Source: Nesterenkonia lacusekhoensis (GTDB taxonomy: Bacteria > Actinomycetota > Actinomycetes > Actinomycetales > Micrococcaceae). From it: DNA of 64,000 bases. The stretch is from positions 2,294,001 to 2,358,000 of the forward strand of contig NZ_JAGINX010000001.1 in NCBI RefSeq assembly GCF_017876395.1, read 5' to 3'. The notes beneath the pieces were generated by a model, which saw nothing but the letters and a program-made list of their open reading frames with translations, was not told the origin of the DNA and did not search any database. The translations under genes and the position numbers were made by a program. Positions 1 to 64,000 of this stretch are shown piece after piece (position 1 is the stretch's first letter; the number at the start of each line of letters is the position of its first letter).

Positions 1-306
1 CTTTGCCGTGACGATGCGCCAGGTCGAGGTGGGACCGCTCATCAGAGCGTTCCAGTTGCCGCCCTGATGCTCGCTGCGCCAGACCAGTGAGGCGAGGATC
101 CCGATGCCGACAGCCAGGGGGAAGAGCCCGTAGAAGACCGCTGAGCGCAGCCACATGGTGTGCCAGCCATCGTCTGGCTGTTCGCCTGCCATGAGCGTGT
201 TCACTGCTCCGGAGAGCACCATGATCAGCGGCAGCAGGGTCACCACTGTCCAGCTCAAGGAGCGTTTGAGCTTGATGAGCTCAGCTCGGAGGGCCTGCAT
301 GATCAT
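1..306 (-). CDS. ABC-2 type transporter permease, partial (C-terminus outside window)
   Basis: The visible 102 N-terminal residues begin with a short basic cytoplasmic stretch (LRAELIKLKRS). A hydrophobic segment follows (TVVTLLPLIMVLSG), then a soluble loop and a second hydrophobic segment (FYGLFPLAVGIGILASLVW). This is the usual opening of permeases from ABC-2 exporters of the lantibiotic-immunity/multidrug type. The chosen start overlaps the stop of the preceding permease as ATGA, so the two are probably translationally coupled. It is the third gene of an operon with an ATPase and another permease, and it would form the second half of a heteromeric membrane domain. The exported substrate cannot be read from the sequence. 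The gene continues past the left edge. Confidence 0.75.
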   Translation of the reverse strand, partial: MIMQALRAELIKLKRSLSWTVVTLLPLIMVLSGAVNTLMAGEQPDDGWHTMWLRSAVFYGLFPLAVGIGILASLVWRSEHQGGNWNALMSGPTSTWRIVTAK

Positions 307-1046
307 GCCTCCTTATGGTCGAAGAACGCAGTGACAGCGGTGAAGGCGACAGCGGCCAGCACAGCCAGGGCAGCGATACTGAAGCCTGCTGGGGGACCGA
401 GCATCAGTTCTTCTCCCTGGTACTCGGCGACGGTCGCCAGGGAGTAGTACCCCCAAGGAGTCGCATGGGCGATAGTCGAGGGCATCGCCGAGGCGAAGAC
501 GCCGAGGAGCGTGCCCAGCACTCCGATCCCGAGACCAACCAGCTGATTCTGGATCTGGGCTGCCAGCAGAATGTGCAGGCCCAGCACCACCAGATTCACC
601 ACGACAACGCACAGCGTGTTACCAGCCCACAGCCCCCATGGCGGTGCACCTCCGCCGCCTACCAACAAGCCGAAAGCCAGCACCAGGAGACTTGCTGCGA
701 CAGTCGCCAGCACGACCCCGGTGCCAGTGGTCAGCAGTTTCAGCCGACACAGGGCTCCGGGGGTGATACCGGAGGTCTGGGCGAGGATCCACCCATTGGA
801 CTGGTGCTCGATGTCGACCTGTCGGCTGGCCAGCACAGCCAGCAGCAGCGGAGAACCGATCGGGAAGGCCAGGCCCATCCCGGCCAGCAGAGCGCTCCAG
901 CTGTCCTGGGGTGTGGAGAATGCCGGACTGGTGGCTGCGCTGGCGATGGTCAGGCCGGTTACAGCCACCGCTAGGGTGACAGCGATCAGCCCCATACGCA
1001 GCCGTCTGGTCTTGGCGAACTCGGTGGCCAGGGCGGAGGTCTTCAC
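303..1046 (-). CDS. ABC-2 type transporter permease
   Basis: A 247-residue integral membrane protein with about six hydrophobic segments. The first (LIAVTLAVAVTGLTIA) follows a basic N-terminus (EFAKTRRLRM), and the last lies close to the C-terminus (AALAVLAAVAFTAVTAFF). Length and layout fit ABC-2 permeases of the LanEG/BcrB-like group, and the protein should pair with the second permease downstream. The GTG start overlaps the TGA of the ATPase gene by four bases, and its own stop overlaps the next permease, so the operon is tightly coupled. The adjacent two-component system suggests induction by an envelope-active compound. That is inference from similar loci, not visible in the sequence. 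Confidence 0.8.
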   Translation of the reverse strand: MKTSALATEFAKTRRLRMGLIAVTLAVAVTGLTIASAATSPAFSTPQDSWSALLAGMGLAFPIGSPLLLAVLASRQVDIEHQSNGWILAQTSGITPGALCRLKLLTTGTGVVLATVAASLLVLAFGLLVGGGGAPPWGLWAGNTLCVVVVNLVVLGLHILLAAQIQNQLVGLGIGVLGTLLGVFASAMPSTIAHATPWGYYSLATVAEYQGEELMLGPPAGFSIAALAVLAAVAFTAVTAFFDHKEA

Positions 1047-1948
1047 AGCCCGCCTCCTGTGGTGAGGTGCATGAACACGTCCTCCAGAGACTGCTCTTCA
1101 CGCCGGGCCTCGTAGATCTCATCGCCTGCGTTTACCAGGTCCCTGATCAGCTGTGAGGCACCAGCATGGTCCAGACTGGAGACCCTCACGGTGCCGCCCT
1201 CGAGGTGAGCATCAGTAGCGCTGTTGAGCAGAGAACGAGTGTGCCGAGGGTCTGCAGTGCTCAGCCTCAAATCCGGCATCGAGGCGGTGAAGAGCTCTTC
1301 GCGGGTTCCCTGGAAGAGCATCTGCCCGCCGGAGAGGATCCCCAACACGTTGGCGGTCTTGTCGATCTCTCCGAGGAGGTGGCTGGAGACCATGACGGTG
1401 ACCCCTCCGTCGGCAAGGCGTCGCAGCAGATGCCTGATCTCGTCGATGCCGGCAGGATCCAGGCCGTTGGTGGGCTCATCCAGGATCAGCAGCCGGGGCT
1501 GGCGTGCCAGCGCCATGGCGATGCCGAGCCGCTGCTTCATGCCCAGCGAGTAGTTGCGGACCTTCTTGTTCATCTGCTCGCCGAGGCGCACGGTGTCCAC
1601 TGCGAAGGAGATCTGCTGGTCGGAGAGGCCCAGGAGTCGCTGCACCACGCGCATGTTCTCCGCGCCAGTGAGGTGCCCGTAGCCTGGCGGGGACTCGATC
1701 AGAGAGCCGATGCCGCCCAGCAGCCTGCGTCGGCTGTGCCGGCTCATCGGTTCCCCGAAGACTTCGATGGTCCCGCTGCTGGGCCGGATCAGCGAGAGCA
1801 ACATCTTCATGGTGGTGGACTTCCCGGAGCCGTTGGGCCCCAGGAACCCGTACACGCATCCTTCCGGGATGCGCAGATTCAGGTCGTTGACCACGGTGGT
1901 GCCGCCGTAGCGCTTGCTCAGGTGATCAGTGGAGACGACGAAGCTCAT
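1043..1948 (-). CDS. ABC transporter ATP-binding protein (ABC-2 exporter)
   Basis: A cytoplasmic ATPase of about 301 residues. Walker A is GPNGSGKST (about residues 37-45), the signature is YSLGMKQR, and Walker B runs into LLILDEPTNGLDP followed by the H-loop (SSH). The C-terminal 80 residues match the extension found on BcrA/drug-exporter ATPases. The start is set at MSFVVSTD, because the longer reading adds an unconserved tail. It is the first gene of a three-gene exporter operon, and the two-component genes lie just upstream on the same strand. The likely role is powering export of, or immunity to, a peptide antibiotic or other drug. The substrate is unknown. Confidence 0.88.
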   Translation of the reverse strand: MSFVVSTDHLSKRYGGTTVVNDLNLRIPEGCVYGFLGPNGSGKSTTMKMLLSLIRPSSGTIEVFGEPMSRHSRRRLLGGIGSLIESPPGYGHLTGAENMRVVQRLLGLSDQQISFAVDTVRLGEQMNKKVRNYSLGMKQRLGIAMALARQPRLLILDEPTNGLDPAGIDEIRHLLRRLADGGVTVMVSSHLLGEIDKTANVLGILSGGQMLFQGTREELFTASMPDLRLSTADPRHTRSLLNSATDAHLEGGTVRVSSLDHAGASQLIRDLVNAGDEIYEARREEQSLEDVFMHLTTGGGL

Positions 1949-2061
1949 GCCTCCACTGTCGCGCCGGGACACTGACCAGCACGTCTGGCCGCAGGCGTAT
2001 CTTCGCCGTATGCCTCAAGGCATACATGAGCCTTCAGACGATGGACGTGCCGTCGGACGGT

Positions 2062-2736
2062 TCACTCAGGAGGCGAGGCAGCTGCGATGAACCCGCTCTG
2101 ATAGGCAAGCACCACCGCTTGGACACGGTCCCGGAGGTCGAGCTTGGTCAGGATGCGTCCCACGTGGATCTTCACCGTGCCCTCGGAGAGCACCAGTTCT
2201 TGGGCGATCTCAGCGTTGGAGAGCCCCCTGGCGACCAGCTGCAGCACCTCGTGCTCCCGCGGGGTCAGCTGGTCGAAGAAACCAGTGTCCGGGGGCCCAG
2301 CAGTGGATGAAGGCTCCGCGGTGAAGTGATGGAGCAGCCGACGTGTGATGCGTGGAGCCACCACGGCATCGCCTTCATGGATGTGCCGGATCGCGGCGAC
2401 GATCTCCTCCACCGGGCTATCCTTCAGCAGGAACCCGCTGGCACCAGCCTTCAGCCCTTCATAGACGTACTCGTCCAGGTCGAAGGTCGTCAGGATCAGC
2501 ACCCGGGGCCTTTCTCCAGTCCCGCAGATGCGACGTGTCGCCTCCACGCCGTCCATCAGAGGCATCCGCACATCCATGAGCAGCACGTCAGGCCGTGTCT
2601 GCGCCGCCAATTCCACGGCGGCCTTCCCGTCCTCGGCTTCCCCGACGATCTCCAGGCCGTCCTGGTCCTCCAGCACCATGCGGAATCCGGTGCGGACCAT
2701 TTCCTGATCATCGACCAGGACCACTCGGATGCTCAC
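2062..2736 (-). CDS. Two-component response regulator, NarL/LuxR type
   Basis: 224 residues with a receiver domain followed by a LuxR-type helix-turn-helix. The acidic pocket is DD at residues 9-10 and the phospho-acceptor is Asp55 in LLMDVRMP. The output domain carries LTPREHEVLQLVARGLSNAEIA and SEGTVKIHVGRILTKL. The GTG start overlaps the kinase stop (GTGTGA), which marks a coupled pair. The probable target is the ABC exporter operon just downstream, as in LiaR/VraR- and DesR-type systems. That target is inferred from position. Confidence 0.9.
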   Translation of the reverse strand: MSIRVVLVDDQEMVRTGFRMVLEDQDGLEIVGEAEDGKAAVELAAQTRPDVLLMDVRMPLMDGVEATRRICGTGERPRVLILTTFDLDEYVYEGLKAGASGFLLKDSPVEEIVAAIRHIHEGDAVVAPRITRRLLHHFTAEPSSTAGPPDTGFFDQLTPREHEVLQLVARGLSNAEIAQELVLSEGTVKIHVGRILTKLDLRDRVQAVVLAYQSGFIAAASPPE

Positions 2737-3981
2737 ACCTGCTCCTCCTCTCTGCTCACCAGAGGCAACCACGCTCTGACCTGGTATCCGCCTGCCGGTC
2801 TCATCCCCGCCTCGAATCGGCCGCCGTAGGCATGGACTCGCTCACGCATTCCGACCAGCCCGTGCCCGCCGGAGACCCCTGGTCCGGCATGATCCGCGTA
2901 TCCCCGGCCGTCGTCGTCAACCCCTATCTCCGCCTCATCCGGTGTGAACGTGATCCTCACCTCTGCATGGGAGACCTCGCCGGCGTGCTTGCCGACGTTG
3001 GTCAGGGACTCCTGGACCACCCGGTAGACCGCGAGCTGGACACCTGAGGTGATCTCCGCGGGTCGTTCGCCAAGGATCGTGAGCTCAACGGGAACGCCCA
3101 AAGAACGGAACTCAGCCACAAGAGCATCGAGCTGGTCCAGACCAGGCTGCGGAACCTCCTCCGGGCCCTCGCCGTTGCGCAGCACCCCCAGCATCGTGCG
3201 CATCTCAGCCAGAGCTTTGCGGCTGGTGTCCCGGACCCGAAGCATCGCAGTTCTCGCCTGTTCCGGGTCACTCTCGACTTTCGTCGCTGCTCCGTCTGCC
3301 AGGATCCCTACCGCACCGACGTTATGAGAGACCACATCATGGATCTCCCGGGCGATCCGCGCCCGTTCCTTCGCGGCGGCAGCACGGGCCTCAGCATCGC
3401 GTTCACGCTCCAGCTGCTCGGCCCGGGACCGGAGCACTTCCATGTACTTCCTGCGTGTGCCCACCAGCAGACCCCATGTGCAGATCCACACGACGGCGAG
3501 AAGGAGAACCCCCCAACTCACCGATGCTGAGGTAGCCCTTCGAGATCAGCGGGACACTGGCCATCAGCGACCACACGATCAGCGCAAGAGTCGAGGGGAC
3601 CGCGACCGTCCACCTGGTACGCGAGGCCACGTTGTACAGGGTCAGCAGCAGCATCACGTCCGCCACCAACAGCTCCACTCCCAGCACCAGCTGTGTGAGC
3701 GCTGCGGCGAAGGTCAGGATGAAGACTGTCACTGGGAGGTGAAGTCTCCACAGGTAAGGCAGGCACAGTGCCAGAGAAAGAACCACGCCGGTTCCGCTCC
3801 AGAGCTCGCCAGGGACGGAAGCGAACTGGATGGGCAGGTTGTAGACGAAGACGACCACCACGATGAGCGCATCGATCAGCCGAACACGTGTCGCCGGCCA
3901 GCCAGTGCCCTCTTCGGCGCTTTGGCGGGCGTTCCGCGGTCCCTGAGATGGAGGGAAGTCCGGCTCTCTGAGCGTTCCCAT
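2733..3981 (-). pseudogene. Sensor histidine kinase (HisKA_3/NarX type), split by a frameshift
   Basis: Two overlapping reading frames together make one normal kinase. The first (from 3981) has about five membrane segments (RLIDALIVVVVFVYNL, VVLSLALCLPYL and so on). The second (ending 2733) supplies the last membrane segment, a coiled coil (LRSRAEQLERERDAEARAAAAKERARIA), the dimerisation/phosphoacceptor box REIHDVVSHNV and an HATPase domain (DDDGRGYAD, GGHGLVGMRERV). The switch falls at a run of six G (minus strand) near 3514-3519. With five G the frame continues as ELGVLLLAVVWICTW. Either the gene is dead or the run length was miscalled. An intact partner regulator argues mildly for a sequencing error. 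Confidence 0.82.
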
Positions 3982-4066
3982 CAGAACGATCCTACCTTCG
4001 CGGAGCAGCTCGGGGAGGCCGAAAATTCCTGGCTAAGGGGGCCGCCCCGCGGGTAGTGCTCTCCTG

Positions 4067-4864
4067 TCAGGGGCTGCTCTCTTTCATACGACTTCCCACA
4101 GCACGTCGCGACGACTTTCGCAGGACGTAGACGGCCAAGGCGCTGCCGACCACTGCCCAGAGACTCAGCACGCCGGCGGTCTCGAGTAGACGCCATGATT
4201 CCCCCAGCTCATCCGCCGCAAACGCATCAGGGAGCATAGCCCCCCGCACTCCGAGGCCTAGCCAGTAGAGAGGAAACGCCTGGCCAATGAGCTGCAGCAT
4301 GGGCGACTGGAGGGACAACGGATAGAAGACGCCTGACACGGCAGTGAGGCACATCAGCAGCAGGGAGACGAAGCTCAGCTGACGGGGATGCCGCAACGCG
4401 GAACCGAGGACCACGCCGATGGGAAGCATAGCGACGATTCCCAGAGGGAGCACCCAGCTCAGAGTGAGCAACGAGTTGGCCCTGTGCAGCGCGAACCCAT
4501 CGAACAGAATCATCGATAGAGCCAGAACTACGGTGAAAGTGACCAGGCACAGAAGCGCTTGGCTGATAAGTTTCCCGAGGAAATATCCGATCGCACCGTG
4601 AGGTATTGCCCGGGCCCGATGCAGGGTCCCGTCCTCGCGCTCAAGCATCAGCGTGGATGCTATTCCCATCAGCCCCGTGAACAGGATGTTCATGGAGATG
4701 ATTCCAGGCACTGCGTACTGGCCCAGAGAGTAATCAGTGTCTCCAAGGGGCATGTCCCGGAGTAGGTACATCACGCAGACAGCCAAGGTCGGGAAGAAGA
4801 TGTAGTTAACGATCGAGGCAAGGTTATGACGCAGCTCAATGAGCCCACGGGAGAGACCTATGCC
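4067..4864 (-). pseudogene. ABC-2 type permease, 5' end removed by ISL3 insertion
   Basis: The reading frame from the IS edge to 4067 encodes about 265 residues with six hydrophobic segments (for example IVNYIFFPTLAVCVMYLL, GIISMNILFTGLMGIAS, LPLGIVAMLPIGVVLG). It contains the EREDGTLHRARAIPHG loop typical of ABC-2 (DrrB/NodJ-like) permeases. The N-terminal cytoplasmic part, and any upstream ATPase gene, are missing because the frame runs into the ISL3 end at 4864/4865. An apparently longer open frame through the IS is only antisense to the transposase. It is probably non-functional. Confidence 0.8.
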
Positions 4865-5630
4865 GGCTCTTCGCGTTTGAGGGTGTAGAAGCAGGGACGA
4901 GTGGCGGGGTCGGCGTGGCGGTGGGTGGATAGACGTCGAGGCCTTCCGAAGATGGAAGTTCTCACACTGCCCATCTAGAAAGACCTCGACGTGGCCAAGC
5001 CTACTTTCACCACCCCTGACATCGATAGTTTCTGCCTGGTCGACCAGCTCGGACTCACCATCACCGGCCAACGCCTCGAAGAACACCGAGCCGTGTTGGA
5101 ATGCCGCGTCCGCGAAGACGACCCATGGTGCCGGCACTGCGGCGCCGAGGGCGTCTCCATCGGCACCGTCGTGCGCCAGTTGGCGCACGTGCCCTTGGGC
5201 TGGCGTCCCACCACACTCGTGGTTCGAGTGCGCCGATACCGGTGCGCTGACTGCGCCCGAGTCTGGCGCCAAGACACCAGCTGCACCGCGGCACCACGAG
5301 CGAAACTCAGCCGCCACGCGGTGCTCTGGGCGCTGAAATCATTGGTGATCGACCGCATGTCAGTCACCCGGATCGCGGCCGGCCTCGGCGCCGCCTGGCA
5401 CACGGTCAATGACGCCGTGCTCACCGCCGGAACGAAACTGTTGATCAATGACCCAGCCCGATTCGACGGGGTCAGGGTCTTAGGCGTTGATGAGCACTGC
5501 TGGCGCCACACCGGCCGCGGCAGTCACTTCGTCACGGTCATCATCGATCTGACCCCGGTGCGCAACGGCACCGGGCCGGCCCGGCTGCTGGACATGGTGG
5601 GTCTGCTGAAGGTTCGGTTGACCGTCGGGC

Positions 5631-6515
5631 TTATGCCGCCAGGGCGACGGCATCCTTGTGAACGGTCTCGTATTCGACCGGAGTCAGCTTACCCAGCCTC
5701 CGCTGTCGGCGGCGGCGATGATAGGTCGCTTCGATCCAGTGAATGATCCGGGCTCGCAACTGATCCCTGGTGGCCCAGGACTGCCTGTTGAGCACGTTCT
5801 TCTGCAACGTCGAGAAGAAGCTCTCCATCGCCGCGTTATCCCCAGCAGCCCCGACCCGTCCCATGGACCCAGCCAGCTTGTATCCCTTCAGCGCCCGCTG
5901 GAATTTCCGTGAACGAAATTGCGACCCTCTATCCGAATGGACAATGCATCCGGCCACTTCTGAGGGTCCTCCGCGGCGGGAAACCGCATCATGCAGGGCG
6001 GCCACAGCCAGCCGTGATTTCATCCTGGAATCGATCGCATAGCCTACGATCCGGTTGCTGAAGACATCCTTGATCGCACATAGGTAGAGCTTGCCCTCAC
6101 CGGTACGGTGCTCGGTGATGTCCACCAGCCATTTCTGATTCGACCTGGTGGCGGTGAAATCCCGGGCCAGCAGGTCATCACAGACTGGCGGGCCTGGCTT
6201 CTTGTGATTCTTCCTGCCCTTGCGCTGAGTGGCGGAGAAGATCTGCTGCTGTGAGCACAGCCGCCACACCCGCCGCTCAGAGGCCCGGTACCCGGCGGCG
6301 GCGAGCTCATCGGCGATGAACCGGTGCCCGAACTCCGGGTCATCAGCATGAACATCGATTGCGGCGTTGAGCAGGTGGGCATCCTCCCAATCCCGCTGAG
6401 AAATCGGGGCTGCTGCCCATTTGTAGAACGCTTGCTTGGTGAAACCCAGAACCCGGCAGGTCACCGCCACCGGCACCCCGGCGGCGGCAAGGTCACGGAC
6501 CAGCGGGAACATCAT
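5631..6515 (-). CDS. IS3-family transposase OrfB (DDE integrase)
   Basis: 294 residues with the rve integrase fold. The catalytic triad is visible as D in KWLVDITEH, D in IVHSDRGSQF, and E in NAAMESFFSTL followed by K. The N-terminal HTH_21-like region (RVLGFTKQAFYKW) precedes the core. Its frame lies -1 relative to orfA at a CCCAAAA heptamer. It is therefore probably made as an OrfAB fusion by -1 ribosomal frameshifting, as in other IS3 members. All catalytic residues are present, so the element may be active. Confidence 0.93.
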   Translation of the reverse strand: MMFPLVRDLAAAGVPVAVTCRVLGFTKQAFYKWAAAPISQRDWEDAHLLNAAIDVHADDPEFGHRFIADELAAAGYRASERRVWRLCSQQQIFSATQRKGRKNHKKPGPPVCDDLLARDFTATRSNQKWLVDITEHRTGEGKLYLCAIKDVFSNRIVGYAIDSRMKSRLAVAALHDAVSRRGGPSEVAGCIVHSDRGSQFRSRKFQRALKGYKLAGSMGRVGAAGDNAAMESFFSTLQKNVLNRQSWATRDQLRARIIHWIEATYHRRRRQRRLGKLTPVEYETVHKDAVALAA

Positions 6516-6826
6516 TTTGGGGAGGCCCCACCCAGCTTCAAATTCGCCTGGGAGAGATACGCCGCAGCTTCGCGCAGGACCTTGTTCTCCTGCTCCAGCT
6601 CACGGATCCGGCGCAGCATCTTCGCCTGTTCCCGAGACTCCTCAGCATCCTTAGCCGGCTCGATCCCGTGCTCTTCGAGCTTCGCGGCCCGGACCCAGGA
6701 CTGCAGCGCAGATTTCGAGCAGCCCATATCCGCGCAGACCTGCTTCTGGCTCATCCCGCCAGCAACCAGCTCCACGGCGGTCCGGCGAAACTCCTCGGTG
6801 TAGACGACTTTCGGCATGACTTCCAT
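6512..6826 (-). CDS. IS3-family transposase OrfA (HTH protein)
   Basis: 104 residues: a helix-turn-helix (EEFRRTAVELVAGGMSQKQV ... MGCSKSALQSWV) followed by a leucine-zipper-like coiled coil (MLRRIRELEQENKVLREAAAYL), the standard IS3 OrfA layout. The last sense codons lie on the slippery heptamer CCCAAAA just before TGA, which allows -1 frameshifting into orfB. The start could be at 6826 or three codons later (MPKVVYTEEF). Confidence 0.92.
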   Translation of the reverse strand: MEVMPKVVYTEEFRRTAVELVAGGMSQKQVCADMGCSKSALQSWVRAAKLEEHGIEPAKDAEESREQAKMLRRIRELEQENKVLREAAAYLSQANLKLGGASPK

Positions 6827-7590
6827 CCTTCCTGCTTTCTAAGCAGTCTTGAAGTCAACCGAACCTTCAGCAGACCCGGTCGACGGGCGTTCGAAGCAGG
6901 TGTTCAAGACCTGGCTCGACGCCCAGAACAAGCAGTTCCGGGACGGGATCGAGGTGGTGGCCATGGACGGGTTCACCGGGTTCAAGACCGCCGCCGCCGA
7001 GGAACTCCCGCAGGCGACCGCGGTGATGGACCCCTTCCACGTCGTCGCCCTGGCCGGGGATGCACTCGATCGGTGCCGGCAGCGGGTCCAACAAGACACC
7101 CTGGGACACCGGGGACGCTCTGGTGATCCTCTCTACGGAACCCGGAGGACGCTTCGGACCGGCGCTGACCTGCTCACCGGCAAGCAACACAGTCGACTGG
7201 CCGGAGTCTTCGCTGTGGATGAGCACGTCGAGGTCGAGGCGACCTGGAGGATCTATCAGAAGATCGTGGCCGCTTACCGCAACCCTTCGAAGAGCGAGGG
7301 CAAGAAACAGCTCGAGGCTGTCATCGCTTCACTGCGCCTGGCGGTGCCCCGCCGATTGCAGGAGTTGATCAGCCTGGGGAGGACCTTCAATCGCCGGGCT
7401 GCGGACATCCTGGCTTACTTCGAGAGGCCTGGCACTTCTAACGGGCCTACAGAAGCGATCAACGGCAGGCTCGAGCACCTGCGCGGCACTGCACTGGGGT
7501 TCAGAAATCTCGCCCACTACATCGCGAGATCGCTGCTAGACACTGGAGGCTTCAGACCGTTGCTACACCCTCATCTGCGATGAGCCTTTA

Positions 7591-7628
7591 AACCGCTGGT
7601 CGTGGGCTCGATCCCCACAGGGCCCACC
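7591..7628 (+). other. tRNA 3'-end remnant (T-arm and acceptor strand)
   Basis: The sequence contains a perfect 5-bp T-stem GTGGG/CCCAC around loop CTCGATC, then AGGGCCC, discriminator A and CC. The left side is cut by the ISL3 end four bases away. No 5' acceptor strand or D-arm is present, so it is not a functional tRNA gene. A closely similar remnant lies at 9173-9223 in the same orientation. Such fragments usually mark att sites of integrative elements. Confidence 0.7.
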
Positions 7629-7742
7629 CCTGAATACGCCAGCTTCCAGCAGGATCGAAGCCCGAATCGGTTGTCCCGCGGCAAGTGCAGAATTGACTAC
7701 CCGTTCCACGTTCAGCACGGTTATCCATGGTGTGGCATTCGC

Positions 7743-8990
7743 TCAAGGCCCGAGGAGCGCCAGGGGTACTACGGCGATGCCGTCTGCGCGACGGTAGGCC
7801 TTCTCGCCTGTCGAAATGACCATGAGGTCGACCACGTCATCAGGCATACGTTCACGGAGCCATTTCAGATGCCTGAGGTCCTGGTCCCTGAAGTCAGGCG
7901 ACAGTTTCACCTCAATGCCGATGATCTGGCCCTCATCACCCTCGACGATGAGGTCAACCTCCTCCCTGTTGTCATACGAGCGAAGGTGCCCCACCGAGGC
8001 GCTGTGAGCCTCGGCGATCACTCTGACAGTCAGTGCGGCAAGGGATTCGAAGAGTTTCCCAGCCTTGTCTGCTGCCGCAGGGGTTGCAAGGCGGCCGGAG
8101 GTCAGGCCCATCAGTCTTGCGGCCAGCGCTGGGTCAGCAAGCTGGTGCTTCTGCACCGTCTGGAGCTGCTTGAAGGGGTTGGATTCGTTGCTCCACGCCT
8201 CAATGGGGTCAAGCAGCCACAGCTTGGTCAGAAACTCTCGGTAAGTGTTCACTGTAGTCCGGGCTGGTCGCTCACCGTCTTCGCCAGCTACGTCGAGAAT
8301 CTTCTGCTGAGTTGAGGTGGTGGAGGATGCAGCGGCATACGCCTTCAGCCACCGCATCAGAGTGCCAGGACGGCGGACTGAATGGCCCTGTTCTGGCAGG
8401 TCCCGGTCGATGATCCTCTGCAGATAGGAATCGAGGTAGCTCTTCTGCAATCGCGGGGATTTGTTGTGTATTGCAGGGAAGCCGCTGGAGACGATCGCGT
8501 CGTAGTAATCACTGATAGAAAAGTCGGCCGATCCCGCAATGTCGGAGCCCGCTCCAGAAAGCATGTCGCCGAGACTTACGCTCGGGTCTGCGAGTCCTCG
8601 CTCGTGCAGGCCCATGGGGCGCATGCGTACCGAAAGGATCCGGCCAGCACCGCTGTGGGTTCCACTGCCCGGCCGAGGAGTGGCGCTTCCAGCCAGAACG
8701 AATCGTCCCGGATCTGCGCCGTTGTCCACGGCACGGCGCACCGCATTCCAGGAATCGGGATAGTTCTGCCACTCATCGAGGAACAAGGTCCCCGATGGAA
8801 GGTTCCCCAGCGTTCGATCGGCCATCACGTGCTCGCGATGCTCAGGGATCTCCATGTTCCAGACATGCTGAGCGCGGCGGGACGCGGTCGCAGTCTTCCC
8901 GACACCCTTAGGTCCATCGAGTGCGACAGCGGGGGCTTCCTGCACCAGGTGATCTAGGAGAGCGTCGACGCTGCGAGGCGAGTAGGACAT
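7743..8990 (-). CDS. AAA ATPase with C-terminal DUF4143 domain
   Basis: 415 residues. The N-terminal P-loop ATPase has Walker A GPKGVGKT (about residues 25-32) and Walker B GTLFLDEWQ, with a sensor-like LAGSATP. The C-terminal DUF4143 half contains RIIDRDLPEQG, and the final segment has the restriction-endonuclease-like pattern EEVDLIVEGDEGQIIGIEVK. DUF4143 ATPases are widespread single-gene accessory loci of unknown role. Many show signs of horizontal transfer, and a toxin/defence or genome-maintenance role has been suggested. The gene stands alone between two tRNA remnants, and its start codon abuts a three-unit direct repeat. Confidence 0.85.
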   Translation of the reverse strand: MSYSPRSVDALLDHLVQEAPAVALDGPKGVGKTATASRRAQHVWNMEIPEHREHVMADRTLGNLPSGTLFLDEWQNYPDSWNAVRRAVDNGADPGRFVLAGSATPRPGSGTHSGAGRILSVRMRPMGLHERGLADPSVSLGDMLSGAGSDIAGSADFSISDYYDAIVSSGFPAIHNKSPRLQKSYLDSYLQRIIDRDLPEQGHSVRRPGTLMRWLKAYAAASSTTSTQQKILDVAGEDGERPARTTVNTYREFLTKLWLLDPIEAWSNESNPFKQLQTVQKHQLADPALAARLMGLTSGRLATPAAADKAGKLFESLAALTVRVIAEAHSASVGHLRSYDNREEVDLIVEGDEGQIIGIEVKLSPDFRDQDLRHLKWLRERMPDDVVDLMVISTGEKAYRRADGIAVVPLALLGP

Positions 8991-8994
8991 GCTC

Positions 8995-9058
8995 CTACGC
9001 TACATTCTCTGCATTTCTTACGCTACATTCTCTGCGCATCATGAGCTACATCCTCTGC
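8995..9058 (-). repeat. Three direct repeats with exact 23-bp period upstream of the DUF4143 gene
   Basis: Read on the minus strand, the unit GCAGAGAATGTAGC occurs at 9022-9035 and 8999-9012, and as GCAGAGGATGTAGC at 9045-9058. Each copy is displaced by exactly 23 bp, and the array ends 4 bp before the ATG at 8990. This looks like a phased operator (about two helical turns per unit) that could autoregulate the gene. An iteron-like role is possible. Confidence 0.7.
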
Positions 9059-9172
9059 CCCCGCACATGGAAGTTCCGGGCCCTCAGGTCAGCAGCATTG
9101 CTCGAGTGACTGGGCGAGTGGAGCAGCCGTACTGCCAGCACTTCTTGCTCTTCTGCGGACCCGGGATGGGGT

Positions 9173-9223
9173 GCGGAACCTATAATCCGTTGGTCGCGGG
9201 TTCGATCCCCACAGGGCCCACCA
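9173..9223 (+). other. tRNA 3'-half remnant resembling elongator tRNA-Met
   Basis: GCGGA/TCCGT can pair as an anticodon stem around a degenerate loop ACCTATAA, as if CTCATAA had lost bases. Next come a T-arm with the canonical TTCGATC loop and the acceptor strand AGGGCCC-A-CCA. One T-stem pair is mismatched (C-A), and no 5' half lies at the expected distance upstream. It matches the 7591-7628 remnant at about 35 of 38 positions. Confidence 0.65.
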
Positions 9224-9270
9224 GATCATTGCCCGGCACAGGCCGATACCTGCAGCCGCGTCCCTCACCC

Positions 9271-9777
9271 TCAATCAGCAAGGCGCTTCTCGAAGAGCGT
9301 CACAGGACGCCAACCCCGCTCGGGCGGGAATCTGTGCGATCCCACTTCGGTGTAGCCCCGGGCTCCGTAGTAGCTGCGCAGCGCGTCGTTCGAGGTGACG
9401 CAGTCCAGCCGCGCCAACCGATGTCCGCGGGCGGAGATCATCGATTCGGCAGCACTGAGCACTCGGCGCCCGAGCCCCTGGCCGGCGTGAGTGCGGGAAA
9501 CCATGAGGCCATGGACATAACCTGCCGGCGCGATGCCTGAATCGGGCCAGATGTCCGGATCGCCGTCGAGGATCCGGACAGCAGCGGCCACGTGGTCGCC
9601 GTCCCTTACGAGGTGCCATTCCTGGCGAGAGATCTGCTCCAGGAAATCGGAGGGCTTGGTCTCGCCAGGAGACCATTGGGTGATCCCGATGCCCTCTTGC
9701 CACTGCGCCAGCTCTTCCCGCAGCGCATGCAGGGCCTGGGCATCCTCGAGGCGGGCACGGTGCAGCATCACCACCAT
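9271..9777 (-). CDS. GNAT-family N-acetyltransferase
   Basis: 168 residues of one GNAT domain. Motif A is clear: VHGLMVSRTHAGQGLGRRVL, with the acetyl-CoA-binding Q/R-x-x-G-x-G/A pattern, followed by the NDALRSYYGARGYTEVG region (motif B). The substrate cannot be predicted. The gene lies alone on the minus strand, divergent from the ABC importer operon, and shares about 170 bp of upstream region with it. Confidence 0.85.
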   Translation of the reverse strand: MVVMLHRARLEDAQALHALREELAQWQEGIGITQWSPGETKPSDFLEQISRQEWHLVRDGDHVAAAVRILDGDPDIWPDSGIAPAGYVHGLMVSRTHAGQGLGRRVLSAAESMISARGHRLARLDCVTSNDALRSYYGARGYTEVGSHRFPPERGWRPVTLFEKRLAD

Positions 9778-9952
9778 TCTGCCCGTGCCCGAGTTTCATG
9801 ACCGCACCACAGCACGTTCGGTGACAACCCAGCCTCCACGCCCCAGCGTTGACGCAACATTCAACGGGATCCGGTTACTTTCACCCTACGCTCACTCCAA
9901 ATACACCGAACGTACTCTGGAGATTCACTGGGAGCCCGTAGGTTGCTTCGCT

Positions 9953-11056
9953 GTGGAACAGACGACGAAGAACGCGAGCATCAGCATTGAGATCGAAGGG
10001 CTCTCTCGCATCTTCAGCGACGGCACCGGGCTCCATCCCACGGATCTGAAGATCCGCGCTGGCGAGTTCGTCAGCATCCTGGGCCCTTCCGGCTGTGGGA
10101 AGTCCACTCTCCTGCGCTGCCTGGCCGGCTTGGAGTCTCCTGACCAGGGCACCGTGAGATTCGGCGACCGAGTCGTCACGGGACCCACGGTGAAGGACAC
10201 CCCAGCGAACCGACGCCGGATCGGGATGGTCTTCCAGGACCTTGCCCTCTGGCCCCACCTGTCCGTCCTTGGGAACGCAGCCTTCCCTCTCCAGGTGTCC
10301 GCGCGCCGCGGCGGGAACTCACAGCGCGGCGAAGTCAAGGCTCAGGCTGAAGAAGCACTCGCCCTCGTCGGGATGGAGAAGTTCACGGACAAGATGCCGC
10401 ATCAGCTCTCAGGAGGCCAGCAGCAACGGGTCGCCATCGCCCGCGCGGTGGTGGCCGCCCCTGACGTGCTGCTGATGGATGAGCCCTTCTCCGCACTCGA
10501 CGCGACCCTTCGCGCCCAGCTGCGCATGGAGCTCGTCGAACTCACGCGCCGCCTCGGCCTCACCACGCTCTATGTCACCCATGACCAGGAAGAGGCCATG
10601 GCGATGTCCCAGCGCATCGTGGTGATGCACGCCGGGCAGATCCTCCAGTTCGACGCCCCGGAGACCCTCTACCGACATCCTTCTCATGAATTCGTGGCTG
10701 AGTTCGTCGGGACGTTCAACAAACTCCCTCCAGCGTTCCGACGCAACGGGAGAACTGAAGGAGTGCGCCCGGAGAACGTCACCGCCGTGGACTCGGCCGC
10801 ACTGTCTGACCCGGCCGCGCCGTCGGATCCGGACGCAATCCTGCTGGAAGCCACCCCGCTGGCCTGCACCTACACAGGCGGCCGCTACCTCGTCCGCTGC
10901 CAGGTCGAAGGCGTTGAGGAGCACTGGGCAGTGGAGTCCTCCACTCGCGTGGAACTCGACAGCCTGCTGCGTCTCTCCGTATCCCCCGAACACGTGCTCA
11001 CCCTGGGCTCAGCACCAGAACCGATCCGAGCACCAGGCATGCGCCAGCCCGCCTGA
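9953..11056 (+). CDS. ABC importer ATP-binding protein, FbpC/PotA-like (iron/phosphonate/thiamine class)
   Basis: 367 residues from a GTG start (VEQTTKNASISIEIEG). Longer upstream readings have no family similarity. Walker A is GPSGCGKST, the signature is LSGGQQQR, Walker B is VLLMDEPFSALD, and the switch His lies in YVTHDQEEAM. The C-terminal ~110 residues form a TOBE-like regulatory domain (VRPENVTAV ... YTGGRYLVRC). It is the first gene of a four-gene operon with a binding protein, a fused permease and a phosphoesterase. The substrate is not certain: Fe3+, 2-aminoethylphosphonate, thiamine and organophosphate importers all use this ATPase class. Confidence 0.88.
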   Translation: MEQTTKNASISIEIEGLSRIFSDGTGLHPTDLKIRAGEFVSILGPSGCGKSTLLRCLAGLESPDQGTVRFGDRVVTGPTVKDTPANRRRIGMVFQDLALWPHLSVLGNAAFPLQVSARRGGNSQRGEVKAQAEEALALVGMEKFTDKMPHQLSGGQQQRVAIARAVVAAPDVLLMDEPFSALDATLRAQLRMELVELTRRLGLTTLYVTHDQEEAMAMSQRIVVMHAGQILQFDAPETLYRHPSHEFVAEFVGTFNKLPPAFRRNGRTEGVRPENVTAVDSAALSDPAAPSDPDAILLEATPLACTYTGGRYLVRCQVEGVEEHWAVESSTRVELDSLLRLSVSPEHVLTLGSAPEPIRAPGMRQPA

Positions 11057-11091
11057 CCTTTCATCACATCGACAACACCCGAAGGAACACG

Positions 11092-12174
11092 ATGAGTGCA
11101 CCTAAGAACCTGTCTGACCACCCCCTCCGAACCCTGAGTGCCTTCGGTCTGCTCTCCGTCCTGGCGCTGAGCGCCTGCGGCAGCGCCGAAAAGGCCGAGG
11201 CCGACTCCGAAGACAGGGACGACGCCGCCGCGGCCGACTCCGAGATCGCGTGGGAAGCGCCGGAGGACCTGGAAGGTTCCGTGACCCTCTACGCCGCCAA
11301 CCCCCAGGGGCTCAACGAAGAACTGGCCGAGGAGTTCACCGAACTCACCGGCGTCGACGTGGAGATCTACGGAGACACCACCGGTTCCATCACTGCCCGC
11401 CTCGACGCCGAGTGGGAGAACCCCCAGGCCGATGTCGTCTACCTGGCCTCCTGGGGCCCGGCCTCCGCCTACGCCTCAGAAGGACATGTGGCGGATTACA
11501 CCCCGGAGTCCTCCGATCAGATCCACGAAGACTGGATCGGGGACGGCTTCTACGGGCGGGACGGCTCCGCACTGGCACTCACGGTGAACACCAACGCCGC
11601 CCCCTCCACGCCCAGCGACTGGGAGGACCTCGCCGGCGATGAGTTTGAGGACCTCGTACTCATGCCGGATCCGCGGGAGTCGGGCACCGCCCGCGACCTG
11701 ATCGCCGCGATGGTCTCAACATGGGGCGAAGACGAGACCTGGGAACTCTTCGACGCCCTCTTTGAGAACGGTATGGACGTCCAGGGCGCCAACGGACCTG
11801 CACTCGACGCCGTCACCGCAGGCTCCTATGCCGCAGTCCTCGGCGGCGTCGACTACTCCGCCTACTCCGCCATCGACTCCGGCGAAGCGCTTGAAGTCGT
11901 CTTCGCAGATTCCGGCACGATGGTCTCCCCACGCCCCTTCTTCATCCTCGACGAGGCGCCCAACCCGGAGAACGCAGAGGCCCTCGTGGACTTCTTCCTC
12001 TCTCAGCAGGGACAGGAAGCATCCGCAGGGAACAACATGATCCCCGCCCAGCCCTCTGTTCCGGCGGAACACGTCGACTACGAGGACGTGGACCTGCTCG
12101 ACTACGACCTCGATGCCATCGAGGCTGACGGCGAGGACATCCTCGACGAGTTCGTCTCCCGCTACCTGAGCTGA
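11092..12174 (+). CDS. Extracellular solute-binding lipoprotein (family 1, Fe3+/phosphonate class)
   Basis: 360 residues. The signal peptide ends in a lipobox (SVLALSACG), followed by a very acidic linker (AEADSEDRDDAAAADSE). The mature protein has the SBP_bac fold typical of Fbp/PhnS-like proteins: SVTLYAANPQGLNEELAEEF at the front, a DVVYLASWGPA segment and NNMIPAQPSVPAE near the end. The strong acidity may reflect salt adaptation. It lies 35 bp after the ATPase gene and should deliver substrate to the two-domain permease that follows. Confidence 0.87.
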   Translation: MSAPKNLSDHPLRTLSAFGLLSVLALSACGSAEKAEADSEDRDDAAAADSEIAWEAPEDLEGSVTLYAANPQGLNEELAEEFTELTGVDVEIYGDTTGSITARLDAEWENPQADVVYLASWGPASAYASEGHVADYTPESSDQIHEDWIGDGFYGRDGSALALTVNTNAAPSTPSDWEDLAGDEFEDLVLMPDPRESGTARDLIAAMVSTWGEDETWELFDALFENGMDVQGANGPALDAVTAGSYAAVLGGVDYSAYSAIDSGEALEVVFADSGTMVSPRPFFILDEAPNPENAEALVDFFLSQQGQEASAGNNMIPAQPSVPAEHVDYEDVDLLDYDLDAIEADGEDILDEFVSRYLS

Positions 12175-12188
12175 GGTTCATCCCCTCC

Positions 12189-13859
12189 ATGCCGCTCACC
12201 GCTCAGGAGCGCCGAACACGGAACGCGGCGACGCCGCTGCTGATCCTGCTGATCATAGGCGTCGCCGCGCCTCTGTCCATGGTGCTCATCCGTGCTGTCA
12301 TCGGGTATGGAGACCAGCCTTCCGCGCTGCCCGAACTCACTGACCCCCGCCACCTGCGCACCCTCGGAAACACGGTGATGCTGGGGCTCCTGGTGGTGGC
12401 AGTCGCAACAGCGATGGCCGCGCCGCTGGCGTTCCTCATGTCCTGGACGAAGATGCGCCGTCACCGGTGGATCGACGTCCTGCTCATGCTGCCCTTCATG
12501 ACACCGCCCTACGTCTCAGCGCTGGCGTGGATCGACGTGACCCGCTTCAACGGCCTCGCCGATCAGATCCTCGGCGAGGGCGGCGGCGATCTCGTCCGGA
12601 CCATCATCCTGAGCCCCTTCGGCATGGCGCTGGTGATGGCCAGCGAGGTTTTCACGTTCCTCTACCTGATCCTCCGCAACTACCTGGACGCGGTCCCCGG
12701 AAGCGTCGATGAGGCCGCGGCAGTCTCTGGGGCTTCGCCCCGAGAGCGCTTCACCCGCATCCTTCTCCCGCTCTGCACCCCTGCGTATTCCTTCGGTGCG
12801 CTGATCGTCTTCATCCGCGCCTCCGGGGAGTTCGGCACACCGGTCACGCTCGGCAACCAGATCGGCTTTCCGGTCCTCGTCTCCGAGATCTACCGCTCGG
12901 TGACCATCAACCCGTTGGACTTCCCCACCGCCGCGGCCCTGTCCAGCGTACTGCTCTGGCTGGGCTGTGCCGCGTGGGTCCTTCAACAGTGGATCGGTCG
13001 CCGCGAACAGCCCTTCGGCGGACGTGCCCGACGCCGGGCCGGAGTGACGCTCAGCCGCTGGGCTGAAGCCTTGGGGTGGTTCTGGCTCTCCGCCGTCGCC
13101 CTGGTCTCGGTCATCATTCCCTATGTGGGGATCTTCATCGGCGCGATGACGGTGCTGCGGTCACAGCCTCTCTCCGCGGAGAACCTCACCTTCGACTTCT
13201 TCGGCATCGTGCTGCGTTCCAGCAGCGGTCAGCAGGCGCTCCAGAACAGCGCGTCCCTCGCGCTCATCGCAGCGACCATCGCAACGGTCATCGCGGTGGC
13301 GAGCACCTTGACCTCGGCCCGCCTGAAGCGGCATCCGATCGGCCGCGGAGTGGACCTGTTGGCCGTGGGCTCAGACACTGTGCCGACCATCGTCATGGCG
13401 ATCGGCCTGATCTTCCTCTGGAACTCGCCCTGGCTTCCGGCCAGCCCCTACAACTCTTCGTGGATGCTGGTGCTGGGCTACACCCTGGTTCTGCTGCCCA
13501 TGGTCGTCCAGAACGTCAAGACCGCACGCAGCACCGTCGATGAGCGCTACCTGGAGGCGGCGAATGCCTCCGGCGCGACAGCCGCCCAGACGTTCCTGCG
13601 AGTCATGCTGCCCCTGCTGATGCCTGGCATCGTCGCAGGTTGGCTCCTGGGTCTGCTGCTGGCCTTCCGCGAAGTGGTGATCTCCTCCCTGCTCCGCCCC
13701 GGATCGTACCCTCTGCTCTCACCCTGGATCATGAGCGAATTCGATCAGGGCTTCCGCGCAGAGGCTATGGCCATGACCGTCATCGGCATCCTCGGCTCCA
13801 CCGCCGTGCTGGTGATCGTCGACTCTCTCCGCCGCAGATACCTCACCCCGAGAGGATGA
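12189..13859 (+). CDS. ABC importer permease, two fused FbpB-type domains
   Basis: 556 residues with about 12 membrane segments in two homologous halves. Each half carries an EAA loop that docks the ATPase: EAAAVSGASPRERFTRILLP in the first and EAANASGATAAQTFLRVMLP in the second. The fused arrangement is typical of FbpB (iron) and PhnU/V-like (phosphonate) importers. It begins 14 bp after the binding-protein stop, and its TGA overlaps a possible ATG (ATGA at 13856) for the next gene. It forms the whole inner-membrane channel by itself. Confidence 0.88.
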   Translation: MPLTAQERRTRNAATPLLILLIIGVAAPLSMVLIRAVIGYGDQPSALPELTDPRHLRTLGNTVMLGLLVVAVATAMAAPLAFLMSWTKMRRHRWIDVLLMLPFMTPPYVSALAWIDVTRFNGLADQILGEGGGDLVRTIILSPFGMALVMASEVFTFLYLILRNYLDAVPGSVDEAAAVSGASPRERFTRILLPLCTPAYSFGALIVFIRASGEFGTPVTLGNQIGFPVLVSEIYRSVTINPLDFPTAAALSSVLLWLGCAAWVLQQWIGRREQPFGGRARRRAGVTLSRWAEALGWFWLSAVALVSVIIPYVGIFIGAMTVLRSQPLSAENLTFDFFGIVLRSSSGQQALQNSASLALIAATIATVIAVASTLTSARLKRHPIGRGVDLLAVGSDTVPTIVMAIGLIFLWNSPWLPASPYNSSWMLVLGYTLVLLPMVVQNVKTARSTVDERYLEAANASGATAAQTFLRVMLPLLMPGIVAGWLLGLLLAFREVVISSLLRPGSYPLLSPWIMSEFDQGFRAEAMAMTVIGILGSTAVLVIVDSLRRRYLTPRG

Positions 13860-13865
13860 CGAACC

Positions 13866-14621
13866 CTGAACACCATCGCCCTGATCTCAGACCTCCACAT
13901 CGGAGCACCCGTCAAAGGCACCGGTATCCCGAAAGCCCAGGCCACAGAGGACGCGTATTCAGCGATCGATCAGCTGCAGGAGCAGCTGCTCTGCTCCGAA
14001 GCTGAGGCGGTCCTCTGTGCCGGTGATGTCTTCGACCGCCACGACGCCAGTGAACGCGCCCTGGCACGTGCCGAGGACCTCTTCGCCTCATTCCACGAAG
14101 CCGGCCTGCCCACACTGGTGATCGGTGGAAATCACGACGTCGAATCTCCGCTCACCGAACAGCTGCATCTCCCCGGGTCCGCCCGGTGGGTCGGCAGAGG
14201 GCCACTCGGTCGAGATGGTTCCGACACTGTGCTGTGGCACGAGATGAACATTGCTGTGCACGGCCAGGGGGTCCGGGACAGGGATGAGCTGCGAGACCTC
14301 GGCAGCGGGTACCCCACCCCGGTCTCAGGCATGATCAACATCGGACTCCTCCACACCAGCCTGACCGGTGAATGGAGCAACCGGGCCTGCGCCCCGACAA
14401 CTGTCCGAGCGTTGCAGGAAGTCCAGTACGACGCCTGGGTCCTCGGCCACGTTCACCAACCCATGGTTCTCTCCGAGGCCCCCCTGATCGCCTACCCGGG
14501 CAGCGTCCACACCCACAAGGCGGGCGAGGCCGGAGGTGAAGGCTACGCGCTGCTCACGCTCACACCGGACGCTGCGCCGTCTCTCGAGTTCCGCTCCCTC
14601 CAACCTCAGCTGCAGCTTTAG
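13866..14621 (+). CDS. Calcineurin-like metallophosphoesterase (CTG start or 1-nt frameshift at the 5' end)
   Basis: About 251 residues with all metallophosphoesterase motifs: D-x-H in ISDLHIGA, GDVFDRHD, GGNHDVE, a His in GLLHTSL and GHVHQP. The family resembles SbcD/MPP-type phosphodiesterases. The in-frame region upstream hits TGA at 13857, so the only upstream start is CTG at 13866. Alternatively, deleting one C from CCC at 13864-13866 joins ATG at 13856 in frame (MTNLNTIALISD), which would restore an ATGA overlap with the permease. Its place in the importer operon suggests that the imported solute is a phosphate ester. That is inference. Confidence 0.8.
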   Translation: MNTIALISDLHIGAPVKGTGIPKAQATEDAYSAIDQLQEQLLCSEAEAVLCAGDVFDRHDASERALARAEDLFASFHEAGLPTLVIGGNHDVESPLTEQLHLPGSARWVGRGPLGRDGSDTVLWHEMNIAVHGQGVRDRDELRDLGSGYPTPVSGMINIGLLHTSLTGEWSNRACAPTTVRALQEVQYDAWVLGHVHQPMVLSEAPLIAYPGSVHTHKAGEAGGEGYALLTLTPDAAPSLEFRSLQPQLQL

Positions 14622-14766
14622 CCCGACGGGTAGCTCCGCGGCCGAGTCAGTTTCGCAGGGGCAGCCCGCTGCCAGGCCCGACCGGACTCGTGCCCTCATG
14701 CCTCATGCGCTCTCGGCATCACTGTTGCCTGGGAATGCGCTATCCACTTAGTGTGAGCCACGTTAC

Positions 14767-15663
14767 ATGCCCAAGAACTGCTCACCACTGACCAGAGGGA
14801 TCGATACCGCGCCGAGCCGAGGACCATCCGCCGCCCGCACCACCAGTACTACTCGCACCGTCCGCACCACCCGTTCAGCTCGTACCGCCGCGGCCGCCGT
14901 CGGCTGCGCCGCCGTGCTGAGCCTGACCGCAGGATCGGTGTCAGCCGGCCCGGTCGCCACATCACAGGTCGCCGCACAGAACGATCAGACCGGCCACCAG
15001 CTGGAGGCCCTGGACCGCGGCCTGGTCGCCGTCGGGACCGAGGACGGTGTGCACCTCAGCTGGCGCCTACTCGGCGACGAAGTCTCCGGCGCCACCGGTC
15101 ACGGCATGAACGGCCCGAACTTCCATGTGCTGCGCGACGGCGAGCGCATCGCCACAGTCAACGACTCGACCAACTTCCACGACCCCGACGGCGGCGCGGA
15201 CGCGACCTACACCGTCACCCCGGTGGGCAACGCTGCGCACAACGGCCCGGACGGCGAAGCTGAGGTCTGGGCCGACGGCCACTATGACCTGCCCCTGCAG
15301 AAGCCGGAGCCCGGCACCACCCCGGCGGGCGAAGAGTACGACTATCACGCCAATGACGTCTCAGTCGGCGACGTCACCGGTGACGGACAGTACGAGTTCG
15401 TCGTCAAGTGGGACCCCAGCAACTCCAAGGACGTCTCTCAGGTGGGCTACACGGGCGAGGTGTACGTGGACACCTACACCTTGGACGGCGAGCTGCTGAA
15501 CCGCATCGAGCTGGGTCCCAACATCCGCGCCGGAGCGCACTACACCCAGTTCCTGGTCTATGACTTCGACGGCGACGGCACCGCAGAGATCATGATGAAG
15601 ACCGCCCCCGGCACCGTGGCCGGCGACGGCGAGCACATCACCATGCCTCAGGAGGACCTCGAC
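14767..15663 (+). pseudogene. Secreted rhamnogalacturonan lyase (PL11-like), truncated by ISL3
   Basis: About 299 residues remain. A long basic leader and signal peptide (TAAAAVGCAAVLSLTAGSVSAGP) precede the N-terminal PL11 signature HQLEALDRGLVAVGTEDGVH and SWRLLGDE, a fibronectin-like segment with FHVLRDGERI, and FG-GAP-like calcium-binding repeats (VGDVTGDGQYEFVVKWDP, VYDFDGDGTAEIMMKTAPG). Full PL11 lyases have about 600 residues or more, so the catalytic part is largely missing. The frame enters the IS at 15664. The sequence beyond the IS is an unrelated gene, so the rest was deleted or moved, not just separated. Confidence 0.8.
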
Positions 15664-16358
15664 GGCTCTTCGCGTTTGAGGGTGTAGAAGCAGGGACGAG
15701 TGGCGGGGTCGGCGTGGCGGTGGGTGGATAGAGGTCGAGGTCTTCCGAAGATGGGAGTTCCTACACTGCCCATCTGAAAGACCTCGACGTGCCTAAGCCT
15801 ACTTTCACCTGTCCTGACCTCAACAGCTTCTGCCTCCTCGACTCCCTCGGACTCACGGTCACTGGCCAGCAGACCCGGCGCGACCGAGCAGTCCTGGAAT
15901 GCCGTCTCACCGAGGATGATCGGTGGTGCCGGAACTGTGGCGGCCAAGGCGTCCCACGGGCACGGTGGTGCGGAAGCTTGCGCATCTGCCACTGGGGTGG
16001 CGGCCCACCACCTTGTGGGTGAGGGTCCGCCGGTACCGGTGCGCCGACTGCGCACGGGTCTGGCGGCAGGACACCACTGCAGCCGCCGAACCGCGGGCGA
16101 AGCTCAGCAGACATGCGGTGCTGTGGGCGCTGAAATCAGTGGTGATCGACCGGATGTCGATTGCTAGGGTCGCTGCCGCACTGGCATCCTCGTGGCACAC
16201 CGTCAACGACGCTGTCCTTACTGCTGGCAGGCAACTGCTCATCGAGGACCCCGCGCGGCTCGACGGCGTGAGGGTTGGCATGACCCCCTAATTTCGGTCC
16301 ACGAGTTATGAGAGTCGCACTAGCGCCCGACGCTCCGGGCAGGAAAACTGGTGTGACC

Positions 16359-16643
16359 ATGACAAGCAAGAGAAGACGCCATACCCCGGAACAGATCATC
16401 CGGAAGCTCCAAGACGCTGAGAAGCTCCAGGCAGAAGGCCACGACGTCGCCGCCACCGCCCGCGAACTGGGAGTCACCGAGGCCACCTACTACCGGTGGA
16501 AGAACCAATACGGCGGGCTCAAAGCCGAAGACGCCAAACGGCTGAAGGAACTTCAGAAGCAAAACGACCGGCTCAAGAAGCTCCTGGCCGAGGCGGAGCT
16601 GGAGAAGGCCGCGCTGAAGGAGCTGGCGGAGGGAAACTTCTAA
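16359..16643 (+). CDS. IS3-family transposase OrfA
   Basis: 94 residues beginning [17 protein letters not shown]. The helix-turn-helix region is [24 protein letters not shown], followed by a coiled coil ([28 protein letters not shown]). The classical -1 slippery heptamer GGGAAAC lies at 16631-16637, two codons before the stop. Slipping there continues as [10 protein letters not shown] into orfB, giving the OrfAB transposase. Confidence 0.93.
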
Positions 16644-16678
16644 GCCCGGACCGGCGCCGAGCAGCTGCGCGACACCTG

Positions 16679-17470
16679 ATGGCCACCATGGGCATCAGTG
16701 AACGCAGAGCCACCGCGCTGGCCGGGCTTGCCCGATCCGCCTTCCGCCGGGCACTGAAGTCTGAGAACGCTGGTGATCCTGATGCTGGGCTGCGGGCCTG
16801 GCTACGGGCTTATGCAAAGGACCACCCGCGCTGGGGCTACCGGCGGGCCTATCATGATGCCCGAGCCGAGGGCTGGGCGGTCAACCATAAGAAGGTCCAG
16901 CGGCTCTGGCGTGAAGAGGGCCTGCGGGTTCCGGTGAGACGTCGACGCAAACGCGTGGGGTCCTCCACCGCGGAAGCCCCGCAGGCGGACGCGCCGAATG
17001 TGGTGTGGGCGGTGGACTTCCAATTCGACGCCGATGAGACGGGCCGGGCGATCAAGATCGCCTCGATCGTCGATGAGCACACTCGCGAATGCCTGGGCGG
17101 GATCGTGGCCCGCAGCATCACCGGTGATGACCTCACCGCCCACCTCGACGCTATCGCCGCTGACCGGGGGCTTCCAGAGGTCCTACGGTGTGACAACGGC
17201 CCGGAGCTGATCTGCCACGCGATGGCCGACTGGGCCGGGGAGGTCACGGGGATCCACTACATCCCGCCGGGTGCGCCGTGGCGCAATGGGTACGTGGAGT
17301 CCTTCAACAGCAGGATCCGGGATGAGTGCCTGAACATCACCAGCTTCTGGTCTTTGACCCATGCTCGGGTGATCATCACGGATTGGAAGAAGGAATACAA
17401 CACCATCCGGCGCCACTCAGCGCTCGGGTACCGCAGCCCGGCTGAGTATGCTGAAATCTGTACCCATTGA
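16679..17470 (+). CDS. IS3-family transposase OrfB (DDE integrase)
   Basis: About 264 residues from ATG 16679, with the open frame extending back to the frameshift site. It has an HTH_21 region ([18 protein letters not shown] and [12 protein letters not shown]) and then the rve core with D in [11 protein letters not shown] in VLRCDNGPE and E in [16 protein letters not shown]. All three catalytic acids are present. It probably acts as the C-terminal part of an OrfAB fusion made by -1 frameshifting at GGGAAAC. Confidence 0.92.
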
Positions 17471-18349
17471 AGAAACCGCGGCCCGCATAACGCGTGGACC
17501 TACTTCCGGGGGCAACCCAGGGTCATCGGGGTCGATGAGCACTGCTGGCGCCATACCGGCCGCGGATCCCACTACGTCACCGTGGTCATCGATTTGACCC
17601 CAGTGCGTGCGGGCACTGGGCCTGCCCGGCTGCTGGACATGGTCCCCGGCCGCTCTAAGGCCGTGTTCAAGACCTGGCTGGAGGCCCAAAGCAGGGACTT
17701 CCGGGAGGAGATCGAGGTAGTGGCCATGGACGGGTTCTCCGGGTTCAAGACCGCCACCGCCGAAGAGCTCCCAGAAGCTACCGCAGTCATGGACCCTTTC
17801 CACGTCGTTGCTCTGGCCGGCGACGCGTTGGACCAGACGAGGCAACGAGTTCAACGTGAGACCACCGGCCACCGGGGACGTTCTGGCGACCCGCTCTACG
17901 GGGCTCGTAAGACTCTGCGCACCGGGGCTGACCTGCTCACCCAACCCCAGGAGAGGAAGCTGACCAGAGTGTTCGCCGCTGATGAGCACGTCGAAGTCGA
18001 AGCGACCTGGAGCGTGTACCAGAAGATCGTCGCCGCCTACCGACACCCCTCCAAGAAGGACGGCGAGCACCTCCTTCAAGAGGTCATCACCTCGCTGCGC
18101 CGCGGAATCCCCGCGAAGCTGATAGAGGTCAAGAAACTGGGCCGAACCCTGAACAAGCGCGCCGCCGACATTCTGGCCTACTTCGACCGACCCGGCACAT
18201 CAAACGGCCCCACCGAAGCGATCAACGGCCGGCTCGAGCACCTGCGCGGCACCGCCCTGGGATTCAGGAACCTGACCAACTACATCACCCGAGCCATGCT
18301 GGACACCGGAGGATTCAGACCCCTACTACACCCTCATCTGCGATGAGCC

Positions 18350-18488
18350 ACTTTCCGGAGCCGGACTGCCCGACGACGCCGAGGATCTCGCCCGCCCGGA
18401 TGCTCAGGGTGATCTCATGCAGCGCACGGACGGTGCGACTCTCGTCGCGGGCCGGATACGCCTTGGACACTCCGTGGAGCGCGATCAT
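18350..18488 (-). pseudogene. ABC transporter ATPase (MetN/Dpp-like), only the first ~46 residues left
   Basis: From ATG 18488 (or 18527 with MCTLVTVDEPARP in front) the frame reads MIALHGVSKAYPARDE ... LHEITLSIRAGEILGVVGQSGSGK and then enters the ISL3 end. It is cut exactly inside Walker A. The opening resembles methionine or oligopeptide importer ATPases. Its remaining ~200 residues are not on the other side of the IS, where an unrelated lyase gene lies. Confidence 0.75.
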
Positions 18489-18586
18489 CGGCCGCGCGGG
18501 CTCATCAACGGTCACAAGGGTGCACAACGCCCCTGCTCACCCGGACCATTCCGGCCGCGGCAGTGGCGGGGATCACTCGCCGGTCG

Positions 18587-18654
18587 AATTGCGTACCCCA
18601 TTCTCGAGAATCAGGAACACGATCCGCTCAGAGTCCCCGATGAGGTACGCAATT
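18587..18654. repeat. REP-like palindromic intergenic repeat (copy a)
   Basis: Perfect 11-bp arms AATTGCGTACC and GGTACGCAATT enclose about 46 bp containing TTCTCGAGAATCAGG and CACGATCCGCTCAGAG. Related copies lie at 19322-19395, 19707-19769 and 37014-37083, all between genes. Confidence 0.75.
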
Positions 18655-18706
18655 CCGCCTCAGATGCGAGCGCCAGTGGGCAGGACGGCCTGGGGCCAGA
18701 CGTCAC

Positions 18707-19177
18707 TCAGTGCTGATGCGTATGGACGATGTAGAGATCGCACTTCGTCTCGCCGGCCAGGGTCCGCGCCACGCTGCCGAGGACTCGGGTGATCCCCTGG
18801 ACGCGCTTATTGCCCACCACGATGAGATCTGCGTTCACCCTGGCGGCCTCGTCGCTGAGCGCAGCACCGGGCTTGCCTTCGACAGCCTTCGGAATCACCG
18901 TCAGGCCTGGGTGGCTGCTGCGCAGCTCCTCGGCGATCTTTGACGCTGTGGCCTCTGCTTCTGCGGCGTACTGGGCCACGAGCGTACGGTACGCCTTGCT
19001 GACAGCGTCCGATTCGCTCTGCGTGTGGATCGACTGCAGGGTCTCTGCCTTATGCGTGTTGAAGGCAGTCGCCACATGCAGCTCCGCACCGAAGGCCGCA
19101 GCGAGGGACGCCGCCTTCTGCGCTGCCTTCCTGGCGGTGTCGCTCTCGTCCACGCCCACCACAATGATCTCGGCCAT
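18707..19177 (-). CDS. Universal stress protein, UspA family
   Basis: 156 residues from MAEIIVVGVDES. The opening strand, a helix with SDTARKAAQKAASLAAAFG, and the ATP-binding consensus G-2x-G-9x-G-S/T (VVGNKRVQGITRVLGSVA) are all present. A long central helix (AVSKAYRTLVAQYAAEAEATASKIAEELR) is typical. The protein should bind ATP as a dimer and take part in stress survival. It stands alone on the minus strand between REP-like repeats. Confidence 0.88.
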   Translation of the reverse strand: MAEIIVVGVDESDTARKAAQKAASLAAAFGAELHVATAFNTHKAETLQSIHTQSESDAVSKAYRTLVAQYAAEAEATASKIAEELRSSHPGLTVIPKAVEGKPGAALSDEAARVNADLIVVGNKRVQGITRVLGSVARTLAGETKCDLYIVHTHQH

Positions 19178-19321
19178 GATCGCTCCCAAAGGCTGTCACA
19201 TTCGTCCGCTGTTCGTCAGCGCTGCTCTGCATAACGCTACCCGAAGCGGCTCCGGAGGAGGTGCCGGCATCGAGTGTGTCGACCGCCCGCACCCAGCCCT
19301 GACCGGGGCCGGAGATCGCGT

Positions 19322-19395
19322 AGTTCATAGTTGTGAATGGAAACCACGATCCCCGTAATTCCCACATTCAGGAACGCAATCACCGGGTCAGGACA
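19322..19395. repeat. REP-like intergenic repeat (copy d, degenerate)
   Basis: Shares CACGATCCCCGTAATTCCCA and CATTCAGGAACGCAA, followed by GTCAGGACAGG, with copy b at 19707. The outer GGTACGC arm has decayed to GGAACGC and the left arm is poorly kept. Confidence 0.55.
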
Positions 19396-19401
19396 GGAGT
19401 T

Positions 19402-19674
19402 TCAGACCAGGTGGAGTTCGCGCAGCTTGGCGTCCACGTCGGCGTTGCTCGGCTCCACCTGGTGCGAGGCATCCGGGTAGAGCACGACCGGGATATTCGT
19501 CCGCCCGGAGATGTCCCGAGCCACCTCGGCGGCCTCCGGCTCTGCCTCGAGGTCGATGTAGGTGTAGGCCACGCCCAGCTCGTCCAGCTGAGCTTTGGTC
19601 CGCCGGCAGTCTCGGCACCAGTCGGCGCCGAACATTCTGATCGCCTGGTCTGGCTGGTCTGCGTTCTCGCTCAT
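19402..19674 (-). CDS. Glutaredoxin-like protein, mycoredoxin type
   Basis: 90 residues with the thioredoxin fold: RMFGADWCRDCRRTKAQLDEL contains the redox motif C-R-D-C, YTYIDLEAEPEA forms the second strand, and TNIPVVLYPDASH supplies the cis-Pro loop. Mycoredoxins of actinobacteria carry CxxC and reduce mycothiol mixed disulfides, including those formed by mycothiol-dependent arsenate reductases. The CRDC form is unlike the common CPYC/CGYC. The start is MSENADQ at 19674. Confidence 0.83.
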   Translation of the reverse strand: MSENADQPDQAIRMFGADWCRDCRRTKAQLDELGVAYTYIDLEAEPEAAEVARDISGRTNIPVVLYPDASHQVEPSNADVDAKLRELHLV

Positions 19675-19706
19675 CACCCCAGCCTAGGACCTCACCGTCT
19701 GAGAAT

Positions 19707-19769
19707 CGCGTACCCCGTTGTCGACAATCGGGGCCACAATCCCCGCATTCACCACATTCAGGTACGCAA
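19707..19769. repeat. REP-like palindromic intergenic repeat (copy b)
   Basis: GCGTACCCCGTTGTCGACAA at the left and CATTCAGGTACGC at the right form the outer palindrome. The central GTTGTCGACAA is itself self-complementary. It is related to copies a, c and d and lies between the mycoredoxin and the symporter gene. Confidence 0.72.
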
Positions 19770-19804
19770 CCCACTCAGGGCAGGGACGCAATCCACTCCG
19801 GGCA

Positions 19805-21301
19805 TCAGCGCTGAGCGGCGAGGGCGGCGTCGTCGTCGGCTGTCTCCCGCCGGCCGCGCCGGGAGGCGGCGATGAACTCCTCCGCCCGATCCCGCGGAGG
19901 CGCCGTCAACAGGCTCACCCCGACGAAGAGCACCACCGAGACCAGAAGCCCCCAGACTCCGCTGCCCTGACCCAGGAACAGGGTGCCCGTGGCCTCCAGG
20001 GCGAAGACCAGCCCGCCGGCCACCACCACGGAGACGATGACCCCGGCCGCAGTTCCCCGCCTCCAGAAGAAGGCGCCCACGGTGGGCGGCACCAGGACCA
20101 GCAGACCCGCCGACGCCGACACCGAGAGCACCGCCACCAGATCCAGCTCCAGATGCGCGAACCAATACGCCAGCCCGGCGATCACCGGCAGCGCCGCCTT
20201 GCCCAGCCGCAGCTGGCCCCGCTCGGAGGACTGCGGGCGCACCGCAGCGTAGACGTCACGGCTCAGCGTGGAGGACAGGGTCAGCATGATGGAGTCGATC
20301 GTGGAGACGCAGGCCGCCAGGGTGCCGATCATCACGATCAGCGCCAGCGGCGTAGGCACCAGGTCCGAGCCGAGCAGCGTAGGGGTGGCCATATCGCTGG
20401 ACTCCAGGTCAGGGAAGTGCAGCCGGGCCGCGAAGCCCCAGAACACGGAGACGAACGTGTAGACGAAGCCGAAGATCAGGAAGCCCAGCAGCATCCGCCG
20501 CAGGTCCTTCATCGACCCGGGGGTGAAGAGCCGCTGACTGACCTGCGGATTGGAGATGGAGAAGAAGACCCACGGCAGAGTCAGGGCCAGGAACGTGCTG
20601 AAGCTGAAGTACCCCTCCCCCGGCACGCTCATCGCACCGGGCTGCTCAGCCAGCCCGTCGAAGAAGGCACCCAGGCCGCCGAACTGCCAGATCACCACGA
20701 TGACCACCAGAGTGGCTCCGAGGATCATCAGCACCGACTGCAGCGAATCGGTCCAGGCCACCGAGCGCAGCCCCGCCACCATGGCGAAGACGATGGCCAG
20801 TGCCATGGCCAGCAGCGTGCCCTGAGTGAAGCTGATGGCCGCCCCGGTCATCCCGGAGAGCAGGTACCCGACGCCGGCCAGCTGGACCGCGGCATAGGGG
20901 ACCAGAAAGATGCAGCTGGCCAGCGCCGTCGTCGCGCCTGCCGATCGACTGCCGTAGCGGTGGCCGATCATCTCTGAGGGGGTGATGTAGCCGAACCGCT
21001 TGCCCACCCGCCAGAATCGTGGGCCGAAGACCAGCACCAGGGTGACGCCACACAGGTAGAGCAGCTCGAACCCGAGCGCACCCACACCTCCGGCGTAGGT
21101 CAGCCCGGCCAGGCCGATCATCATGAAGGCGCTGTAGGTGGTGGCGCTGTAGCTCATCGCCGAGACGAATCCGCCCATCCGGCGGCCGCCCAGGAAGTAG
21201 GCGGACATGTCCTCGGAGCGGCCGGGCCGGGAGAGCAGCGCGGCGGCCAGCGCGACCACCACGTAGGCGGCCACACCTGTCCATACCCATTCAGCCGGCA
21301 T
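19805..21301 (-). CDS. Sodium:solute symporter (SSS family)
   Basis: 498 residues with about 13 membrane segments. Features of the SSS/PutP-PanF group include SEDMSAYFLGGRRMGGF after the first segment, SYSATTYSAFMMIGLAG in TM2, RFGYITPSEMIGHRYGS, and SQRLFTPGSMKD before TM8 with sodium-site residues. It should import an organic solute with Na+. The substrate (carboxylate, amino acid or vitamin) cannot be fixed. A 69-residue membrane protein is encoded 4 bp upstream on the same strand, a common pairing for this family. Confidence 0.88.
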   Translation of the reverse strand: MPAEWVWTGVAAYVVVALAAALLSRPGRSEDMSAYFLGGRRMGGFVSAMSYSATTYSAFMMIGLAGLTYAGGVGALGFELLYLCGVTLVLVFGPRFWRVGKRFGYITPSEMIGHRYGSRSAGATTALASCIFLVPYAAVQLAGVGYLLSGMTGAAISFTQGTLLAMALAIVFAMVAGLRSVAWTDSLQSVLMILGATLVVIVVIWQFGGLGAFFDGLAEQPGAMSVPGEGYFSFSTFLALTLPWVFFSISNPQVSQRLFTPGSMKDLRRMLLGFLIFGFVYTFVSVFWGFAARLHFPDLESSDMATPTLLGSDLVPTPLALIVMIGTLAACVSTIDSIMLTLSSTLSRDVYAAVRPQSSERGQLRLGKAALPVIAGLAYWFAHLELDLVAVLSVSASAGLLVLVPPTVGAFFWRRGTAAGVIVSVVVAGGLVFALEATGTLFLGQGSGVWGLLVSVVLFVGVSLLTAPPRDRAEEFIAASRRGRRETADDDAALAAQR

Positions 21302-21305
21302 CGGC

Positions 21306-21515
21306 TCAGTCCTCCCAGTCGGCGGAGAGGATCACATTCAGCGCGATGACCACGCCGGTGGCCACCGTCCAGAACAGCGCGCTGCCGTACCAGGCGTCCA
21401 CCTCACGCAGCAGCGTGTAGGGAACCACAAACATGGCCAGCATGATCACCGGGATGGAGATCAGCAGGGCAGCACGACGCCGGCTGCTGCGCTGGTCCTC
21501 ATCCGTGCGAATCAT
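21306..21515 (-). CDS. Small two-span membrane protein paired with the SSS symporter
   Basis: 69 residues with a charged N-terminus (MIRTDEDQRSSRRRA) and two hydrophobic segments (ALLISIPVIMLAMFVVPY and ALFWTVATGVVIALNVIL), ending in DWED. Small proteins of this kind (DUF3311-like) are often encoded immediately before sodium/solute symporters and probably help assembly. Family assignment is by size, topology and position only. Confidence 0.7.
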   Translation of the reverse strand: MIRTDEDQRSSRRRAALLISIPVIMLAMFVVPYTLLREVDAWYGSALFWTVATGVVIALNVILSADWED

Positions 21516-21575
21516 GGGGCTCAGGATACCGCGGATCGGCCGGGGACGATGGGCGCGGCGTCGCCCGGACCCGAG

Positions 21576-22691
21576 TCACTCCCCGACGTGCAGCACCGGC
21601 TTGATCGTCTCGCCGGAGGCACTGTCCGCGATGGCCTGATCGATCTGGTCGAACTCGTAGACCCGGACCAGCTCGTCGAACGGGAAGCGTCCCTGCTTGT
21701 TAAGCTGCAGCAGTGCGGGGATCAGGTCGTGGGCGGTTCCGCCCCCGCCCAAAGTTCCCACCACGCGTCGGCCCCACAGGATGCTCATGTGGTCCAGGCT
21801 GAAGGTGGCACCGGCCGGGGCGTCGCCCACCAGGATCAGCTGACCCAGCATGCCCACCACCTCGGCAGCATCCTCGATCACAGCGATCACCCCGGTGCAG
21901 TCCACGGCATGGTCCACCTCGCCGCCGACGATCTGCCGGATCCGGTCCTTCGCGCTCTCGTCCTTGGAGTTGATGGTGTGCGTGGCGCCGTATCTGGCTG
22001 CGAGCTCCAGGCGCGAGTCATGGACGTCCACCGCGATGATCGTGGTGGCGGGCGTGTTCTTGGCGGCCATGACCGCAGACAGCCCCACCGCCCCGACGCC
22101 GAAGATCACCAGAGACTCCCCCGGGCTTGGGCTGGGCGGAGTTGAGGATCGCACCGGCTCCGGTGGTGATGCCGCAGGCGAGCACACCGGCGCTGGTCAG
22201 GTCGACGTCGTCGTCGATCCGCACCACGGAGTTCGCCGTGGTCAGCGCGTAGGTGGCGAAGGAGGACTGGCCGAAGAAGTGCCCGGAGACCTCGCCGCCG
22301 TCGGGCCTGCTGTACCCGCTCTGCCCGGACTTCGGCCCGGAGAACCGCCTGCCGCTGAGCACAGCCGAGCCCAGCTCGGCGCAGTAGCGGTGCTGGCCCT
22401 GCCGACAGTTCCGGCACTTTCCACAGTACGGTCATCCCATGATGACCCGGTCTCCCACGGCCACGTCCTCGACGCCGGGTCCCACCTTCTCCACCACTCC
22501 GGAGCCTTCATGACCCATCACCCCGGGAAGGGGCAGAGGCATGTCCCCGGACCGGGCGATCAGGTCGGTATGGCAGATCCCGGTGCCCACTACACGGACC
22601 AGCACCTCCCCTCGGTGGGGTCCTCGATCTCCAGCTCTTCGAGCATGAAGGGGGCGTCGGTCTCTTCCACGACATAGGCGCTGGCCTTCAT
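21576..22691 (-). pseudogene. Zinc-dependent alcohol dehydrogenase, multiply disrupted
   Basis: The 1116-bp span would encode about 371 residues, the usual MDR length. Reading across frames gives [40 protein letters not shown], the GHE-type zinc motif [16 protein letters not shown], structural-zinc cysteines CGKCRNC, and the NAD-binding IFGVGAVGLSAV. Lesions: one G missing in the GGGG run after DPTEG (about 22622), an in-frame TGA after DRVIMG (about 22436), and one extra G in the GGGGG run before ESLVIF (about 22118). It resembles aryl/benzyl-alcohol dehydrogenases. Three lesions make a real pseudogene likely. Confidence 0.85.
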
Positions 22692-22807
22692 GAGCTCAGC
22701 CTAGATCCGCCCCGTCCCGCACGTCACGGTCCGGCCGCGCGACCTTCCCCACCCTTGTTAGGTTGGACACAGCGGATCCCTTCCAGACAGAGAGCACTTT
22801 GAAGACC

Positions 22808-23170
22808 ATGCCGGAGAATCACGACGCCGCACCCACACCGCAGAGCCTGCGTCACGTCACCGTCCAGACCACGGCGGACTCGGCTGAGGCCGCCGAGAAG
22901 CTGGCCGCCGCCGTCGTCGATGCTCAGCTGGCGGCCTGCGCGCAGGTCTCAGAGATCCGCAGCTTCTACCGCTGGAAAGGTGAGGTCCATCACGAGCCCG
23001 AGCAGTCGGTGACCTTCAAGACCACTGCCTCAGCGGCACCTGCCCTCCAACAGCTGCTCCAGGAGCTGCACCCCTATGAGGAGCCGGAGATCATCGTCCA
23101 GCCGATCATCGCAGGCAGCCCCGGCTACCTCGAGTGGGTGTCCGACAACAGCCGCGGACGCGAGCGCTGA
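22808..23170 (+). CDS. cutA: CutA-like divalent-ion tolerance protein
   Basis: 120 residues. After a short tail the CutA1 fold is clear: TVQTTADSAEAAEKLAAAVV, LAACAQVSEIRSFYRWKGEV and the conserved ending HPYEEPEIIVQPIIAGSPGYLEWV. CutA proteins form very stable ferredoxin-like trimers. Their link to copper tolerance is old and the biochemical role is unsettled. The start is ATG 22808, as the longer reading (MDTADPFQ) adds unconserved residues. Confidence 0.9.
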   Translation: MPENHDAAPTPQSLRHVTVQTTADSAEAAEKLAAAVVDAQLAACAQVSEIRSFYRWKGEVHHEPEQSVTFKTTASAAPALQQLLQELHPYEEPEIIVQPIIAGSPGYLEWVSDNSRGRER

Positions 23171-23248
23171 GCCGCGCGTTCCTTGAGATACCTCACGTCA
23201 GAGGCCGGTGCGTTGACCACAGCCCCTCCTGGGGAGCACACTTAAGTA

Positions 23249-23334
23249 CGTGCCGGGCTGCAGGTAACCCCCGGGCTCCAACCATCAGCCGCTACGAGCG
23301 GCCACGCGCCGTGAGGCGTTCCCAGCCCGGCACG
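23249..23334 (+). other. Multi-stem structured intergenic element upstream of the DUF47-PiT pair
   Basis: An 86-nt block is closed by perfect 12-bp arms CGTGCCGGGCTG and CAGCCCGGCACG. Inside are at least two further hairpins: GCCGCT-ACGA-GCGGC (about 23288-23302), and ACGC-GCC-GTGA-GGCGT. A single-stranded purine/C-rich strand GGTAACCCCCGGGCTCCAAC lies between. There is no poly-U tract. It could be a cutA terminator or a cis-regulatory or small RNA. It matches no riboswitch that I recognise. Confidence 0.5.
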
Positions 23335-23454
23335 CCCCCTCTCATCATCGCGTGCTCTGCGAGTCCTCCTGCGCCGACCAGTTAACGTGGGCGCTATACA
23401 CTTCCCACCTGTAAGACAAGACTCGTTCATCTGTGGGACAGGGACACGCATCGC

Positions 23455-24066
23455 ATGATCGCACGCCGAGGCCGTTCACAGGCCGCAGAGCTGCTGACGA
23501 AGATCGCACGGGAGGTGCGCTCCGGCGTCCAGCTGCTGGGGCAGCTGCTGGGGACCCCCGAATCCGAGCGCGCGGCTCTGCGTGACGAGCTGCTGGCTCT
23601 CGAAGGCAATGCGATGGACCTGCACTTCAACCTGATGACCCATATGCGCAGCGTCTTCCTGACTCCGCTCCCTCGGCAGGACATCTACACCCTCTCCCAG
23701 CAGCTGAACCGCACGATGGAGCACGTGGTGGCCGCCGGGGACTTCCTGCTCGCCCGCGAGCACCTCAAACTGGCCCCGCAGAGCTCCGAGCAGGTGGAGA
23801 CTCTGACGCGCCAGGTCGATCTGACCATCGGCGCGCTCTCCCGGCTGGATGACTTCGACCAGCTCGAGGACTACTGGATCCAGATGCAGCGCCTGGCCAA
23901 ACAGGGCAACAGGACGCACCGCGAGTGGATCATCTCCACCGACGGCGCCTTCCAGCCCAACATCGCTCTGCAGCAGACCCAGGTGGCGGAGGCGCTGCTC
24001 AGCGCTGTGGAGGCCCAGCGCACTGTGGCGATCACGGCCGGGTCCATCATCGTGCGCGAATCCTGA
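23455..24066 (+). CDS. DUF47/PhoU-like accessory protein of the PiT phosphate transporter
   Basis: 203 residues, almost entirely helical, with the PhoU_div (DUF47) pattern: LTKIAREVRSGVQLLGQLLG, ALEGNAMDLHFNLMTHMRS and FLTPLPRQDIYTLSQQLNRTMEHV. The TPxxRxDI block is the most conserved part of the family. These proteins are encoded beside PiT carriers and modulate them. The next gene follows after 10 bp, forming a two-gene operon. A TATACA element at about 23394 could serve as its -10 box. Confidence 0.85.
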   Translation: MIARRGRSQAAELLTKIAREVRSGVQLLGQLLGTPESERAALRDELLALEGNAMDLHFNLMTHMRSVFLTPLPRQDIYTLSQQLNRTMEHVVAAGDFLLAREHLKLAPQSSEQVETLTRQVDLTIGALSRLDDFDQLEDYWIQMQRLAKQGNRTHREWIISTDGAFQPNIALQQTQVAEALLSAVEAQRTVAITAGSIIVRES

Positions 24067-24076
24067 CGGGGCAGCC

Positions 24077-25102
24077 GTGGATCCGATACTGCTGATTCTG
24101 CTGATCCTTGTGGGAGCGGCCATGCTCCCGGCACTGTATGTCGCCGGCATGCAGGACGTGGCCAACTCCATCGCCATCCCGGTGCGGACCCGCGCACTGA
24201 CCGCCCCCGTGGCTACGCGGGTCTCGGCCGTCTTCCATGGCATCGGAGTTCTGGCGGCCCTGCCGCTGGGCGTCTGGCTGTTCGCCTGGTTCGAGTTCCC
24301 GGAGATGGATCCGGAGCTGAGCCTGGGCATGATCCTGGCAGTTCTGCTCTCGGTCGCCGCCTGGGGGACGTTCGCCTATTTCAAAGGCATGCCGATCTCC
24401 ATCACGCACGGGCTGATCGCCGGGGTCCTGGGCGGCTGCCTGGCCATCCTCACGCTGGAGGGCATCGACAGCGACGTCGTGCTGGGCCTGCCCTGGTTCG
24501 CACCTCTGATGACGCTGCTGGTCTCTCCGCTGGTCGCCTTCGGCTTCGCCTATCTGCTGGTCTTCGCCACGGTCCCCTTCGCCAGAGGAGAGGACCCGGA
24601 TGAGGTCAACAGGGTCGCCCGCGGCGTGCAGTCCATCTCCGTGGGTGTCACCAGCCTGGGCACCGGCCTGCAGCAGGGGCAGCGGTTCTCCTTCCTGCTG
24701 CTGATCGCGCTGCACGCCGCCGATGTGCCGGAGCCCGCCCGCTGGATGCCCCTGGCCTATCTCGTCTTCGCCGTGATGATCGGCGCAGGCTGCCTGACCG
24801 GCGGGTGGCGGATCGGCCACGTCCTGGGCCATCGGCTGGTGGCCGTCGATCCGTTGCGCGGCATGGTTGCGGCCACCTCGAACGCCGGCCTGCTGTTCAT
24901 CGGCTCCATCGGCCTGGCGCTGCCGCTGTCGACCTCGCTGGTGGCGGCCTCATCGATCATCGGCGCCGGGTCCAACCAGCGCTTCGCCACGGTGAACTGG
25001 CGTCAGTTCATCCGCATGTTCCTCTATTGGGCGGCCACTCCGCTGGCCACAGGAATCGTGACAGCCGTGCTCACCCTGGCGATGAGTCCGCTGCTGCTCT
25101 AG
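24077..25102 (+). CDS. pit: Inorganic phosphate transporter, PiT family
   Basis: 341 residues from a GTG start (VDPILLILLILVG). The two halves carry the PiT signature in altered form: GMQDVANSIAIPVRTRALTA, where most members have GxNDxANA/S, and ATSNAGLLFIGSIGLALPLSTSLVAASSIIGAGSN near the C-terminus. About ten membrane segments are seen. It should import phosphate (or metal-phosphate) with H+ or Na+. It converges on the pst operon 22 bp away, so low- and high-affinity phosphate systems sit together. Confidence 0.85.
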   Translation: MDPILLILLILVGAAMLPALYVAGMQDVANSIAIPVRTRALTAPVATRVSAVFHGIGVLAALPLGVWLFAWFEFPEMDPELSLGMILAVLLSVAAWGTFAYFKGMPISITHGLIAGVLGGCLAILTLEGIDSDVVLGLPWFAPLMTLLVSPLVAFGFAYLLVFATVPFARGEDPDEVNRVARGVQSISVGVTSLGTGLQQGQRFSFLLLIALHAADVPEPARWMPLAYLVFAVMIGAGCLTGGWRIGHVLGHRLVAVDPLRGMVAATSNAGLLFIGSIGLALPLSTSLVAASSIIGAGSNQRFATVNWRQFIRMFLYWAATPLATGIVTAVLTLAMSPLLL

Positions 25103-25124
25103 CGGGGCCGGCCCGGCGTGCAGA

Positions 25125-25904
25125 TCATCCGAACTTGCCGGAGACGTAGCGCTCGGTCTGCTCGTTGCTCGGGTTGTTGAAGATCGTGGCCGTCTCGTCG
25201 TACTCGATCATCTTGCCGGGCTTACCCGTTCCGGCGATGTTGAAGAACGCGGTCTTCTCCGAGACGCGTGCCGCCTGCTGCATATTGTGCGTCACGATGA
25301 CCACCGTGTACTCCTGCTTGAGCTCGTGGATCAGATCCTCGATGGCCAAGGTGGAGATCGGGTCCAGCGCCGAGCAGGGCTCATCCATCAGGATCACGTC
25401 CGGCTTCACCGCGATGGTCCGGGCGATGCACAGGCGCTGCTGCTGACCGCCGGAGAGGCCGGAGCCCGGCTTGTCCAGACGCTCCTTGACCTCGTTCCAG
25501 AGGTTGGCTCCGCGCAGAGCCTCCTCCACGATGTCGTCGGACTGGGACTTCGACATCCGCGCCCCATTGAGCTTATAGCCGGCCAGGACGTTCTCCCGGA
25601 TGCTCATCGTGGGGAACGGGTTGGGCCGCTGGAAGACCATGCCCACCATGGAGCGGACCGTCACCGGGTCCACGCCGGGTCCGTAGATGTTCTCACCGTC
25701 GAGCAGCAGCTCGCCCTCGACCCGAGCCCCGGGAAGCACCTCATGCATGCGGTTCAGCGTGCGCATGAAGGTGGTCTTGCCGCAGCCGGAGGGCCCGATG
25801 AATGCCGTCACCGAACGGGCCGCGATGTTGATGTTCACACCTTCCACGGCGAGGAAGTCGCCGTAGTAGACGTTGAGGTCCTTGGTCTCGATGCGCTTAG
25901 ACAT
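25125..25904 (-). CDS. pstB: Phosphate ABC transporter ATP-binding protein PstB
   Basis: 259 residues. Walker A is GPSGCGKTT, the signature LSGGQQQR, Walker [14 protein letters not shown], and the H-loop VTHNMQQA. PstB-specific features include [34 protein letters not shown] and the C-terminal [16 protein letters not shown]. The start is ATG 25904 ([15 protein letters not shown]). It is the last gene of pstS-pstC-pstA-pstB, with 23 bp between pstA and pstB. Confidence 0.97.
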
Positions 25905-25927
25905 AGTGTTCGATACTTCTTTCTGTA

Positions 25928-27136
25928 CTAACGCCCGGTCTTCTTGGGCGCGAAGACCTTGGCGATGATCCGGGCAGTCAGGTTCAGCAGCATGACGATG
26001 AGGATGAGCACCAGAGCCGCCGCCCAAGCCCGCTGATGGGAGGGATCCGAGAAGTTCGGAGAGGTCGGGTTCTGGAACTGCCGGAAGATGTAGACCGGCA
26101 GGGCGGTCATCCACCCCTGCATCAGGTTCCAGTTGGTGCTGACCACGAAGCCGGCGGTGACCAGGATCGGCGCAGTCTCACCGATCACTCGGGCGATGGA
26201 CAGGGTGACACCTGCTGCGATGCCGGAGATCGCCGTCGGGATGACCACCTTCAGGATGGTCCGCCACTTGCGCACACCCAGTGCGTAGCTGGCCTCACGC
26301 AGTTCGTTGGGGACCACACGGAGCATCTCCTCCGTGGTCCGGACCACCACAGGGATCATCAGCACAGAGAGCGCGATGGCCGCGGTGATGCCCATCGTGG
26401 AGCGGCTGGGCAGCGGCAGCCCCATGGAGTTGCCCACGCTGAGGAACCAGGCCATCGCCGCACCGCCGAAGAGGCCTGCGACGATCGAGGGGATGCCGGT
26501 CATCACGTCCACGAAGAAGGTGATGGCCCGAGCCAGTGTGCCCCCGCGGGAGTACTCCACCAGGTAGATGGAGGTCAGCAGACCGATGGGCACCGAGATC
26601 AGCGTGGCGGCGATGGTGATCAGCAGCGAACCGATCAGAGCATGACGGATGCCGCCCAGCACGGGGGCGCCCTCCTCCTGGCTCTGCTGATCGATGCTGC
26701 CGTCGATGCCCTGCATGTCCGAGGCGAAGAAGCCGGGCTCCAGCAGGCCGGGCAGACCCACCGAGGTCACCGACCAGATCACTGAGACCAACGGCAGCAG
26801 AGCGATGATGAACGCGAGGTAGACCAGGTTGCGCCAGAAGCCGTCGGTGGCCTTGCGCCGGTTCACCCGCAGCCGGGTGACGATGTAGCTGATCACCACG
26901 TACAGCACTGCGGTGAAGATGAACCACAGGGCCAGATTGAACGTGATCAGGGAGCTCAGCGCCGCACCCAGGACAGCGGCGGCGGCCAGGACCACGAGTC
27001 CGATCCACCAGGGCATCGTGTTCTGGACCAGCGAGGCGGCGCGGCCTCGAGTGCGCTGCGGGTCACGCTGGCCGGCGGGGCCCGCCGGGCCCTCGACCGA
27101 GGCCGGCGTCGGGGTCTTGGGTTCTGTAGGACTCAT
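25928..27136 (-). CDS. pstA: Phosphate ABC transporter permease PstA
   Basis: 402 residues, longer than enteric PstA because of a ~45-residue Pro/Gly-rich cytoplasmic N-terminus ([20 protein letters not shown]) and two or three extra membrane segments typical of actinobacteria. The EAA loop is [22 protein letters not shown], and the gate region is [17 protein letters not shown]. The stop of pstC overlaps its start (shared base 27136), indicating coupling. It forms the channel with PstC. Confidence 0.95.
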
Positions 27137-28128
27137 CAGTTGGCTCCCGAGAATTCCTTATGCCGGCTGACGATCCACCGGGCCGTCATGTTCACGATCA
27201 GAGTGATGATGAAGAGCACCAGGCCGATGGCGATCAGCTGGGCCTGCCGTTCGGATCCGGGCGGGGCCTCCGGGAAGCCCAACGCGATCTCGGCGGGGAT
27301 GGTGCTGTTGCCGGAGGAGATCAGTGAGGCGGTGAGCAGACCCGGGGAGAGGACCAGGGCGACGGCCATGGTCTCGCCGAGCGCACGGCCCAGACCCAGC
27401 ATGATTCCGGAGATGATGCCGGCCCGCGCGAACGGGAACACCGACATCCTGATCATCTCCCAGCGGGTGGCGCCCAGTGCCAGGGCTGCCTCCTCATGGA
27501 GCTTGGGGGTCTGGATGAAGATCTCGCGGCAGACGGAGGTGATGATCGGCAGGATCATCACACCCAGCACCACACCTGCGGTCAGGATGGTGCGGCCTGT
27601 CTGTGAGGGGCTTCCGGCGAAGAGCGGGATGAACCCGAGGTTCTCGTGCAGCCAGCCGTAGACCGGCACCAGGGCCGGGCCCAGGAAGCTCATGCCCCAG
27701 GCGCCGTAGACCACCGACGGGATGGCGGCCAGCAGGTCGATCAGATAACCGATGGTCTTGCTCAGCCGCGGCGGGGCGAAGTGTGAGATGTAGAGCGCGA
27801 CACCGACGGCCACCGGGGTGGCCAGGATCAGTGCGATCAGCGAGGCGATGAGGGTGCCCACCACCAGCGGGTAGGCGTACTCGAGGAAGGCCCCGAGGAT
27901 GAGCCCCTCCTCATCCTGGTAGATCGCGCCAGTGGAGTTCACCGTCAGGAACAGCGCCACGAACGCCAAGGTGGCGAGGATGAGCACGCCGGCCAGCAGC
28001 GCCAGCGTGGAGAAGACGCGGTCGCCGAAGACTCCTCGGCTGTCGCCCTCGGCCAAGCTGTGCTTCTTCGCGGCGGCGGGCTCCGCCTGTGCGGCGGTCG
28101 GAGAGGGTGAGTCGCCAGGACTGCTCAC
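27136..28128 (-). CDS. pstC: Phosphate ABC transporter permease PstC
   Basis: About 330 residues if translation starts at GTG 28128 (VSSPGDSPSPTAAQ), which has AAGG eight bases upstream. A longer start at 28182 is also open. There are six main membrane segments, and the EAA loop is HEEAALALGATRWEMIRMSVFP. The PstC-typical AIPSVVYGAWGMSFLGP and GRALGETMAVALVLS are present. It follows pstS after about 155 bp that contain a hairpin overlapping the pstS stop codon. Confidence 0.95.
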   Translation of the reverse strand: MSSPGDSPSPTAAQAEPAAAKKHSLAEGDSRGVFGDRVFSTLALLAGVLILATLAFVALFLTVNSTGAIYQDEEGLILGAFLEYAYPLVVGTLIASLIALILATPVAVGVALYISHFAPPRLSKTIGYLIDLLAAIPSVVYGAWGMSFLGPALVPVYGWLHENLGFIPLFAGSPSQTGRTILTAGVVLGVMILPIITSVCREIFIQTPKLHEEAALALGATRWEMIRMSVFPFARAGIISGIMLGLGRALGETMAVALVLSPGLLTASLISSGNSTIPAEIALGFPEAPPGSERQAQLIAIGLVLFIITLIVNMTARWIVSRHKEFSGAN

Positions 28129-28258
28129 GGGGTCTGCCTTTCGAGATGCTTCATATGCAGTGTCGATGCTCCGGTGTCCCAAGGGAACAGGCGCCGGGGC
28201 GCGGGCGGAACGCTCAGCTCCGACATCCGCACCCCGACGCCATCATTCACACCGTGGA

Positions 28259-28285
28259 GATCGGCTGGAGATGCCCAGGCCGATC
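28259..28285 (-). terminator. Hairpin at the 3' end of pstS
   Basis: GATCGGC and GCCGATC form a 7-bp stem with a 13-nt loop overlapping the pstS stop. Such a structure could stabilise the pstS message or attenuate transcription into pstCAB, giving more binding protein than permease. That role is inferred. Confidence 0.45.
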
Positions 28286-29399
28286 ACTCAGCAGCAGAGA
28301 TCTCCGAGAGGGCCGAGAGGGCCTCCTCGCGCAGCTCCTCAGACATCGGAGCGTTGCCGGCCGCCTCCTCAGCAGTGCTCTGGCCGTCCTCAGAGACCAC
28401 GTACTCGCCGAAGGCCTGAGCCAGCTCGGCGGTCTCAGCATCCGAGTACTCGCTGCAGAAGATGTTGTAGGCGACCATCACGATCGGGTAGACACCCTCC
28501 TCCTGCGTCTCACGGTCCAGCTCCACCGACATGTTGTTGGGGGCCTGGCCCTCGACCTGCTCAGCGGTCTCCACAGCAGTGGAGGCAGCCTCCGGGGAGT
28601 ACTCCACGTACTCCTCGCCGACCCCGACGGCCACAGAGTTCAGGTCACCGATCTGGGAAGCGTCGGCGTAGGTGATGGCGCCGTCGGTCTGGGAGGTCAG
28701 GTCCACCACACCGGAGGTCTGCTGAGCGGACTCAGCAGAGAGCTCGGCCGGCCAGGTCTCGTGAGCCTCGTGCTCCCAGGTGTCAGCGGCGGCCTCGAGG
28801 TACTCGGTGAAGTTCTCGGTGGTGCCGGAGTCATCGGCGCGGTGGACCACCGTGATGGTGGTGTCCGGCAGGTCCACGCCCTCGTTCTGCTCGGCGATGG
28901 CCTCGTCATCCCACGAGGTGATCTCGCCGGCGAAGATGCTGGCCAGGGTGTCCGGGTCCAGGTTGATGGTCTCGTCCACGCCCTCGACGTTGTAGGCCAC
29001 CGCGATCGGGGAGATGTAGGAGGGGATGTGGAAGGCGCCGTCGGGTCCGCAGATCTCCTGGGAGGACTCCCACTCCTCGTCGTCCATGGCGGCGTCGGAG
29101 CCTGCCCAGTCGTACTCGCCGCCGAGGAAGCCCTCGCGGCCTGCGCCGGAGCCCACCGAGGCGTAGTTGACCTGTGCCTCCGGCGCCACGGAGGTGAACC
29201 CGTTGGTCCATGCGGTCATGGCAGCTTCCTGGGAGGAGGCGCCGCCGCCGGACAGAGTGCCCTGGACGTCGCTGGTCTCTGTATCGCCTCCGCCGTCACC
29301 GCCGTTGTCACCGGGGTTGTTGGCTTCGCCGCAGGCGACCAGGGCGAAGGATGCCACGGACAGAAGGGCCGCAGCGCGGCCGAAGCGTTCTACCTTCAC
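28284..29399 (-). CDS. pstS: Phosphate-binding lipoprotein PstS
   Basis: 371 residues. The signal peptide ends in lipobox FALVACG, followed by a Gly/Asp-rich linker (NNPGDNGGDGGGD). The phosphate-binding loops are visible: LSGGGASSQEAAMTAW, SVGSGAGREGFLGGEYDWAGSDAAM and HRADDSGTTENFTEYL. The mature protein is strongly acidic. It is the first gene of the pst operon, preceded by four GGTGAMC sites spaced in multiples of 11 bp (PHO box). It captures phosphate outside the membrane for PstCAB. Confidence 0.96.
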   Translation of the reverse strand: MKVERFGRAAALLSVASFALVACGEANNPGDNGGDGGGDTETSDVQGTLSGGGASSQEAAMTAWTNGFTSVAPEAQVNYASVGSGAGREGFLGGEYDWAGSDAAMDDEEWESSQEICGPDGAFHIPSYISPIAVAYNVEGVDETINLDPDTLASIFAGEITSWDDEAIAEQNEGVDLPDTTITVVHRADDSGTTENFTEYLEAAADTWEHEAHETWPAELSAESAQQTSGVVDLTSQTDGAITYADASQIGDLNSVAVGVGEEYVEYSPEAASTAVETAEQVEGQAPNNMSVELDRETQEEGVYPIVMVAYNIFCSEYSDAETAELAQAFGEYVVSEDGQSTAEEAAGNAPMSEELREEALSALSEISAAE

Positions 29400-29548
29400 G
29401 TTTGAACCTCTCTGAGGGTGCTGTGGCGCGGTTCCGCGCCATCATCTGAGTCATTCGGGCCAGCCGGGGAAGGCGACTGAGGCAGGGACATGGCTGCACG
29501 CAGAGCTGCACAGTACCCGGTTGGCCGAGTGTCACAGTAAGAACCTGA

Positions 29549-29610
29549 GGTGACCATCAATGCCGCTTAAGGTGACGCAGGCAGTACGCACAGGTGAACC
29601 CTTGGTGAAC
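29549..29610 (-). promoter_or_regulatory. PHO box (PhoP-binding direct repeats) upstream of pstS
   Basis: The heptamers GGTGACC (29549), GGTGACG (29571), GGTGAAC (29593) and GGTGAAC (29604) lie at offsets 0, 22, 44 and 55, all multiples of 11. Read toward pstS, the last two give GTTCACCAAGG then GTTCACC, the 11-bp direct-repeat unit known for actinobacterial PhoP. This predicts phosphate-starvation induction of pstSCAB. Nearby genes may share it. Confidence 0.75.
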
Positions 29611-29645
29611 GGCGTGGCACCGTGACTGACGTCTAAGCTGGGGCG

Positions 29646-30161
29646 ATGACTTCGGGAAGCTTCCACATCCGCCCCGCACGCACCGCTGATGTCACGCAGA
29701 TCGTCGAGATGACGCAGCCGCTGGTGGAGCGACGGGCGCTGGTGCCCAAGGAGACCGTCTCCTACTACGAGTCCATCCAGGAGTTCCTGGTGGCCGAGGT
29801 CGAGGGCACCGGTGAGATGGCGGGCTTCGGAGCCCTGCACGTGATGTGGGAGGACCTGGCAGAGGTGCGCACGCTGGCCTCCCACGACGACTGGCGGGGC
29901 CGCGGAGTCGGCTCTGCCCTGCTGCGGCGCCTGGTGGAGCGCGCCCGAGCCCTCGGCGTGCAGCGGGTGTTCTGCCTGACCTTCGAGGTGGAGTTCTTCA
30001 CCCGGCACGGCTTCGAAGTCATGGAGGATCAGAGCGCAGTGGACCCAGAGGTCTACGCCGAGCTGCTGCGCTCCCCCGACGAAGGTGTGGCGGAGTTCCT
30101 GGACCTGGCACGGGTCAAGCCGAACACTCTGGGCAATACGCGGATGATCCTGCACCTCTGA
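29646..30161 (+). CDS. argA: Amino-acid N-acetyltransferase (ArgA/NAGS-like GNAT)
   Basis: 171 residues, a single GNAT domain of the short-NAGS type. Features are FHIRPARTADVTQIVEMTQPLVERRALVPKE at the N-terminus, SIQEFLVAEVEG, the acetyl-CoA motif DWRGRGVGSALLRRLVERAR, VFCLTFEVEFFTRHGFEVME, and a C-terminal VKPNTLGNTRMILHL. The family would make N-acetylglutamate, the first step of arginine synthesis. It is divergent from pstS and stands alone. Functional assignment is by family resemblance. Confidence 0.82.
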   Translation: MTSGSFHIRPARTADVTQIVEMTQPLVERRALVPKETVSYYESIQEFLVAEVEGTGEMAGFGALHVMWEDLAEVRTLASHDDWRGRGVGSALLRRLVERARALGVQRVFCLTFEVEFFTRHGFEVMEDQSAVDPEVYAELLRSPDEGVAEFLDLARVKPNTLGNTRMILHL

Positions 30162-30202
30162 GCCGAGGCGGCGGGCCTGCTCCTGGCAGGCTCAGCGAGG
30201 GG

Positions 30203-31387
30203 TCAGTCCAGGGCTGGGAGGTGAGCGACGGCGTCGTCGTGGTCCAACCCAGTGGCCTCCAGCAGGTCGACCACCATGGTGCGCAGCAGCAGGACCACCG
30301 TCTCTCCCTCCAAGGTGTCCACGCTGAGCCGCGCGGGGTGGAGCCGCCGGGCCACCTGGGCGTAGGCGTCGCGGGCCACACTCATCCGAGGGCTGTCCCC
30401 GGAGCTGGTCTCCGACACGGTCCGGGAGAGCAGCAGCGTGCCCTCGGCCAACTCCTCGAAGACGGTGCCGAGCCGCTCCGCACCGTCGTCGCTCAGCCCC
30501 GTGTGATCCAGCATGCTGACCGTGCGGCGCGAGACCACCCGCATGCTGCGCACCGCCAGATCCAGCTGGGAGGCCACCCGATCCATCGAGCGGACATCGT
30601 GACGCTGATGGCGGGAAGCCAACGAATACCGTGTCAGTTCGCGCGCCGAACGCACCGACGTGGCCACGTCCTCGATCTGGCTCTGCAGCCCGCGGCAACG
30701 GATCAGCGCATGCCAGGCCTGCCGCGAATCGGTGGCGCGCACGGCGGCGCCGGTCTCGCGCAGGGCCTTGATCAGCTCCTCAGCCACCGACTTCAGCTCG
30801 CGGACCGGCTCGCGGCGCAGATCCTTCGGGGTGACCGCGCTGATGAGGATGGCCACCAGACCACCGATCACAGCGTCCATGCTGCGGATCAGCGGACCGC
30901 CGTCCGGGGCAGGCAGCAGCACCACCAGCATGGCCTGCAGGCCCATCTGCATGGTGAACGTGGCACCCGGATCCAGGATGCGGGCCAACATGATGGAGAA
31001 GAAGACGACGGCGAGCGCAGTCCCCAGACCGGTGCCGAAGAAGTAGAGCGTGGTGTCCCCGATGAGGATGCCCAGCGTGCAGCCCAGAGCGATCTCCACC
31101 GTGCGCCGCAGCTGGGGCTCCTTGGAGAAGCCCAGGGCGACCAGCGCAGCGACGGCGGCGAAGATGGGAGCCTCATGACCCAGGATCCGTTCGGCGAAGG
31201 CATAGGCGCCCACGCCGGCCACCGTCATCTGCAGTGCGGGAAGGATGGAGCGCCGGGCACGGACCAGCCCGGCCGACAGTCGATTGACCAGAAACCGGCG
31301 GCCCTCACGCAGGCGGGCGCCGACCCGGCCCACGGCGCGGCTGCGCCGAGAGCTGCTGCGGGCGGAGGTGTCGTCAGGTCCCATCAT
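30203..31387 (-). CDS. FUSC-family (aromatic acid exporter-like) membrane protein
   Basis: 394 residues. A basic N-terminus leads into six hydrophobic segments in the first half (LQMTVAGVGAYAFAERILG, IFAAVAALVALGFS, LGCTLGILIGDTTLYFF, TALAVVFFSIMLARIL). The second half is helical and cytoplasmic. The layout matches half of an FUSC/ArAE (DUF939-like) exporter. RTVEIALGCTLGILIGD is the typical family core. The TGA/ATG overlap at 31384-31387 couples it to the upstream acidic membrane protein. The substrate is unknown. Confidence 0.8.
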   Translation of the reverse strand: MMGPDDTSARSSSRRSRAVGRVGARLREGRRFLVNRLSAGLVRARRSILPALQMTVAGVGAYAFAERILGHEAPIFAAVAALVALGFSKEPQLRRTVEIALGCTLGILIGDTTLYFFGTGLGTALAVVFFSIMLARILDPGATFTMQMGLQAMLVVLLPAPDGGPLIRSMDAVIGGLVAILISAVTPKDLRREPVRELKSVAEELIKALRETGAAVRATDSRQAWHALIRCRGLQSQIEDVATSVRSARELTRYSLASRHQRHDVRSMDRVASQLDLAVRSMRVVSRRTVSMLDHTGLSDDGAERLGTVFEELAEGTLLLSRTVSETSSGDSPRMSVARDAYAQVARRLHPARLSVDTLEGETVVLLLRTMVVDLLEATGLDHDDAVAHLPALD

Positions 31388-32190
31388 GCCTCTGCCAAGG
31401 TGAACTCGTGGGGCTCGGAGGTGATCCCGCCCAGGCTGACGGTCAGCTCATAGGTGCCGGGCTCAAGGTCTGCCGGCTCGCCGCAGTCCGCGGCGGAGTC
31501 CGACCGCGGCCAGGTCAGGTGAGCCCGCTCCGTCTGACCGGGCTCGAAGTCCATCTCCAGGGAGGCGCCGTCGTTGTTCTGGGCTTCGGCGCCGTCTTGG
31601 GCTTCTTCATCTTGAGCTTCTTCGCCCTGGGCTTCTTCGTCTTGAGCTTCTTCGTCCTGAGCTTCTTCGTCCTGTGCGCCCGCGCCGCACTGGGCGGTGT
31701 TGAAGATCTCGCGGCCGTCGGAGGCCACCACGAAGGTCTGCTGCGCGGTGCCCACATCCAGCGTGCAGCCCTCACTGCCGGTGTTCTCGACCTCGAAGAT
31801 CAGCAGCGGCGCCTCGTCCGAGGCGTAGGAGTCGTCACCGGTGTCGGCGGTGAGCGTGACGTCATCGGGGGCGCAGCTGCCGTCCGGGCCCTGCTGCTCA
31901 GCGTCCTGGTCAGCGTCCTGCTGCGAATCTTGCTGCGCGTCCTGCTCGCCGGAGTCGGCGTCGCCGCTCTGGGCGGAGCCGCTCTGGGCGGAGCCGGCGT
32001 CGGCGTCGTCTCCGGACTCTGTCTGCTGGTCCAAGACGGCGTCCTGGGGCTCATCGTCGGTGAACAGGCCGACGATGCTGGAGATGAGCCACCAGAGACC
32101 CAGCAGAGCCAGAACCGCGAGGACGCCGACGGCGATCCGCCGGCGCCGGTACACCGCATCGGACTGCCTCCGAGACCCCTGAGAACTCAT
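31384..32190 (-). CDS. Membrane-anchored acidic protein with EAQDE repeats
   Basis: 268 residues. A basic N-terminus and one membrane segment (IAVGVLAVLALLGLWWLISSIVGLF) are followed by a very acidic extracytoplasmic linker (ESGDDADAGSAQSGSAQS and EQDAQQDSQQDADQDAEQQG). A beta-rich domain follows, with two cysteines near ENTGSEGCTLDVG and FNTAQCGAGA, then about six tandem EAQDE units, and a final WPRSDSAADCGEPADLEPGTYELTVSLGG. No family is recognised with confidence. The beta part resembles DUF4232-like domains. It is translationally coupled to the FUSC gene. Confidence 0.75.
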   Translation of the reverse strand: MSSQGSRRQSDAVYRRRRIAVGVLAVLALLGLWWLISSIVGLFTDDEPQDAVLDQQTESGDDADAGSAQSGSAQSGDADSGEQDAQQDSQQDADQDAEQQGPDGSCAPDDVTLTADTGDDSYASDEAPLLIFEVENTGSEGCTLDVGTAQQTFVVASDGREIFNTAQCGAGAQDEEAQDEEAQDEEAQGEEAQDEEAQDGAEAQNNDGASLEMDFEPGQTERAHLTWPRSDSAADCGEPADLEPGTYELTVSLGGITSEPHEFTLAEA

Positions 32191-32273
32191 AGGCCCAAGG
32201 ATATCGACTGCGACTGGACACCTGCTTCAGCCGAACCGCCCGCGCCGTCGGTGCTGGGGCGGGTGGGGGCCGG

Positions 32274-32356
32274 CGCTGACAGAAATTGTCCCCACCCTGT
32301 TCTCTTGTCCCCGCGAAACTTCCTGGGGATAAGAGAACACAGTGGGGACAATTGCG
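32274..32356 (+). repeat. 83-bp hairpin repeat, copy 1 (left of the AbiEi/DUF559-like gene)
   Basis: Reads CGCTGACAGAA, then arm ATTGTCCCCACCCTGTTCTC TTGTCCCC, a 12-nt loop GCGAAACTTCCT, and the complementary arm ending GTGGGGACAATTGCG. The stem is about 28 bp with few mismatches. It differs from the copy at 33688 at only about four positions. Confidence 0.88.
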
Positions 32357-32474
32357 ACCAGGCTGCGCGACTCGGCTCTGCGCCGCAGTGCACGTCGGCC
32401 GGTGCGGCGCACGGTTATCCACAGGTTCGGCCTGAGCCCCAGCAGAGCGCGCAGGTTTCCGTCAGGCTGAAGCG

Positions 32475-33566
32475 ATGAGCCGCACCAGGACCCCAGCCCC
32501 CTTCGAGTTCCTCGTGGCCGAGCGCCGGCACGACGGCACCCACTCCTCCACCAGGCTCTCCCGGGCCGTCAACCGAGGCGAGCTGCTGCGGATCGAGCGA
32601 GGCATCTACCTGCCGCGGGACACCTGGACCGCGGCGGCGCGCTGGCAGCAGTACCTGATGGCACTGACCGCCCATGCCACGGCTCGTCCCGGCGACGTCT
32701 TCGCCGCGGAGTCGGCCCTGGCAGCACACGGCCTGCCGCTTCTGCAGGTCCCGCGCTCGATCTCCGTCTTCTGCCGCACACGGAACCGCGCCGGGACACG
32801 CCGCCCCGCCCTCTCGACGGGACGAGCCGCTCCCCTACCCCGGGACCAGCTGCCGTTCCCGCTCAGACGCGTCGAACCGCCCCCGGCACGCGGACAGCGA
32901 CGGGATGCCCACCGGGCCGCACTGCGCAGCGGAGAAGAGCAGATCCCACGCACGGCACTGGCCCAAGGACCGAAGGAATGGCTCCCGACGCCGCCCGCAG
33001 GACTCCAGGTGCACCCCCTCCCCCACGCTGTGCTCACCTATGTTCCGCAGATGTCTGCGGCCGACGGGGTGGCCGTCCTCGACGCCGCCCGGCACGGGCA
33101 AGGGCCGCTCAGCGGGCAGGCACTCACCACGGAGGACGTCAAGGCCCACGAGCATCTGCTGCACAGCCGGCGGAGGCAGCGCGCATTCGAGCATCTGTGG
33201 CAGCTCAGCGACCCGGCCGCAGAGTCTCCCGGGGAGTCATGGTCGCGCGTGATCTTCCATGAGTGGGGCCTGCAGGCCCCGCAGCTGCAGAAGGAGTTCC
33301 AGCTGCCCGACGGCGGAACGGCCCGGGTCGACTTCTGGTGGGAAGGCGTTGCGGTGGTCGGCGAATTCGACGGACTCGTCAAATACCGCAGCGACTCCGG
33401 GCCCACCGGCGAAGCCGCCGAAGACGTGGTGGTGCGGGAGAAGGTCCGGGAGGACCGGCTGCGCGCCCTGGGCGTGATCGTCATCCGGTGGACATGGGCC
33501 GATCTCGCCCACCCGCAGCGGCTGATCCGGCGCCTGCGCCGCGCGGGGGTGCCGCTCGCGAGCTGA
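32475..33566 (+). CDS. AbiEi-like/DUF559-type protein (winged helix plus nuclease-like C-terminus)
   Basis: 363 residues. The first ~100 look like the AbiEi/type IV antitoxin domain of actinobacteria (STRLSRAVNRGELLRIERGIY and DVFAAESALAAHGLPLLQVP). The last ~110 look like a DUF559/Vsr-type nuclease: ESWSRVIFHEWGLQAPQLQKEF, ARVDFWWEGVAVVGEFDGLVKY with a D-(x)n-E-x-D-x4-K pattern, and EDRLRALGVIVIRWTWADL. No AbiEii-like toxin gene is next to it. The gene lies between two direct copies of an 83-bp hairpin. A defence or mobile role is possible but unproven. Confidence 0.78.
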   Translation: MSRTRTPAPFEFLVAERRHDGTHSSTRLSRAVNRGELLRIERGIYLPRDTWTAAARWQQYLMALTAHATARPGDVFAAESALAAHGLPLLQVPRSISVFCRTRNRAGTRRPALSTGRAAPLPRDQLPFPLRRVEPPPARGQRRDAHRAALRSGEEQIPRTALAQGPKEWLPTPPAGLQVHPLPHAVLTYVPQMSAADGVAVLDAARHGQGPLSGQALTTEDVKAHEHLLHSRRRQRAFEHLWQLSDPAAESPGESWSRVIFHEWGLQAPQLQKEFQLPDGGTARVDFWWEGVAVVGEFDGLVKYRSDSGPTGEAAEDVVVREKVREDRLRALGVIVIRWTWADLAHPQRLIRRLRRAGVPLAS

Positions 33567-33687
33567 CGCGGAGAGCGAGGGCCGCTCGCGCGCTGACGCC
33601 GGGCTGCGTGAGAGCAGTACAGGGCGGCGTCGGCGCTGAACGTGGGCGGTACAGTGCGGCGTCGGCGTCGGGACTGGTCTTGGCCGC

Positions 33688-33770
33688 CGCTGACAGAAAT
33701 TGTCCCCACCCTGTTCTCTTATCCCCGCGAAACTTCCTGGGGATAAGAGAACAGAGTGGGGACGGTTGCG
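33688..33770 (+). repeat. 83-bp hairpin repeat, copy 2 (right of the AbiEi/DUF559-like gene)
   Basis: Same orientation as copy 1 and 1414 bp away. Arms ATTGTCCCCACCCTGTTCTC TTATCCCC and GGGGATAAGAGAACAGAGTG GGGAC surround loop GCGAAACTTCCT. Both copies share CGCTGACAGAA before the stem. Just upstream (33552-33680) are short GC-rich direct repeats (GCCGCTCGCG and GCGGCGTCGGCG). Confidence 0.88.
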
Positions 33771-33792
33771 GCGCGGGGCAGGTCGGGTCCGG

Positions 33793-35355
33793 TCAGGCGG
33801 TCGGCTCGCGCTCCGCGACCTCCGACGCCGACGCCGGTGCGGCGCGCTGGGAGCGCATCACCGCGTAGTAGAAGACACCGCCCAGCAGTGCGCCGATGAT
33901 CCAGGCGAAGCCCTCGAGTTTCTCCAGCTGCTCGACCCAGACCGTTGCCACGGCGAAGACGGCGGCCAGCGCGACGGCGACCAAGGCACGCCGGTTCCAC
34001 CCGTTGCGGTAGTAGTAGGGGCCGTTCGGGTCCAGGGTGAACATGTCCTCAGTGCGGACCCGGCACCTGCGGATCACGTAGTAGTCGACGACCAGCACAC
34101 CGTAGAGCGGTGCCAGCAGAGCGCCCAGGGTGTCGACGAACGCCGGCAGGCCGACCTCATCGATGAAGGCCACCCAGAAGGCACCGATCACGAACCCGAC
34201 GCCGGCGGTGATCCAGCCGCCGGCGGTGAAGCTGATCTTCTGGGGCGCCAGGTTGGCGAGGTCGTAGGCCGGCGGGATGAAGTTGGCCACCAGGTTGATG
34301 CCCACCGTGGCCAGCAGGAAGGTGATCGCGGCGACCACGGCGAGCAGCACGGATTCGGTCTGCTCGACGATGTCCGTGGGGTTGGCCATGGGTGTGTCCC
34401 CAACGTCCTGGAAGACCACATAGGCCCCGGCCGTGATGAACAGGGACAGGAACGTGAAGAAGGCCAGGGAGAGCGGCAGGCCGGTGAAGTTCCCCAGCTT
34501 CATCGAACGCTCGGAGGTCGAGAATCGGGAGAAGTCGCCGAAGTTGATGATGACCGCGGCGAAGTAGGCGACCATCGTGCCGACCACGCCGAAGAACGCG
34601 CTGACCGCGGCCCACCCGGTGACATCCTCGGAGGTGAAGATGGAGCCCACAGCGGGGATCATCTCGTCGCCGGCGCGGACCCAGATCATGACCAGCAGGA
34701 CCACCATGACCACGTAGACGGCGGGCCCGGCGAAGTTCAGGAATCGGGTGATCATGTCGATGCCGCGGGTGAAGATGAGCACCTGCAGCACAGCCACGAT
34801 CACGTAGGAGATCCAGCCGATGGCGTCCAGACCCATGAAGGTGCCTCCACCGGGGTGGCTCAGCGCGGCGTTGAAGGCCAGTGCCACTGCGGTGGAGGCG
34901 AAGTAGGTCTGGGCGCCGTACCAGAAGATCGCGACCACGCCGCGGACCAGAGCCGGGAACTTGGCTCCGAGCACGCCCATGGAAGGCCGGGCCAGGACCG
35001 CGTAGGGAACGCCGTGCTTCACGCTCGGGGCCCCGGAGAGGTTGACCAGCCAGTTCACGAAGAAGCCGGCCAGGATGATCGCGGCGAAGACGTACCACCC
35101 GCTGATGCCGGCGCCGATGAACAGCGAGGCGGCCAGGGTGTATCCGGCCAGGGACTGCACATCGTTGGTCCAGACGTTGAAGATCTCGAAGGCGCCCCAT
35201 TTGCGCTTATGTTCGGGCACCGGAGCCAGGTCCTCGTTGTGGAGTCCCGGTGCCGGCGCCTGCCCGGCGGACTGCGGCAGAGCGGGCTGCGGCAGGTTGG
35301 ACTGCGACGTAGCCGGCCGCGGCTGCGCGCTGGACGCGACGGTGGTCTCAGTCAT
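33793..35355 (-). CDS. NCS1-family nucleobase/allantoin:cation symporter
   Basis: 520 residues. A Gln/Pro-rich cytoplasmic tail (PQPALPQSAGQAP) is followed by 12 membrane segments with NCS1 hallmarks: IFNVWTNDVQSLAGYTLAAS in TM1, YAVLARPSMGVLGAKFPALVR, IFWYGAQTYFASTAV in TM3, and NFGDFSRFSTSERSMKLGN in the loop after TM6. It should import a purine, pyrimidine, hydantoin or allantoin with Na+ or H+. Two 16-bp palindromes upstream point to a dedicated dimeric repressor. No catabolic genes are adjacent. Confidence 0.9.
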   Translation of the reverse strand: MTETTVASSAQPRPATSQSNLPQPALPQSAGQAPAPGLHNEDLAPVPEHKRKWGAFEIFNVWTNDVQSLAGYTLAASLFIGAGISGWYVFAAIILAGFFVNWLVNLSGAPSVKHGVPYAVLARPSMGVLGAKFPALVRGVVAIFWYGAQTYFASTAVALAFNAALSHPGGGTFMGLDAIGWISYVIVAVLQVLIFTRGIDMITRFLNFAGPAVYVVMVVLLVMIWVRAGDEMIPAVGSIFTSEDVTGWAAVSAFFGVVGTMVAYFAAVIINFGDFSRFSTSERSMKLGNFTGLPLSLAFFTFLSLFITAGAYVVFQDVGDTPMANPTDIVEQTESVLLAVVAAITFLLATVGINLVANFIPPAYDLANLAPQKISFTAGGWITAGVGFVIGAFWVAFIDEVGLPAFVDTLGALLAPLYGVLVVDYYVIRRCRVRTEDMFTLDPNGPYYYRNGWNRRALVAVALAAVFAVATVWVEQLEKLEGFAWIIGALLGGVFYYAVMRSQRAAPASASEVAEREPTA

Positions 35356-35424
35356 GAAAGGCGTCTCCGATCGGGAACTTCTGGTGCACCCTGGAGGTGC
35401 GGATCGCCTTCACGCTAGCGAGAG

Positions 35425-35472
35425 AGAAACGACTGTTTCTATCCAGATCGCTCCTTTGGAACAGCCGTTCCA
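35425..35472 (-). promoter_or_regulatory. Two 16-bp palindromic operators upstream of the NCS1 permease
   Basis: AGAAACGACTGTTTCT (35425-35440) is a palindrome with a 4-bp centre. TGGAACAGCCGTTCCA (35457-35472) has the same form, RGRAAC-N4-GTTYCY-like. Their centres are 32 bp apart, about three helical turns. They lie 70-117 bp upstream of the permease start, a fit to an IclR- or GntR-type dimeric regulator. radA on the other side might also be affected. Confidence 0.6.
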
Positions 35473-35598
35473 TACAATTTACGGCGCTGAAATCTGATGC
35501 CCGTGACAGCCCCCTGCCGGAACTCCGTGGAAACTCGCGCAGAAACATGTCAGAACCCCCGGATAGGGTGAGTTCAGAGATCAGAGAGGGGATCACGA

Positions 35599-37005
35599 GT
35601 GGCGAAGAAGAAGGGCGCGCCGAGCTTCGAGTGCACCGAATGTGGCTGGCAGACCGTCAAATGGGTCGGCCGCTGCCCGGAATGCCAGGCCTGGGGCACG
35701 GTCGAGGAGAAGGGGCAGGTCACCGCCCGCACGACGGCGGCCTCCAACCTCGCTCAGCCGGCAGAGGCCATCCACGACGTCGACTCCTCGGTCGCCTCCT
35801 TCCGCGCCACCTCCATCGGCGAGCTGGACCGGGTGCTCGGCGGCGGGCTGGTCCCCGGCGCAGTGATCCTCATGGCTGGTGAGCCCGGCGTCGGGAAATC
35901 CACCCTGCTGCTGCAGGTGGCCTCCTCCGTGGCCAGAGCCCACCCCGAGCAGCCGGTGCTCTATCTGACCGGCGAGGAATCGGCCGCCCAGGTGAAGAAG
36001 CGTGCCGAACGCATCGGCGCGATCACCGACGGGCTCTATCTGGCCGCCGAGTCGGACCTGGGCCAGGCCCTCGGACAGGTGGAGGAGACCGGGGCAGAGG
36101 CCGGCGGCCCGCAGCTGACCATCATGGACTCGGTGCAGACCTTCTCCTCGGCGGCGGTGGACGGCGCCGCCGGCGGGGTCACACAGATCCGCGAGGTGAC
36201 CGCCTCGATGATCGAGGCCGCCAAGCGCAAGAACATGACCACGATCCTGGTGGGCCACGTGACCAAGGACGGCAACATCGCCGGCCCCCGGATGCTGGAG
36301 CACCTGGTGGACGTGGTCTGCCAGTTCGAGGGCGACCGCCACTCCCGCCTGCGGCTGCTGCGCGCGGTGAAGAACCGCTACGGCCCCACCGACGACGTCG
36401 GCTGCTTCGATCTGAACGAGGACGGCCTGACCTCCCTGGCCGATCCCTCCGGGCTGTTCGTCTCCGCGCTGACCGACCGCGTGCCGGGAACCTGCATCAC
36501 CATCACGCTGGAGGGCCGACGGCCGCTGACTGCAGAGGTCCAGGCACTGGTGGCCGAGTCGCAGGCCTCGCAGCCGCGGCGGGCCGTCTCCGGACTGGAT
36601 TCGCCACGGGTCTCCATGCTGCTGGCGGTGCTGCAGCGCCGCGCGCGGTTGGCCACCCTGATGAAGTCAGAGGCCTACGTGGCCACAGTGGGCGGAGTGA
36701 AGATCACTGAGCCGGCGGCGGATCTCTCCATCGCTCTGGCCGTGGCCTCTGCTGCGCTGGAGAAACCTCTTCCCAACAGGTTCGTGGCCTTCGGCGAAGT
36801 CGGATTGGCGGGAGAAGTCCGGCCGGTGCCGGGCCTGCAGCGCCGACTCCAGGAGGCACAGCGTCTGGGCTTCACCCACGCCATCATTCCGCGCAACCCA
36901 GACGGCACTGACAGCATTCCTGAGGGAATGCGGGTCAAGGAGGTCGGCTCCCTGCCCGAGGCATTGAATCTGGTGCTCGACGGCGGTCCGCCGAAGGAGG
37001 AGTGA
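35599..37005 (+). CDS. radA: DNA repair protein RadA
   Basis: 468 residues from a GTG start. The N-terminal zinc finger CTECGW-x8-GRCPEC leads, then the RecA-like core with Walker A GEPGVGKST (about residue 95), LYLTGEESAAQVKKRAERIG and the RadA motif KNRYGPTDDVGCFD. The C-terminal Lon-protease-like domain (VATVGGVKITEPAADLSIALAVAS, FGEVGLAGEVRPVPGLQRRL) lacks proteolytic activity in the family. RadA is a branch-migration helicase in recombination. mutY lies convergent downstream. Confidence 0.97.
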   Translation: MAKKKGAPSFECTECGWQTVKWVGRCPECQAWGTVEEKGQVTARTTAASNLAQPAEAIHDVDSSVASFRATSIGELDRVLGGGLVPGAVILMAGEPGVGKSTLLLQVASSVARAHPEQPVLYLTGEESAAQVKKRAERIGAITDGLYLAAESDLGQALGQVEETGAEAGGPQLTIMDSVQTFSSAAVDGAAGGVTQIREVTASMIEAAKRKNMTTILVGHVTKDGNIAGPRMLEHLVDVVCQFEGDRHSRLRLLRAVKNRYGPTDDVGCFDLNEDGLTSLADPSGLFVSALTDRVPGTCITITLEGRRPLTAEVQALVAESQASQPRRAVSGLDSPRVSMLLAVLQRRARLATLMKSEAYVATVGGVKITEPAADLSIALAVASAALEKPLPNRFVAFGEVGLAGEVRPVPGLQRRLQEAQRLGFTHAIIPRNPDGTDSIPEGMRVKEVGSLPEALNLVLDGGPPKEE

Positions 37006-37013
37006 GGAGCACT

Positions 37014-37083
37014 GAATTGCGTACCCCGTTGTCGAGAATCGGGCACCCGATCCGCTCAGAGCGGTCATTCCGGTACACGATTC
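37014..37083. repeat. REP-like palindromic intergenic repeat (copy c)
   Basis: AATTGCGTACCCCGTTGTCG at the left and CCGGTACACGATTCT at the right, with CGATCCGCTCAGAG inside, match copies a and b. It fills the space between the convergent radA and mutY genes and may act as a bidirectional terminator. Confidence 0.72.
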
Positions 37084-37107
37084 TGCTCGTCAGAGCACGC
37101 CGGCTGG

Positions 37108-38034
37108 TCAGAGCACACCCGGCAGAGCCACCCTGCCGTCATACTCCTCGGCGAGGTGATCCCTGAGCAAGGACTCCAGGCAGCGTAGACGCTGTTCCGA
37201 GGAGGCCTCCGACAGAGGCAGGCTCTCCAGCAGCGTTCCACGTGGAACCGGCTCACCTCTGCGCAGCTCGGCCATGATCGCGCCACGCACCTGACGGTCG
37301 GTGCCAGCCCAGGCCTGGCCCTTGGTCTGCTGCTCCTCAGTGGGCGGCGGTGAGCCGGCGGCCACCCAGGCACAGAGATCTGCCACCGGACAGATGGCAC
37401 ACTGCGGCGACTTCGCCGTGCAGATCAGAGCCCCCAACTCCATGACGGACGCGTTCCACGCACAGGCTTCGCGACCCTGGTCATGGGCGGTCTCCGGCAT
37501 CAGCTCATGGGCCAGCTTCCGCTGGGCGGCGGTGTAGGTCTTGCCCGGCAGCGCGGCGCCGGAGAACACCCGAGCGTGCACCCGCCGGATATTCGTGTCC
37601 ACCACCACTTCGGGCTGACCGAAGGCGAAGCTTGCCACTGCGGCCGCGGTGTACTCCCCCACGCCGGGCAGGGCACGCAGCTGCTCAACCGTTGTGGGCA
37701 CCTCATCGGCGTGCCGTTCCACCATCGCCTGGGCCGCGGCCTGCAGCCGCAGCGCCCGGCGTGGGTAGCCGAGCCGATCCCAGACCGTGAGGATCTCGGA
37801 GGCCGGCGCGTCCGCCGTCGCCGTCGGGGTGGGCCAGCGGCGCATCCATTCCTCCCAGCGGGGCAGGACTCGGCTGACCGGAGTCTGCTGGAGCATCACC
37901 TCGCTGACCATCACGCCCCAGGGGGTGCATTCGGGGCGCCGCCAGGGCAGATCACGGGCCTGCTCCTCGAACCATCCGATCACGCGGGGGCGGACTTCGG
38001 CGGGCAGCGGGGCCAGAGGGGAAAAGGCAGACAT
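37108..38034 (-). CDS. mutY: A/G-specific adenine glycosylase MutY
   Basis: 308 residues. The N-terminal LPWRRPECTPWGVMVSEVMLQQTPV contains the catalytic Glu region. The helix-hairpin-helix is LPGVGEYTAAAVASFAF and the catalytic Asp lies in VVVDTNIRRVHAR. The 4Fe-4S ligands are C-x6-C-x2-C-x5-C in CTAKSPQCAICPVADLC. It removes adenine mispaired with 8-oxoguanine. The C-terminus is shorter than in E. coli MutY (350 residues), as is usual in actinobacteria. Confidence 0.94.
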   Translation of the reverse strand: MSAFSPLAPLPAEVRPRVIGWFEEQARDLPWRRPECTPWGVMVSEVMLQQTPVSRVLPRWEEWMRRWPTPTATADAPASEILTVWDRLGYPRRALRLQAAAQAMVERHADEVPTTVEQLRALPGVGEYTAAAVASFAFGQPEVVVDTNIRRVHARVFSGAALPGKTYTAAQRKLAHELMPETAHDQGREACAWNASVMELGALICTAKSPQCAICPVADLCAWVAAGSPPPTEEQQTKGQAWAGTDRQVRGAIMAELRRGEPVPRGTLLESLPLSEASSEQRLRCLESLLRDHLAEEYDGRVALPGVL

Positions 38035-38073
38035 CGGGACCAGTCTATTTCGCCCAGGAGCGGCCCCATTCCG

Positions 38074-38143
38074 GATTCGAGCGGGGTTTTGGCCCTTATG
38101 GCCCCGAAAATCACTTCATAAGGGCCGAAACCCCGCTCGAATC
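38074..38143 (-). terminator. 27-bp inverted repeat between arsR and mutY
   Basis: Arms 38074-38100 (GATTCGAGCGGGGTTTTGGC ... TTATG) and 38117-38143 (CATAAGGGCC ... CGAATC) pair over 27 bp with a single G-T wobble. The loop is 16 nt. It lies just after the arsR stop and before the mutY start on the minus strand, so a terminator for arsR is the simplest reading. Its length is unusual and there is no T-tract. Confidence 0.6.
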
Positions 38144-38171
38144 GCCTGTCGCAGGGCGGCTGATGCGCAGC

Positions 38172-38579
38172 TCAGCAGCAGGACGCGGCACACTGGGCCG
38201 AACCGCCCTTGGACTCCGCGCCGTCGAGCATGCGATTCAGCGCAGTGTCCGCGCAGAGATCTTCGCAGAGCCCCCGCAGCGTGCCGGGGACCGTGGAGTA
38301 ATAGGTCCAGCTGCCCCGGCGCTCCCGGGTGAGGAAGCCGGCGTCGACCAGGATCTTCAGGTGATGGGAGACCGTTGGCTGCCCCAGGCCGACAGGCTCG
38401 GTCAGATCACAGACGCAGGCTTCGCCGCCCTCGGAGGCCGCAATGAGGGAGAGCAGCGTGAGGCGGTTCGGATCGCCGAGTGCCTTGAAGCGCACGGCGA
38501 GGTCCGCCGCAGCCTCCGGCTCCAGGCTGGGATGGGCGGGGCCTGCGGCACAGCAGGCTGTGTCACTCTGAGCAGTCAT
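38172..38579 (-). CDS. arsR: ArsR/SmtB-family metalloregulator of the ars operon
   Basis: 135 residues from MTAQSDTACCAAG. The winged helix is clear (FKALGDPNRLTLLSLIAAS, LGQPTVSHHLKILVDAGFLTRERRGSWTYY). The arsenic-sensor motif ACVCDL sits at the start of the alpha-3 helix. Additional cysteine pairs occur at both ends (ACCAAG and CAASCC). It should repress the divergent acr3 operon until As(III) binds. Two related 16-bp sites lie in the shared promoter region. Confidence 0.93.
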   Translation of the reverse strand: MTAQSDTACCAAGPAHPSLEPEAAADLAVRFKALGDPNRLTLLSLIAASEGGEACVCDLTEPVGLGQPTVSHHLKILVDAGFLTRERRGSWTYYSTVPGTLRGLCEDLCADTALNRMLDGAESKGGSAQCAASCC

Positions 38580-38601
38580 CACGCCTCCGACATCTGGTGA
38601 T

Positions 38602-38654
38602 ATTGACATCCTTCGATGACACCGAGAATACTGCGGTTATCGAAGTTTGTCGAT
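38602..38654. promoter_or_regulatory. Two ArsR operator-like sites between arsR and acr3
   Basis: ATCGAAGTTTGTCGAT (38639-38654) is a near palindrome ending 17 bp before the acr3 start. Its inverted relative ATCGAAGGATGTCAAT reads on the other strand at 38602-38617 and matches 12 of 16 positions. One site faces each promoter. Confidence 0.6.
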
Positions 38655-38671
38655 GACTCGAGAGGAACGCC

Positions 38672-39799
38672 GTGCCCCGCACTCCCGACGCCGCCAGCCC
38701 TGCCGCCAACCCTGCGGCCAGCTCTGCCGACACAGCCCCCGTACTGAACCGGCTGAGCACGCTGGACCGCTTCCTGCCGGTGTGGATCCTCGCGGCCATG
38801 GCGCTCGGGCTGCTGCTGGGCGCCGTCGCCCCGGGCTTCGGCACCGCCCTGGAGTCCGTGGAGATCGCGGGGGTCTCGGTGCCCATCGCGGTGGGACTGC
38901 TGGTGATGATGTACCCCGTCCTGGCCAAAGTCCGCTACTCCGAGACCGGCTCCGTGCTCGGCGACCGCCGCCTGATCATCACCTCCCTGGTGATCAACTG
39001 GCTGCTGGCCCCGGCGTTCATGTTCGCCCTGGCGTGGATCTTCCTGCCGGACCTTCCCGAATTTCGGACCGGTCTGATCATCGTGGGCCTGGCCCGATGC
39101 ATCGCCATGGTCCTGATCTGGAACGACCTGGCCTGCGGTGACCGTGAGGCGGCCGCTGTCCTGGTGGCCATCAACTCCATCTTCCAAGTCATCATGTTCG
39201 GCGTGCTCGGCTGGTTCTACCTGCAGGTCCTGCCCGGCTGGCTGGGCCTGGAGACCACCTCCGCGGAATTCTCCATCGCAGCGATCACGATCTCTGTGCT
39301 GGTCTTCCTCGGCATCCCGTTGACCGCCGGCTTCCTGACCCGCACCGTGGGCGAACGTCGCCTGGGCCGCAGCACCTACGAGTCTCGCGTCCTGCCGAAG
39401 ATCGGCCCGTGGGCGCTCTACGGCCTGCTGTTCACCATCGTGGTGCTCTTCGCGCTGCAGGGTGACCAGGTGCTCAGCCAGCCCGGCGACGTCGCGCGGA
39501 TCGCCGCTCCCCTGCTGGTCTACTTCGTAGTGACCTTCTGCGCCTCGATGGTGATCGGGAGGCTGCTGCGCATGGACTACGCGCGCTCCACCACCCTGGC
39601 CTTCACCGCAGCGGGCAACAACTTCGAGCTGGCCATCGCCGTCTCCATCGCCACCTTCGGCGCGGCCAGCGGACAGGCCCTGGCCGGCGTCGTGGGCCCG
39701 CTGATCGAAGTCCCGGTCCTGGTGGGGCTGGTCTATGTGGCCCTGTGGGCACGCCGATTCTTCACTCCTTCCATCCCCACGACTCAGGAGGTGTCATGA
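38672..39799 (+). CDS. acr3: Arsenite efflux transporter, ACR3 family
   Basis: 375 residues from a GTG start (PRTPDAASP) with ten membrane segments. The ACR3 signatures are present: GLLVMMYPVLAKVRY, GLARCIAMVLIWNDLACGD with the conserved Cys of TM4, and FTAAGNNFELAIAVSIATFG with the conserved Glu of TM9. It exports As(III) using the proton-motive force. Its TGA overlaps the arsC ATG (ATGA), so efflux pump and reductase are co-translated. Confidence 0.95.
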   Translation: MPRTPDAASPAANPAASSADTAPVLNRLSTLDRFLPVWILAAMALGLLLGAVAPGFGTALESVEIAGVSVPIAVGLLVMMYPVLAKVRYSETGSVLGDRRLIITSLVINWLLAPAFMFALAWIFLPDLPEFRTGLIIVGLARCIAMVLIWNDLACGDREAAAVLVAINSIFQVIMFGVLGWFYLQVLPGWLGLETTSAEFSIAAITISVLVFLGIPLTAGFLTRTVGERRLGRSTYESRVLPKIGPWALYGLLFTIVVLFALQGDQVLSQPGDVARIAAPLLVYFVVTFCASMVIGRLLRMDYARSTTLAFTAAGNNFELAIAVSIATFGAASGQALAGVVGPLIEVPVLVGLVYVALWARRFFTPSIPTTQEVS

Positions 39800-40254
39800 C
39801 ACCCGTCGACGAGACTGCCCAGCACATTCCCACCGTGACCTTCGTCTGCGTGCACAACGCCGGGCGCTCCCAGATGGCCGCCGGCTTCCTCCGCGCTCTG
39901 GGCGGAGACCGCGTGCGCGTCTACTCCGGCGGCACCCAGCCAGCCGAATCTGTGAACCCTGCCGCTGTGGAGGCCATGGCCGAGGCCGGGATCGACATCT
40001 CCGGACGCGGCACCAACGAGCTGTCAGCCGACATGCTCCAGGAGTCCGACGTCGTGATCACCATGGGATGCGGCGACGACTGCCCGTTCTACCCCGGCAA
40101 GCGCTACGAGGACTGGCCGCTGGCTGACCCGGCCGGCAAGGCTCTGGAGGAAGTCCGGGGCATCCGGGATGAGATCCGCGGCCACGTGGAGGATCTGCTC
40201 CGATCCTTCGATCTGGCACCGGCCGCTCCTTCAGACCCGGAGGTTGGACAGTGA
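39796..40254 (+). CDS. arsC: Arsenate reductase, low-molecular-weight phosphatase type
   Basis: 152 residues. The P-loop is C-V-H-N-A-G-R-S (canonical C-x5-R-S) near residue 18, and the Asp-Pro general-acid loop is WPLADPAG. YSGGTQPAESVNP, a SADMLQESDVVITMGCGDDCP segment and EEVRGIRDEI follow. ArsC proteins of this type in actinobacteria use mycothiol and mycoredoxin or thioredoxin to reduce arsenate. The mycoredoxin at 19.4 kb is a plausible partner. It overlaps both neighbours by four bases. Confidence 0.93.
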   Translation: MTPVDETAQHIPTVTFVCVHNAGRSQMAAGFLRALGGDRVRVYSGGTQPAESVNPAAVEAMAEAGIDISGRGTNELSADMLQESDVVITMGCGDDCPFYPGKRYEDWPLADPAGKALEEVRGIRDEIRGHVEDLLRSFDLAPAAPSDPEVGQ

Positions 40255-41576
40255 CGAGCCACAGACCGACAGTTGCCGTGATCGGGGCAGGACCAGTGGG
40301 CCTGGCCGCCGCCGCTCATCTGCTGGAGCACGACCTGGAACCTCTTGTGCTGGAGGCAGGCGAGAGCATCGGCGCCGCAGTGCGCGCCTGGGGACATATC
40401 CGGCTCTTCTCCCCGTGGCAGTACACCCTCGACGACGCCGGTCTGCGTCTGCTCCGCGGCACCGGTTGGCTCCAGCCCAGCCCGGAGGCGCTGCCCACCG
40501 GTCACGAGCTGGTCGATCGGTACCTGGAACCGCTGGCCGCCGTGCCTGCGCTGCGTGAGCGGGTCCGCACCGGGCACCACGTCACAGCGGTGAACCCAGA
40601 TGCCGAGGGATTCGCCCTGCAGGTGGAGCGCGCCGACGCCGGCCGGACCGTTGTGCGAGCCGGTGCTGTGCTGGATACTTCCGGCACCTGGGCGCTGCCT
40701 TCCGGCCTGGGCATCTTCGGCGAGCCGGTTTCTGGTGAGCAGCAGGCTGAGGACCACGGCCTGCTCCTGGGGCCGCTTCCCGATGTGCGTGGGGCTGACC
40801 GGGAGAGGTTCGCCGGGCGCCGGACCGTCGTGGTCGGGGCAGGGCACAGTGCGGTCAACACGCTGCTGGCCCTGGCTGACCTGCAGCGGGAGGAGCCTGC
40901 CACCCAGGTGATCTGGGCCGTCCGCCGCGCCTCCCCGGAGAAGACCTACGGCGGCGGGGACCGCGATGAGCTCCCAGCACGTGGAGCCCTCGGTGCCAGG
41001 CTGCGGGAACTCGTGGATGCCGGACGCATCGAACTGATCACCTCCGCTCAGACCGAGCAGGTCCTGGCGGAGCAGTCGAGCGGCGTCGGCGTCGTGCTCT
41101 CCGATGGGCGGGTGATTCGTGCCGATGTCCTGATCCGGGAGACCGGGTTCCGGCCTGACCTGGGGCTGCTGGACGGTCTCGCGCTGGATACCGATCCTGC
41201 CCTGGAGGCGCCGAGCGCCTTGGCTCCGCTCATCGACCCGACCCGGCATTCCTGCGGCAGCGTCCCCGCTCATGGCGCTTCGGTGCTGGCCCAGCCGGAG
41301 GAGGGACTGTTCATCGCCGGGATGAAGTCCTACGGTCGGGCTCCCACCTTCCTGCTGGCCACCGGTTATGAGCAGGTCCGGTCCATCGCCGCCCACCTGG
41401 CGGGCGAGGACGCCTCACCGCGCCAGCTGAACCTGCCGGAGACCGGCGTCTGCGGAGGAGACCCGACGCCGGCACCTCCAGAGAAGAGCGGGCTGGGGAG
41501 CGGTGCGTCAGGGAGCGGTGCGTCAGGGGCCAGTGCGCTGCCCCTGACCGCTGAGACCACCAGTTGCTGCAGCTGA
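40251..41576 (+). CDS. FAD-dependent oxidoreductase of the ars operon (ArsO-like)
   Basis: 441 residues. The FAD-binding motif GAGPVGLAAAAHLLEHDLEP lies at residues 12-31, a second Rossmann motif VVVGAGHSAVNTLLALADL in the middle, and FRPDLGLLDGL and LFIAGMKSYGRAPTFLLATGYEQVRS near the end. This is the flavin monooxygenase-like group often found in actinobacterial ars operons. It ends in a low-complexity GSGASGSGASGAS tail and a terminal SCCS that could bind As(III). The GTG start overlaps the arsC TGA. The substrate, possibly an organoarsenical, is unproven. Confidence 0.82.
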   Translation: MTSHRPTVAVIGAGPVGLAAAAHLLEHDLEPLVLEAGESIGAAVRAWGHIRLFSPWQYTLDDAGLRLLRGTGWLQPSPEALPTGHELVDRYLEPLAAVPALRERVRTGHHVTAVNPDAEGFALQVERADAGRTVVRAGAVLDTSGTWALPSGLGIFGEPVSGEQQAEDHGLLLGPLPDVRGADRERFAGRRTVVVGAGHSAVNTLLALADLQREEPATQVIWAVRRASPEKTYGGGDRDELPARGALGARLRELVDAGRIELITSAQTEQVLAEQSSGVGVVLSDGRVIRADVLIRETGFRPDLGLLDGLALDTDPALEAPSALAPLIDPTRHSCGSVPAHGASVLAQPEEGLFIAGMKSYGRAPTFLLATGYEQVRSIAAHLAGEDASPRQLNLPETGVCGGDPTPAPPEKSGLGSGASGSGASGASALPLTAETTSCCS

Positions 41577-41633
41577 CTCCGATCACCCGGGGTGAGATAT
41601 CAGAGACCAGACACCAGAGATCGAGGAGAACTG

Positions 41634-42089
41634 ATGAGCGAGACTCACGACACGGGAAGGCCCGATGCCCCAACGCCCGGCGTGCTGTTCGTCTGCGTGC
41701 GCAACGGCGGCAAATCGCAGATGGCCGCTGGCCTGATGCGCCGCGAGCTGGAGACCTCCGGCGCGGGTGACCGCCTCCGCGTCAGCTCTGCCGGCACGCA
41801 GCCGGGCACCAGCATCAACGCGCTCTCTGCAGAGGTCCTGGAGGAAGTGGGGGCCGATGTCAGCGGCGAGACCCCCACCCAGCTCACCGATGACGCGATG
41901 CGGGATGCCGGGCTGGTGATCGTGCTCGGCGCCGAGGCTCAGGTACAGGCCCCGGAAGGCGTGTCTGTCGAGCGCTGGGAGACCGATGAACCCAGCGCCC
42001 GTGGGATCGAGGGCCGGGACCGGATGGAGCTCATCCGGGATGACATCCATGCCCGGGTCAGCGAGCTGAAGCGCCGTCTTCTCAGCTGA
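41634..42089 (+). CDS. ArsC-like low-molecular-weight phosphatase with altered P-loop
   Basis: 151 residues, collinear with the arsC product: VLFVCVRNGGKSQMAAGLMRRE, VSSAGTQPGTSINALS, LTDDAMRDAGLVIVLG and GIEGRDRMELIRDDI. The P-loop reads C-V-R-N-G-G-K-S, so the invariant Arg of C-x5-R is Lys. The general-acid loop is DEPSARG instead of ADPAG. It is the last gene of the ars operon. It could be a specialised reductase, an arsenic-binding helper or a decayed duplicate. Confidence 0.85.
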   Translation: MSETHDTGRPDAPTPGVLFVCVRNGGKSQMAAGLMRRELETSGAGDRLRVSSAGTQPGTSINALSAEVLEEVGADVSGETPTQLTDDAMRDAGLVIVLGAEAQVQAPEGVSVERWETDEPSARGIEGRDRMELIRDDIHARVSELKRRLLS

Positions 42090-42151
42090 GACGCGCTGAG
42101 GAGAGCCTGACTGAAGGCCGAGAGGGCGTCGCCCAGAAACCTGGACGGACA

Positions 42152-42197
42152 CAGAAAGGCCCGGAGCCCTCGCCATGAGGTGCTCCGGGCCTTTCTG
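42152..42197. terminator. Bidirectional terminator between the ars operon and clpC
   Basis: CAGAAAGGCCCGGAGC and GCTCCGGGCCTTTCTG form a perfect 16-bp stem with a 14-nt loop. It has T-rich 3' sides on both strands and is placed between two convergent genes. Confidence 0.85.
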
Positions 42198-42213
42198 CTG
42201 TGGAAACGCCTGG

Positions 42214-44739
42214 TCAGCTCTCGATCGCAGCCGGCTCGTCGGCCGCCTCGATCTCCGGGGCCGGCTCCTTCCAATCGAAGGTGAGCTCGCGCTCGGCACC
42301 TTCTCCCTTGAGTCCGATGCTGATCTCAGCGCCCGGCGGGATCTCACCGAAGAGGATCCGCTCGGAGAGCTGGTCCTCGATCATGGACTGGATGGTCCGG
42401 CGCAGCGGACGGGCACCCATCGTCGGGTCGTAACCCTTCTCCGCGAGGAACTCACGAGCAGGCTGCGTGACGTCCAGCGTCATGGACTGCTCGGCGAGGC
42501 GACCGCGGAGGCGGTTGACGAACAGGTCCACGATCTTGACGATCTCGGACTGCTCCAGCTGCGGGAAGACGATGGTGTCATCCACGCGGTTGAGGAACTC
42601 GGGACGGAAGTGCTGACGCAGCTCCTCGTTGACCTTGCCCTTCATCCGCTCGTAGTTGGTGGACACGTTGGTGGTCGACGTGAACCCGGTCATCACACCC
42701 TTGGAGATGTCCTTGGTGCCCAGGTTGGTGGTCATGATGATCACCGTGTTCTTGAAGTCCACCACGCGGCCCTGGGAGTCGGTCAGGCGACCGTCCTCCA
42801 GGATCTGCAGCAGCGAGTTGAACAGGTCCTGGTGCGCTTTCTCCACCTCGTCGAAGAGCACCACGGAGAAGGGACGACGCCGGACCTTCTCGGTCAGCTG
42901 GCCGCCCTCCTCATAGCCTACGTAGCCCGGAGGGGCACCGAAGAGGCGAGAGACGGTGTGCTTCTCCTGGAACTCGGACATGTCCAGAGTGATCATGGCT
43001 TCCTCGTCACCGAAGAGGAACTCCGCCAGGGACTTGGCCAGCTCCGTCTTACCCACACCGGTGGGGCCGGCGAAGATGAAGGAGCCGGAGGGACGGTTGG
43101 GGTCCTTCAGGCCGGCACGGGTGCGGCGGATCGCACGGGAGAGGCTCTTGACGGCCTCGTCCTGGCCGATGACCCGCTTGTGCAGCTCCTCCTCCATGCG
43201 CTTGAGCCGGTCGGACTCCTGCTCGGTGAGCTTGAAGACCGGGATGCCGGTGGAGAACGCGAGGACCTCGGCGATCAGGTCGCCGTCGACCTCTGCGATC
43301 TCATCCATGGAGCCGGACTTCCAGGCATCTTCCTTCGCCTGCCGCTCATCGGTGAGCTTCTGCTCCTGATCGCGCAGGTTGGCCGCACCCTCGAAGTCCT
43401 GGGCGTCGATCGCGGCTTCCTTCTCGCGCCGGACGTCCTCGATCTTGGCGTCGAACTCCTTGAGCTCCGGCGGCGGGGTCATCTTCTGGATGCGCAGCCG
43501 AGCGCCGGCCTCATCGATCAGGTCGATGGCCTTGTCTGGCAGGAACCGGTCGTTGATGTACCGGTTGGCCAGGTTGGCCGCGGCCTCCAGAGCCTCCTCG
43601 GTGATCGAGACCTTGTGGTGGGCCTCGTACCGGTCGCGCAGGCCCCGCAGGACCTGCACGGTGGTCTCCACCGAGGGCTCCTCCACCTGGATCGGCTGGA
43701 AGCGGCGCTCCAGCGCGGCGTCCTTCTCGATGTGCTTGCGGTACTCATCCAACGTGGTCGCGCCGATGGTCTGCAGCTCACCGCGGGCCAGCATGGGCTT
43801 GAGGATGTTGGCGGCGTCGATGGCACCTTCGGCGGCGCCTGCGCCCACCAGCGTGTGGATCTCATCGATGAACAGGATGATGTCGCCGCGGGTGCGGATC
43901 TCCTTGAGCACCTTCTTCAGGCGCTCCTCGAAGTCACCGCGGTAGCGGGAGCCTGCCACCAGGGAGCCGAGGTCCAGGGTGTAGAGCTGTTTGTCACGGA
44001 GGATCTCCGGGACGTTGCCGTTGACGATGTCCTGGGCGAGGCCCTCGACGACGGCAGTCTTGCCGACGCCGGGCTCGCCGATGAGCACCGGGTTGTTCTT
44101 GGTGCGACGGGCCAGCACCTGCATCACGCGCTCACGCTCGTAGTCGCGGCCGACCACCGGGTCCAGCTGCGCTTCGCGGGCGGCTGCGGTGAGGTTGCGC
44201 CCGAACTGGTCCAGGACCACGGAGCCGGAGGGGTTGCCCTCCTGGTTGCCGCCCTGGCCGACGCCGGCACCGGCCTTCTCGCCCTGGTTGCCGCCGGAGT
44301 AGCCGGAGAGCAGCTGGATGACCTGCTGGCGGACCTTATTGAGGTCGGCGTTCATCTCCACCAGGACCTGGGCGGCGACGCCCTCGCCTTCGCGGATCAG
44401 GCCCAGCAGGATGTGCTCGGTGCCGATGTAGTTGTGACCCAGCTGCAGGGCCTCGCGCAGCGAGAGCTCCAGGACCTTCTTGGCACGAGGGGTGAAGGGG
44501 ATGTGGCCCGAGGGTGCGTTCTGCCCGGGACCGATCTTCTCCTGCACCTTCTCGCGGACTCCCTGCAGGGAGATGTCCAGGGACTCGAGCGCCTTCGCTG
44601 CGACGCCCTCACCCTCGTGGATGAGGCCGAGCAGAATGTGCTCAGTACCGATGTAGTTGTGGTTGAGCATGCGTGCCTCTTCTTGGGCAAGCACAACGAC
44701 GCGCCGCGCGCGGTCCGTGAACCTCTCGAACATGGCCAA
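42214..44739 (-). CDS. clpC: ATP-dependent Clp protease ATP-binding subunit ClpC
   Basis: 841 residues. Two Clp-N repeats lead ([21 protein letters not shown] and the second with [20 protein letters not shown]). AAA domain 1 has Walker [18 protein letters not shown]-like middle domain follows ([21 protein letters not shown]). AAA domain 2 has [16 protein letters not shown] and the ClpP-contact loop MTGFTSTTN (I/L/V-G-F loop variant). It unfolds proteins for ClpP and is essential in many actinobacteria. It is transcribed alone here. Confidence 0.97.
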
Positions 44740-44981
44740 TCGACACTCCTAGCGTTGACTTGTCTCCAGGCTACGGCGTGATGACGACGACGGCGCCCCT
44801 GTTCGCCACGGGGAAAAGTCAGGTGTGCACTAACCGGGTTCAGAGGGTTCTAATCGCCGCTTGCTCACCTATGCCTCGCCGGCTCAGATGGGCAATTCAC
44901 CTGAGCCCCATCTACTTCATCGAGTCGTTGGCAACGACTCCTTGATACGATCATGTCGGCGCCCCACCAAGACCCAAGCCC

Positions 44982-45587
44982 GTGGAGGAACGTGAGATGC
45001 GAGGACACTGCAACGACCACTCGTGGCACAATTCGCGCTGCCAGAAGTGCAATGGCGCGAATTTTGCCCAAGGGGCGGCTGAACAGCGGACTCGAGTCCC
45101 GCGCGGCGCTCAGTATCGAGCCTCGTTGGAAGCCGAGCGAGAGCGCAAGGCAGAACGCCGTCGTGGACGCGAAGCGGAGCTTCGCCGCTTACAGGCCGAA
45201 GACCGCGCAGCCCCCAAACCCACACCACGGGATCGGGTTCAAGCAGGCATCATCGGAGCCGTCGCCGCCTTCCTCTTCCTACTCTCCACGCTCCCGAGCC
45301 CCTCGGTCGCCCAGGACCTCGGAATACTTCCCCTCGTGGTCTTGGGCGGGACAGCCGCCTTCCGGTTCCTGCGAGGTGGCCTGGGCAATCTGATCCGAGT
45401 GAACGCCGTCGACGGTGCAGTCTTCGGCATGCTTCTGGGCGCAGCTCTCCTCGCAAGCGGTGAAGCCGGCAGCCCCAGCGGCATGGCTATCGCCGGACGC
45501 GTGCTGATCGCGGTGTTCTTCGCCGCCGTCTCCGGAGGTCTGGCTTATCTCCTGCGACGCCGCGCAAGTACCTCCTCCTCCGATTGA
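44982..45587 (+). CDS. Membrane protein with N-terminal Cys/His motif, unknown function
   Basis: 201 residues (or 196 from ATG 44997, MRGHCNDHS). The N-terminus has C-x3-H-x2-H-x3-C-x2-C (CNDHSWHNSRCQKC), which could bind zinc. A very basic helix follows (LEAERERKAERRRGREAELRRL), then four or five hydrophobic segments (AGIIGAVAAFLFLLSTL, LGILPLVVLGGTAAFRFL, VFGMLLGAALLAS, AGRVLIAVFFAAVSGGLAYLL). I do not recognise the family. It is divergent from clpC with about 240 bp between them, where I see no other feature. Confidence 0.65.
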   Translation: MEEREMRGHCNDHSWHNSRCQKCNGANFAQGAAEQRTRVPRGAQYRASLEAERERKAERRRGREAELRRLQAEDRAAPKPTPRDRVQAGIIGAVAAFLFLLSTLPSPSVAQDLGILPLVVLGGTAAFRFLRGGLGNLIRVNAVDGAVFGMLLGAALLASGEAGSPSGMAIAGRVLIAVFFAAVSGGLAYLLRRRASTSSSD

Positions 45588-45603
45588 CTTCAGGCCAGAC
45601 TGC

Positions 45604-46335
45604 TCATATACGAATGACCGGGTTGGTCCCACGAGGCCCCAGACGGAGCAAGGTGCCGCTGAGGGCCTCCGCGACCGATTGATCAGCCTCATCGGCAGGC
45701 TCCGGATCAGCCAGCGAGGAGAGATGACCGTCTCCTGACGGTTCCAGCAGACGACGCCGCTGTCCCGTTCCGGGCTCAATGAGCCACCCGGTGCCGGCGA
45801 AGAATTTCGTGGAGCTGTAGCGCGTCCAATCCTGGACCTTGAAGACGTAGGGGGCATAGCCGAAACGTGTGGGGACCAGGTAGCTGAGATCGGGACGAAG
45901 TCGCCAATACCCACGGGCCGCCTGCCAGACTTCCTGAGCAGTGTCATCCACTGCCATGCCGATCCACCGCCGCGGATAGCCACTCTCAGGATGTTCACGT
46001 GGAAGCTCTTCACGAGGTACATCTTTCGCGTCAGCCTCACGGCGTCGGTTGACGCCCTCGCTGACGATCGGCCCCATACGCAACAGACCCACGCGGTGCG
46101 GAGCCAGCTTCTGGGCCAGTTCCTCCATACCCAAGGTCTCGCCAGCCTCGAATCGTGCACAGATCTCCGAAGCCTTCGCAGCCTCAGCTCCAAGATCCGC
46201 TCGATCAGTGGGCAGACCTGCCGCCAAGAGGAGCTCGACCACATCAGCCGAGTCGATGCCCCACCGCTGTGCCGTCTCTTCCACCCGGTCGAAGAGCCGG
46301 TGCGGCAGCGCGAGGCGCGGGAGTCCTTGGGGCAT
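45604..46335 (-). CDS. Hypothetical protein (possible antitoxin-like N-terminus)
   Basis: 243 residues, soluble. The N-terminus PRLALPHRLFDRVEETAQRWGIDSADVVELLLAAGL looks like a short ribbon-helix-helix or helical DNA-binding module. The rest contains YPRRWIGMAVDDTAQEVWQAARGYWRLRP and FKVQDWTRYSSTKFFAGTGWLI. The family is not recognised. It ends 16 bp from the convergent membrane-protein gene and starts 26 bp after the acetyltransferase stop on the same strand, so the two could be cotranscribed. Confidence 0.6.
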   Translation of the reverse strand: MPQGLPRLALPHRLFDRVEETAQRWGIDSADVVELLLAAGLPTDRADLGAEAAKASEICARFEAGETLGMEELAQKLAPHRVGLLRMGPIVSEGVNRRREADAKDVPREELPREHPESGYPRRWIGMAVDDTAQEVWQAARGYWRLRPDLSYLVPTRFGYAPYVFKVQDWTRYSSTKFFAGTGWLIEPGTGQRRRLLEPSGDGHLSSLADPEPADEADQSVAEALSGTLLRLGPRGTNPVIRI

Positions 46336-46361
46336 CTCTCCAGTCTAGGGCGGAGGAAGAA

Positions 46362-46952
46362 TCAGGCGCCTGAGCTGCGCCCGTAATGCTCGTGGTACTC
46401 GGCGTCGAGCATGCCCATCAGCAGCTGATCGTGGAAGGCGCCGCGGTGGAAGACCGCGTTGCGACGCCGCCCTTCCAGGCTGAATCCGAGCTTCTGGTAG
46501 ACCCGCACGGCCCGCTCGTTGAACGAGTAGACCTGCAGCTCCACCTTGCGGGCACCCATCTCCAGGAACGCCAGGCGCAGGGCCAACAGCACCGTCTCCC
46601 TGCCGTATCCCCCGTTCTGGAAGGCCGGGCCCATCATGATCCCCAACGTCCCGATCAGCGCAGGCGGGGTGATGCCGTGGATCGCGACGTGGCCGGCCAC
46701 CTCTCCCGCATGAGTGGTCACGGCATAGGCCACAGAGGAGCTGTCCCCATTGCCGGACCAGGCGGACAGCTTCTCCTCCACCGCAGCACGCGGCTTCTTG
46801 ACGATCTGATCCTGCTGGAACAGCGCGACGTCGGGCTCGTTCCACCACTCGGCCAGGATGGGCAGGTCCTCCGGACGCTGCTCGCGCAGCCGCACCTTCT
46901 CTCCCTGCAGAAGATCGCGCGACCAGGAGACCATCTCGTCGAAGTCACTCAT
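46362..46952 (-). CDS. GNAT-family acetyltransferase, RimJ/RimL type
   Basis: 196 residues. VRLREQRPEDLPILAEWWNEPDV opens the Acetyltransf_3 domain. The acetyl-CoA motif is FQNGGYGRETVLLALRLAF, and VYSFNERAVRVYQKLGFSLEGRRRNAVF is the RimJ/L-type C-terminal signature. The targets of this group include ribosomal proteins, antibiotics and small amines, and this one cannot be assigned. Confidence 0.85.
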   Translation of the reverse strand: MSDFDEMVSWSRDLLQGEKVRLREQRPEDLPILAEWWNEPDVALFQQDQIVKKPRAAVEEKLSAWSGNGDSSSVAYAVTTHAGEVAGHVAIHGITPPALIGTLGIMMGPAFQNGGYGRETVLLALRLAFLEMGARKVELQVYSFNERAVRVYQKLGFSLEGRRRNAVFHRGAFHDQLLMGMLDAEYHEHYGRSSGA

Positions 46953-47020
46953 GAGCCAACACTATCGGGGCCCACCGGGTGCGCTCAGCTTCCTCCAACC
47001 CAGCGACCATTGCATGCAGA

Positions 47021-47287
47021 GTGCATGAACCCGATACTGAGCCCATAGGCACCATTCAGATCCGGGACGTCCCGGACGACGTGATCAAAGCACTGAAGAA
47101 GCAGGCCGCCGCGCTGGGGCTGTCCCTCAGCCAATACCTGCGCCAGGAACTGATCGAATCATCCCAGCAGTCAGCCTGGCAGGAGGTCTTTGATGAGATC
47201 GACGCCGAGCACGCGAAGCATGGTCGGCCGAATATCGATATGGAGGCAGTGGTCGCTGACATCCGCGAGCGGCGGGGAGAGATATGA
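47021..47287 (+). CDS. FitA/VapB-like antitoxin (ribbon-helix-helix)
   Basis: About 88 residues from GTG 47021. The N-terminal RHH domain reads GTIQIRDVPDDVIKALKKQA and LGLSLSQYLRQELIE, very close to FitA. The C-terminal tail with FDEIDAEHAKHGRPNIDMEAVVADIRERRGEI would wrap the PIN toxin. Its TGA overlaps the toxin ATG by ATGA. It should bind its own promoter together with the toxin. Confidence 0.85.
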   Translation: MHEPDTEPIGTIQIRDVPDDVIKALKKQAAALGLSLSQYLRQELIESSQQSAWQEVFDEIDAEHAKHGRPNIDMEAVVADIRERRGEI

Positions 47288-48255
47288 GGCCGCTGGTGCT
47301 CGATGCCTCCGCCGCCTTTGAACTGGTGACTGAGGGCCGTCAATCTTCGGGCTCGTCCGCCCTCGCCACGCACCGTGTGTTCGCACCTGAAGTCATGATC
47401 CCGGAGACGCTCAACACGCTGCGGGGCAATGTGCTACGAGGGACGCTTGACGAAAACCGGGCTGCGTCCGCGGTGAAGAGGCTCCGGCGGGCACCGGTGC
47501 GGTTCGCTTCCATGAAGCACCTCTCGCAGGCCGCCTGGGCACTCCGGCATGACGTCTCTCCCTATGACGCCATGTACATCGTCCTGGCCCAGCTGCTGGA
47601 TACACGAGTCCTCACCGCAGATGCCCGGCTGGCACGGGCTTGCCCCGGAGAGGACTCAGCTGATCCGCTGACTACGACAGCGGGCGCCCCAGCCCTGCCG
47701 CGCCTGTCCGCCTGTCCGCCTGCTGGGCGAAACTCACCGGCTCAGCCGCGACCAGAGGTCGGCGTCGAAGGATTCCGGCGCGAGCGCGGACATATGCCGC
47801 ACCGCATGATCCAACTTGGAGCGCCAGGTCCGCACCGCATCTTCTGCCCGGCCCTCCAGCACAGCACTGAGGATCCGTCGGTCATCGCCGACGATCCGGT
47901 CCACCGCTGGGGTGTAGTCCAGCTGCAGCACGGAGATGAACATCCGCACCCGCAGGGTCAGCGCGTGGAAGCTGCGCGCCGACTGCTCCAGCCCGGCGGC
48001 CTCGGCCAGCTCCTGCTGAAACTGCAGATCGGCCTGGCCGACGTCGGTCAGGGTGCCTTCCGCAGCAGCCGCCTCCACCGCGCCGAGTGCCAGCCGCACC
48101 GGCAGCAGCCGATGTCGCGGCGCTGTGGCGCAGCCGCGCAGCAGCACCATTCCCACATGCAGCCGCGCCGCGTAGAGATCGATCACATCCGCACCGGTGA
48201 CTGCAGGGACGCTGAACCCGCCCTCGGCCGAAGCCAGCAGCCCATCATCGGCTAA
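47284..48255 (+). CDS. VapC/FitB-like PIN-domain toxin with abnormal read-through C-terminus
   Basis: The first ~125 residues are a PIN domain: VLDASAAFELV supplies the first Asp, PEVMIPETLNTLR the Glu, and RHDVSPYDAMYIVLAQLL and TRVLTADARLARACP the last Asps. Normal VapC ends at about 130-140 residues (near 47670). Here no stop occurs until 48255, and the extra ~190 residues are antisense to the regulator gene. Loss of one base in CCCC at about 47643 would end the protein as ACPERTQLIR. The tail is probably not biological, and the real 3' end is probably near 47670. Confidence 0.7.
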   Translation: MRPLVLDASAAFELVTEGRQSSGSSALATHRVFAPEVMIPETLNTLRGNVLRGTLDENRAASAVKRLRRAPVRFASMKHLSQAAWALRHDVSPYDAMYIVLAQLLDTRVLTADARLARACPGEDSADPLTTTAGAPALPRLSACPPAGRNSPAQPRPEVGVEGFRRERGHMPHRMIQLGAPGPHRIFCPALQHSTEDPSVIADDPVHRWGVVQLQHGDEHPHPQGQRVEAARRLLQPGGLGQLLLKLQIGLADVGQGAFRSSRLHRAECQPHRQQPMSRRCGAAAQQHHSHMQPRRVEIDHIRTGDCRDAEPALGRSQQPIIG

Positions 48256-49206
48256 CCGACGCATCGCCGAACGCACCGTCCCGACGCCGAGTCCCAGCGT
48301 CGCGGCCAGCGGTCCGGGAGTGATGCGGTCGCCGGCTCGGTACCCGGAGTCCATGATCTCTTTGCGCAGTGCGATGGCGATCTGCTCGGTCACCGAGAGC
48401 TCCACCTTGGGCAGCCATGGGTTCTGCGGGGCGCGGCCCGGCGGCGGGTACTCCGCGACGGCGAGCGCAGCGTCTGAGTCAGAAACTATGGCAGTTTTCT
48501 CCGCCGATTCCTCCCGGGCCCAGCTGACCCCGTGCAGGCCCCTCCCGGCGCGCGCGGCCAGCAGGCGCAGCAACTCCCCGGGTATCGCATCCGCAACGGC
48601 GGCACAGCGGTCCAGCAGAGCCGCCGCCTCTGCGAGGAACTCTTCCCAAGGACGCTCCCCCGGCCGCCACCGGACACTCAGGGATCCAGTCGGCGCACCG
48701 CCCTCGCCCAGATGTGTTGAATTCGCGGGAACTGCACCCTCACGGGGCCCCGTTCCCGAGAATTCAACACGTCGGGCAGCCGGGGCCTCGGGATCCGTCC
48801 ACTCAGCAGCGCCCGAGACCCACAGTGCGGCCATCAGGGCCGCGGCCCGTCGGGAGAACGCCGTCGGACCCACCCTCTGCGAAACCGCTGGAACGGGCTC
48901 GAAGACCAGCCGGATCGACGGGAAGGTCACCTCCATCTCCTTCAGCCGGAGCGGCACCTCCTCGCCAGCAACCGTCACGACGCCGCCCGCTCCCCCGCGG
49001 ATCCGGCGGAAGGCGCGGCTCACCAGGGTCTGACTCAGACCCGTCAGCTCAGCGACGCGCCGCGTGGAGAACTCGCGGGTGCCCACACGAGGCCCGGCGG
49101 TGGCCAGCACACTGGCCACGATGCGATCCGCCGATTCCTGGATCCGCGGACGCCCGCGCTGCACGTCACCAGCACCCTCTGCTGCCATCCGTCCATTCTG
49201 ACTCAT
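47734..49206 (-). CDS. GntR/FCD-type regulator with an extra N-terminal DNA-binding module, putative putA regulator
   Basis: 490 residues from MSQNGRMAAEG (484 from the second Met). The C-terminal ~225 residues are a classic GntR winged helix (LSVTEQIAIALRKEIMDSGYRAGDRITPGPLAATLGLGVGTVRSAM) with an FCD effector domain. The N-terminal ~90 residues contain a second helix-turn-helix (FSTRRVAELTGLSQTLVSRAFRRI), and the middle ~170 residues are unassigned. It is divergent from putA with 62 bp between, so regulation of proline catabolism is likely. Confidence 0.8.
   Translation of the reverse strand: MSQNGRMAAEGAGDVQRGRPRIQESADRIVASVLATAGPRVGTREFSTRRVAELTGLSQTLVSRAFRRIRGGAGGVVTVAGEEVPLRLKEMEVTFPSIRLVFEPVPAVSQRVGPTAFSRRAAALMAALWVSGAAEWTDPEAPAARRVEFSGTGPREGAVPANSTHLGEGGAPTGSLSVRWRPGERPWEEFLAEAAALLDRCAAVADAIPGELLRLLAARAGRGLHGVSWAREESAEKTAIVSDSDAALAVAEYPPPGRAPQNPWLPKVELSVTEQIAIALRKEIMDSGYRAGDRITPGPLAATLGLGVGTVRSAMRRLADDGLLASAEGGFSVPAVTGADVIDLYAARLHVGMVLLRGCATAPRHRLLPVRLALGAVEAAAAEGTLTDVGQADLQFQQELAEAAGLEQSARSFHALTLRVRMFISVLQLDYTPAVDRIVGDDRRILSAVLEGRAEDAVRTWRSKLDHAVRHMSALAPESFDADLWSRLSR
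48714..48770. repeat. 19-bp inverted repeat inside the regulator gene
   Basis: GTGTTGAATTCGCGGGAAC (48714-48732) pairs with GTTCCCGAGAATTCAACAC (48752-48770) with one mismatch and a 19-nt spacer. It lies in the unassigned middle segment of the coding sequence (VEFSGTGPREGAVPANST). Confidence 0.7.
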
Positions 49207-49268
49207 TCTGTCTCGAATCGGCAGCGCAGACGTTCCCCACTGAGCCCGTTGCGCCCCAGACTGTTGCC

Positions 49269-52200
49269 ATGGCAGACCACACACGCACCGAGCTGAACCG
49301 ACTGGCCGAGGCCTCCATCGAGAAGGTCACCCAATGGCTGCGCGCCACTCAGGACTCCGGGGTCAAGCCCCACGCCTCCGCCCAGCGCCTCTCCCAGGTG
49401 CTCTCCCACCCCACCGGCTTGGACTTCACCGTCGGGTTCGTGGACCGGGTCATCCGCACCGAAGACTCCAAGGCAGCGGCCCAGGCCCTCTCCGAGCTGG
49501 GTGATCTCGCCCCGGACACCCTCTCGGCTCTGGACCGGGCCCAGATCCAGGCCGGCTCGAAGCTGGGGAAGCTGATGCCCGGCGTCGTCGTCCCTGCGGC
49601 GCGGACCCGGATGCGTTCCATGGTGGGCCACATGGTCATCGACGCCCGCGATGAGCAGTTCGGCAAGGCCGTCTCGGAGATCCGCAAGGACGGGCACCGA
49701 CTGAACATCAACCTGCTCGGTGAGGCCGTCCTCGGCGAGGAGGAGGCCGATAAGCACCTGGAGGACACCGTCCGGCTGCTGCGCCGCGACGATGTGGACT
49801 ACGTGTCCATCAAAGCCTCCTCCATCGCCTCCCAGATCTCCATGTGGGGCTTCGAGGAGTCGGTGGACTACGTGGTCGACCGCCTGATCCCGCTCTACAC
49901 CGAGGCGGCCAAGGCTCCTGCAGGTTCCAAGTTCATCAACCTGGACATGGAGGAGTACGGGGACCTGCGGCTGACCATCGCTGTGTTCAAGAAGCTGCTC
50001 TCCTTGGAACAGATGAAGCACTACGAGGGCGGAATCGTCATCCAGGCCTACCTGCCCGATGCCCTGGCCGCGGTCCAGGAGCTCACCGAATTCGCCGCCG
50101 CCCGTGTGGCCGACGGCGGCGCCGGAATCAAGATCCGCCTGGTCAAGGGCGCCAACCTGGCGATGGAGCACGTCCACGGTGACATCCACGACTGGCCCGT
50201 GGTCACCTGCGAGTCCAAGGAAGCCTCCGACGCGAACTACAAGCGCGTGCTGCACTGGCTGCTCACCCCCGAGCGCATGGCCGGTGTCCGGCTCGGCGTG
50301 GCCGGGCACAACCTCTTCGACATCGCCTTCGCCCACCTGCTGGGCGTGGAGCGCGGGGTCCACAACATCGAGGGCGCAGGTCGCCTGGAGTTCGAGATGC
50401 TGCAGGGCATGGCCGCTGAGCAGCAGGGCCCGATCAGTGACGATGTGGGCCAGCTGCTGCTCTACGTCCCGGCGGTCCGTCCGGCCGAATTCGACGTCGC
50501 GATCTCCTATCTGGTGCGCCGCCTGGAGGAGAACGCCGCCAGTGAGAACTTCATGTCCGGCATCTTCGAGCTCTCCGTGGACGAGCAGGGCCAGGGTTCG
50601 GAGATCTTCCGGCGCGAGGCCGAGCGCTTCCACAGCTCCATCGCCTCGCTGGGCGAGATCCTCGAACGCGACGGGGAGACCGCCCCCACCCCGCAGCACA
50701 CCCAGGACCGCACCGCCGAGGAACAGCACGACGCCGACGACTACAGCGGCGGCATCCCGGAGTTCCGCAATGAGCCGGACACCAACCCCGCGCTGGAGGC
50801 CAACCAGCGCTGGGCCGAGGACGTGGTGGAACGCGCCACACCCGAGTGGTTGGCCGGGCAGTCCCTGCCGCAGAGGCTGGACGCCGCAGAGGTCGACTCC
50901 CTGGTGGCCGACGCCCGCAGCGCCGCCGAGCAGTGGGCCGCCCGCCCGGCCACCGACCGTGCGGCGATCCTCTACCGTGCGGCTGACATCATGGCGTCCC
51001 GCCGCGGTCACCTCGCCTCCATCGCGGCCGCCGAGGTCGGCAAGTCGGTGGCGCAGTCGGACCCGGAGATCTCCGAGGCCATCGACTTCCTGCGCTACTA
51101 CGCCCACCGCGCCGTGGAGCTGGAGCAGGTGGAGCACGCCGTCTTCACCCCGGATCGTCTGGTGCTGATCACCCCGCCGTGGAACTTCCCGCTGGCCATC
51201 CCTGCCGGCGGTACTGCGGCCGGACTGGCAGTGGGCGCGGCCGTGATCCATAAGCCCTCCAGCCCCACACCGCACTGCTCGATGGCGCTGTTGGAATGCC
51301 TGTGGGACGCCGGGGTGCCGCGCGAGGTGCTCCACGGCGTCTTCCCGGACGAGTCCGAGGCCGGCCAGAAGCTGATCTCCCATGACGGGGTGGACCGTGT
51401 GATCCTCACCGGCGCCTCGGAGACCGCTGCGCTGTTCCGGTCCTGGAAGCCTGAGCTGAACATCAACGCCGAGACCTCCGGCAAGGACGCGCTGATCGTC
51501 ACCCCGGCGGCCGACCGCGACCTCGCCGTGGCCGATCTGGTCCGTTCGGCCTTCGGCCACGCCGGCCAGAAGTGCTCGGCGGCCAGCCTGGGCATCCTGG
51601 TGGGCTCGGTGGCGCACTCGGAGCGCTTCCGCCGCCAGCTGGTGGATGCGGCGTCGTCCCTGGTGGTGGACTGGCCGCAGAACCTCTCCGCCACGGTGGG
51701 ACCGCTGACCGAGCTGCCTTCGGAGAAGCTCACCCGCGCCCTGACCACTCTGGAGCCGGGCGAGTCCTGGCTGCTGGAGCCCAAACAGCTCGACGACACC
51801 GGCCGGCTCTGGAGCCCCGGCATCAAGGCCGGGGTGAAGCCGGGCAGTTTCTTCCATCTGACGGAGGTCTTCGGCCCCGTGCTCGGGCTGATGGAGGCGG
51901 AGGACCTGGAGGAGGCCATCGAGCTCCAGAACGCGGTCGACTACGGCCTGACCGGCGGCATCCACTCCTTGGAGCCGGCTGAGGTGGAGCAGTGGCTGGA
52001 TCAGGTCCAGGTGGGCAACGCCTATGTGAACCGCGGGATCACCGGGGCCATCGTCCAGCGTCAGCCCTTCGGCGGCTGGAAGAAGTCCTCCGTGGGCCTG
52101 GGCTCCAAGGCCGGCGGACCCAACTACCTGATGCTCTTGGGCACGTGGAGCGACGCCTACGGCACCGAGGGCGCGCCGGCGCCGAAGAACGCCATCTCCA

Positions 52201-52826
52201 GCCCGGCGGCGGGTCTGCTGACCGCCGTGCGGGAGAACGAGCTGCTCAGTGCCGAAGACCTGGACTGGGTCCGCACCGCAGCCGCCGACGACGCCCACTG
52301 GTGGGCTGAGGAGTTCGGCGCGGCCAAGGACCGGACCGGCCTGGACTCGGAGGCCAACATCTTCCGGTACCGCAGCCAGGAGGTGCTGCTGCGGTTCAGC
52401 GAGGACGCTCCGGTGCGCGAGGTGGTCCGCACTCTGGCCGCTGCCACTGTGACCGGATCACCGGTGAGCATCTCCTATGCGCCCAGCGTGAGCGATGAGA
52501 CGAAGAAGGCGCTCACCGCACTCGCTGGTGAACTGGGACTGACCCTGGCCAGGGAGGCTAACGCCAATTTCGCCGCCGAGCTCGCCGCCGGCAGCTGCGA
52601 CGTCGGAGTCGGCGCGCGTGTCCGTGTGGTCGGGACCCTGTCGGCTGAGGTCCGCGAAAAGCTCGCTCCCCGCCCCGAGGTCGCTCTGCTCGACGACGCC
52701 GTCACCTCCTCCGGCCGTGTGGAGCTGCGGTACTGGGTGAAGGAGCAGTCGGTGTCCATGACGCTGCACCGCTTCGGCAACCCGAGCCGCCGGTTCCACG
52801 ACCTGGCGGATGAGCTGAAGAAGTAG
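49269..52826 (+). CDS. putA: Bifunctional proline dehydrogenase / L-glutamate-gamma-semialdehyde dehydrogenase
   Basis: 1185 residues from MADHTRTELNRLAEA. The proline dehydrogenase barrel comes first: YVSIKASSIASQIS, FINLDMEEYGDLRLT, IKIRLVKGANLAMEH and GHNLFDIAFAHLL. The aldehyde dehydrogenase half then has ITPPWNFPLAIPAGGTAAGL, ILTGASETAALFRSW and the catalytic Cys in GHAGQKCSAAS. A C-terminal ~170-residue region resembles the inactive domain of type B PutA. It oxidises proline to glutamate and channels the intermediate. Unlike enteric PutA it has no N-terminal RHH repressor domain, which fits a separate regulator. Confidence 0.95.
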   Translation: MADHTRTELNRLAEASIEKVTQWLRATQDSGVKPHASAQRLSQVLSHPTGLDFTVGFVDRVIRTEDSKAAAQALSELGDLAPDTLSALDRAQIQAGSKLGKLMPGVVVPAARTRMRSMVGHMVIDARDEQFGKAVSEIRKDGHRLNINLLGEAVLGEEEADKHLEDTVRLLRRDDVDYVSIKASSIASQISMWGFEESVDYVVDRLIPLYTEAAKAPAGSKFINLDMEEYGDLRLTIAVFKKLLSLEQMKHYEGGIVIQAYLPDALAAVQELTEFAAARVADGGAGIKIRLVKGANLAMEHVHGDIHDWPVVTCESKEASDANYKRVLHWLLTPERMAGVRLGVAGHNLFDIAFAHLLGVERGVHNIEGAGRLEFEMLQGMAAEQQGPISDDVGQLLLYVPAVRPAEFDVAISYLVRRLEENAASENFMSGIFELSVDEQGQGSEIFRREAERFHSSIASLGEILERDGETAPTPQHTQDRTAEEQHDADDYSGGIPEFRNEPDTNPALEANQRWAEDVVERATPEWLAGQSLPQRLDAAEVDSLVADARSAAEQWAARPATDRAAILYRAADIMASRRGHLASIAAAEVGKSVAQSDPEISEAIDFLRYYAHRAVELEQVEHAVFTPDRLVLITPPWNFPLAIPAGGTAAGLAVGAAVIHKPSSPTPHCSMALLECLWDAGVPREVLHGVFPDESEAGQKLISHDGVDRVILTGASETAALFRSWKPELNINAETSGKDALIVTPAADRDLAVADLVRSAFGHAGQKCSAASLGILVGSVAHSERFRRQLVDAASSLVVDWPQNLSATVGPLTELPSEKLTRALTTLEPGESWLLEPKQLDDTGRLWSPGIKAGVKPGSFFHLTEVFGPVLGLMEAEDLEEAIELQNAVDYGLTGGIHSLEPAEVEQWLDQVQVGNAYVNRGITGAIVQRQPFGGWKKSSVGLGSKAGGPNYLMLLGTWSDAYGTEGAPAPKNAISSPAAGLLTAVRENELLSAEDLDWVRTAAADDAHWWAEEFGAAKDRTGLDSEANIFRYRSQEVLLRFSEDAPVREVVRTLAAATVTGSPVSISYAPSVSDETKKALTALAGELGLTLAREANANFAAELAAGSCDVGVGARVRVVGTLSAEVREKLAPRPEVALLDDAVTSSGRVELRYWVKEQSVSMTLHRFGNPSRRFHDLADELKK

Positions 52827-52836
52827 GGACTCCGAG

Positions 52837-52883
52837 CAGACGGGCGAGGGGCCGGGCCGCGGGCCTGGCCCCTCGCCCGTCTG
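52837..52883. terminator. Bidirectional terminator between putA and the merR-type gene
   Basis: CAGACGGGCGAGGGGCC (52837-52853) and GGCCCCTCGCCCGTCTG (52867-52883) form a perfect 17-bp stem with a 13-nt GC-rich loop, between two convergent genes. There is no U-tract, as is common in actinobacteria. Confidence 0.85.
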
Positions 52884-52897
52884 CAGGCTCAATCGCC

Positions 52898-53323
52898 TCA
52901 GGTGCGGTCCTGCCCGGCCTGCCGCGCCCCGCGGTCGACCTGGCCCTCCAGACGTTCGATGAACTCATCGGCCATCTCGACCTTCCGGGCGAGCTTCTCC
53001 CTGCGCTCTCGGGCGTCGGCGAGCATAGCCTCGATCTTCTCCACGGGTGCGGGGTGGGCACCCTCGGCCAGAGCGTCAGTGAGCTCGAGCAGCTCACGCA
53101 TCTGCTCGATGCTGAATCCCAGGGGCTTCATACGGCGGATCAGCATGAGCCGCTCGACGTCTTCATCGGTGTAGAGGCGGAATCCGCCGGCACTCCGCCC
53201 AGAAGAAGTCAGGAGTCCGACGTCGTCGTAGTGGCGCAGAGTGCGCAGCGACATCCCCGAGATTTCGGCGACTTCGCCGATATGCCGCGTCGGCTCCTCC
53301 AGGTCCCGCTGTTCACTGCTCAT
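52898..53323 (-). CDS. MerR-family transcriptional regulator
   Basis: 141 residues from MSSEQRDLEEP. The winged helix is HIGEVAEISGMSLRTLRHYDDVGLLTSSGRSAGGFRLYTDEDVERLMLIRRMKPLGFSIEQ. A long dimerisation helix follows (VEKIEAMLADARERREKLARKVEMADEFIERLEGQV). There is no C-terminal cysteine pair, so it is not a CueR-like metal sensor. It is divergent from the SulP gene, with a 20-bp near-palindrome just before the SulP start. Confidence 0.88.
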   Translation of the reverse strand: MSSEQRDLEEPTRHIGEVAEISGMSLRTLRHYDDVGLLTSSGRSAGGFRLYTDEDVERLMLIRRMKPLGFSIEQMRELLELTDALAEGAHPAPVEKIEAMLADARERREKLARKVEMADEFIERLEGQVDRGARQAGQDRT

Positions 53324-53356
53324 TCCCCTATTGTCCTCCATCCTCCGAATGGAACT

Positions 53357-53376
53357 CTACCCTTACGTCAGGGTAG
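53357..53376. promoter_or_regulatory. MerR-type operator between the regulator and sulP
   Basis: CTACCCTTACGTCAGGGTAG is a near-perfect 20-bp palindrome of the CCTTACGTnAGG type bound by MerR proteins of the TipA/SoxR-like group. It lies 11 bp before the GTG of the SulP gene and 33 bp from the regulator start, so one dimer could control both. Confidence 0.7.
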
Positions 53377-53387
53377 GGTTGTGCCTC

Positions 53388-54896
53388 GTGACTGAGACGA
53401 CCGGCGCCCCTGAAGCAGGCAGAGACCACTCCATCTTCGCGGCCCTGAAGTCGCCGCGCCGGCTGCGCACTGAGACGCTGGCAGGCCTCGTGGTGGCCCT
53501 CGCCCTGATCCCCGAAGCCATCGCCTTCTCGATCATCGCCGGGGTGGACCCCCGGGTGGGGCTCTTCGCCTCCTTCACGATGGCAGTGGCGATCGCCTTC
53601 CTCGGCGGCCGGCCCGCGATGATCTCCGCGGCCACCGGTGCCGTCGCCCTGGTCGTCGCCCCGATCACCCGCGAATACGGCCTCGACTATCTGATCGCCA
53701 CAGTGATCCTGGGCGGGCTGATCCAGGTGATCCTGGGACTGATCGGCGTGGCCAAGCTGATGCGGTTCATCCCGCGTTCGGTCATGATCGGGTTCGTCAA
53801 CGCCCTGGCGATCCTGATCTTCACCTCCCAGCTTCCGCATCTGACCGATGTGCCCTGGGCGGTCTATCCGCTGGCGGCGGCCGGACTGCTCATCATCTTC
53901 CTGTTCCCCAAACTCACCAAAGTCATCCCCGCGCCCCTGGTGGCGATCGTGGTGCTGACGGTGATCACGGTCTTCGCGGCGATCGCGGTCCCGACCGTCG
54001 GCGATGAGGGCGAGCTGCCCGATTCGCTGCCCTCTCTGCTGATCCCGGATGTCCCGTGGACCCTGGAGACCCTGCGGATCATCTTCCCCTTCGCGCTGAC
54101 CATGGCGCTGGTGGGTCTGTTGGAGTCCCTGCTGACCGCCAAGCTGGTCGATGACATCACGGACACCCACTCGGACAAGACTCGCGAATCCTGGGGCCAG
54201 GGCGCGGCGAATGTGATCACCGGCTTCTTCGGCGGCATGGGCGGCTGCGCGATGATCGGCCAGACCATGATCAACGTAAAGGCCTCCGGAGCGCGCACCC
54301 GGCTCTCGACCTTCCTGGCCGGCGCCTTCCTGCTGATCCTGGTGGTGGTCCTCGGCGACGTCGTCGCCGTCATCCCGATGGCGGCCCTGGTAGCGGTCAT
54401 GGTGTTCGTCTCCTGGGCCACGTTCGACTGGCACAGCATCGCTCCGGCAACTCTGCGGCGCATGCCGAAGTCTGAGACCACCGTCATGGCCGCGACTGTG
54501 GTGGTCACCGTCTGGACCCACAACCTGGCCTACGGAGTCATCGTCGGGGTGATCGTCGCGATGGTGCTCTTCGCCCGCCGCGTCGCCCACTTCACCTCCG
54601 TGACCCGTCAGGACACCGGCGACGACGACGGCCAGCGGGTCTACCAGGTGGAGGGCGAACTGTTCTTCGCCTCCTCCAACGACCTGGTCTACCAGTTCGA
54701 CTACACCGGAGACCCCGAGGACATCGTCATCGATGTCTCGAAGGCACACATCTGGGATGCCTCCACCGTGGCGGCACTCGATGCGGTGCAGACCAAATAC
54801 GAGTCCCGCGGCAAGAGCGTCACCATCGTGGGCATGAACCCGGACAGCGCCGAGCGGCACGGCCGACTCTCCGGATCCCTCGGCGAAGGGCACTGA
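53388..54896 (+). CDS. SulP-family anion transporter with STAS domain
   Basis: 502 residues from GTG 53388 ([11 protein letters not shown]). The SLC26/SulP core has [37 protein letters not shown] in TM1 and [15 protein letters not shown] in TM3, with [18 protein letters not shown] and [26 protein letters not shown] later. The C-terminal STAS domain is [21 protein letters not shown] with [17 protein letters not shown]. It may carry sulfate, bicarbonate or another anion. The upstream MerR regulator suggests inducible expression. Confidence 0.9.
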
Positions 54897-54951
54897 GGGC
54901 AGGAAACTGAGGATAGGCGCTGGGGAATGGGTACCGAGGACAGGCACTAAG

Positions 54952-56003
54952 CCGCCGCGGATCTCGACGAAGCGACAGTTGCACTCAGCCGCTTCGACGA
55001 CCACGCCCGCAGCACCCTGCCTCCAGCGAGCACCGCCCTGGGACCGATGAGCGCCATCCTGCTGCGCACAGAATCGGCCTCGTCGTCGCAGATCGAGAAC
55101 CTCACCGCAGGTGCCCGCCAACTCGCACTGGCGGAACTCGAGGAAAGCCGCAGCAACAGCGCCCGGGTCGTCATCGGGAACGTCCATGCGATGGAGGCCG
55201 CCCTCCACCTCGCCGACCGCCTGGATGAGGACGCTCTGCTGACCATGCAGCGCATCCTGGTCCAGGAACAGCCCCAGTCAGAGAACTATGCCGGACGCTA
55301 TCGGAACAGCCTCGTATGGGTGGGCATCTCAGGCGTCTCCCCGATCGGCGCGAGTCACATCTCCCCGCAGGCCGAGCACATCGCGCCTGCGATGGACGAC
55401 CTCATCCGGTTCATCCGTCGTGCCGACATGCCCGTGCTGCTGCAGGCGGCACTGGCGCATGCGCAGTTCGAGACCATCCATCCCTTCGAGGACGGCAACG
55501 GCAGGACCGGACGAGCACTCGTCCACGCGATGCTGAAGGGCAAAGGCCTGGTCACCAGCACGACCGCCCCCCCTCTCTGCCGGCCTGCTGAAGCAGACGC
55601 AGAACTACTTCGACGCGCTGACCCAGTTCAGAGACGGCGACGCCGGCCCCCTGGTCTCCTGCTTCATCGACGCGGCCCTCTTCGCCGCCGCCTCCGGCAC
55701 CCGCCTGGTCGATGACCTGAACGCCGAGCTGGCCGGCTCCTCCGAGCGCCTGGCCGGCCTACGCCCCCAGGCATCCGCGTGGAAGGTCCTCCCCCAGCTC
55801 ATCGCGCACCCGGTGGTCAATGCGGCCTTTCTGCGCAGACACCTGCAGTTCAATGAGATGACCACCCAGCGAGCACTGACCCAGCTGACCGAGCACGGGG
55901 TGCTCGAAGAACGCTCTGGGCTCAGGAGGAACCGCGTATACCAGCACCCGGGCATCCTCCGCACCCTAGACGCCTACACCCAGCAGCTGAGACACGACAA
56001 AGG
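54952..56003 (+). pseudogene. Fic-domain AMPylase-like gene, N-truncated, frameshifted and hit by IS
   Basis: The frame reads from just after TAA (about 54949) with Fic_N-like LSRFDDHARSTLPPASTALG, SSQIENLTAG, and the catalytic Fic motif HPFEDGNGRTGR (about 55479-55514). It then breaks in a run of seven C (55567-55573). With six C it continues as APLSAGLLKQTQNYFDALTQF and a winged-helix C-terminus (FNEMTTQRALTQLTEHGVL). The beginning of the family's N-terminus has no start codon. The last residues (RHDKG) run into the tandem ISL3 pair. It is probably dead. Members AMPylate target proteins. Confidence 0.82.
55996..56003. repeat. 8-bp target-site duplication, left copy
   Basis: GACAAAGG directly before the left end of IS A. 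The identical octamer follows the right end of IS B at 58884-58891. Confidence 0.85.
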
Positions 56004-57443
56004 GGCTCATCGCAGATGAGGGTGTAGTAGTGGCCTGAATCCGCCGGTCTCGAGCAAGCTTCTCGCGATGTAGTGGGTCAGGTTCCTGAAGCCCAGGGCA
56101 GACCCGCGGAGGTGCTCGAGGCGGCCGTTGATGGCCTCCGATGGCCCGTTGGACGTGCCGGGGCGGTCGAAGAACGCGAGGATGTCGGCCGCGCGGCGCT
56201 TGATCGTCCGGCCGAGGGTGATCAGCTCGGGCAGATCCTTGGGGACGCCTGCGGAGAGTTCCGCGATCACGCGTTCGAAGATCTTCCTCCCGCGGGCGGG
56301 ATCCTTGTGTCGGTAGGCGGCGACCGCGCGCTGGTAGACGTCCCAGGTGACCTCGACGGCGACATGATCGGGATGCTGGTCGAACACTGCCTCGAGCGTC
56401 GCGAGTTGGTGCTGCTTCAACAGTCCGAGCCCCGTCCTGAGCAGACGGCGGCAGCCGTAGAGCGGGTCGCCGGTCCGGCCGCGATGCCCGAGAGTCTCCT
56501 GCTGGACGCGCTGCCTGGTCTTGTCGAGCGCATCGCCGAACAGCTGAACGACATGGAACGGATCCATCACGGCCGTCGCGTCGGGGATCTCTTCGCCGGC
56601 GGCGGTCTTGTAGCCGGTGAAGCCGTCCATCGCGACGACATCGATGCCATCGCGCCAGGCCTTGGGGCGTCCGGCGAGCCAGGTCTTGAAGGCGTGCTTC
56701 GAGCGGCCTGGGACCATGTCGAGCAGCCGGGCGGGGCCGGTCTTCTCGCGGGCCGGGGTGAGGTCGATGATCACGGTCACGTATTTGTCGCCGAGGCGCG
56801 TGTGGCGCCAGACGTGTTCGTCGACGCCGATCGTGGTCACCCCGTCGAACCTGCGGGGGTTGTCGATCAGGACGCGCCGGCCCTCGACGAGCACGGCGTC
56901 GTTGGCGGCATGCCAGGACACGTCGAGGGACTCTGCGACCCGCGCGACGGGCAGGTGCTGGCAGACGACAGCTTCCAGGGCCCACCGGATCGCGGCGCGA
57001 GTGAGTTTCCCCCGCGGCTCGGCCGCCGCCGTGGTGTCCTCGCGCCAGATCGTCCCACAGCCGGAGCATGCGAAGCGGCGGACGCGGACGAGGAGCGTCG
57101 TCGGCCGCCAACCCAGCGGGACATGCGCCAGCCGGCGGGCCTGTGTCCCGCGGGCGATGCCTTCGGCGCCGCAACCGCGACAGAACGGGTCGCGGTCAGT
57201 GACGCGGCATTCGAGTACCGCCTTGTCAGGATCGATCTGCTGGCCCGTGACGGTGAGGCCGTGCTCATCGAGGAGGCAGAACGCAGACAGGTCAGGGGCG
57301 GCGAAGGTACCGTGGAACATCGTCGAGGTCTTCCTGATGGACAGCGTGAGAACTTCCATCATCGGAAGGCCTCGACCTCGTCTCCGCGACCGCCACGCCG
57401 CCGGCTCGTCAACCGACGGCTACACCCTCATCCGCGAAGAGCC
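56004..57443 (-). mobile_element. ISL3-family insertion sequence A
   Basis: 1440 bp. The ends read inward GGCTCATCGCAGATGAGGGT and GGCTCTTCGCGGATGAGGGT. The transposase differs clearly from IS B and from copies 1 and 2, so it is a separate ISL3 species. Confidence 0.9.
56007..57320 (-). CDS. ISL3-family transposase (IS A)
   Basis: About 437 residues from MFHGTFAAPDLSAFC (an upstream Met at 57362 is possible). The zinc-binding CRGCGAEG and CSGCGTIW pairs precede a helix-turn-helix, and the DDE_Tnp_ISL3 core follows with TIGVDEHVWRHTRLGDKYVT, VVAMDGFTGYKTAAGEEI and GTSNGPSEAINGRLEHLRG. The reading frame is complete, so the element could be active and could also act on related ISL3 ends. Confidence 0.92.
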   Translation of the reverse strand: MFHGTFAAPDLSAFCLLDEHGLTVTGQQIDPDKAVLECRVTDRDPFCRGCGAEGIARGTQARRLAHVPLGWRPTTLLVRVRRFACSGCGTIWREDTTAAAEPRGKLTRAAIRWALEAVVCQHLPVARVAESLDVSWHAANDAVLVEGRRVLIDNPRRFDGVTTIGVDEHVWRHTRLGDKYVTVIIDLTPAREKTGPARLLDMVPGRSKHAFKTWLAGRPKAWRDGIDVVAMDGFTGYKTAAGEEIPDATAVMDPFHVVQLFGDALDKTRQRVQQETLGHRGRTGDPLYGCRRLLRTGLGLLKQHQLATLEAVFDQHPDHVAVEVTWDVYQRAVAAYRHKDPARGRKIFERVIAELSAGVPKDLPELITLGRTIKRRAADILAFFDRPGTSNGPSEAINGRLEHLRGSALGFRNLTHYIARSLLETGGFRPLLHPHLR

Positions 57444-57448
57444 TATGC

Positions 57449-58883
57449 GGCTCATCGCAGATGAGGGTGTAGCAACGGTCTGAAGCCTCCAGTGTCTAGC
57501 AGCGATCTCGCGATGTAGTGGGCGAGATTTCTGAACCCCAGTGCAGTGCCGCGCAGGTGCTCGAGCCTGCCGTTGATCGCTTCTGTAGGCCCGTTAGAAG
57601 TGCCAGGCCTCTCGAAGTAAGCCAGGATGTCCGCAGCCCGGCGATTGAAGGTCCTCCCCAGGCTGATCAACTCCTGCAATCGGCGGGGCACCGCCCGGCG
57701 CAGTGAAGCGATGACAGCCTCGAGCTGTTTCTTGCCCTCGCTCTTCGAAGGGTTGCGGTAAGCGGCCACGATCTTCTGATAGATCCTCCAGGTCGCCTCG
57801 ACCTCGACGTGCTCATCCACAGCGAAGACTCCGGCCAGTCGACTGTGTTGCTTGCCGGTGAGCAGGTCAGCGCCGGTCCGAAGCGTCCTCCGGGTTCCGT
57901 AGAGAGGATCACCAGAGCGTCCCCGGTGTCCCAGGGTGTCTTGTTGGACCCGCTGCCGGCACCGATCGAGTGCATCCCCGGCCAGGGCGACGACGTGGAA
58001 GGGGTCCATCACCGCGGTCGCCTGCGGGAGTTCCTCGGCGGCGGCGGTCTTGAACCCGGTGAACCCGTCCATGGCCACCACCTCGATCCCGTCCCGGAAC
58101 TGCTTGTTCTGGGCGTCGAGCCAGGTCTTGAACACCTGCTTCGAACGCCCGTCGACCATGTCCAGCAGCCGGGCCGGCCCGGTGCCGTTGCGCACCGGGG
58201 TCAGATCGATGATGACCGTGACGAAGTGACTGCCGCGGCCGGTGTGGCGCCAGCAGTGCTCATCAACGCCTAAGACCCTGACCCCGTCGAATCGGGCTGG
58301 GTCATTGATCAACAGTTTCGTTCCGGCGGTGAGCACGGCGTCATTGACCGTGTGCCAGGCGGCGCCGAGGCCGGCCGCGATCCGGGTGACTGACATGCGG
58401 TCGATCACCAATGATTTCAGCGCCCAGAGCACCGCGTGGCAGCTGAGTTTCGCTCGTGGTGCCGCGGTGCAGCTGGTGTCTTGGCGCCAGACTCGGGCGC
58501 AGTCAGCGCACCGGTATCGGCGCACTCGAACCACGAGTGTGGTGGGACGCCAGCCCAAGGGCACGTGCGCCAACTGGCGCACGACGGTGCCGATGGAGAC
58601 GCCCTCGGCGCCGCAGTGCCGGCACCATGGGTCGTCTTCGCGGACGCGGCATTCCAACACGGCTCGGTGTTCTTCGAGGCGTTGGCCGGTGATGGTGAGT
58701 CCGAGCTGGTCGACCAGGCAGAAACTATCGATGTCAGGGGTGGTGAAAGTAGGCTTGGCCACGTCGAGGTCTTTCTAGATGGGCAGTGTGAGAACTTCCA
58801 TCTTCGGAAGGCCTCGACGTCTATCTGCACACCGCCACGCCACTACTTCCCCGCAATTGCTACACCCTCAAATGCGAAGAGCC
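57449..58883 (-). mobile_element. ISL3-family insertion sequence B (intact relative of copy 1)
   Basis: 1435 bp. The ends read inward GGCTCATCGCAGATGAGGGT and GGCTCTTCGCATTTGAGGGT. The interior is almost identical to ISL3 copy 1. Only the transposase-upstream end region differs, from GGGTGTAGCAATTGCGGGGA onward, where copy 1 carries copy-2-type sequence. Confidence 0.92.
57452..58762 (-). CDS. ISL3-family transposase (IS B)
   Basis: 436 residues from a GTG start (AKPTFTTPDIDSFCLVDQLG). Zinc-binding CRHCGAEG and RCADCARVW lie near the N-terminus. The catalytic core carries VLGVDEHCWRHTGRGSHFVT, VAMDGFTGFK, an HRGRSGDPLYGTRRTLRTG segment and GTSNGPTEAINGRLEHLRG. The frame is intact and provides the reference for the two disrupted copies. 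It is likely the source of copy 1 and possibly functional. Confidence 0.93.
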   Translation of the reverse strand: MAKPTFTTPDIDSFCLVDQLGLTITGQRLEEHRAVLECRVREDDPWCRHCGAEGVSIGTVVRQLAHVPLGWRPTTLVVRVRRYRCADCARVWRQDTSCTAAPRAKLSCHAVLWALKSLVIDRMSVTRIAAGLGAAWHTVNDAVLTAGTKLLINDPARFDGVRVLGVDEHCWRHTGRGSHFVTVIIDLTPVRNGTGPARLLDMVDGRSKQVFKTWLDAQNKQFRDGIEVVAMDGFTGFKTAAAEELPQATAVMDPFHVVALAGDALDRCRQRVQQDTLGHRGRSGDPLYGTRRTLRTGADLLTGKQHSRLAGVFAVDEHVEVEATWRIYQKIVAAYRNPSKSEGKKQLEAVIASLRRAVPRRLQELISLGRTFNRRAADILAYFERPGTSNGPTEAINGRLEHLRGTALGFRNLAHYIARSLLDTGGFRPLLHPHLR

Positions 58884-58891
58884 GACAAAGG
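58884..58891. repeat. 8-bp target-site duplication, right copy
   Basis: GACAAAGG immediately after the right end of IS B, identical to 55996-56003. Confidence 0.85.
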
Positions 58892-58922
58892 GGTGGCCCC
58901 GAGGATCCACCCCTCTGCACTG

Positions 58923-58941
58923 CCGGGACTCTGAGTCCCGG
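58923..58941 (-). terminator. Terminator hairpin after lsr2
   Basis: CCGGGACT and AGTCCCGG form an 8-bp perfect stem with a 3-nt loop, 10 bp past the lsr2 stop on its strand. A second weaker hairpin (GGGGTGG and CCACCCC, about 58889-58912) lies just beyond. Confidence 0.75.
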
Positions 58942-58950
58942 GAAAGTCTC

Positions 58951-59253
58951 TTATCGCTTCTTGGCGTTGCGGTAGGCCTCCACGATGTCGCGGTGCAGAC
59001 GACCTCGGCTGGAGACCTGGTAGCCGTTCTTCACGGCCCAGTCGCGGATCTGACGCGCCTCGTTCTGCGGAGACGGCGGTGCGATGGCCCGACCCTTACG
59101 GATGTAGCGCTTGAGGAGATCGCGCAGTTCTTTGGCGTTGTCGTCGCTCAGATCGATTTCGTAGAACCGCGAGTCCAGGCCGAATGTCACGGTCTCTTTC
59201 GCCTCACTGCCGTCGAGATCATCGACGAGGACGACTTCTACTTTCTGAGCCAT
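58951..59253 (-). CDS. lsr2: Lsr2-type nucleoid-associated protein
   Basis: 100 residues from MAQKVEVVLVDDLDG. The N-terminal oligomerisation domain (ETVTFGLDSRFYEIDLSDDNAKELRDLL) is linked to a C-terminal DNA-binding domain (EARQIRDWAVKNGYQVSSRGRLHRDIVEAY). The AT-hook-like R-G-R inserts into the minor groove of AT-rich DNA. Lsr2 silences horizontally acquired genes and is specific to actinobacteria. The start two codons upstream (MHMAQ) is less likely. Confidence 0.95.
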   Translation of the reverse strand: MAQKVEVVLVDDLDGSEAKETVTFGLDSRFYEIDLSDDNAKELRDLLKRYIRKGRAIAPPSPQNEARQIRDWAVKNGYQVSSRGRLHRDIVEAYRNAKKR

Positions 59254-59448
59254 ATGCACCTCACTGCTCAGTTGAGAGAATGCTCAGAAGAACCGGATGC
59301 GGTGGCACTCTCAGAAGGGATATCAGACACAGAAAGTATCCCAAGAATAATGTTTCCTGGTCAACTTCAGGGCATCCAGGTTATTTCAAGCTAATCAGTC
59401 GCGGTGAATAGCAGAAAACCAGAGCGATTTTCGGCAGACCCCAGTTCC

Positions 59449-59601
59449 TCAGCGGTCCTGGCCCAGCTCCTCGCGCACCTGCGCCTCGGCGCCGCGCTCC
59501 TTGCGGTCAGCGCGGAAGATCGAGCGCATGGCCAGCCAGAACAGCAGGCCGACGCCGACCGACGGGGCCAGAACTTCGAAATACGTCCAGAAGTTTTCCA
59601 T
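59449..59601 (-). CDS. Small single-span membrane protein between lysS and lsr2
   Basis: 50 residues, reading MENFWTYFEVLAPSVGVGLL at the start, one membrane helix (VLAPSVGVGLLFWLAMRSIF), then a charged cytoplasmic tail (RADRKERGAEAQVREELGQDR). It lies 24 bp downstream of lysS on the same strand, so it is probably cotranscribed. Function unknown. Confidence 0.65.
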   Translation of the reverse strand: MENFWTYFEVLAPSVGVGLLFWLAMRSIFRADRKERGAEAQVREELGQDR

Positions 59602-59625
59602 TGAATTCCTCGCCTCTATTCAGGC

Positions 59626-61179
59626 TTATGAGTTGTCCACTTCCGGCTTCAGCAGCGGGAAGAGGATGGTCTCTCGGATTCCTGCTCCGGTGAACAGCAT
59701 GACCAGGCGATCGATTCCCAGGCCCAGGCCGCCCATCGGCGGCGCGCCGTACTCCAGGGCACGCAGGAAGTCCTCGTCGTACTGCATGGCCTCGTCATCG
59801 CCCTCAGCGGCCATGCGGGACTGCTCCACCAGGCGCTCACGCTGGACCACCGGGTCCACCAGCTCGGAGAACGCAGTGCCGCGCTCCATGCCGCCGATGA
59901 TCAGATCCCAGGCCTCGATCACGCCGGGCTTCTCGCGGTGCTCGCGGGCCAGCGGCTGGGCGATCGGCGGGTAGTCGCAGACGAAGGTGGGCTGCATCAG
60001 GTGCGGCTCCACGATCTCGCCGAAGAGCTCCACCACCAGCTTCTGGGCGCCCCAGGCCGGGTCCACCTTGACCTCGTGCTTCTCAGCGATCTCCCGCAGC
60101 ACCTCGGCCGAGGTCTCGGGGGTGATCTCCTGGCCCACAGCCTCGGAGAGGCCGGGGTAGACGCTGAGCCACGTCCACTCGCCGTCGAGGTCCACGGTGA
60201 CGGGCTCGCCGTCGGGACCTGCGACCTCCACCTGGCGTCCCACACCGCAGGCGTCGGCGGCGTTGCGGATCATCTCCTGCATCCGCTCGGCCATGGTGTA
60301 CATATCCGCCCAGGCCTCGTAGGACTCCAGGGTGGTGAACTCCGGAGAGTGTGTGGAGTCCACGCCCTCGTTGCGGAACACGCGTCCGATCTCGTAGACG
60401 CGGTCGATGCCGCCGACCACAGCACGCTTCAGGTAGAGCTCGGTGGCGATCCGCAGCGTCATGTCCTGGTCAAAGGCGTTGAGGTGGGTCTCGAAGGGAC
60501 GCGCCTGCGCACCGCCGTGGACCAGCTGCAGCATGGGGGTCTCCACCTCCACATAGCCGTGGGAGTGCAGAGAGTCGCGGATGGACCGAGTGATGGCCGC
60601 GCGCTTGTACACCATCTCGCGGGCCTCATCGCGGACGATCAGGTCCGCGTAGCGCTGGCGCACGCGGGTCTCCTCGTTCAGCTCAGCGTGGAGCACCGGC
60701 AGCGGGCGGATGGCCTTGGAGGCGATCTCGAAGCTGGTGGCCATCACGGAGAGCTCGCCGCGGCGGGATACCACCACCTCGCCGGTGATGCGGACGTGGT
60801 CGCCCAGGTCCACCAGGGATTTCCAGTCGGCCAGGGCCTCCTCACCCACCTCGGCCAGGGAGATCATGGCCTGCAGACGGGAGCCGGATCCCTGCGGGCC
60901 GCCTTCCTGCAGAGTGGCGAAGCAGAGCTTGCCGGTGTTGCGGATGAACATCACACGTCCGGTGACCGAGACGGTCTCTCCCGTGGACTCGCCGGCCTCC
61001 ACGGTGCCGTCGAACCGCTTCCGGACCTCGGCCAGCGAGTCGGTCCGCTCCACCTTCACGGGGAAGGGCTGGACGCCGCGGCTCAGCAGACGCTCACGCT
61101 TATCCATGCGGACAGCACGCTGGTCATTGGTATCGAGGTCTTTGGCAGTGGTCTCAGCAGTGGGGTTCTCGGCAGTCAC
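59626..61179 (-). CDS. lysS: Lysyl-tRNA synthetase, class II
   Basis: 517 residues from GTG 61179 (VTAENPTAETTAKD); the longer reading adds unconserved sequence. The N-terminal OB fold holds VSVTGRVMFIRNTGKLCFATLQ. Class II motif 1 is at VEVETPMLQLVHGGAQARPFETHLNAFD, motif 2 at RVFRNEGVDSTHSPEFTTLESYEAW, and motif 3 at GAPPMGGLGLGIDRLVMLFTG. All catalytic signatures are present. It charges tRNA-Lys. Confidence 0.96.
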   Translation of the reverse strand: MTAENPTAETTAKDLDTNDQRAVRMDKRERLLSRGVQPFPVKVERTDSLAEVRKRFDGTVEAGESTGETVSVTGRVMFIRNTGKLCFATLQEGGPQGSGSRLQAMISLAEVGEEALADWKSLVDLGDHVRITGEVVVSRRGELSVMATSFEIASKAIRPLPVLHAELNEETRVRQRYADLIVRDEAREMVYKRAAITRSIRDSLHSHGYVEVETPMLQLVHGGAQARPFETHLNAFDQDMTLRIATELYLKRAVVGGIDRVYEIGRVFRNEGVDSTHSPEFTTLESYEAWADMYTMAERMQEMIRNAADACGVGRQVEVAGPDGEPVTVDLDGEWTWLSVYPGLSEAVGQEITPETSAEVLREIAEKHEVKVDPAWGAQKLVVELFGEIVEPHLMQPTFVCDYPPIAQPLAREHREKPGVIEAWDLIIGGMERGTAFSELVDPVVQRERLVEQSRMAAEGDDEAMQYDEDFLRALEYGAPPMGGLGLGIDRLVMLFTGAGIRETILFPLLKPEVDNS

Positions 61180-61216
61180 GCCCCAATTGTCCCCTATGGG
61201 CGCATAGGGTGCCACT

Positions 61217-62212
61217 TCACGGAACAGGCATGGGCGCGCGGTGCTGATCCTCCGGTCCCTGGCTCGGATCAGGGTCTGCGGACCCGCCGGATTCCGCGGC
61301 ATTGGTGGGGGCCACGGCCAGGATGACCAGCACTGCCGCGATGACGGCCAGTCCCGCCCAGCCGAGCCCTGAGAGCTGCTCTCCGACGATGATCACCGCC
61401 AGCAGCGCGGCCACGGCCGGCTCGGTCAGGGTCACCGTGGTGGCGGTGCTCGCCGGCACCCGAGTCAGCCCGAATCCGAAGAGCAGATACCCCACGAACA
61501 TGGGTACCAGGGCCATATAGGCCGCGACGGCGAAGGCCTCCGGACCGGCGATCAGCGGAGCTCCGGTGATCACCAGCACCGGCATCAGCAGCAGACCCCC
61601 GACGCCGAACACCGCCCCCATCGAGGCGGCTCGGCCCGCGCCCTCCTCCATCAGGCGGTGCACCGCCCAGGAGAAGGTGGCGTAGGTGGCCCCGGCCACC
61701 AGCCCGGCGGCGATGCCGCCCACCGTCTCCGCTGTGGAGGAGGCGGGCTCGTTCATCTTGGCCAGGCAGAGCATGGTGCTGCCGGTGATGCCCAGCCCTG
61801 CGGCCAGCATCCACCAGCGGCTCAGCGGCTTGCCGTCCACCAGCCTCTCCAGCATCCCGGAGGCCAGCGGCGCCGAGGCCAGGGACACCACAGAACCGAT
61901 GGCCACCCCGGCATAGTGCATGGAGCTGTAGAAGGCCAATGGGTAGATCATCACCGCCAGCCCGCCTAGCGCCAGCAGGCCCCAATGCGCGCGCAGCCGC
62001 TGGCGGGCGGCCCGCAGCGCCGGCAGAGCGATGAGCGCCTGGAGCAGACCGCCGATCCCCAGGGCGGCCGAACCGATGGCGAAGGGGCCGGCGTCGGGAG
62101 CGAAGGTGGCGGCGGTGCCGGTGGTGCCCCACAGGACCGAGGTGATGGTGATCGCCCCGATCCCGAGGCCGCGCCCCTGAACAGTCCCAGTCCTCCTGAC
62201 AGGCCCAGTCAT
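61217..62212 (-). CDS. EamA/DMT-family transporter
   Basis: 331 residues with ten membrane segments in two EamA repeats. Examples are GIGAITITSVLWGTTGTAATF in the first and VGGIAAGLVAGATYATFSWAVHRLMEEG at the start of the second. The TM9-TM10 region LTEPAVAALLAVIIVGEQLSGLGWAGLAVI is typical of metabolite and amino-acid exporters. The C-terminal tail is acidic and polar (AAESGGSADPDPSQGPEDQH). The substrate is unknown. It lies between lysS and the M13 peptidase on the same strand. Confidence 0.87.
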   Translation of the reverse strand: MTGPVRRTGTVQGRGLGIGAITITSVLWGTTGTAATFAPDAGPFAIGSAALGIGGLLQALIALPALRAARQRLRAHWGLLALGGLAVMIYPLAFYSSMHYAGVAIGSVVSLASAPLASGMLERLVDGKPLSRWWMLAAGLGITGSTMLCLAKMNEPASSTAETVGGIAAGLVAGATYATFSWAVHRLMEEGAGRAASMGAVFGVGGLLLMPVLVITGAPLIAGPEAFAVAAYMALVPMFVGYLLFGFGLTRVPASTATTVTLTEPAVAALLAVIIVGEQLSGLGWAGLAVIAAVLVILAVAPTNAAESGGSADPDPSQGPEDQHRAPMPVP

Positions 62213-62268
62213 CGTGGCAGTCCGGTCATCGTGGCAGTCCTGCTCATCGTGTCACCGTGCCGGCGAGC

Positions 62269-64000
62269 TCACCAGATGGTCACGCGGTCTTCGGGGGCCA
62301 GGTACATGGCGTCGCCCTCTGCGGTGCCGAAGGCCTCGTGGAAGGCATCCAGGTTCTTCACGATCTGGTTGGCGCGGAACTCGGCCGGCGAATGCGGGTC
62401 GATGCTCAGCAGCGTGATGGCACGCTCCGGGCGGGTCACATGCCGCCAGGCCTGAGCCCAGGCGAAGAAGAACCGCGCATCCTCGCTGTATCCGTCGATC
62501 TCCTGGGGCTCCACACCCTGCTGCTCGCGCCACAGAGCCAGAGCCTTATGCGCGATTCCCAGGCCGCCCAGGTCACCGATGTTCTCACCCAGGGTCAGCT
62601 CACCGTTGACCGTGTGGTCGCCCTCGTGGTCCTCCAGGGCGGAGGGGACCAGGGAATCGAACTGGTCCACCAGCTTCTTGGTCCGCTGCTCGAAGGCCTC
62701 GCGGTCCCCCTGAGTCCACCAGTCGGTGAGCGAACCGTCGGCGCCGTAGCGGGAGCCCTGATCGTCGAAGCCGTGGCCGATCTCGTGACCGATCACCGCA
62801 CCGATGGCACCGAAGTTCTGCGCCATGTCCCGCTCCACGGAGAAGAAGGGCAGCTGCAAGATGGCCGCCGGGAAGCAGATCACGTTCTCCAGCGGGTGGT
62901 AGTAGGCGTTCACCGTCTGCGGGGTCATATGCCACTCGTCCGGATCCGGGCCCTCGTCGATCTTCTTCACGTCCCGCTCCCACTCGAACTGAGCGGCCCG
63001 GGCCACGTTTCCGACGACGTCGTCGCGGCTGACCTGCACGCTGCTGTAGTCGATCCAGCGCGCCGGATACCCCACCAGCGGGCGGAAGGCCTCCAGCTTC
63101 TCCAGGGCCCTGCGCCGGGTCTCCTCCCCCATCCAGTCCAGCGTGGAGATGGACTGGCGGTAGGCGCCCAGCAGAGCCTCGATCAGCTCGTCCATCGCCT
63201 GGCGGGCCTCCGGCGGGTAGTGCCGGGAGACGTAGATCTGGGCGACGTCCTCGCCCAGGTGGCCGTTGACCATGGCCACGCCGCGCTTCCAGCGCTCCTT
63301 GAGCTCCGGGACGCCGTTGAGGGTCTTGGAGTAGAAGCCGAAGTGCTCCTGGACCATCTCCTCGTGCAGCAGCGGGGCGGCCCAGCGCAGCACCTGGATG
63401 CGCAGCCAGTGCTTCCAGGTCTCCAGGCTGATGCTGGTCAGCGCGGCCTGCATACCGGGCAGGACATCGGGCTGGGTCAGCACGATCTCCCGGGTCTGGG
63501 ACTCGGTGAGGCCCCAGCCGGCGAAGGCCTCGGTGACCAGCGGCATCAGCGCGATGACCTCTTCGCGGGTCTTCAGGTTGTAGCGCTTCTGGGCGTCGCG
63601 GGTGGTGACCACATCCCAGTGGTGGGAGGCGATGGTCTTCTCCAGGCCGAGGACGTCGGCGGCGGCCTCCTCGGCGGGGCGGGGCTCCAGGCCGCCCAGG
63701 ATCAGGACACGGGCCAGGTGCTTCTGGTACTCCTCGCGGATCTCCGCGTAGGCGTCCTCGCGGTAGTAGGACTCATCGGGCAGGCCGATGCCGTCCTGGA
63801 TGATGTGCCAGAGCTCGCGCTCCGGGCTGCCGGCGTCGCGCAGGGAGCCGGCGGCCACGATGCCGTCCATCCCATAGCGCTGCCAGGAGGCGGAGAGCCG
63901 CACCAGCTCCTGGACGGAGCTGACGGCGTCGACCTCGTCGAGGAAGCTCTGGATGGGGGCGAGCTTCTGCTGCTCGGCCCGCTCCGCGTCCATGAAGGAG
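62269..64000 (-). CDS. M13-family metallopeptidase (neprilysin/PepO-like), N-terminus outside window
   Basis: More than 577 residues are visible, out of about 650 for the family. The zinc site is HEIGH in VIGHEIGHGFDDQGSRYGADGSL, with the third ligand Glu in LTLGENIGDLGGLGIA. The substrate-binding NAYYHPLENVICFPAAILQLPFF (NAYY plus N-x-I-x-FPA) is intact, as is the final FRANQIVKNLDAFHEAFG. Bacterial members are usually cytoplasmic oligopeptidases. No membrane anchor can be judged, as the start lies beyond 64000. Confidence 0.93.
   Translation of the reverse strand, partial: SFMDAERAEQQKLAPIQSFLDEVDAVSSVQELVRLSASWQRYGMDGIVAAGSLRDAGSPERELWHIIQDGIGLPDESYYREDAYAEIREEYQKHLARVLILGGLEPRPAEEAAADVLGLEKTIASHHWDVVTTRDAQKRYNLKTREEVIALMPLVTEAFAGWGLTESQTREIVLTQPDVLPGMQAALTSISLETWKHWLRIQVLRWAAPLLHEEMVQEHFGFYSKTLNGVPELKERWKRGVAMVNGHLGEDVAQIYVSRHYPPEARQAMDELIEALLGAYRQSISTLDWMGEETRRRALEKLEAFRPLVGYPARWIDYSSVQVSRDDVVGNVARAAQFEWERDVKKIDEGPDPDEWHMTPQTVNAYYHPLENVICFPAAILQLPFFSVERDMAQNFGAIGAVIGHEIGHGFDDQGSRYGADGSLTDWWTQGDREAFEQRTKKLVDQFDSLVPSALEDHEGDHTVNGELTLGENIGDLGGLGIAHKALALWREQQGVEPQEIDGYSEDARFFFAWAQAWRHVTRPERAITLLSIDPHSPAEFRANQIVKNLDAFHEAFGTAEGDAMYLAPEDRVTIW

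Follow-up and report, generated by a model that had tools for sequence, protein, structure and literature searches.

The window, that is, the whole 64-kb stretch of DNA that was analysed from this genome (G000), contains a predicted gene enclosed by two 83-bp palindromic repeats (Table 1). The repeats lie 1414 bp apart in direct orientation and are 95% identical over 83 bp by BLAST, which found no further copy in G000 beyond these two places. Such a pair of hairpin repeats around a single gene had been described in an initial annotation of this DNA, and its positions, spacing and orientation were all confirmed. The absence of a toxin partner, also claimed there, agrees with a search in which AbiE toxin models matched none of the two neighbours on each side. 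By Pfam, these four neighbours are a FUSC_2 protein, a protein without a match, a cytosine/purine permease and a RadA-like ATPase (“RadA” is our own label). Using PADLOC, three of them gave no match, and the RadA-like one matched mad8 over a 49-residue ATPase stretch with an E-value of 8e-7.

Table 1. Coordinates of the features of the palindrome-bounded unit in the window.
Feature	Coordinates	Strand	Remarks
Left (upstream) palindromic repeat	32274..32356	.	stem 32284-32353, 26 pairs, loop GCGAAACTTCCT
Four-motif array of left repeat	32287-32350		TGTCCCC at 32287, again 19 nt on, mirrored
TTATCCACA element	32415..32423	+	60 nt upstream of start codon
CAGGCT	32463..32468	+	possible -10 element of a leaderless promoter
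Predicted gene for AbiEi-Vsr-type nuclease protein	32475..33566	+	363 aa; alone between the repeats
AbiEi-like part, aa 7-246	32493..33212	+	
Nuclease domain, aa 247-360	33213..33554	+	E254, D286, E297, D299, K303
Right (downstream) palindromic repeat	33688..33770	.	stem 33702-33763, 24 pairs, loop GCGAAACTTCCT
Four-motif array of right repeat	33703-33762		

Each palindrome holds four copies of a 7-nt motif, arranged as a motif, the same motif after a 19-nt step, and then the mirror image, which gives two direct pairs that are mutually inverted. A scan of the 64 kb for four 7-mers in this arrangement returned exactly the two arrays of Table 1, and none at steps of 17, 18, 20 and 21. The same scan of 400 kb of control sequence from related genomes gave 4 arrays at step 19 and 0-3 at other steps. 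The top-scoring hairpin of the window, with 26 pairs, lies elsewhere, at 38074-38143; the stretch of the close relative G247 that aligns to it (L125 about 1319-1397) is shorter, and the hairpin is seemingly absent there. Other long hairpins (48706-48777, 57419-57473 and 52836-52884, scores 18-20) also fall outside the 19-nt arrays. The neighbouring gene at 31384-32190 carries 15-nt tandem repeats (31593-31692) that encode an acidic repeat.

Structural modelling divides the protein into an AbiEi-type part and, fused to it, a nuclease of the Vsr/I-Bth0305I type, in which the putative catalytic residues are practically invariant. The structural neighbours come from a Foldseek ranking with a second look by VIA-align, so families missing from that list may still be related. 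An AbiEi-type winged helix had been read from the sequence at the outset, and both the predicted fold and a match to the PADLOC AbiEi model (E 5.9e-8) bear it out. The DUF559/Vsr-like segment proposed with it is right as to fold, but its sequence match is weak: the window protein does not match the Pfam model of DUF559 (PF04480) up to E 1, and 2 of 100 relatives do so weakly, with a best E of 0.0044. No Pfam match to HUH/Y1 transposases was obtained for the window protein or 99 relatives, and sequence searches against solved structures found nothing. At least 845 related proteins exist, and most sources that name them call them “hypothetical” or “AbiEi”. A Mycobacterium tuberculosis protein with AbiEi and Vsr-like regions is likewise listed as “conserved hypothetical” (PMC13366182), and VsrA, a DUF559 protein of Caulobacter, has been linked to DNA damage in cells lacking a methyltransferase (PMC12907096). 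Among the matches listed from open PMC papers (a set without subscription papers or preprints), none connects a protein of this kind with flanking palindromes in its title or abstract. The gene is widespread among bacteria and unstudied, and it seems to encode a DNA-cutting enzyme.

A protein search gave matches in 168 of 245 genomes of the family, and 90 loci were examined, mostly from the top of the match list. These include orthologues, some nearly identical, and are therefore not independent. Hairpins scoring at least 16 were found upstream of the gene at 40 of the 90 loci, downstream at 41 and on both sides at 21, compared with 13, 15 and 0 of 243 crudely called control genes. In a comparison that is independent of folding and takes cross-locus pairs as its null, the upstream region matched the downstream region better than 98% of cross-locus pairs at 62 of the 90 loci. 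Within a phylum-wide sample, 67 of 396 genomes had matches at E 1e-10, and 20 of 29 loci (one of which, L190, belongs to the same family) exceeded their own 98% null for a matching flanking repeat. The sequence of the palindrome is private to each locus, and its design is common across the phylum. These data strongly support the hairpin-gene-hairpin unit of the initial annotation, since the layout recurs in family and phylum with locus-specific hairpins. A gene that usually stands without hairpins, which would have removed the proposed link, is not what was observed, yet 28 of the 90 loci fail the upstream-downstream comparison.

When the window hairpin was searched as DNA, just one further genome among 245 contained relatives; the method was limiting here, because palindromes are private to loci. 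Rfam matches of the hairpins were miRNA families below gathering scores and were discarded as chance. Palindrome similarity correlates with protein identity at a Spearman coefficient of 0.06-0.07 and is strong only above ~60% identity; this correlation was not used as proof, because loci above that level mostly share their place. By crude gene calls, neighbours were convergent at 31 of 90 units, compared with 60 of 250 control genes.

The motif itself differs from unit to unit, and the 19-nt arrangement is held across the phylum. Taking one arm per locus, 39 of 84 arms had a run of at least five identical bases at lag 19, compared with 1.9 in shuffles and with 0-8 arms at lags 8-18 and 20-29; after removal of similar arms the count was 35 of 77. 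Three of 33 control hairpins also showed lag 19, other lags between 15 and 24 giving 0-2 each. A strict four-copy array at lag 19 was present at 28 of 119 loci, with 0-2 at six other lags and 0 of 238 in shuffles. Locus L009 has the four-motif array and no detected hairpin, so the motif arrangement is the fixed point of the design; full pairing is common, not universal. A perfect four-copy array of GAGTTCG (28/28) was also seen in a control stretch of G091 (L105 about 1960) and is perhaps a solo palindrome of another unit. Separately, a different hairpin beginning TTGAGGGGCGG is common to G256, G107 and G042 just 3' of the permease gene (L118 3042-3115, L119 1404-1475 and L123 2828-2897), and tblastn found no homologue of the window protein in the flank fetched around it.

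Evidence on the pairing of the arms differs between palindrome sets. At one conserved site, where six species have orthologous units with readable palindromes, the 12 palindromes gave a gap-free alignment. Both partners changed in 8 of 25 pairs, with 21 cells against 8.1 (sd 3.0) in shuffles, and none of 500 shuffles attained the covariation score of 0.239, against 0.137. The two palindromes of one unit in G042 differ in a segment that is self-complementary within each, which speaks for pairing itself. Among 27 dispersed copies of another palindrome family, 38 double-changed cells were counted against 30.6 (sd 5.1) in shuffles and 132 of 500 shuffles attained the score, so that family does not require a fully folded hairpin. 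Comparing the upstream with the downstream hairpin of the same locus at 44 loci gave 37 compensatory pairs, 27 changed to G-T, 128 broken and 896 unchanged; these counts were given no weight, because both hairpins had been selected for pairing.

Palindromes of two families also occur alone in chromosomes. The palindrome pattern of L052, the second unit of this genome, gave 5 matches in G000, 7 in G247 and none in the other 28 genus genomes, and the backward pattern gave none in all 30. By BLAST, the L052 palindrome was located at 12 places in G000, 17 in G247 and, as one weak match, in G209, with none in the remaining 27 genus genomes. Two copies per genome flank the unit, leaving 10 solo copies in G000 and 15 in G247. 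Judged by their flanks, 9 of the 10 in G000 have a counterpart in G247, so that most are old and stable; 6 of the 15 in G247 have none in G000, and one of these six is absent at that place in 11 other genomes. Between G000 and G247 the L052 gene has a dN of 0.045 and a dS of 0.318 (ratio 0.143), and the outer arms of the palindromes show no change, whereas the intergenic sequence around them does. The weak match in G209 (L310 about 700-773) also forms a palindrome of this design with good pairing, and it may belong to another unit of that genome.

The GTCCCC family, which includes the palindrome of the window, has six copies in G153, another species of the genus (two flanking its unit and four solo), three palindromic copies in G245 and, in G000, just the two in the window. 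Its pattern also gave other, chance-looking hits, and the backward control gave 1-2 hits in 7 of 30 genomes. Neither BLAST of G000 nor the GTCCCC pattern revealed a solo copy of the palindrome that belongs to the window unit. Beside 33 scattered copies, 26 of the L052 family including that of G209 and 7 of the GTCCCC family, no unit homologue was detected when five unit proteins were compared with about 0.6-2.5 kb of flank per side. Hairpins scattered widely without the gene had been named in advance as speaking against the link. The L052 copies are indeed scattered, yet among the 30 genus genomes they are restricted, besides the weak G209 match, to the two with the matching unit.

Between the upstream palindrome and the gene lies a conserved promoter-like block. 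Allowing the start codon to vary, TTNTCCACA with at most one mismatch occurs 58-62 nt before an in-frame start at 67 of 90 family loci, 48 of them exact. With starts fixed beforehand, TTNTCCACA followed by G or T was present at -66 to -54 in 37 of 90 loci and in 0 of 322 control genes. The exact motif was found in 0 of the 29 phylum-wide loci and is therefore outside the general design. In the CAGGCT block, conservation among homologues falls on A at -11 and T at -7. The TTATCCACA/TTNTCCACA element resembles a DnaA box, a likeness that makes DnaA a possible factor for it.

The main rival explanation is possible, if doubtful: the unit would be an autoregulated defence nuclease whose palindromes are operators. 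Bound at the upstream copy, and perhaps connected by a loop to the downstream one, the AbiEi-type domain would repress its own promoter, solo copies would be extra binding sites, and the nuclease would act on foreign or damaged DNA while sparing the palindromes. AbiEi and the AbiEi-like antitoxin Rv2827c bind two and four 23-bp inverted repeats, respectively, in their promoters and repress their own operons (PMC7319586). The position of the palindrome just upstream of the promoter-like block is consistent with such a role, as are the locus-specific motifs, which would fit paralogous repressors avoiding cross-talk, and the 27 dispersed copies in which pairing is unneeded. However, the upstream palindrome in the family usually stops short of the promoter-like block, ending ~60-130 nt ahead of the start and not overlapping the block, and autoregulation alone leaves the downstream copy (62 of 90 loci) and the solo copies unexplained.

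The flanks of L049, the third unit, were matched in 29 of 30 genus genomes, one having no match. A homologue occupies the site in 8 genomes, this one included, and G247 has a shortened copy with one array left at 25/28 and no hairpin above 11.5. Nine genomes carry other sequence without a homologue at E 1e-3, and in two the flanks lie apart. The site is empty in 9 genomes, with 3-93 bp between the flanks. Empty sites retaining a single hairpin had been suggested as something to look for; these nine contain no array of at least 24 and no hairpin of at least 10, except a weak one (score 12) in G178, a result that also counts towards hairpins and gene forming one unit. A clean empty site for the window unit was sought in G247, which is ~89% identical nearby, and rejected: a carbon-nitrogen hydrolase gene and a divergently placed regulator of the AraC type occupy the place (L125 5691-7917), which has no hairpin and therefore shows a different occupant and not a clean insertion. 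No target-site duplication or recent insertion was found.

Many units share their places. Among the 90 loci, 53 form 13 groups with both flanks in common, and at 5 of these 13 shared sites units lie in both orientations. The same-place pairs number 182, stem from few sites and are not independent; in 54 of them N-terminal identity is under 0.36 (two through a truncated gene), and the median C-terminal identity of those 54, 0.44, is no higher than that of different-place pairs (0.45). The comparison suggests that units were replaced or arrived more than once at one spot, or that they diverged very fast.

A second rival, which we consider unlikely, takes the solo palindromes as scars: the palindromes on either side of a unit would recombine, so that the gene is lost and one palindrome stays behind, and neither transposition nor spread driven by a nuclease would be involved. 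Most such units do have two similar palindromes as their bounds, and recombination between them would also give the inverted units seen at the same place, but about ten former units of the same specificity would be needed in G000 and fifteen in G247, and the nine empty sites have no remaining array. Slightly less probable still is that the palindromes are bidirectional terminators or insulators of the ordinary kind, which have collected around an isolated gene and have no cognate relation to the protein. In favour of this reading, at one G247 solo site the same convergent genes are separated by another GC-rich hairpin in 8 of 11 other genomes and by yet another in G000, and lag 19 occurs in the control hairpins noted above. 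Terminators, however, would neither match on the two sides of a gene and differ from locus to locus nor keep a period of exactly 19 nt, and no T-tract terminator-like site was found in the window.

That the gene and its cognate palindromes form a unit of 19-nt design is close to certain, and the protein very probably reads its own palindromes. Mobility of the element, or cutting or repression at the hairpins by the protein, is what we infer from the anatomy, which favours it. The chances that the unit consists of a nuclease and its own DNA targets, and that it cuts the palindromes and thereby moves or maintains the element, are evenly balanced. Our best reading, which may equally prove right or wrong, is an unrecognised nuclease-palindrome element, REPtron-like or homing-like with an unrelated enzyme, that would bind, cut and move. 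Under this reading the AbiEi-type winged helix would read the motif, several protomers would assemble on the four motif copies, and the Vsr/I-Bth0305I-type domain would nick or cut at or near the palindrome, perhaps once it is extruded as a hairpin. As the break is repaired, the segment between the palindromes would be copied, deleted or inverted and solo palindromes would arise elsewhere, and the unit with its palindromes would thus persist as a selfish, REPtron-like or homing-like element. Against such an element, no homologue was found in the phage set, none was confirmed in viral contigs, and plasmids gave only two distant homologues (NZ_LR134465.1 and NZ_OY725717.1, from Tsukamurella and Collinsella), which is unlike typical mobile genes.

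More tentatively, such units may represent an unnamed selfish class across Actinomycetota, in which an AbiEi-Vsr fusion recognises four-motif palindromes with 19-nt spacing, encloses its own gene between two of them, spreads solo copies and changes specificity with each unit, an independent invention of the REPtron principle. For at least 845 related proteins a DNA target could be predicted from the flanking sequence, which would make specificity testable locus by locus. If cutting at the palindromes is true, Actinomycetota would have REP-like elements of their own whose enzyme is no relative of the HUH transposases, and the known site-specific nucleases would be joined by a new set.

The unit shares features with several known systems. 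With the AbiEi antitoxin of type IV toxin-antitoxin systems, the N-terminal two thirds share fold, winged helix and family models, and AbiEi antitoxins bind inverted repeats (PMC7319586). Unlike in that system, no nucleotidyltransferase toxin gene is adjacent among the two neighbours per side, a nuclease domain is fused, and palindromes lie on both sides and elsewhere. Vsr and the EDxHD homing endonuclease I-Bth0305I resemble the modelled nuclease in the Vsr-like PD-(D/E)XK fold and conserved acidic residues, whereas here the nuclease is joined to an AbiEi part and bounded by palindromes. The Ssn GIY-YIG single-strand nucleases are site-specific and have a repeat target near the gene, but differ in nuclease fold. 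In a REPtron, the enzyme and palindrome co-evolve, with a nuclease-type gene beside palindromes and more of these between genes (PMC8266576). As in REPtrons (TnpA-REP/RAYT), one nuclease-type gene adjoins palindromes here and others are scattered intergenically; cognate palindromes both beside the gene and scattered were found for the L052 unit of G000 and G247 and for G153, and the window unit has just its two flanking copies. In contrast to REPtrons, the enzyme models as AbiEi plus Vsr-type and not as HUH, the palindromes are longer with a 19-nt motif period, copies number 12 and 17 in the two genomes counted and not hundreds, and several units occur per genome, each with different palindromes.
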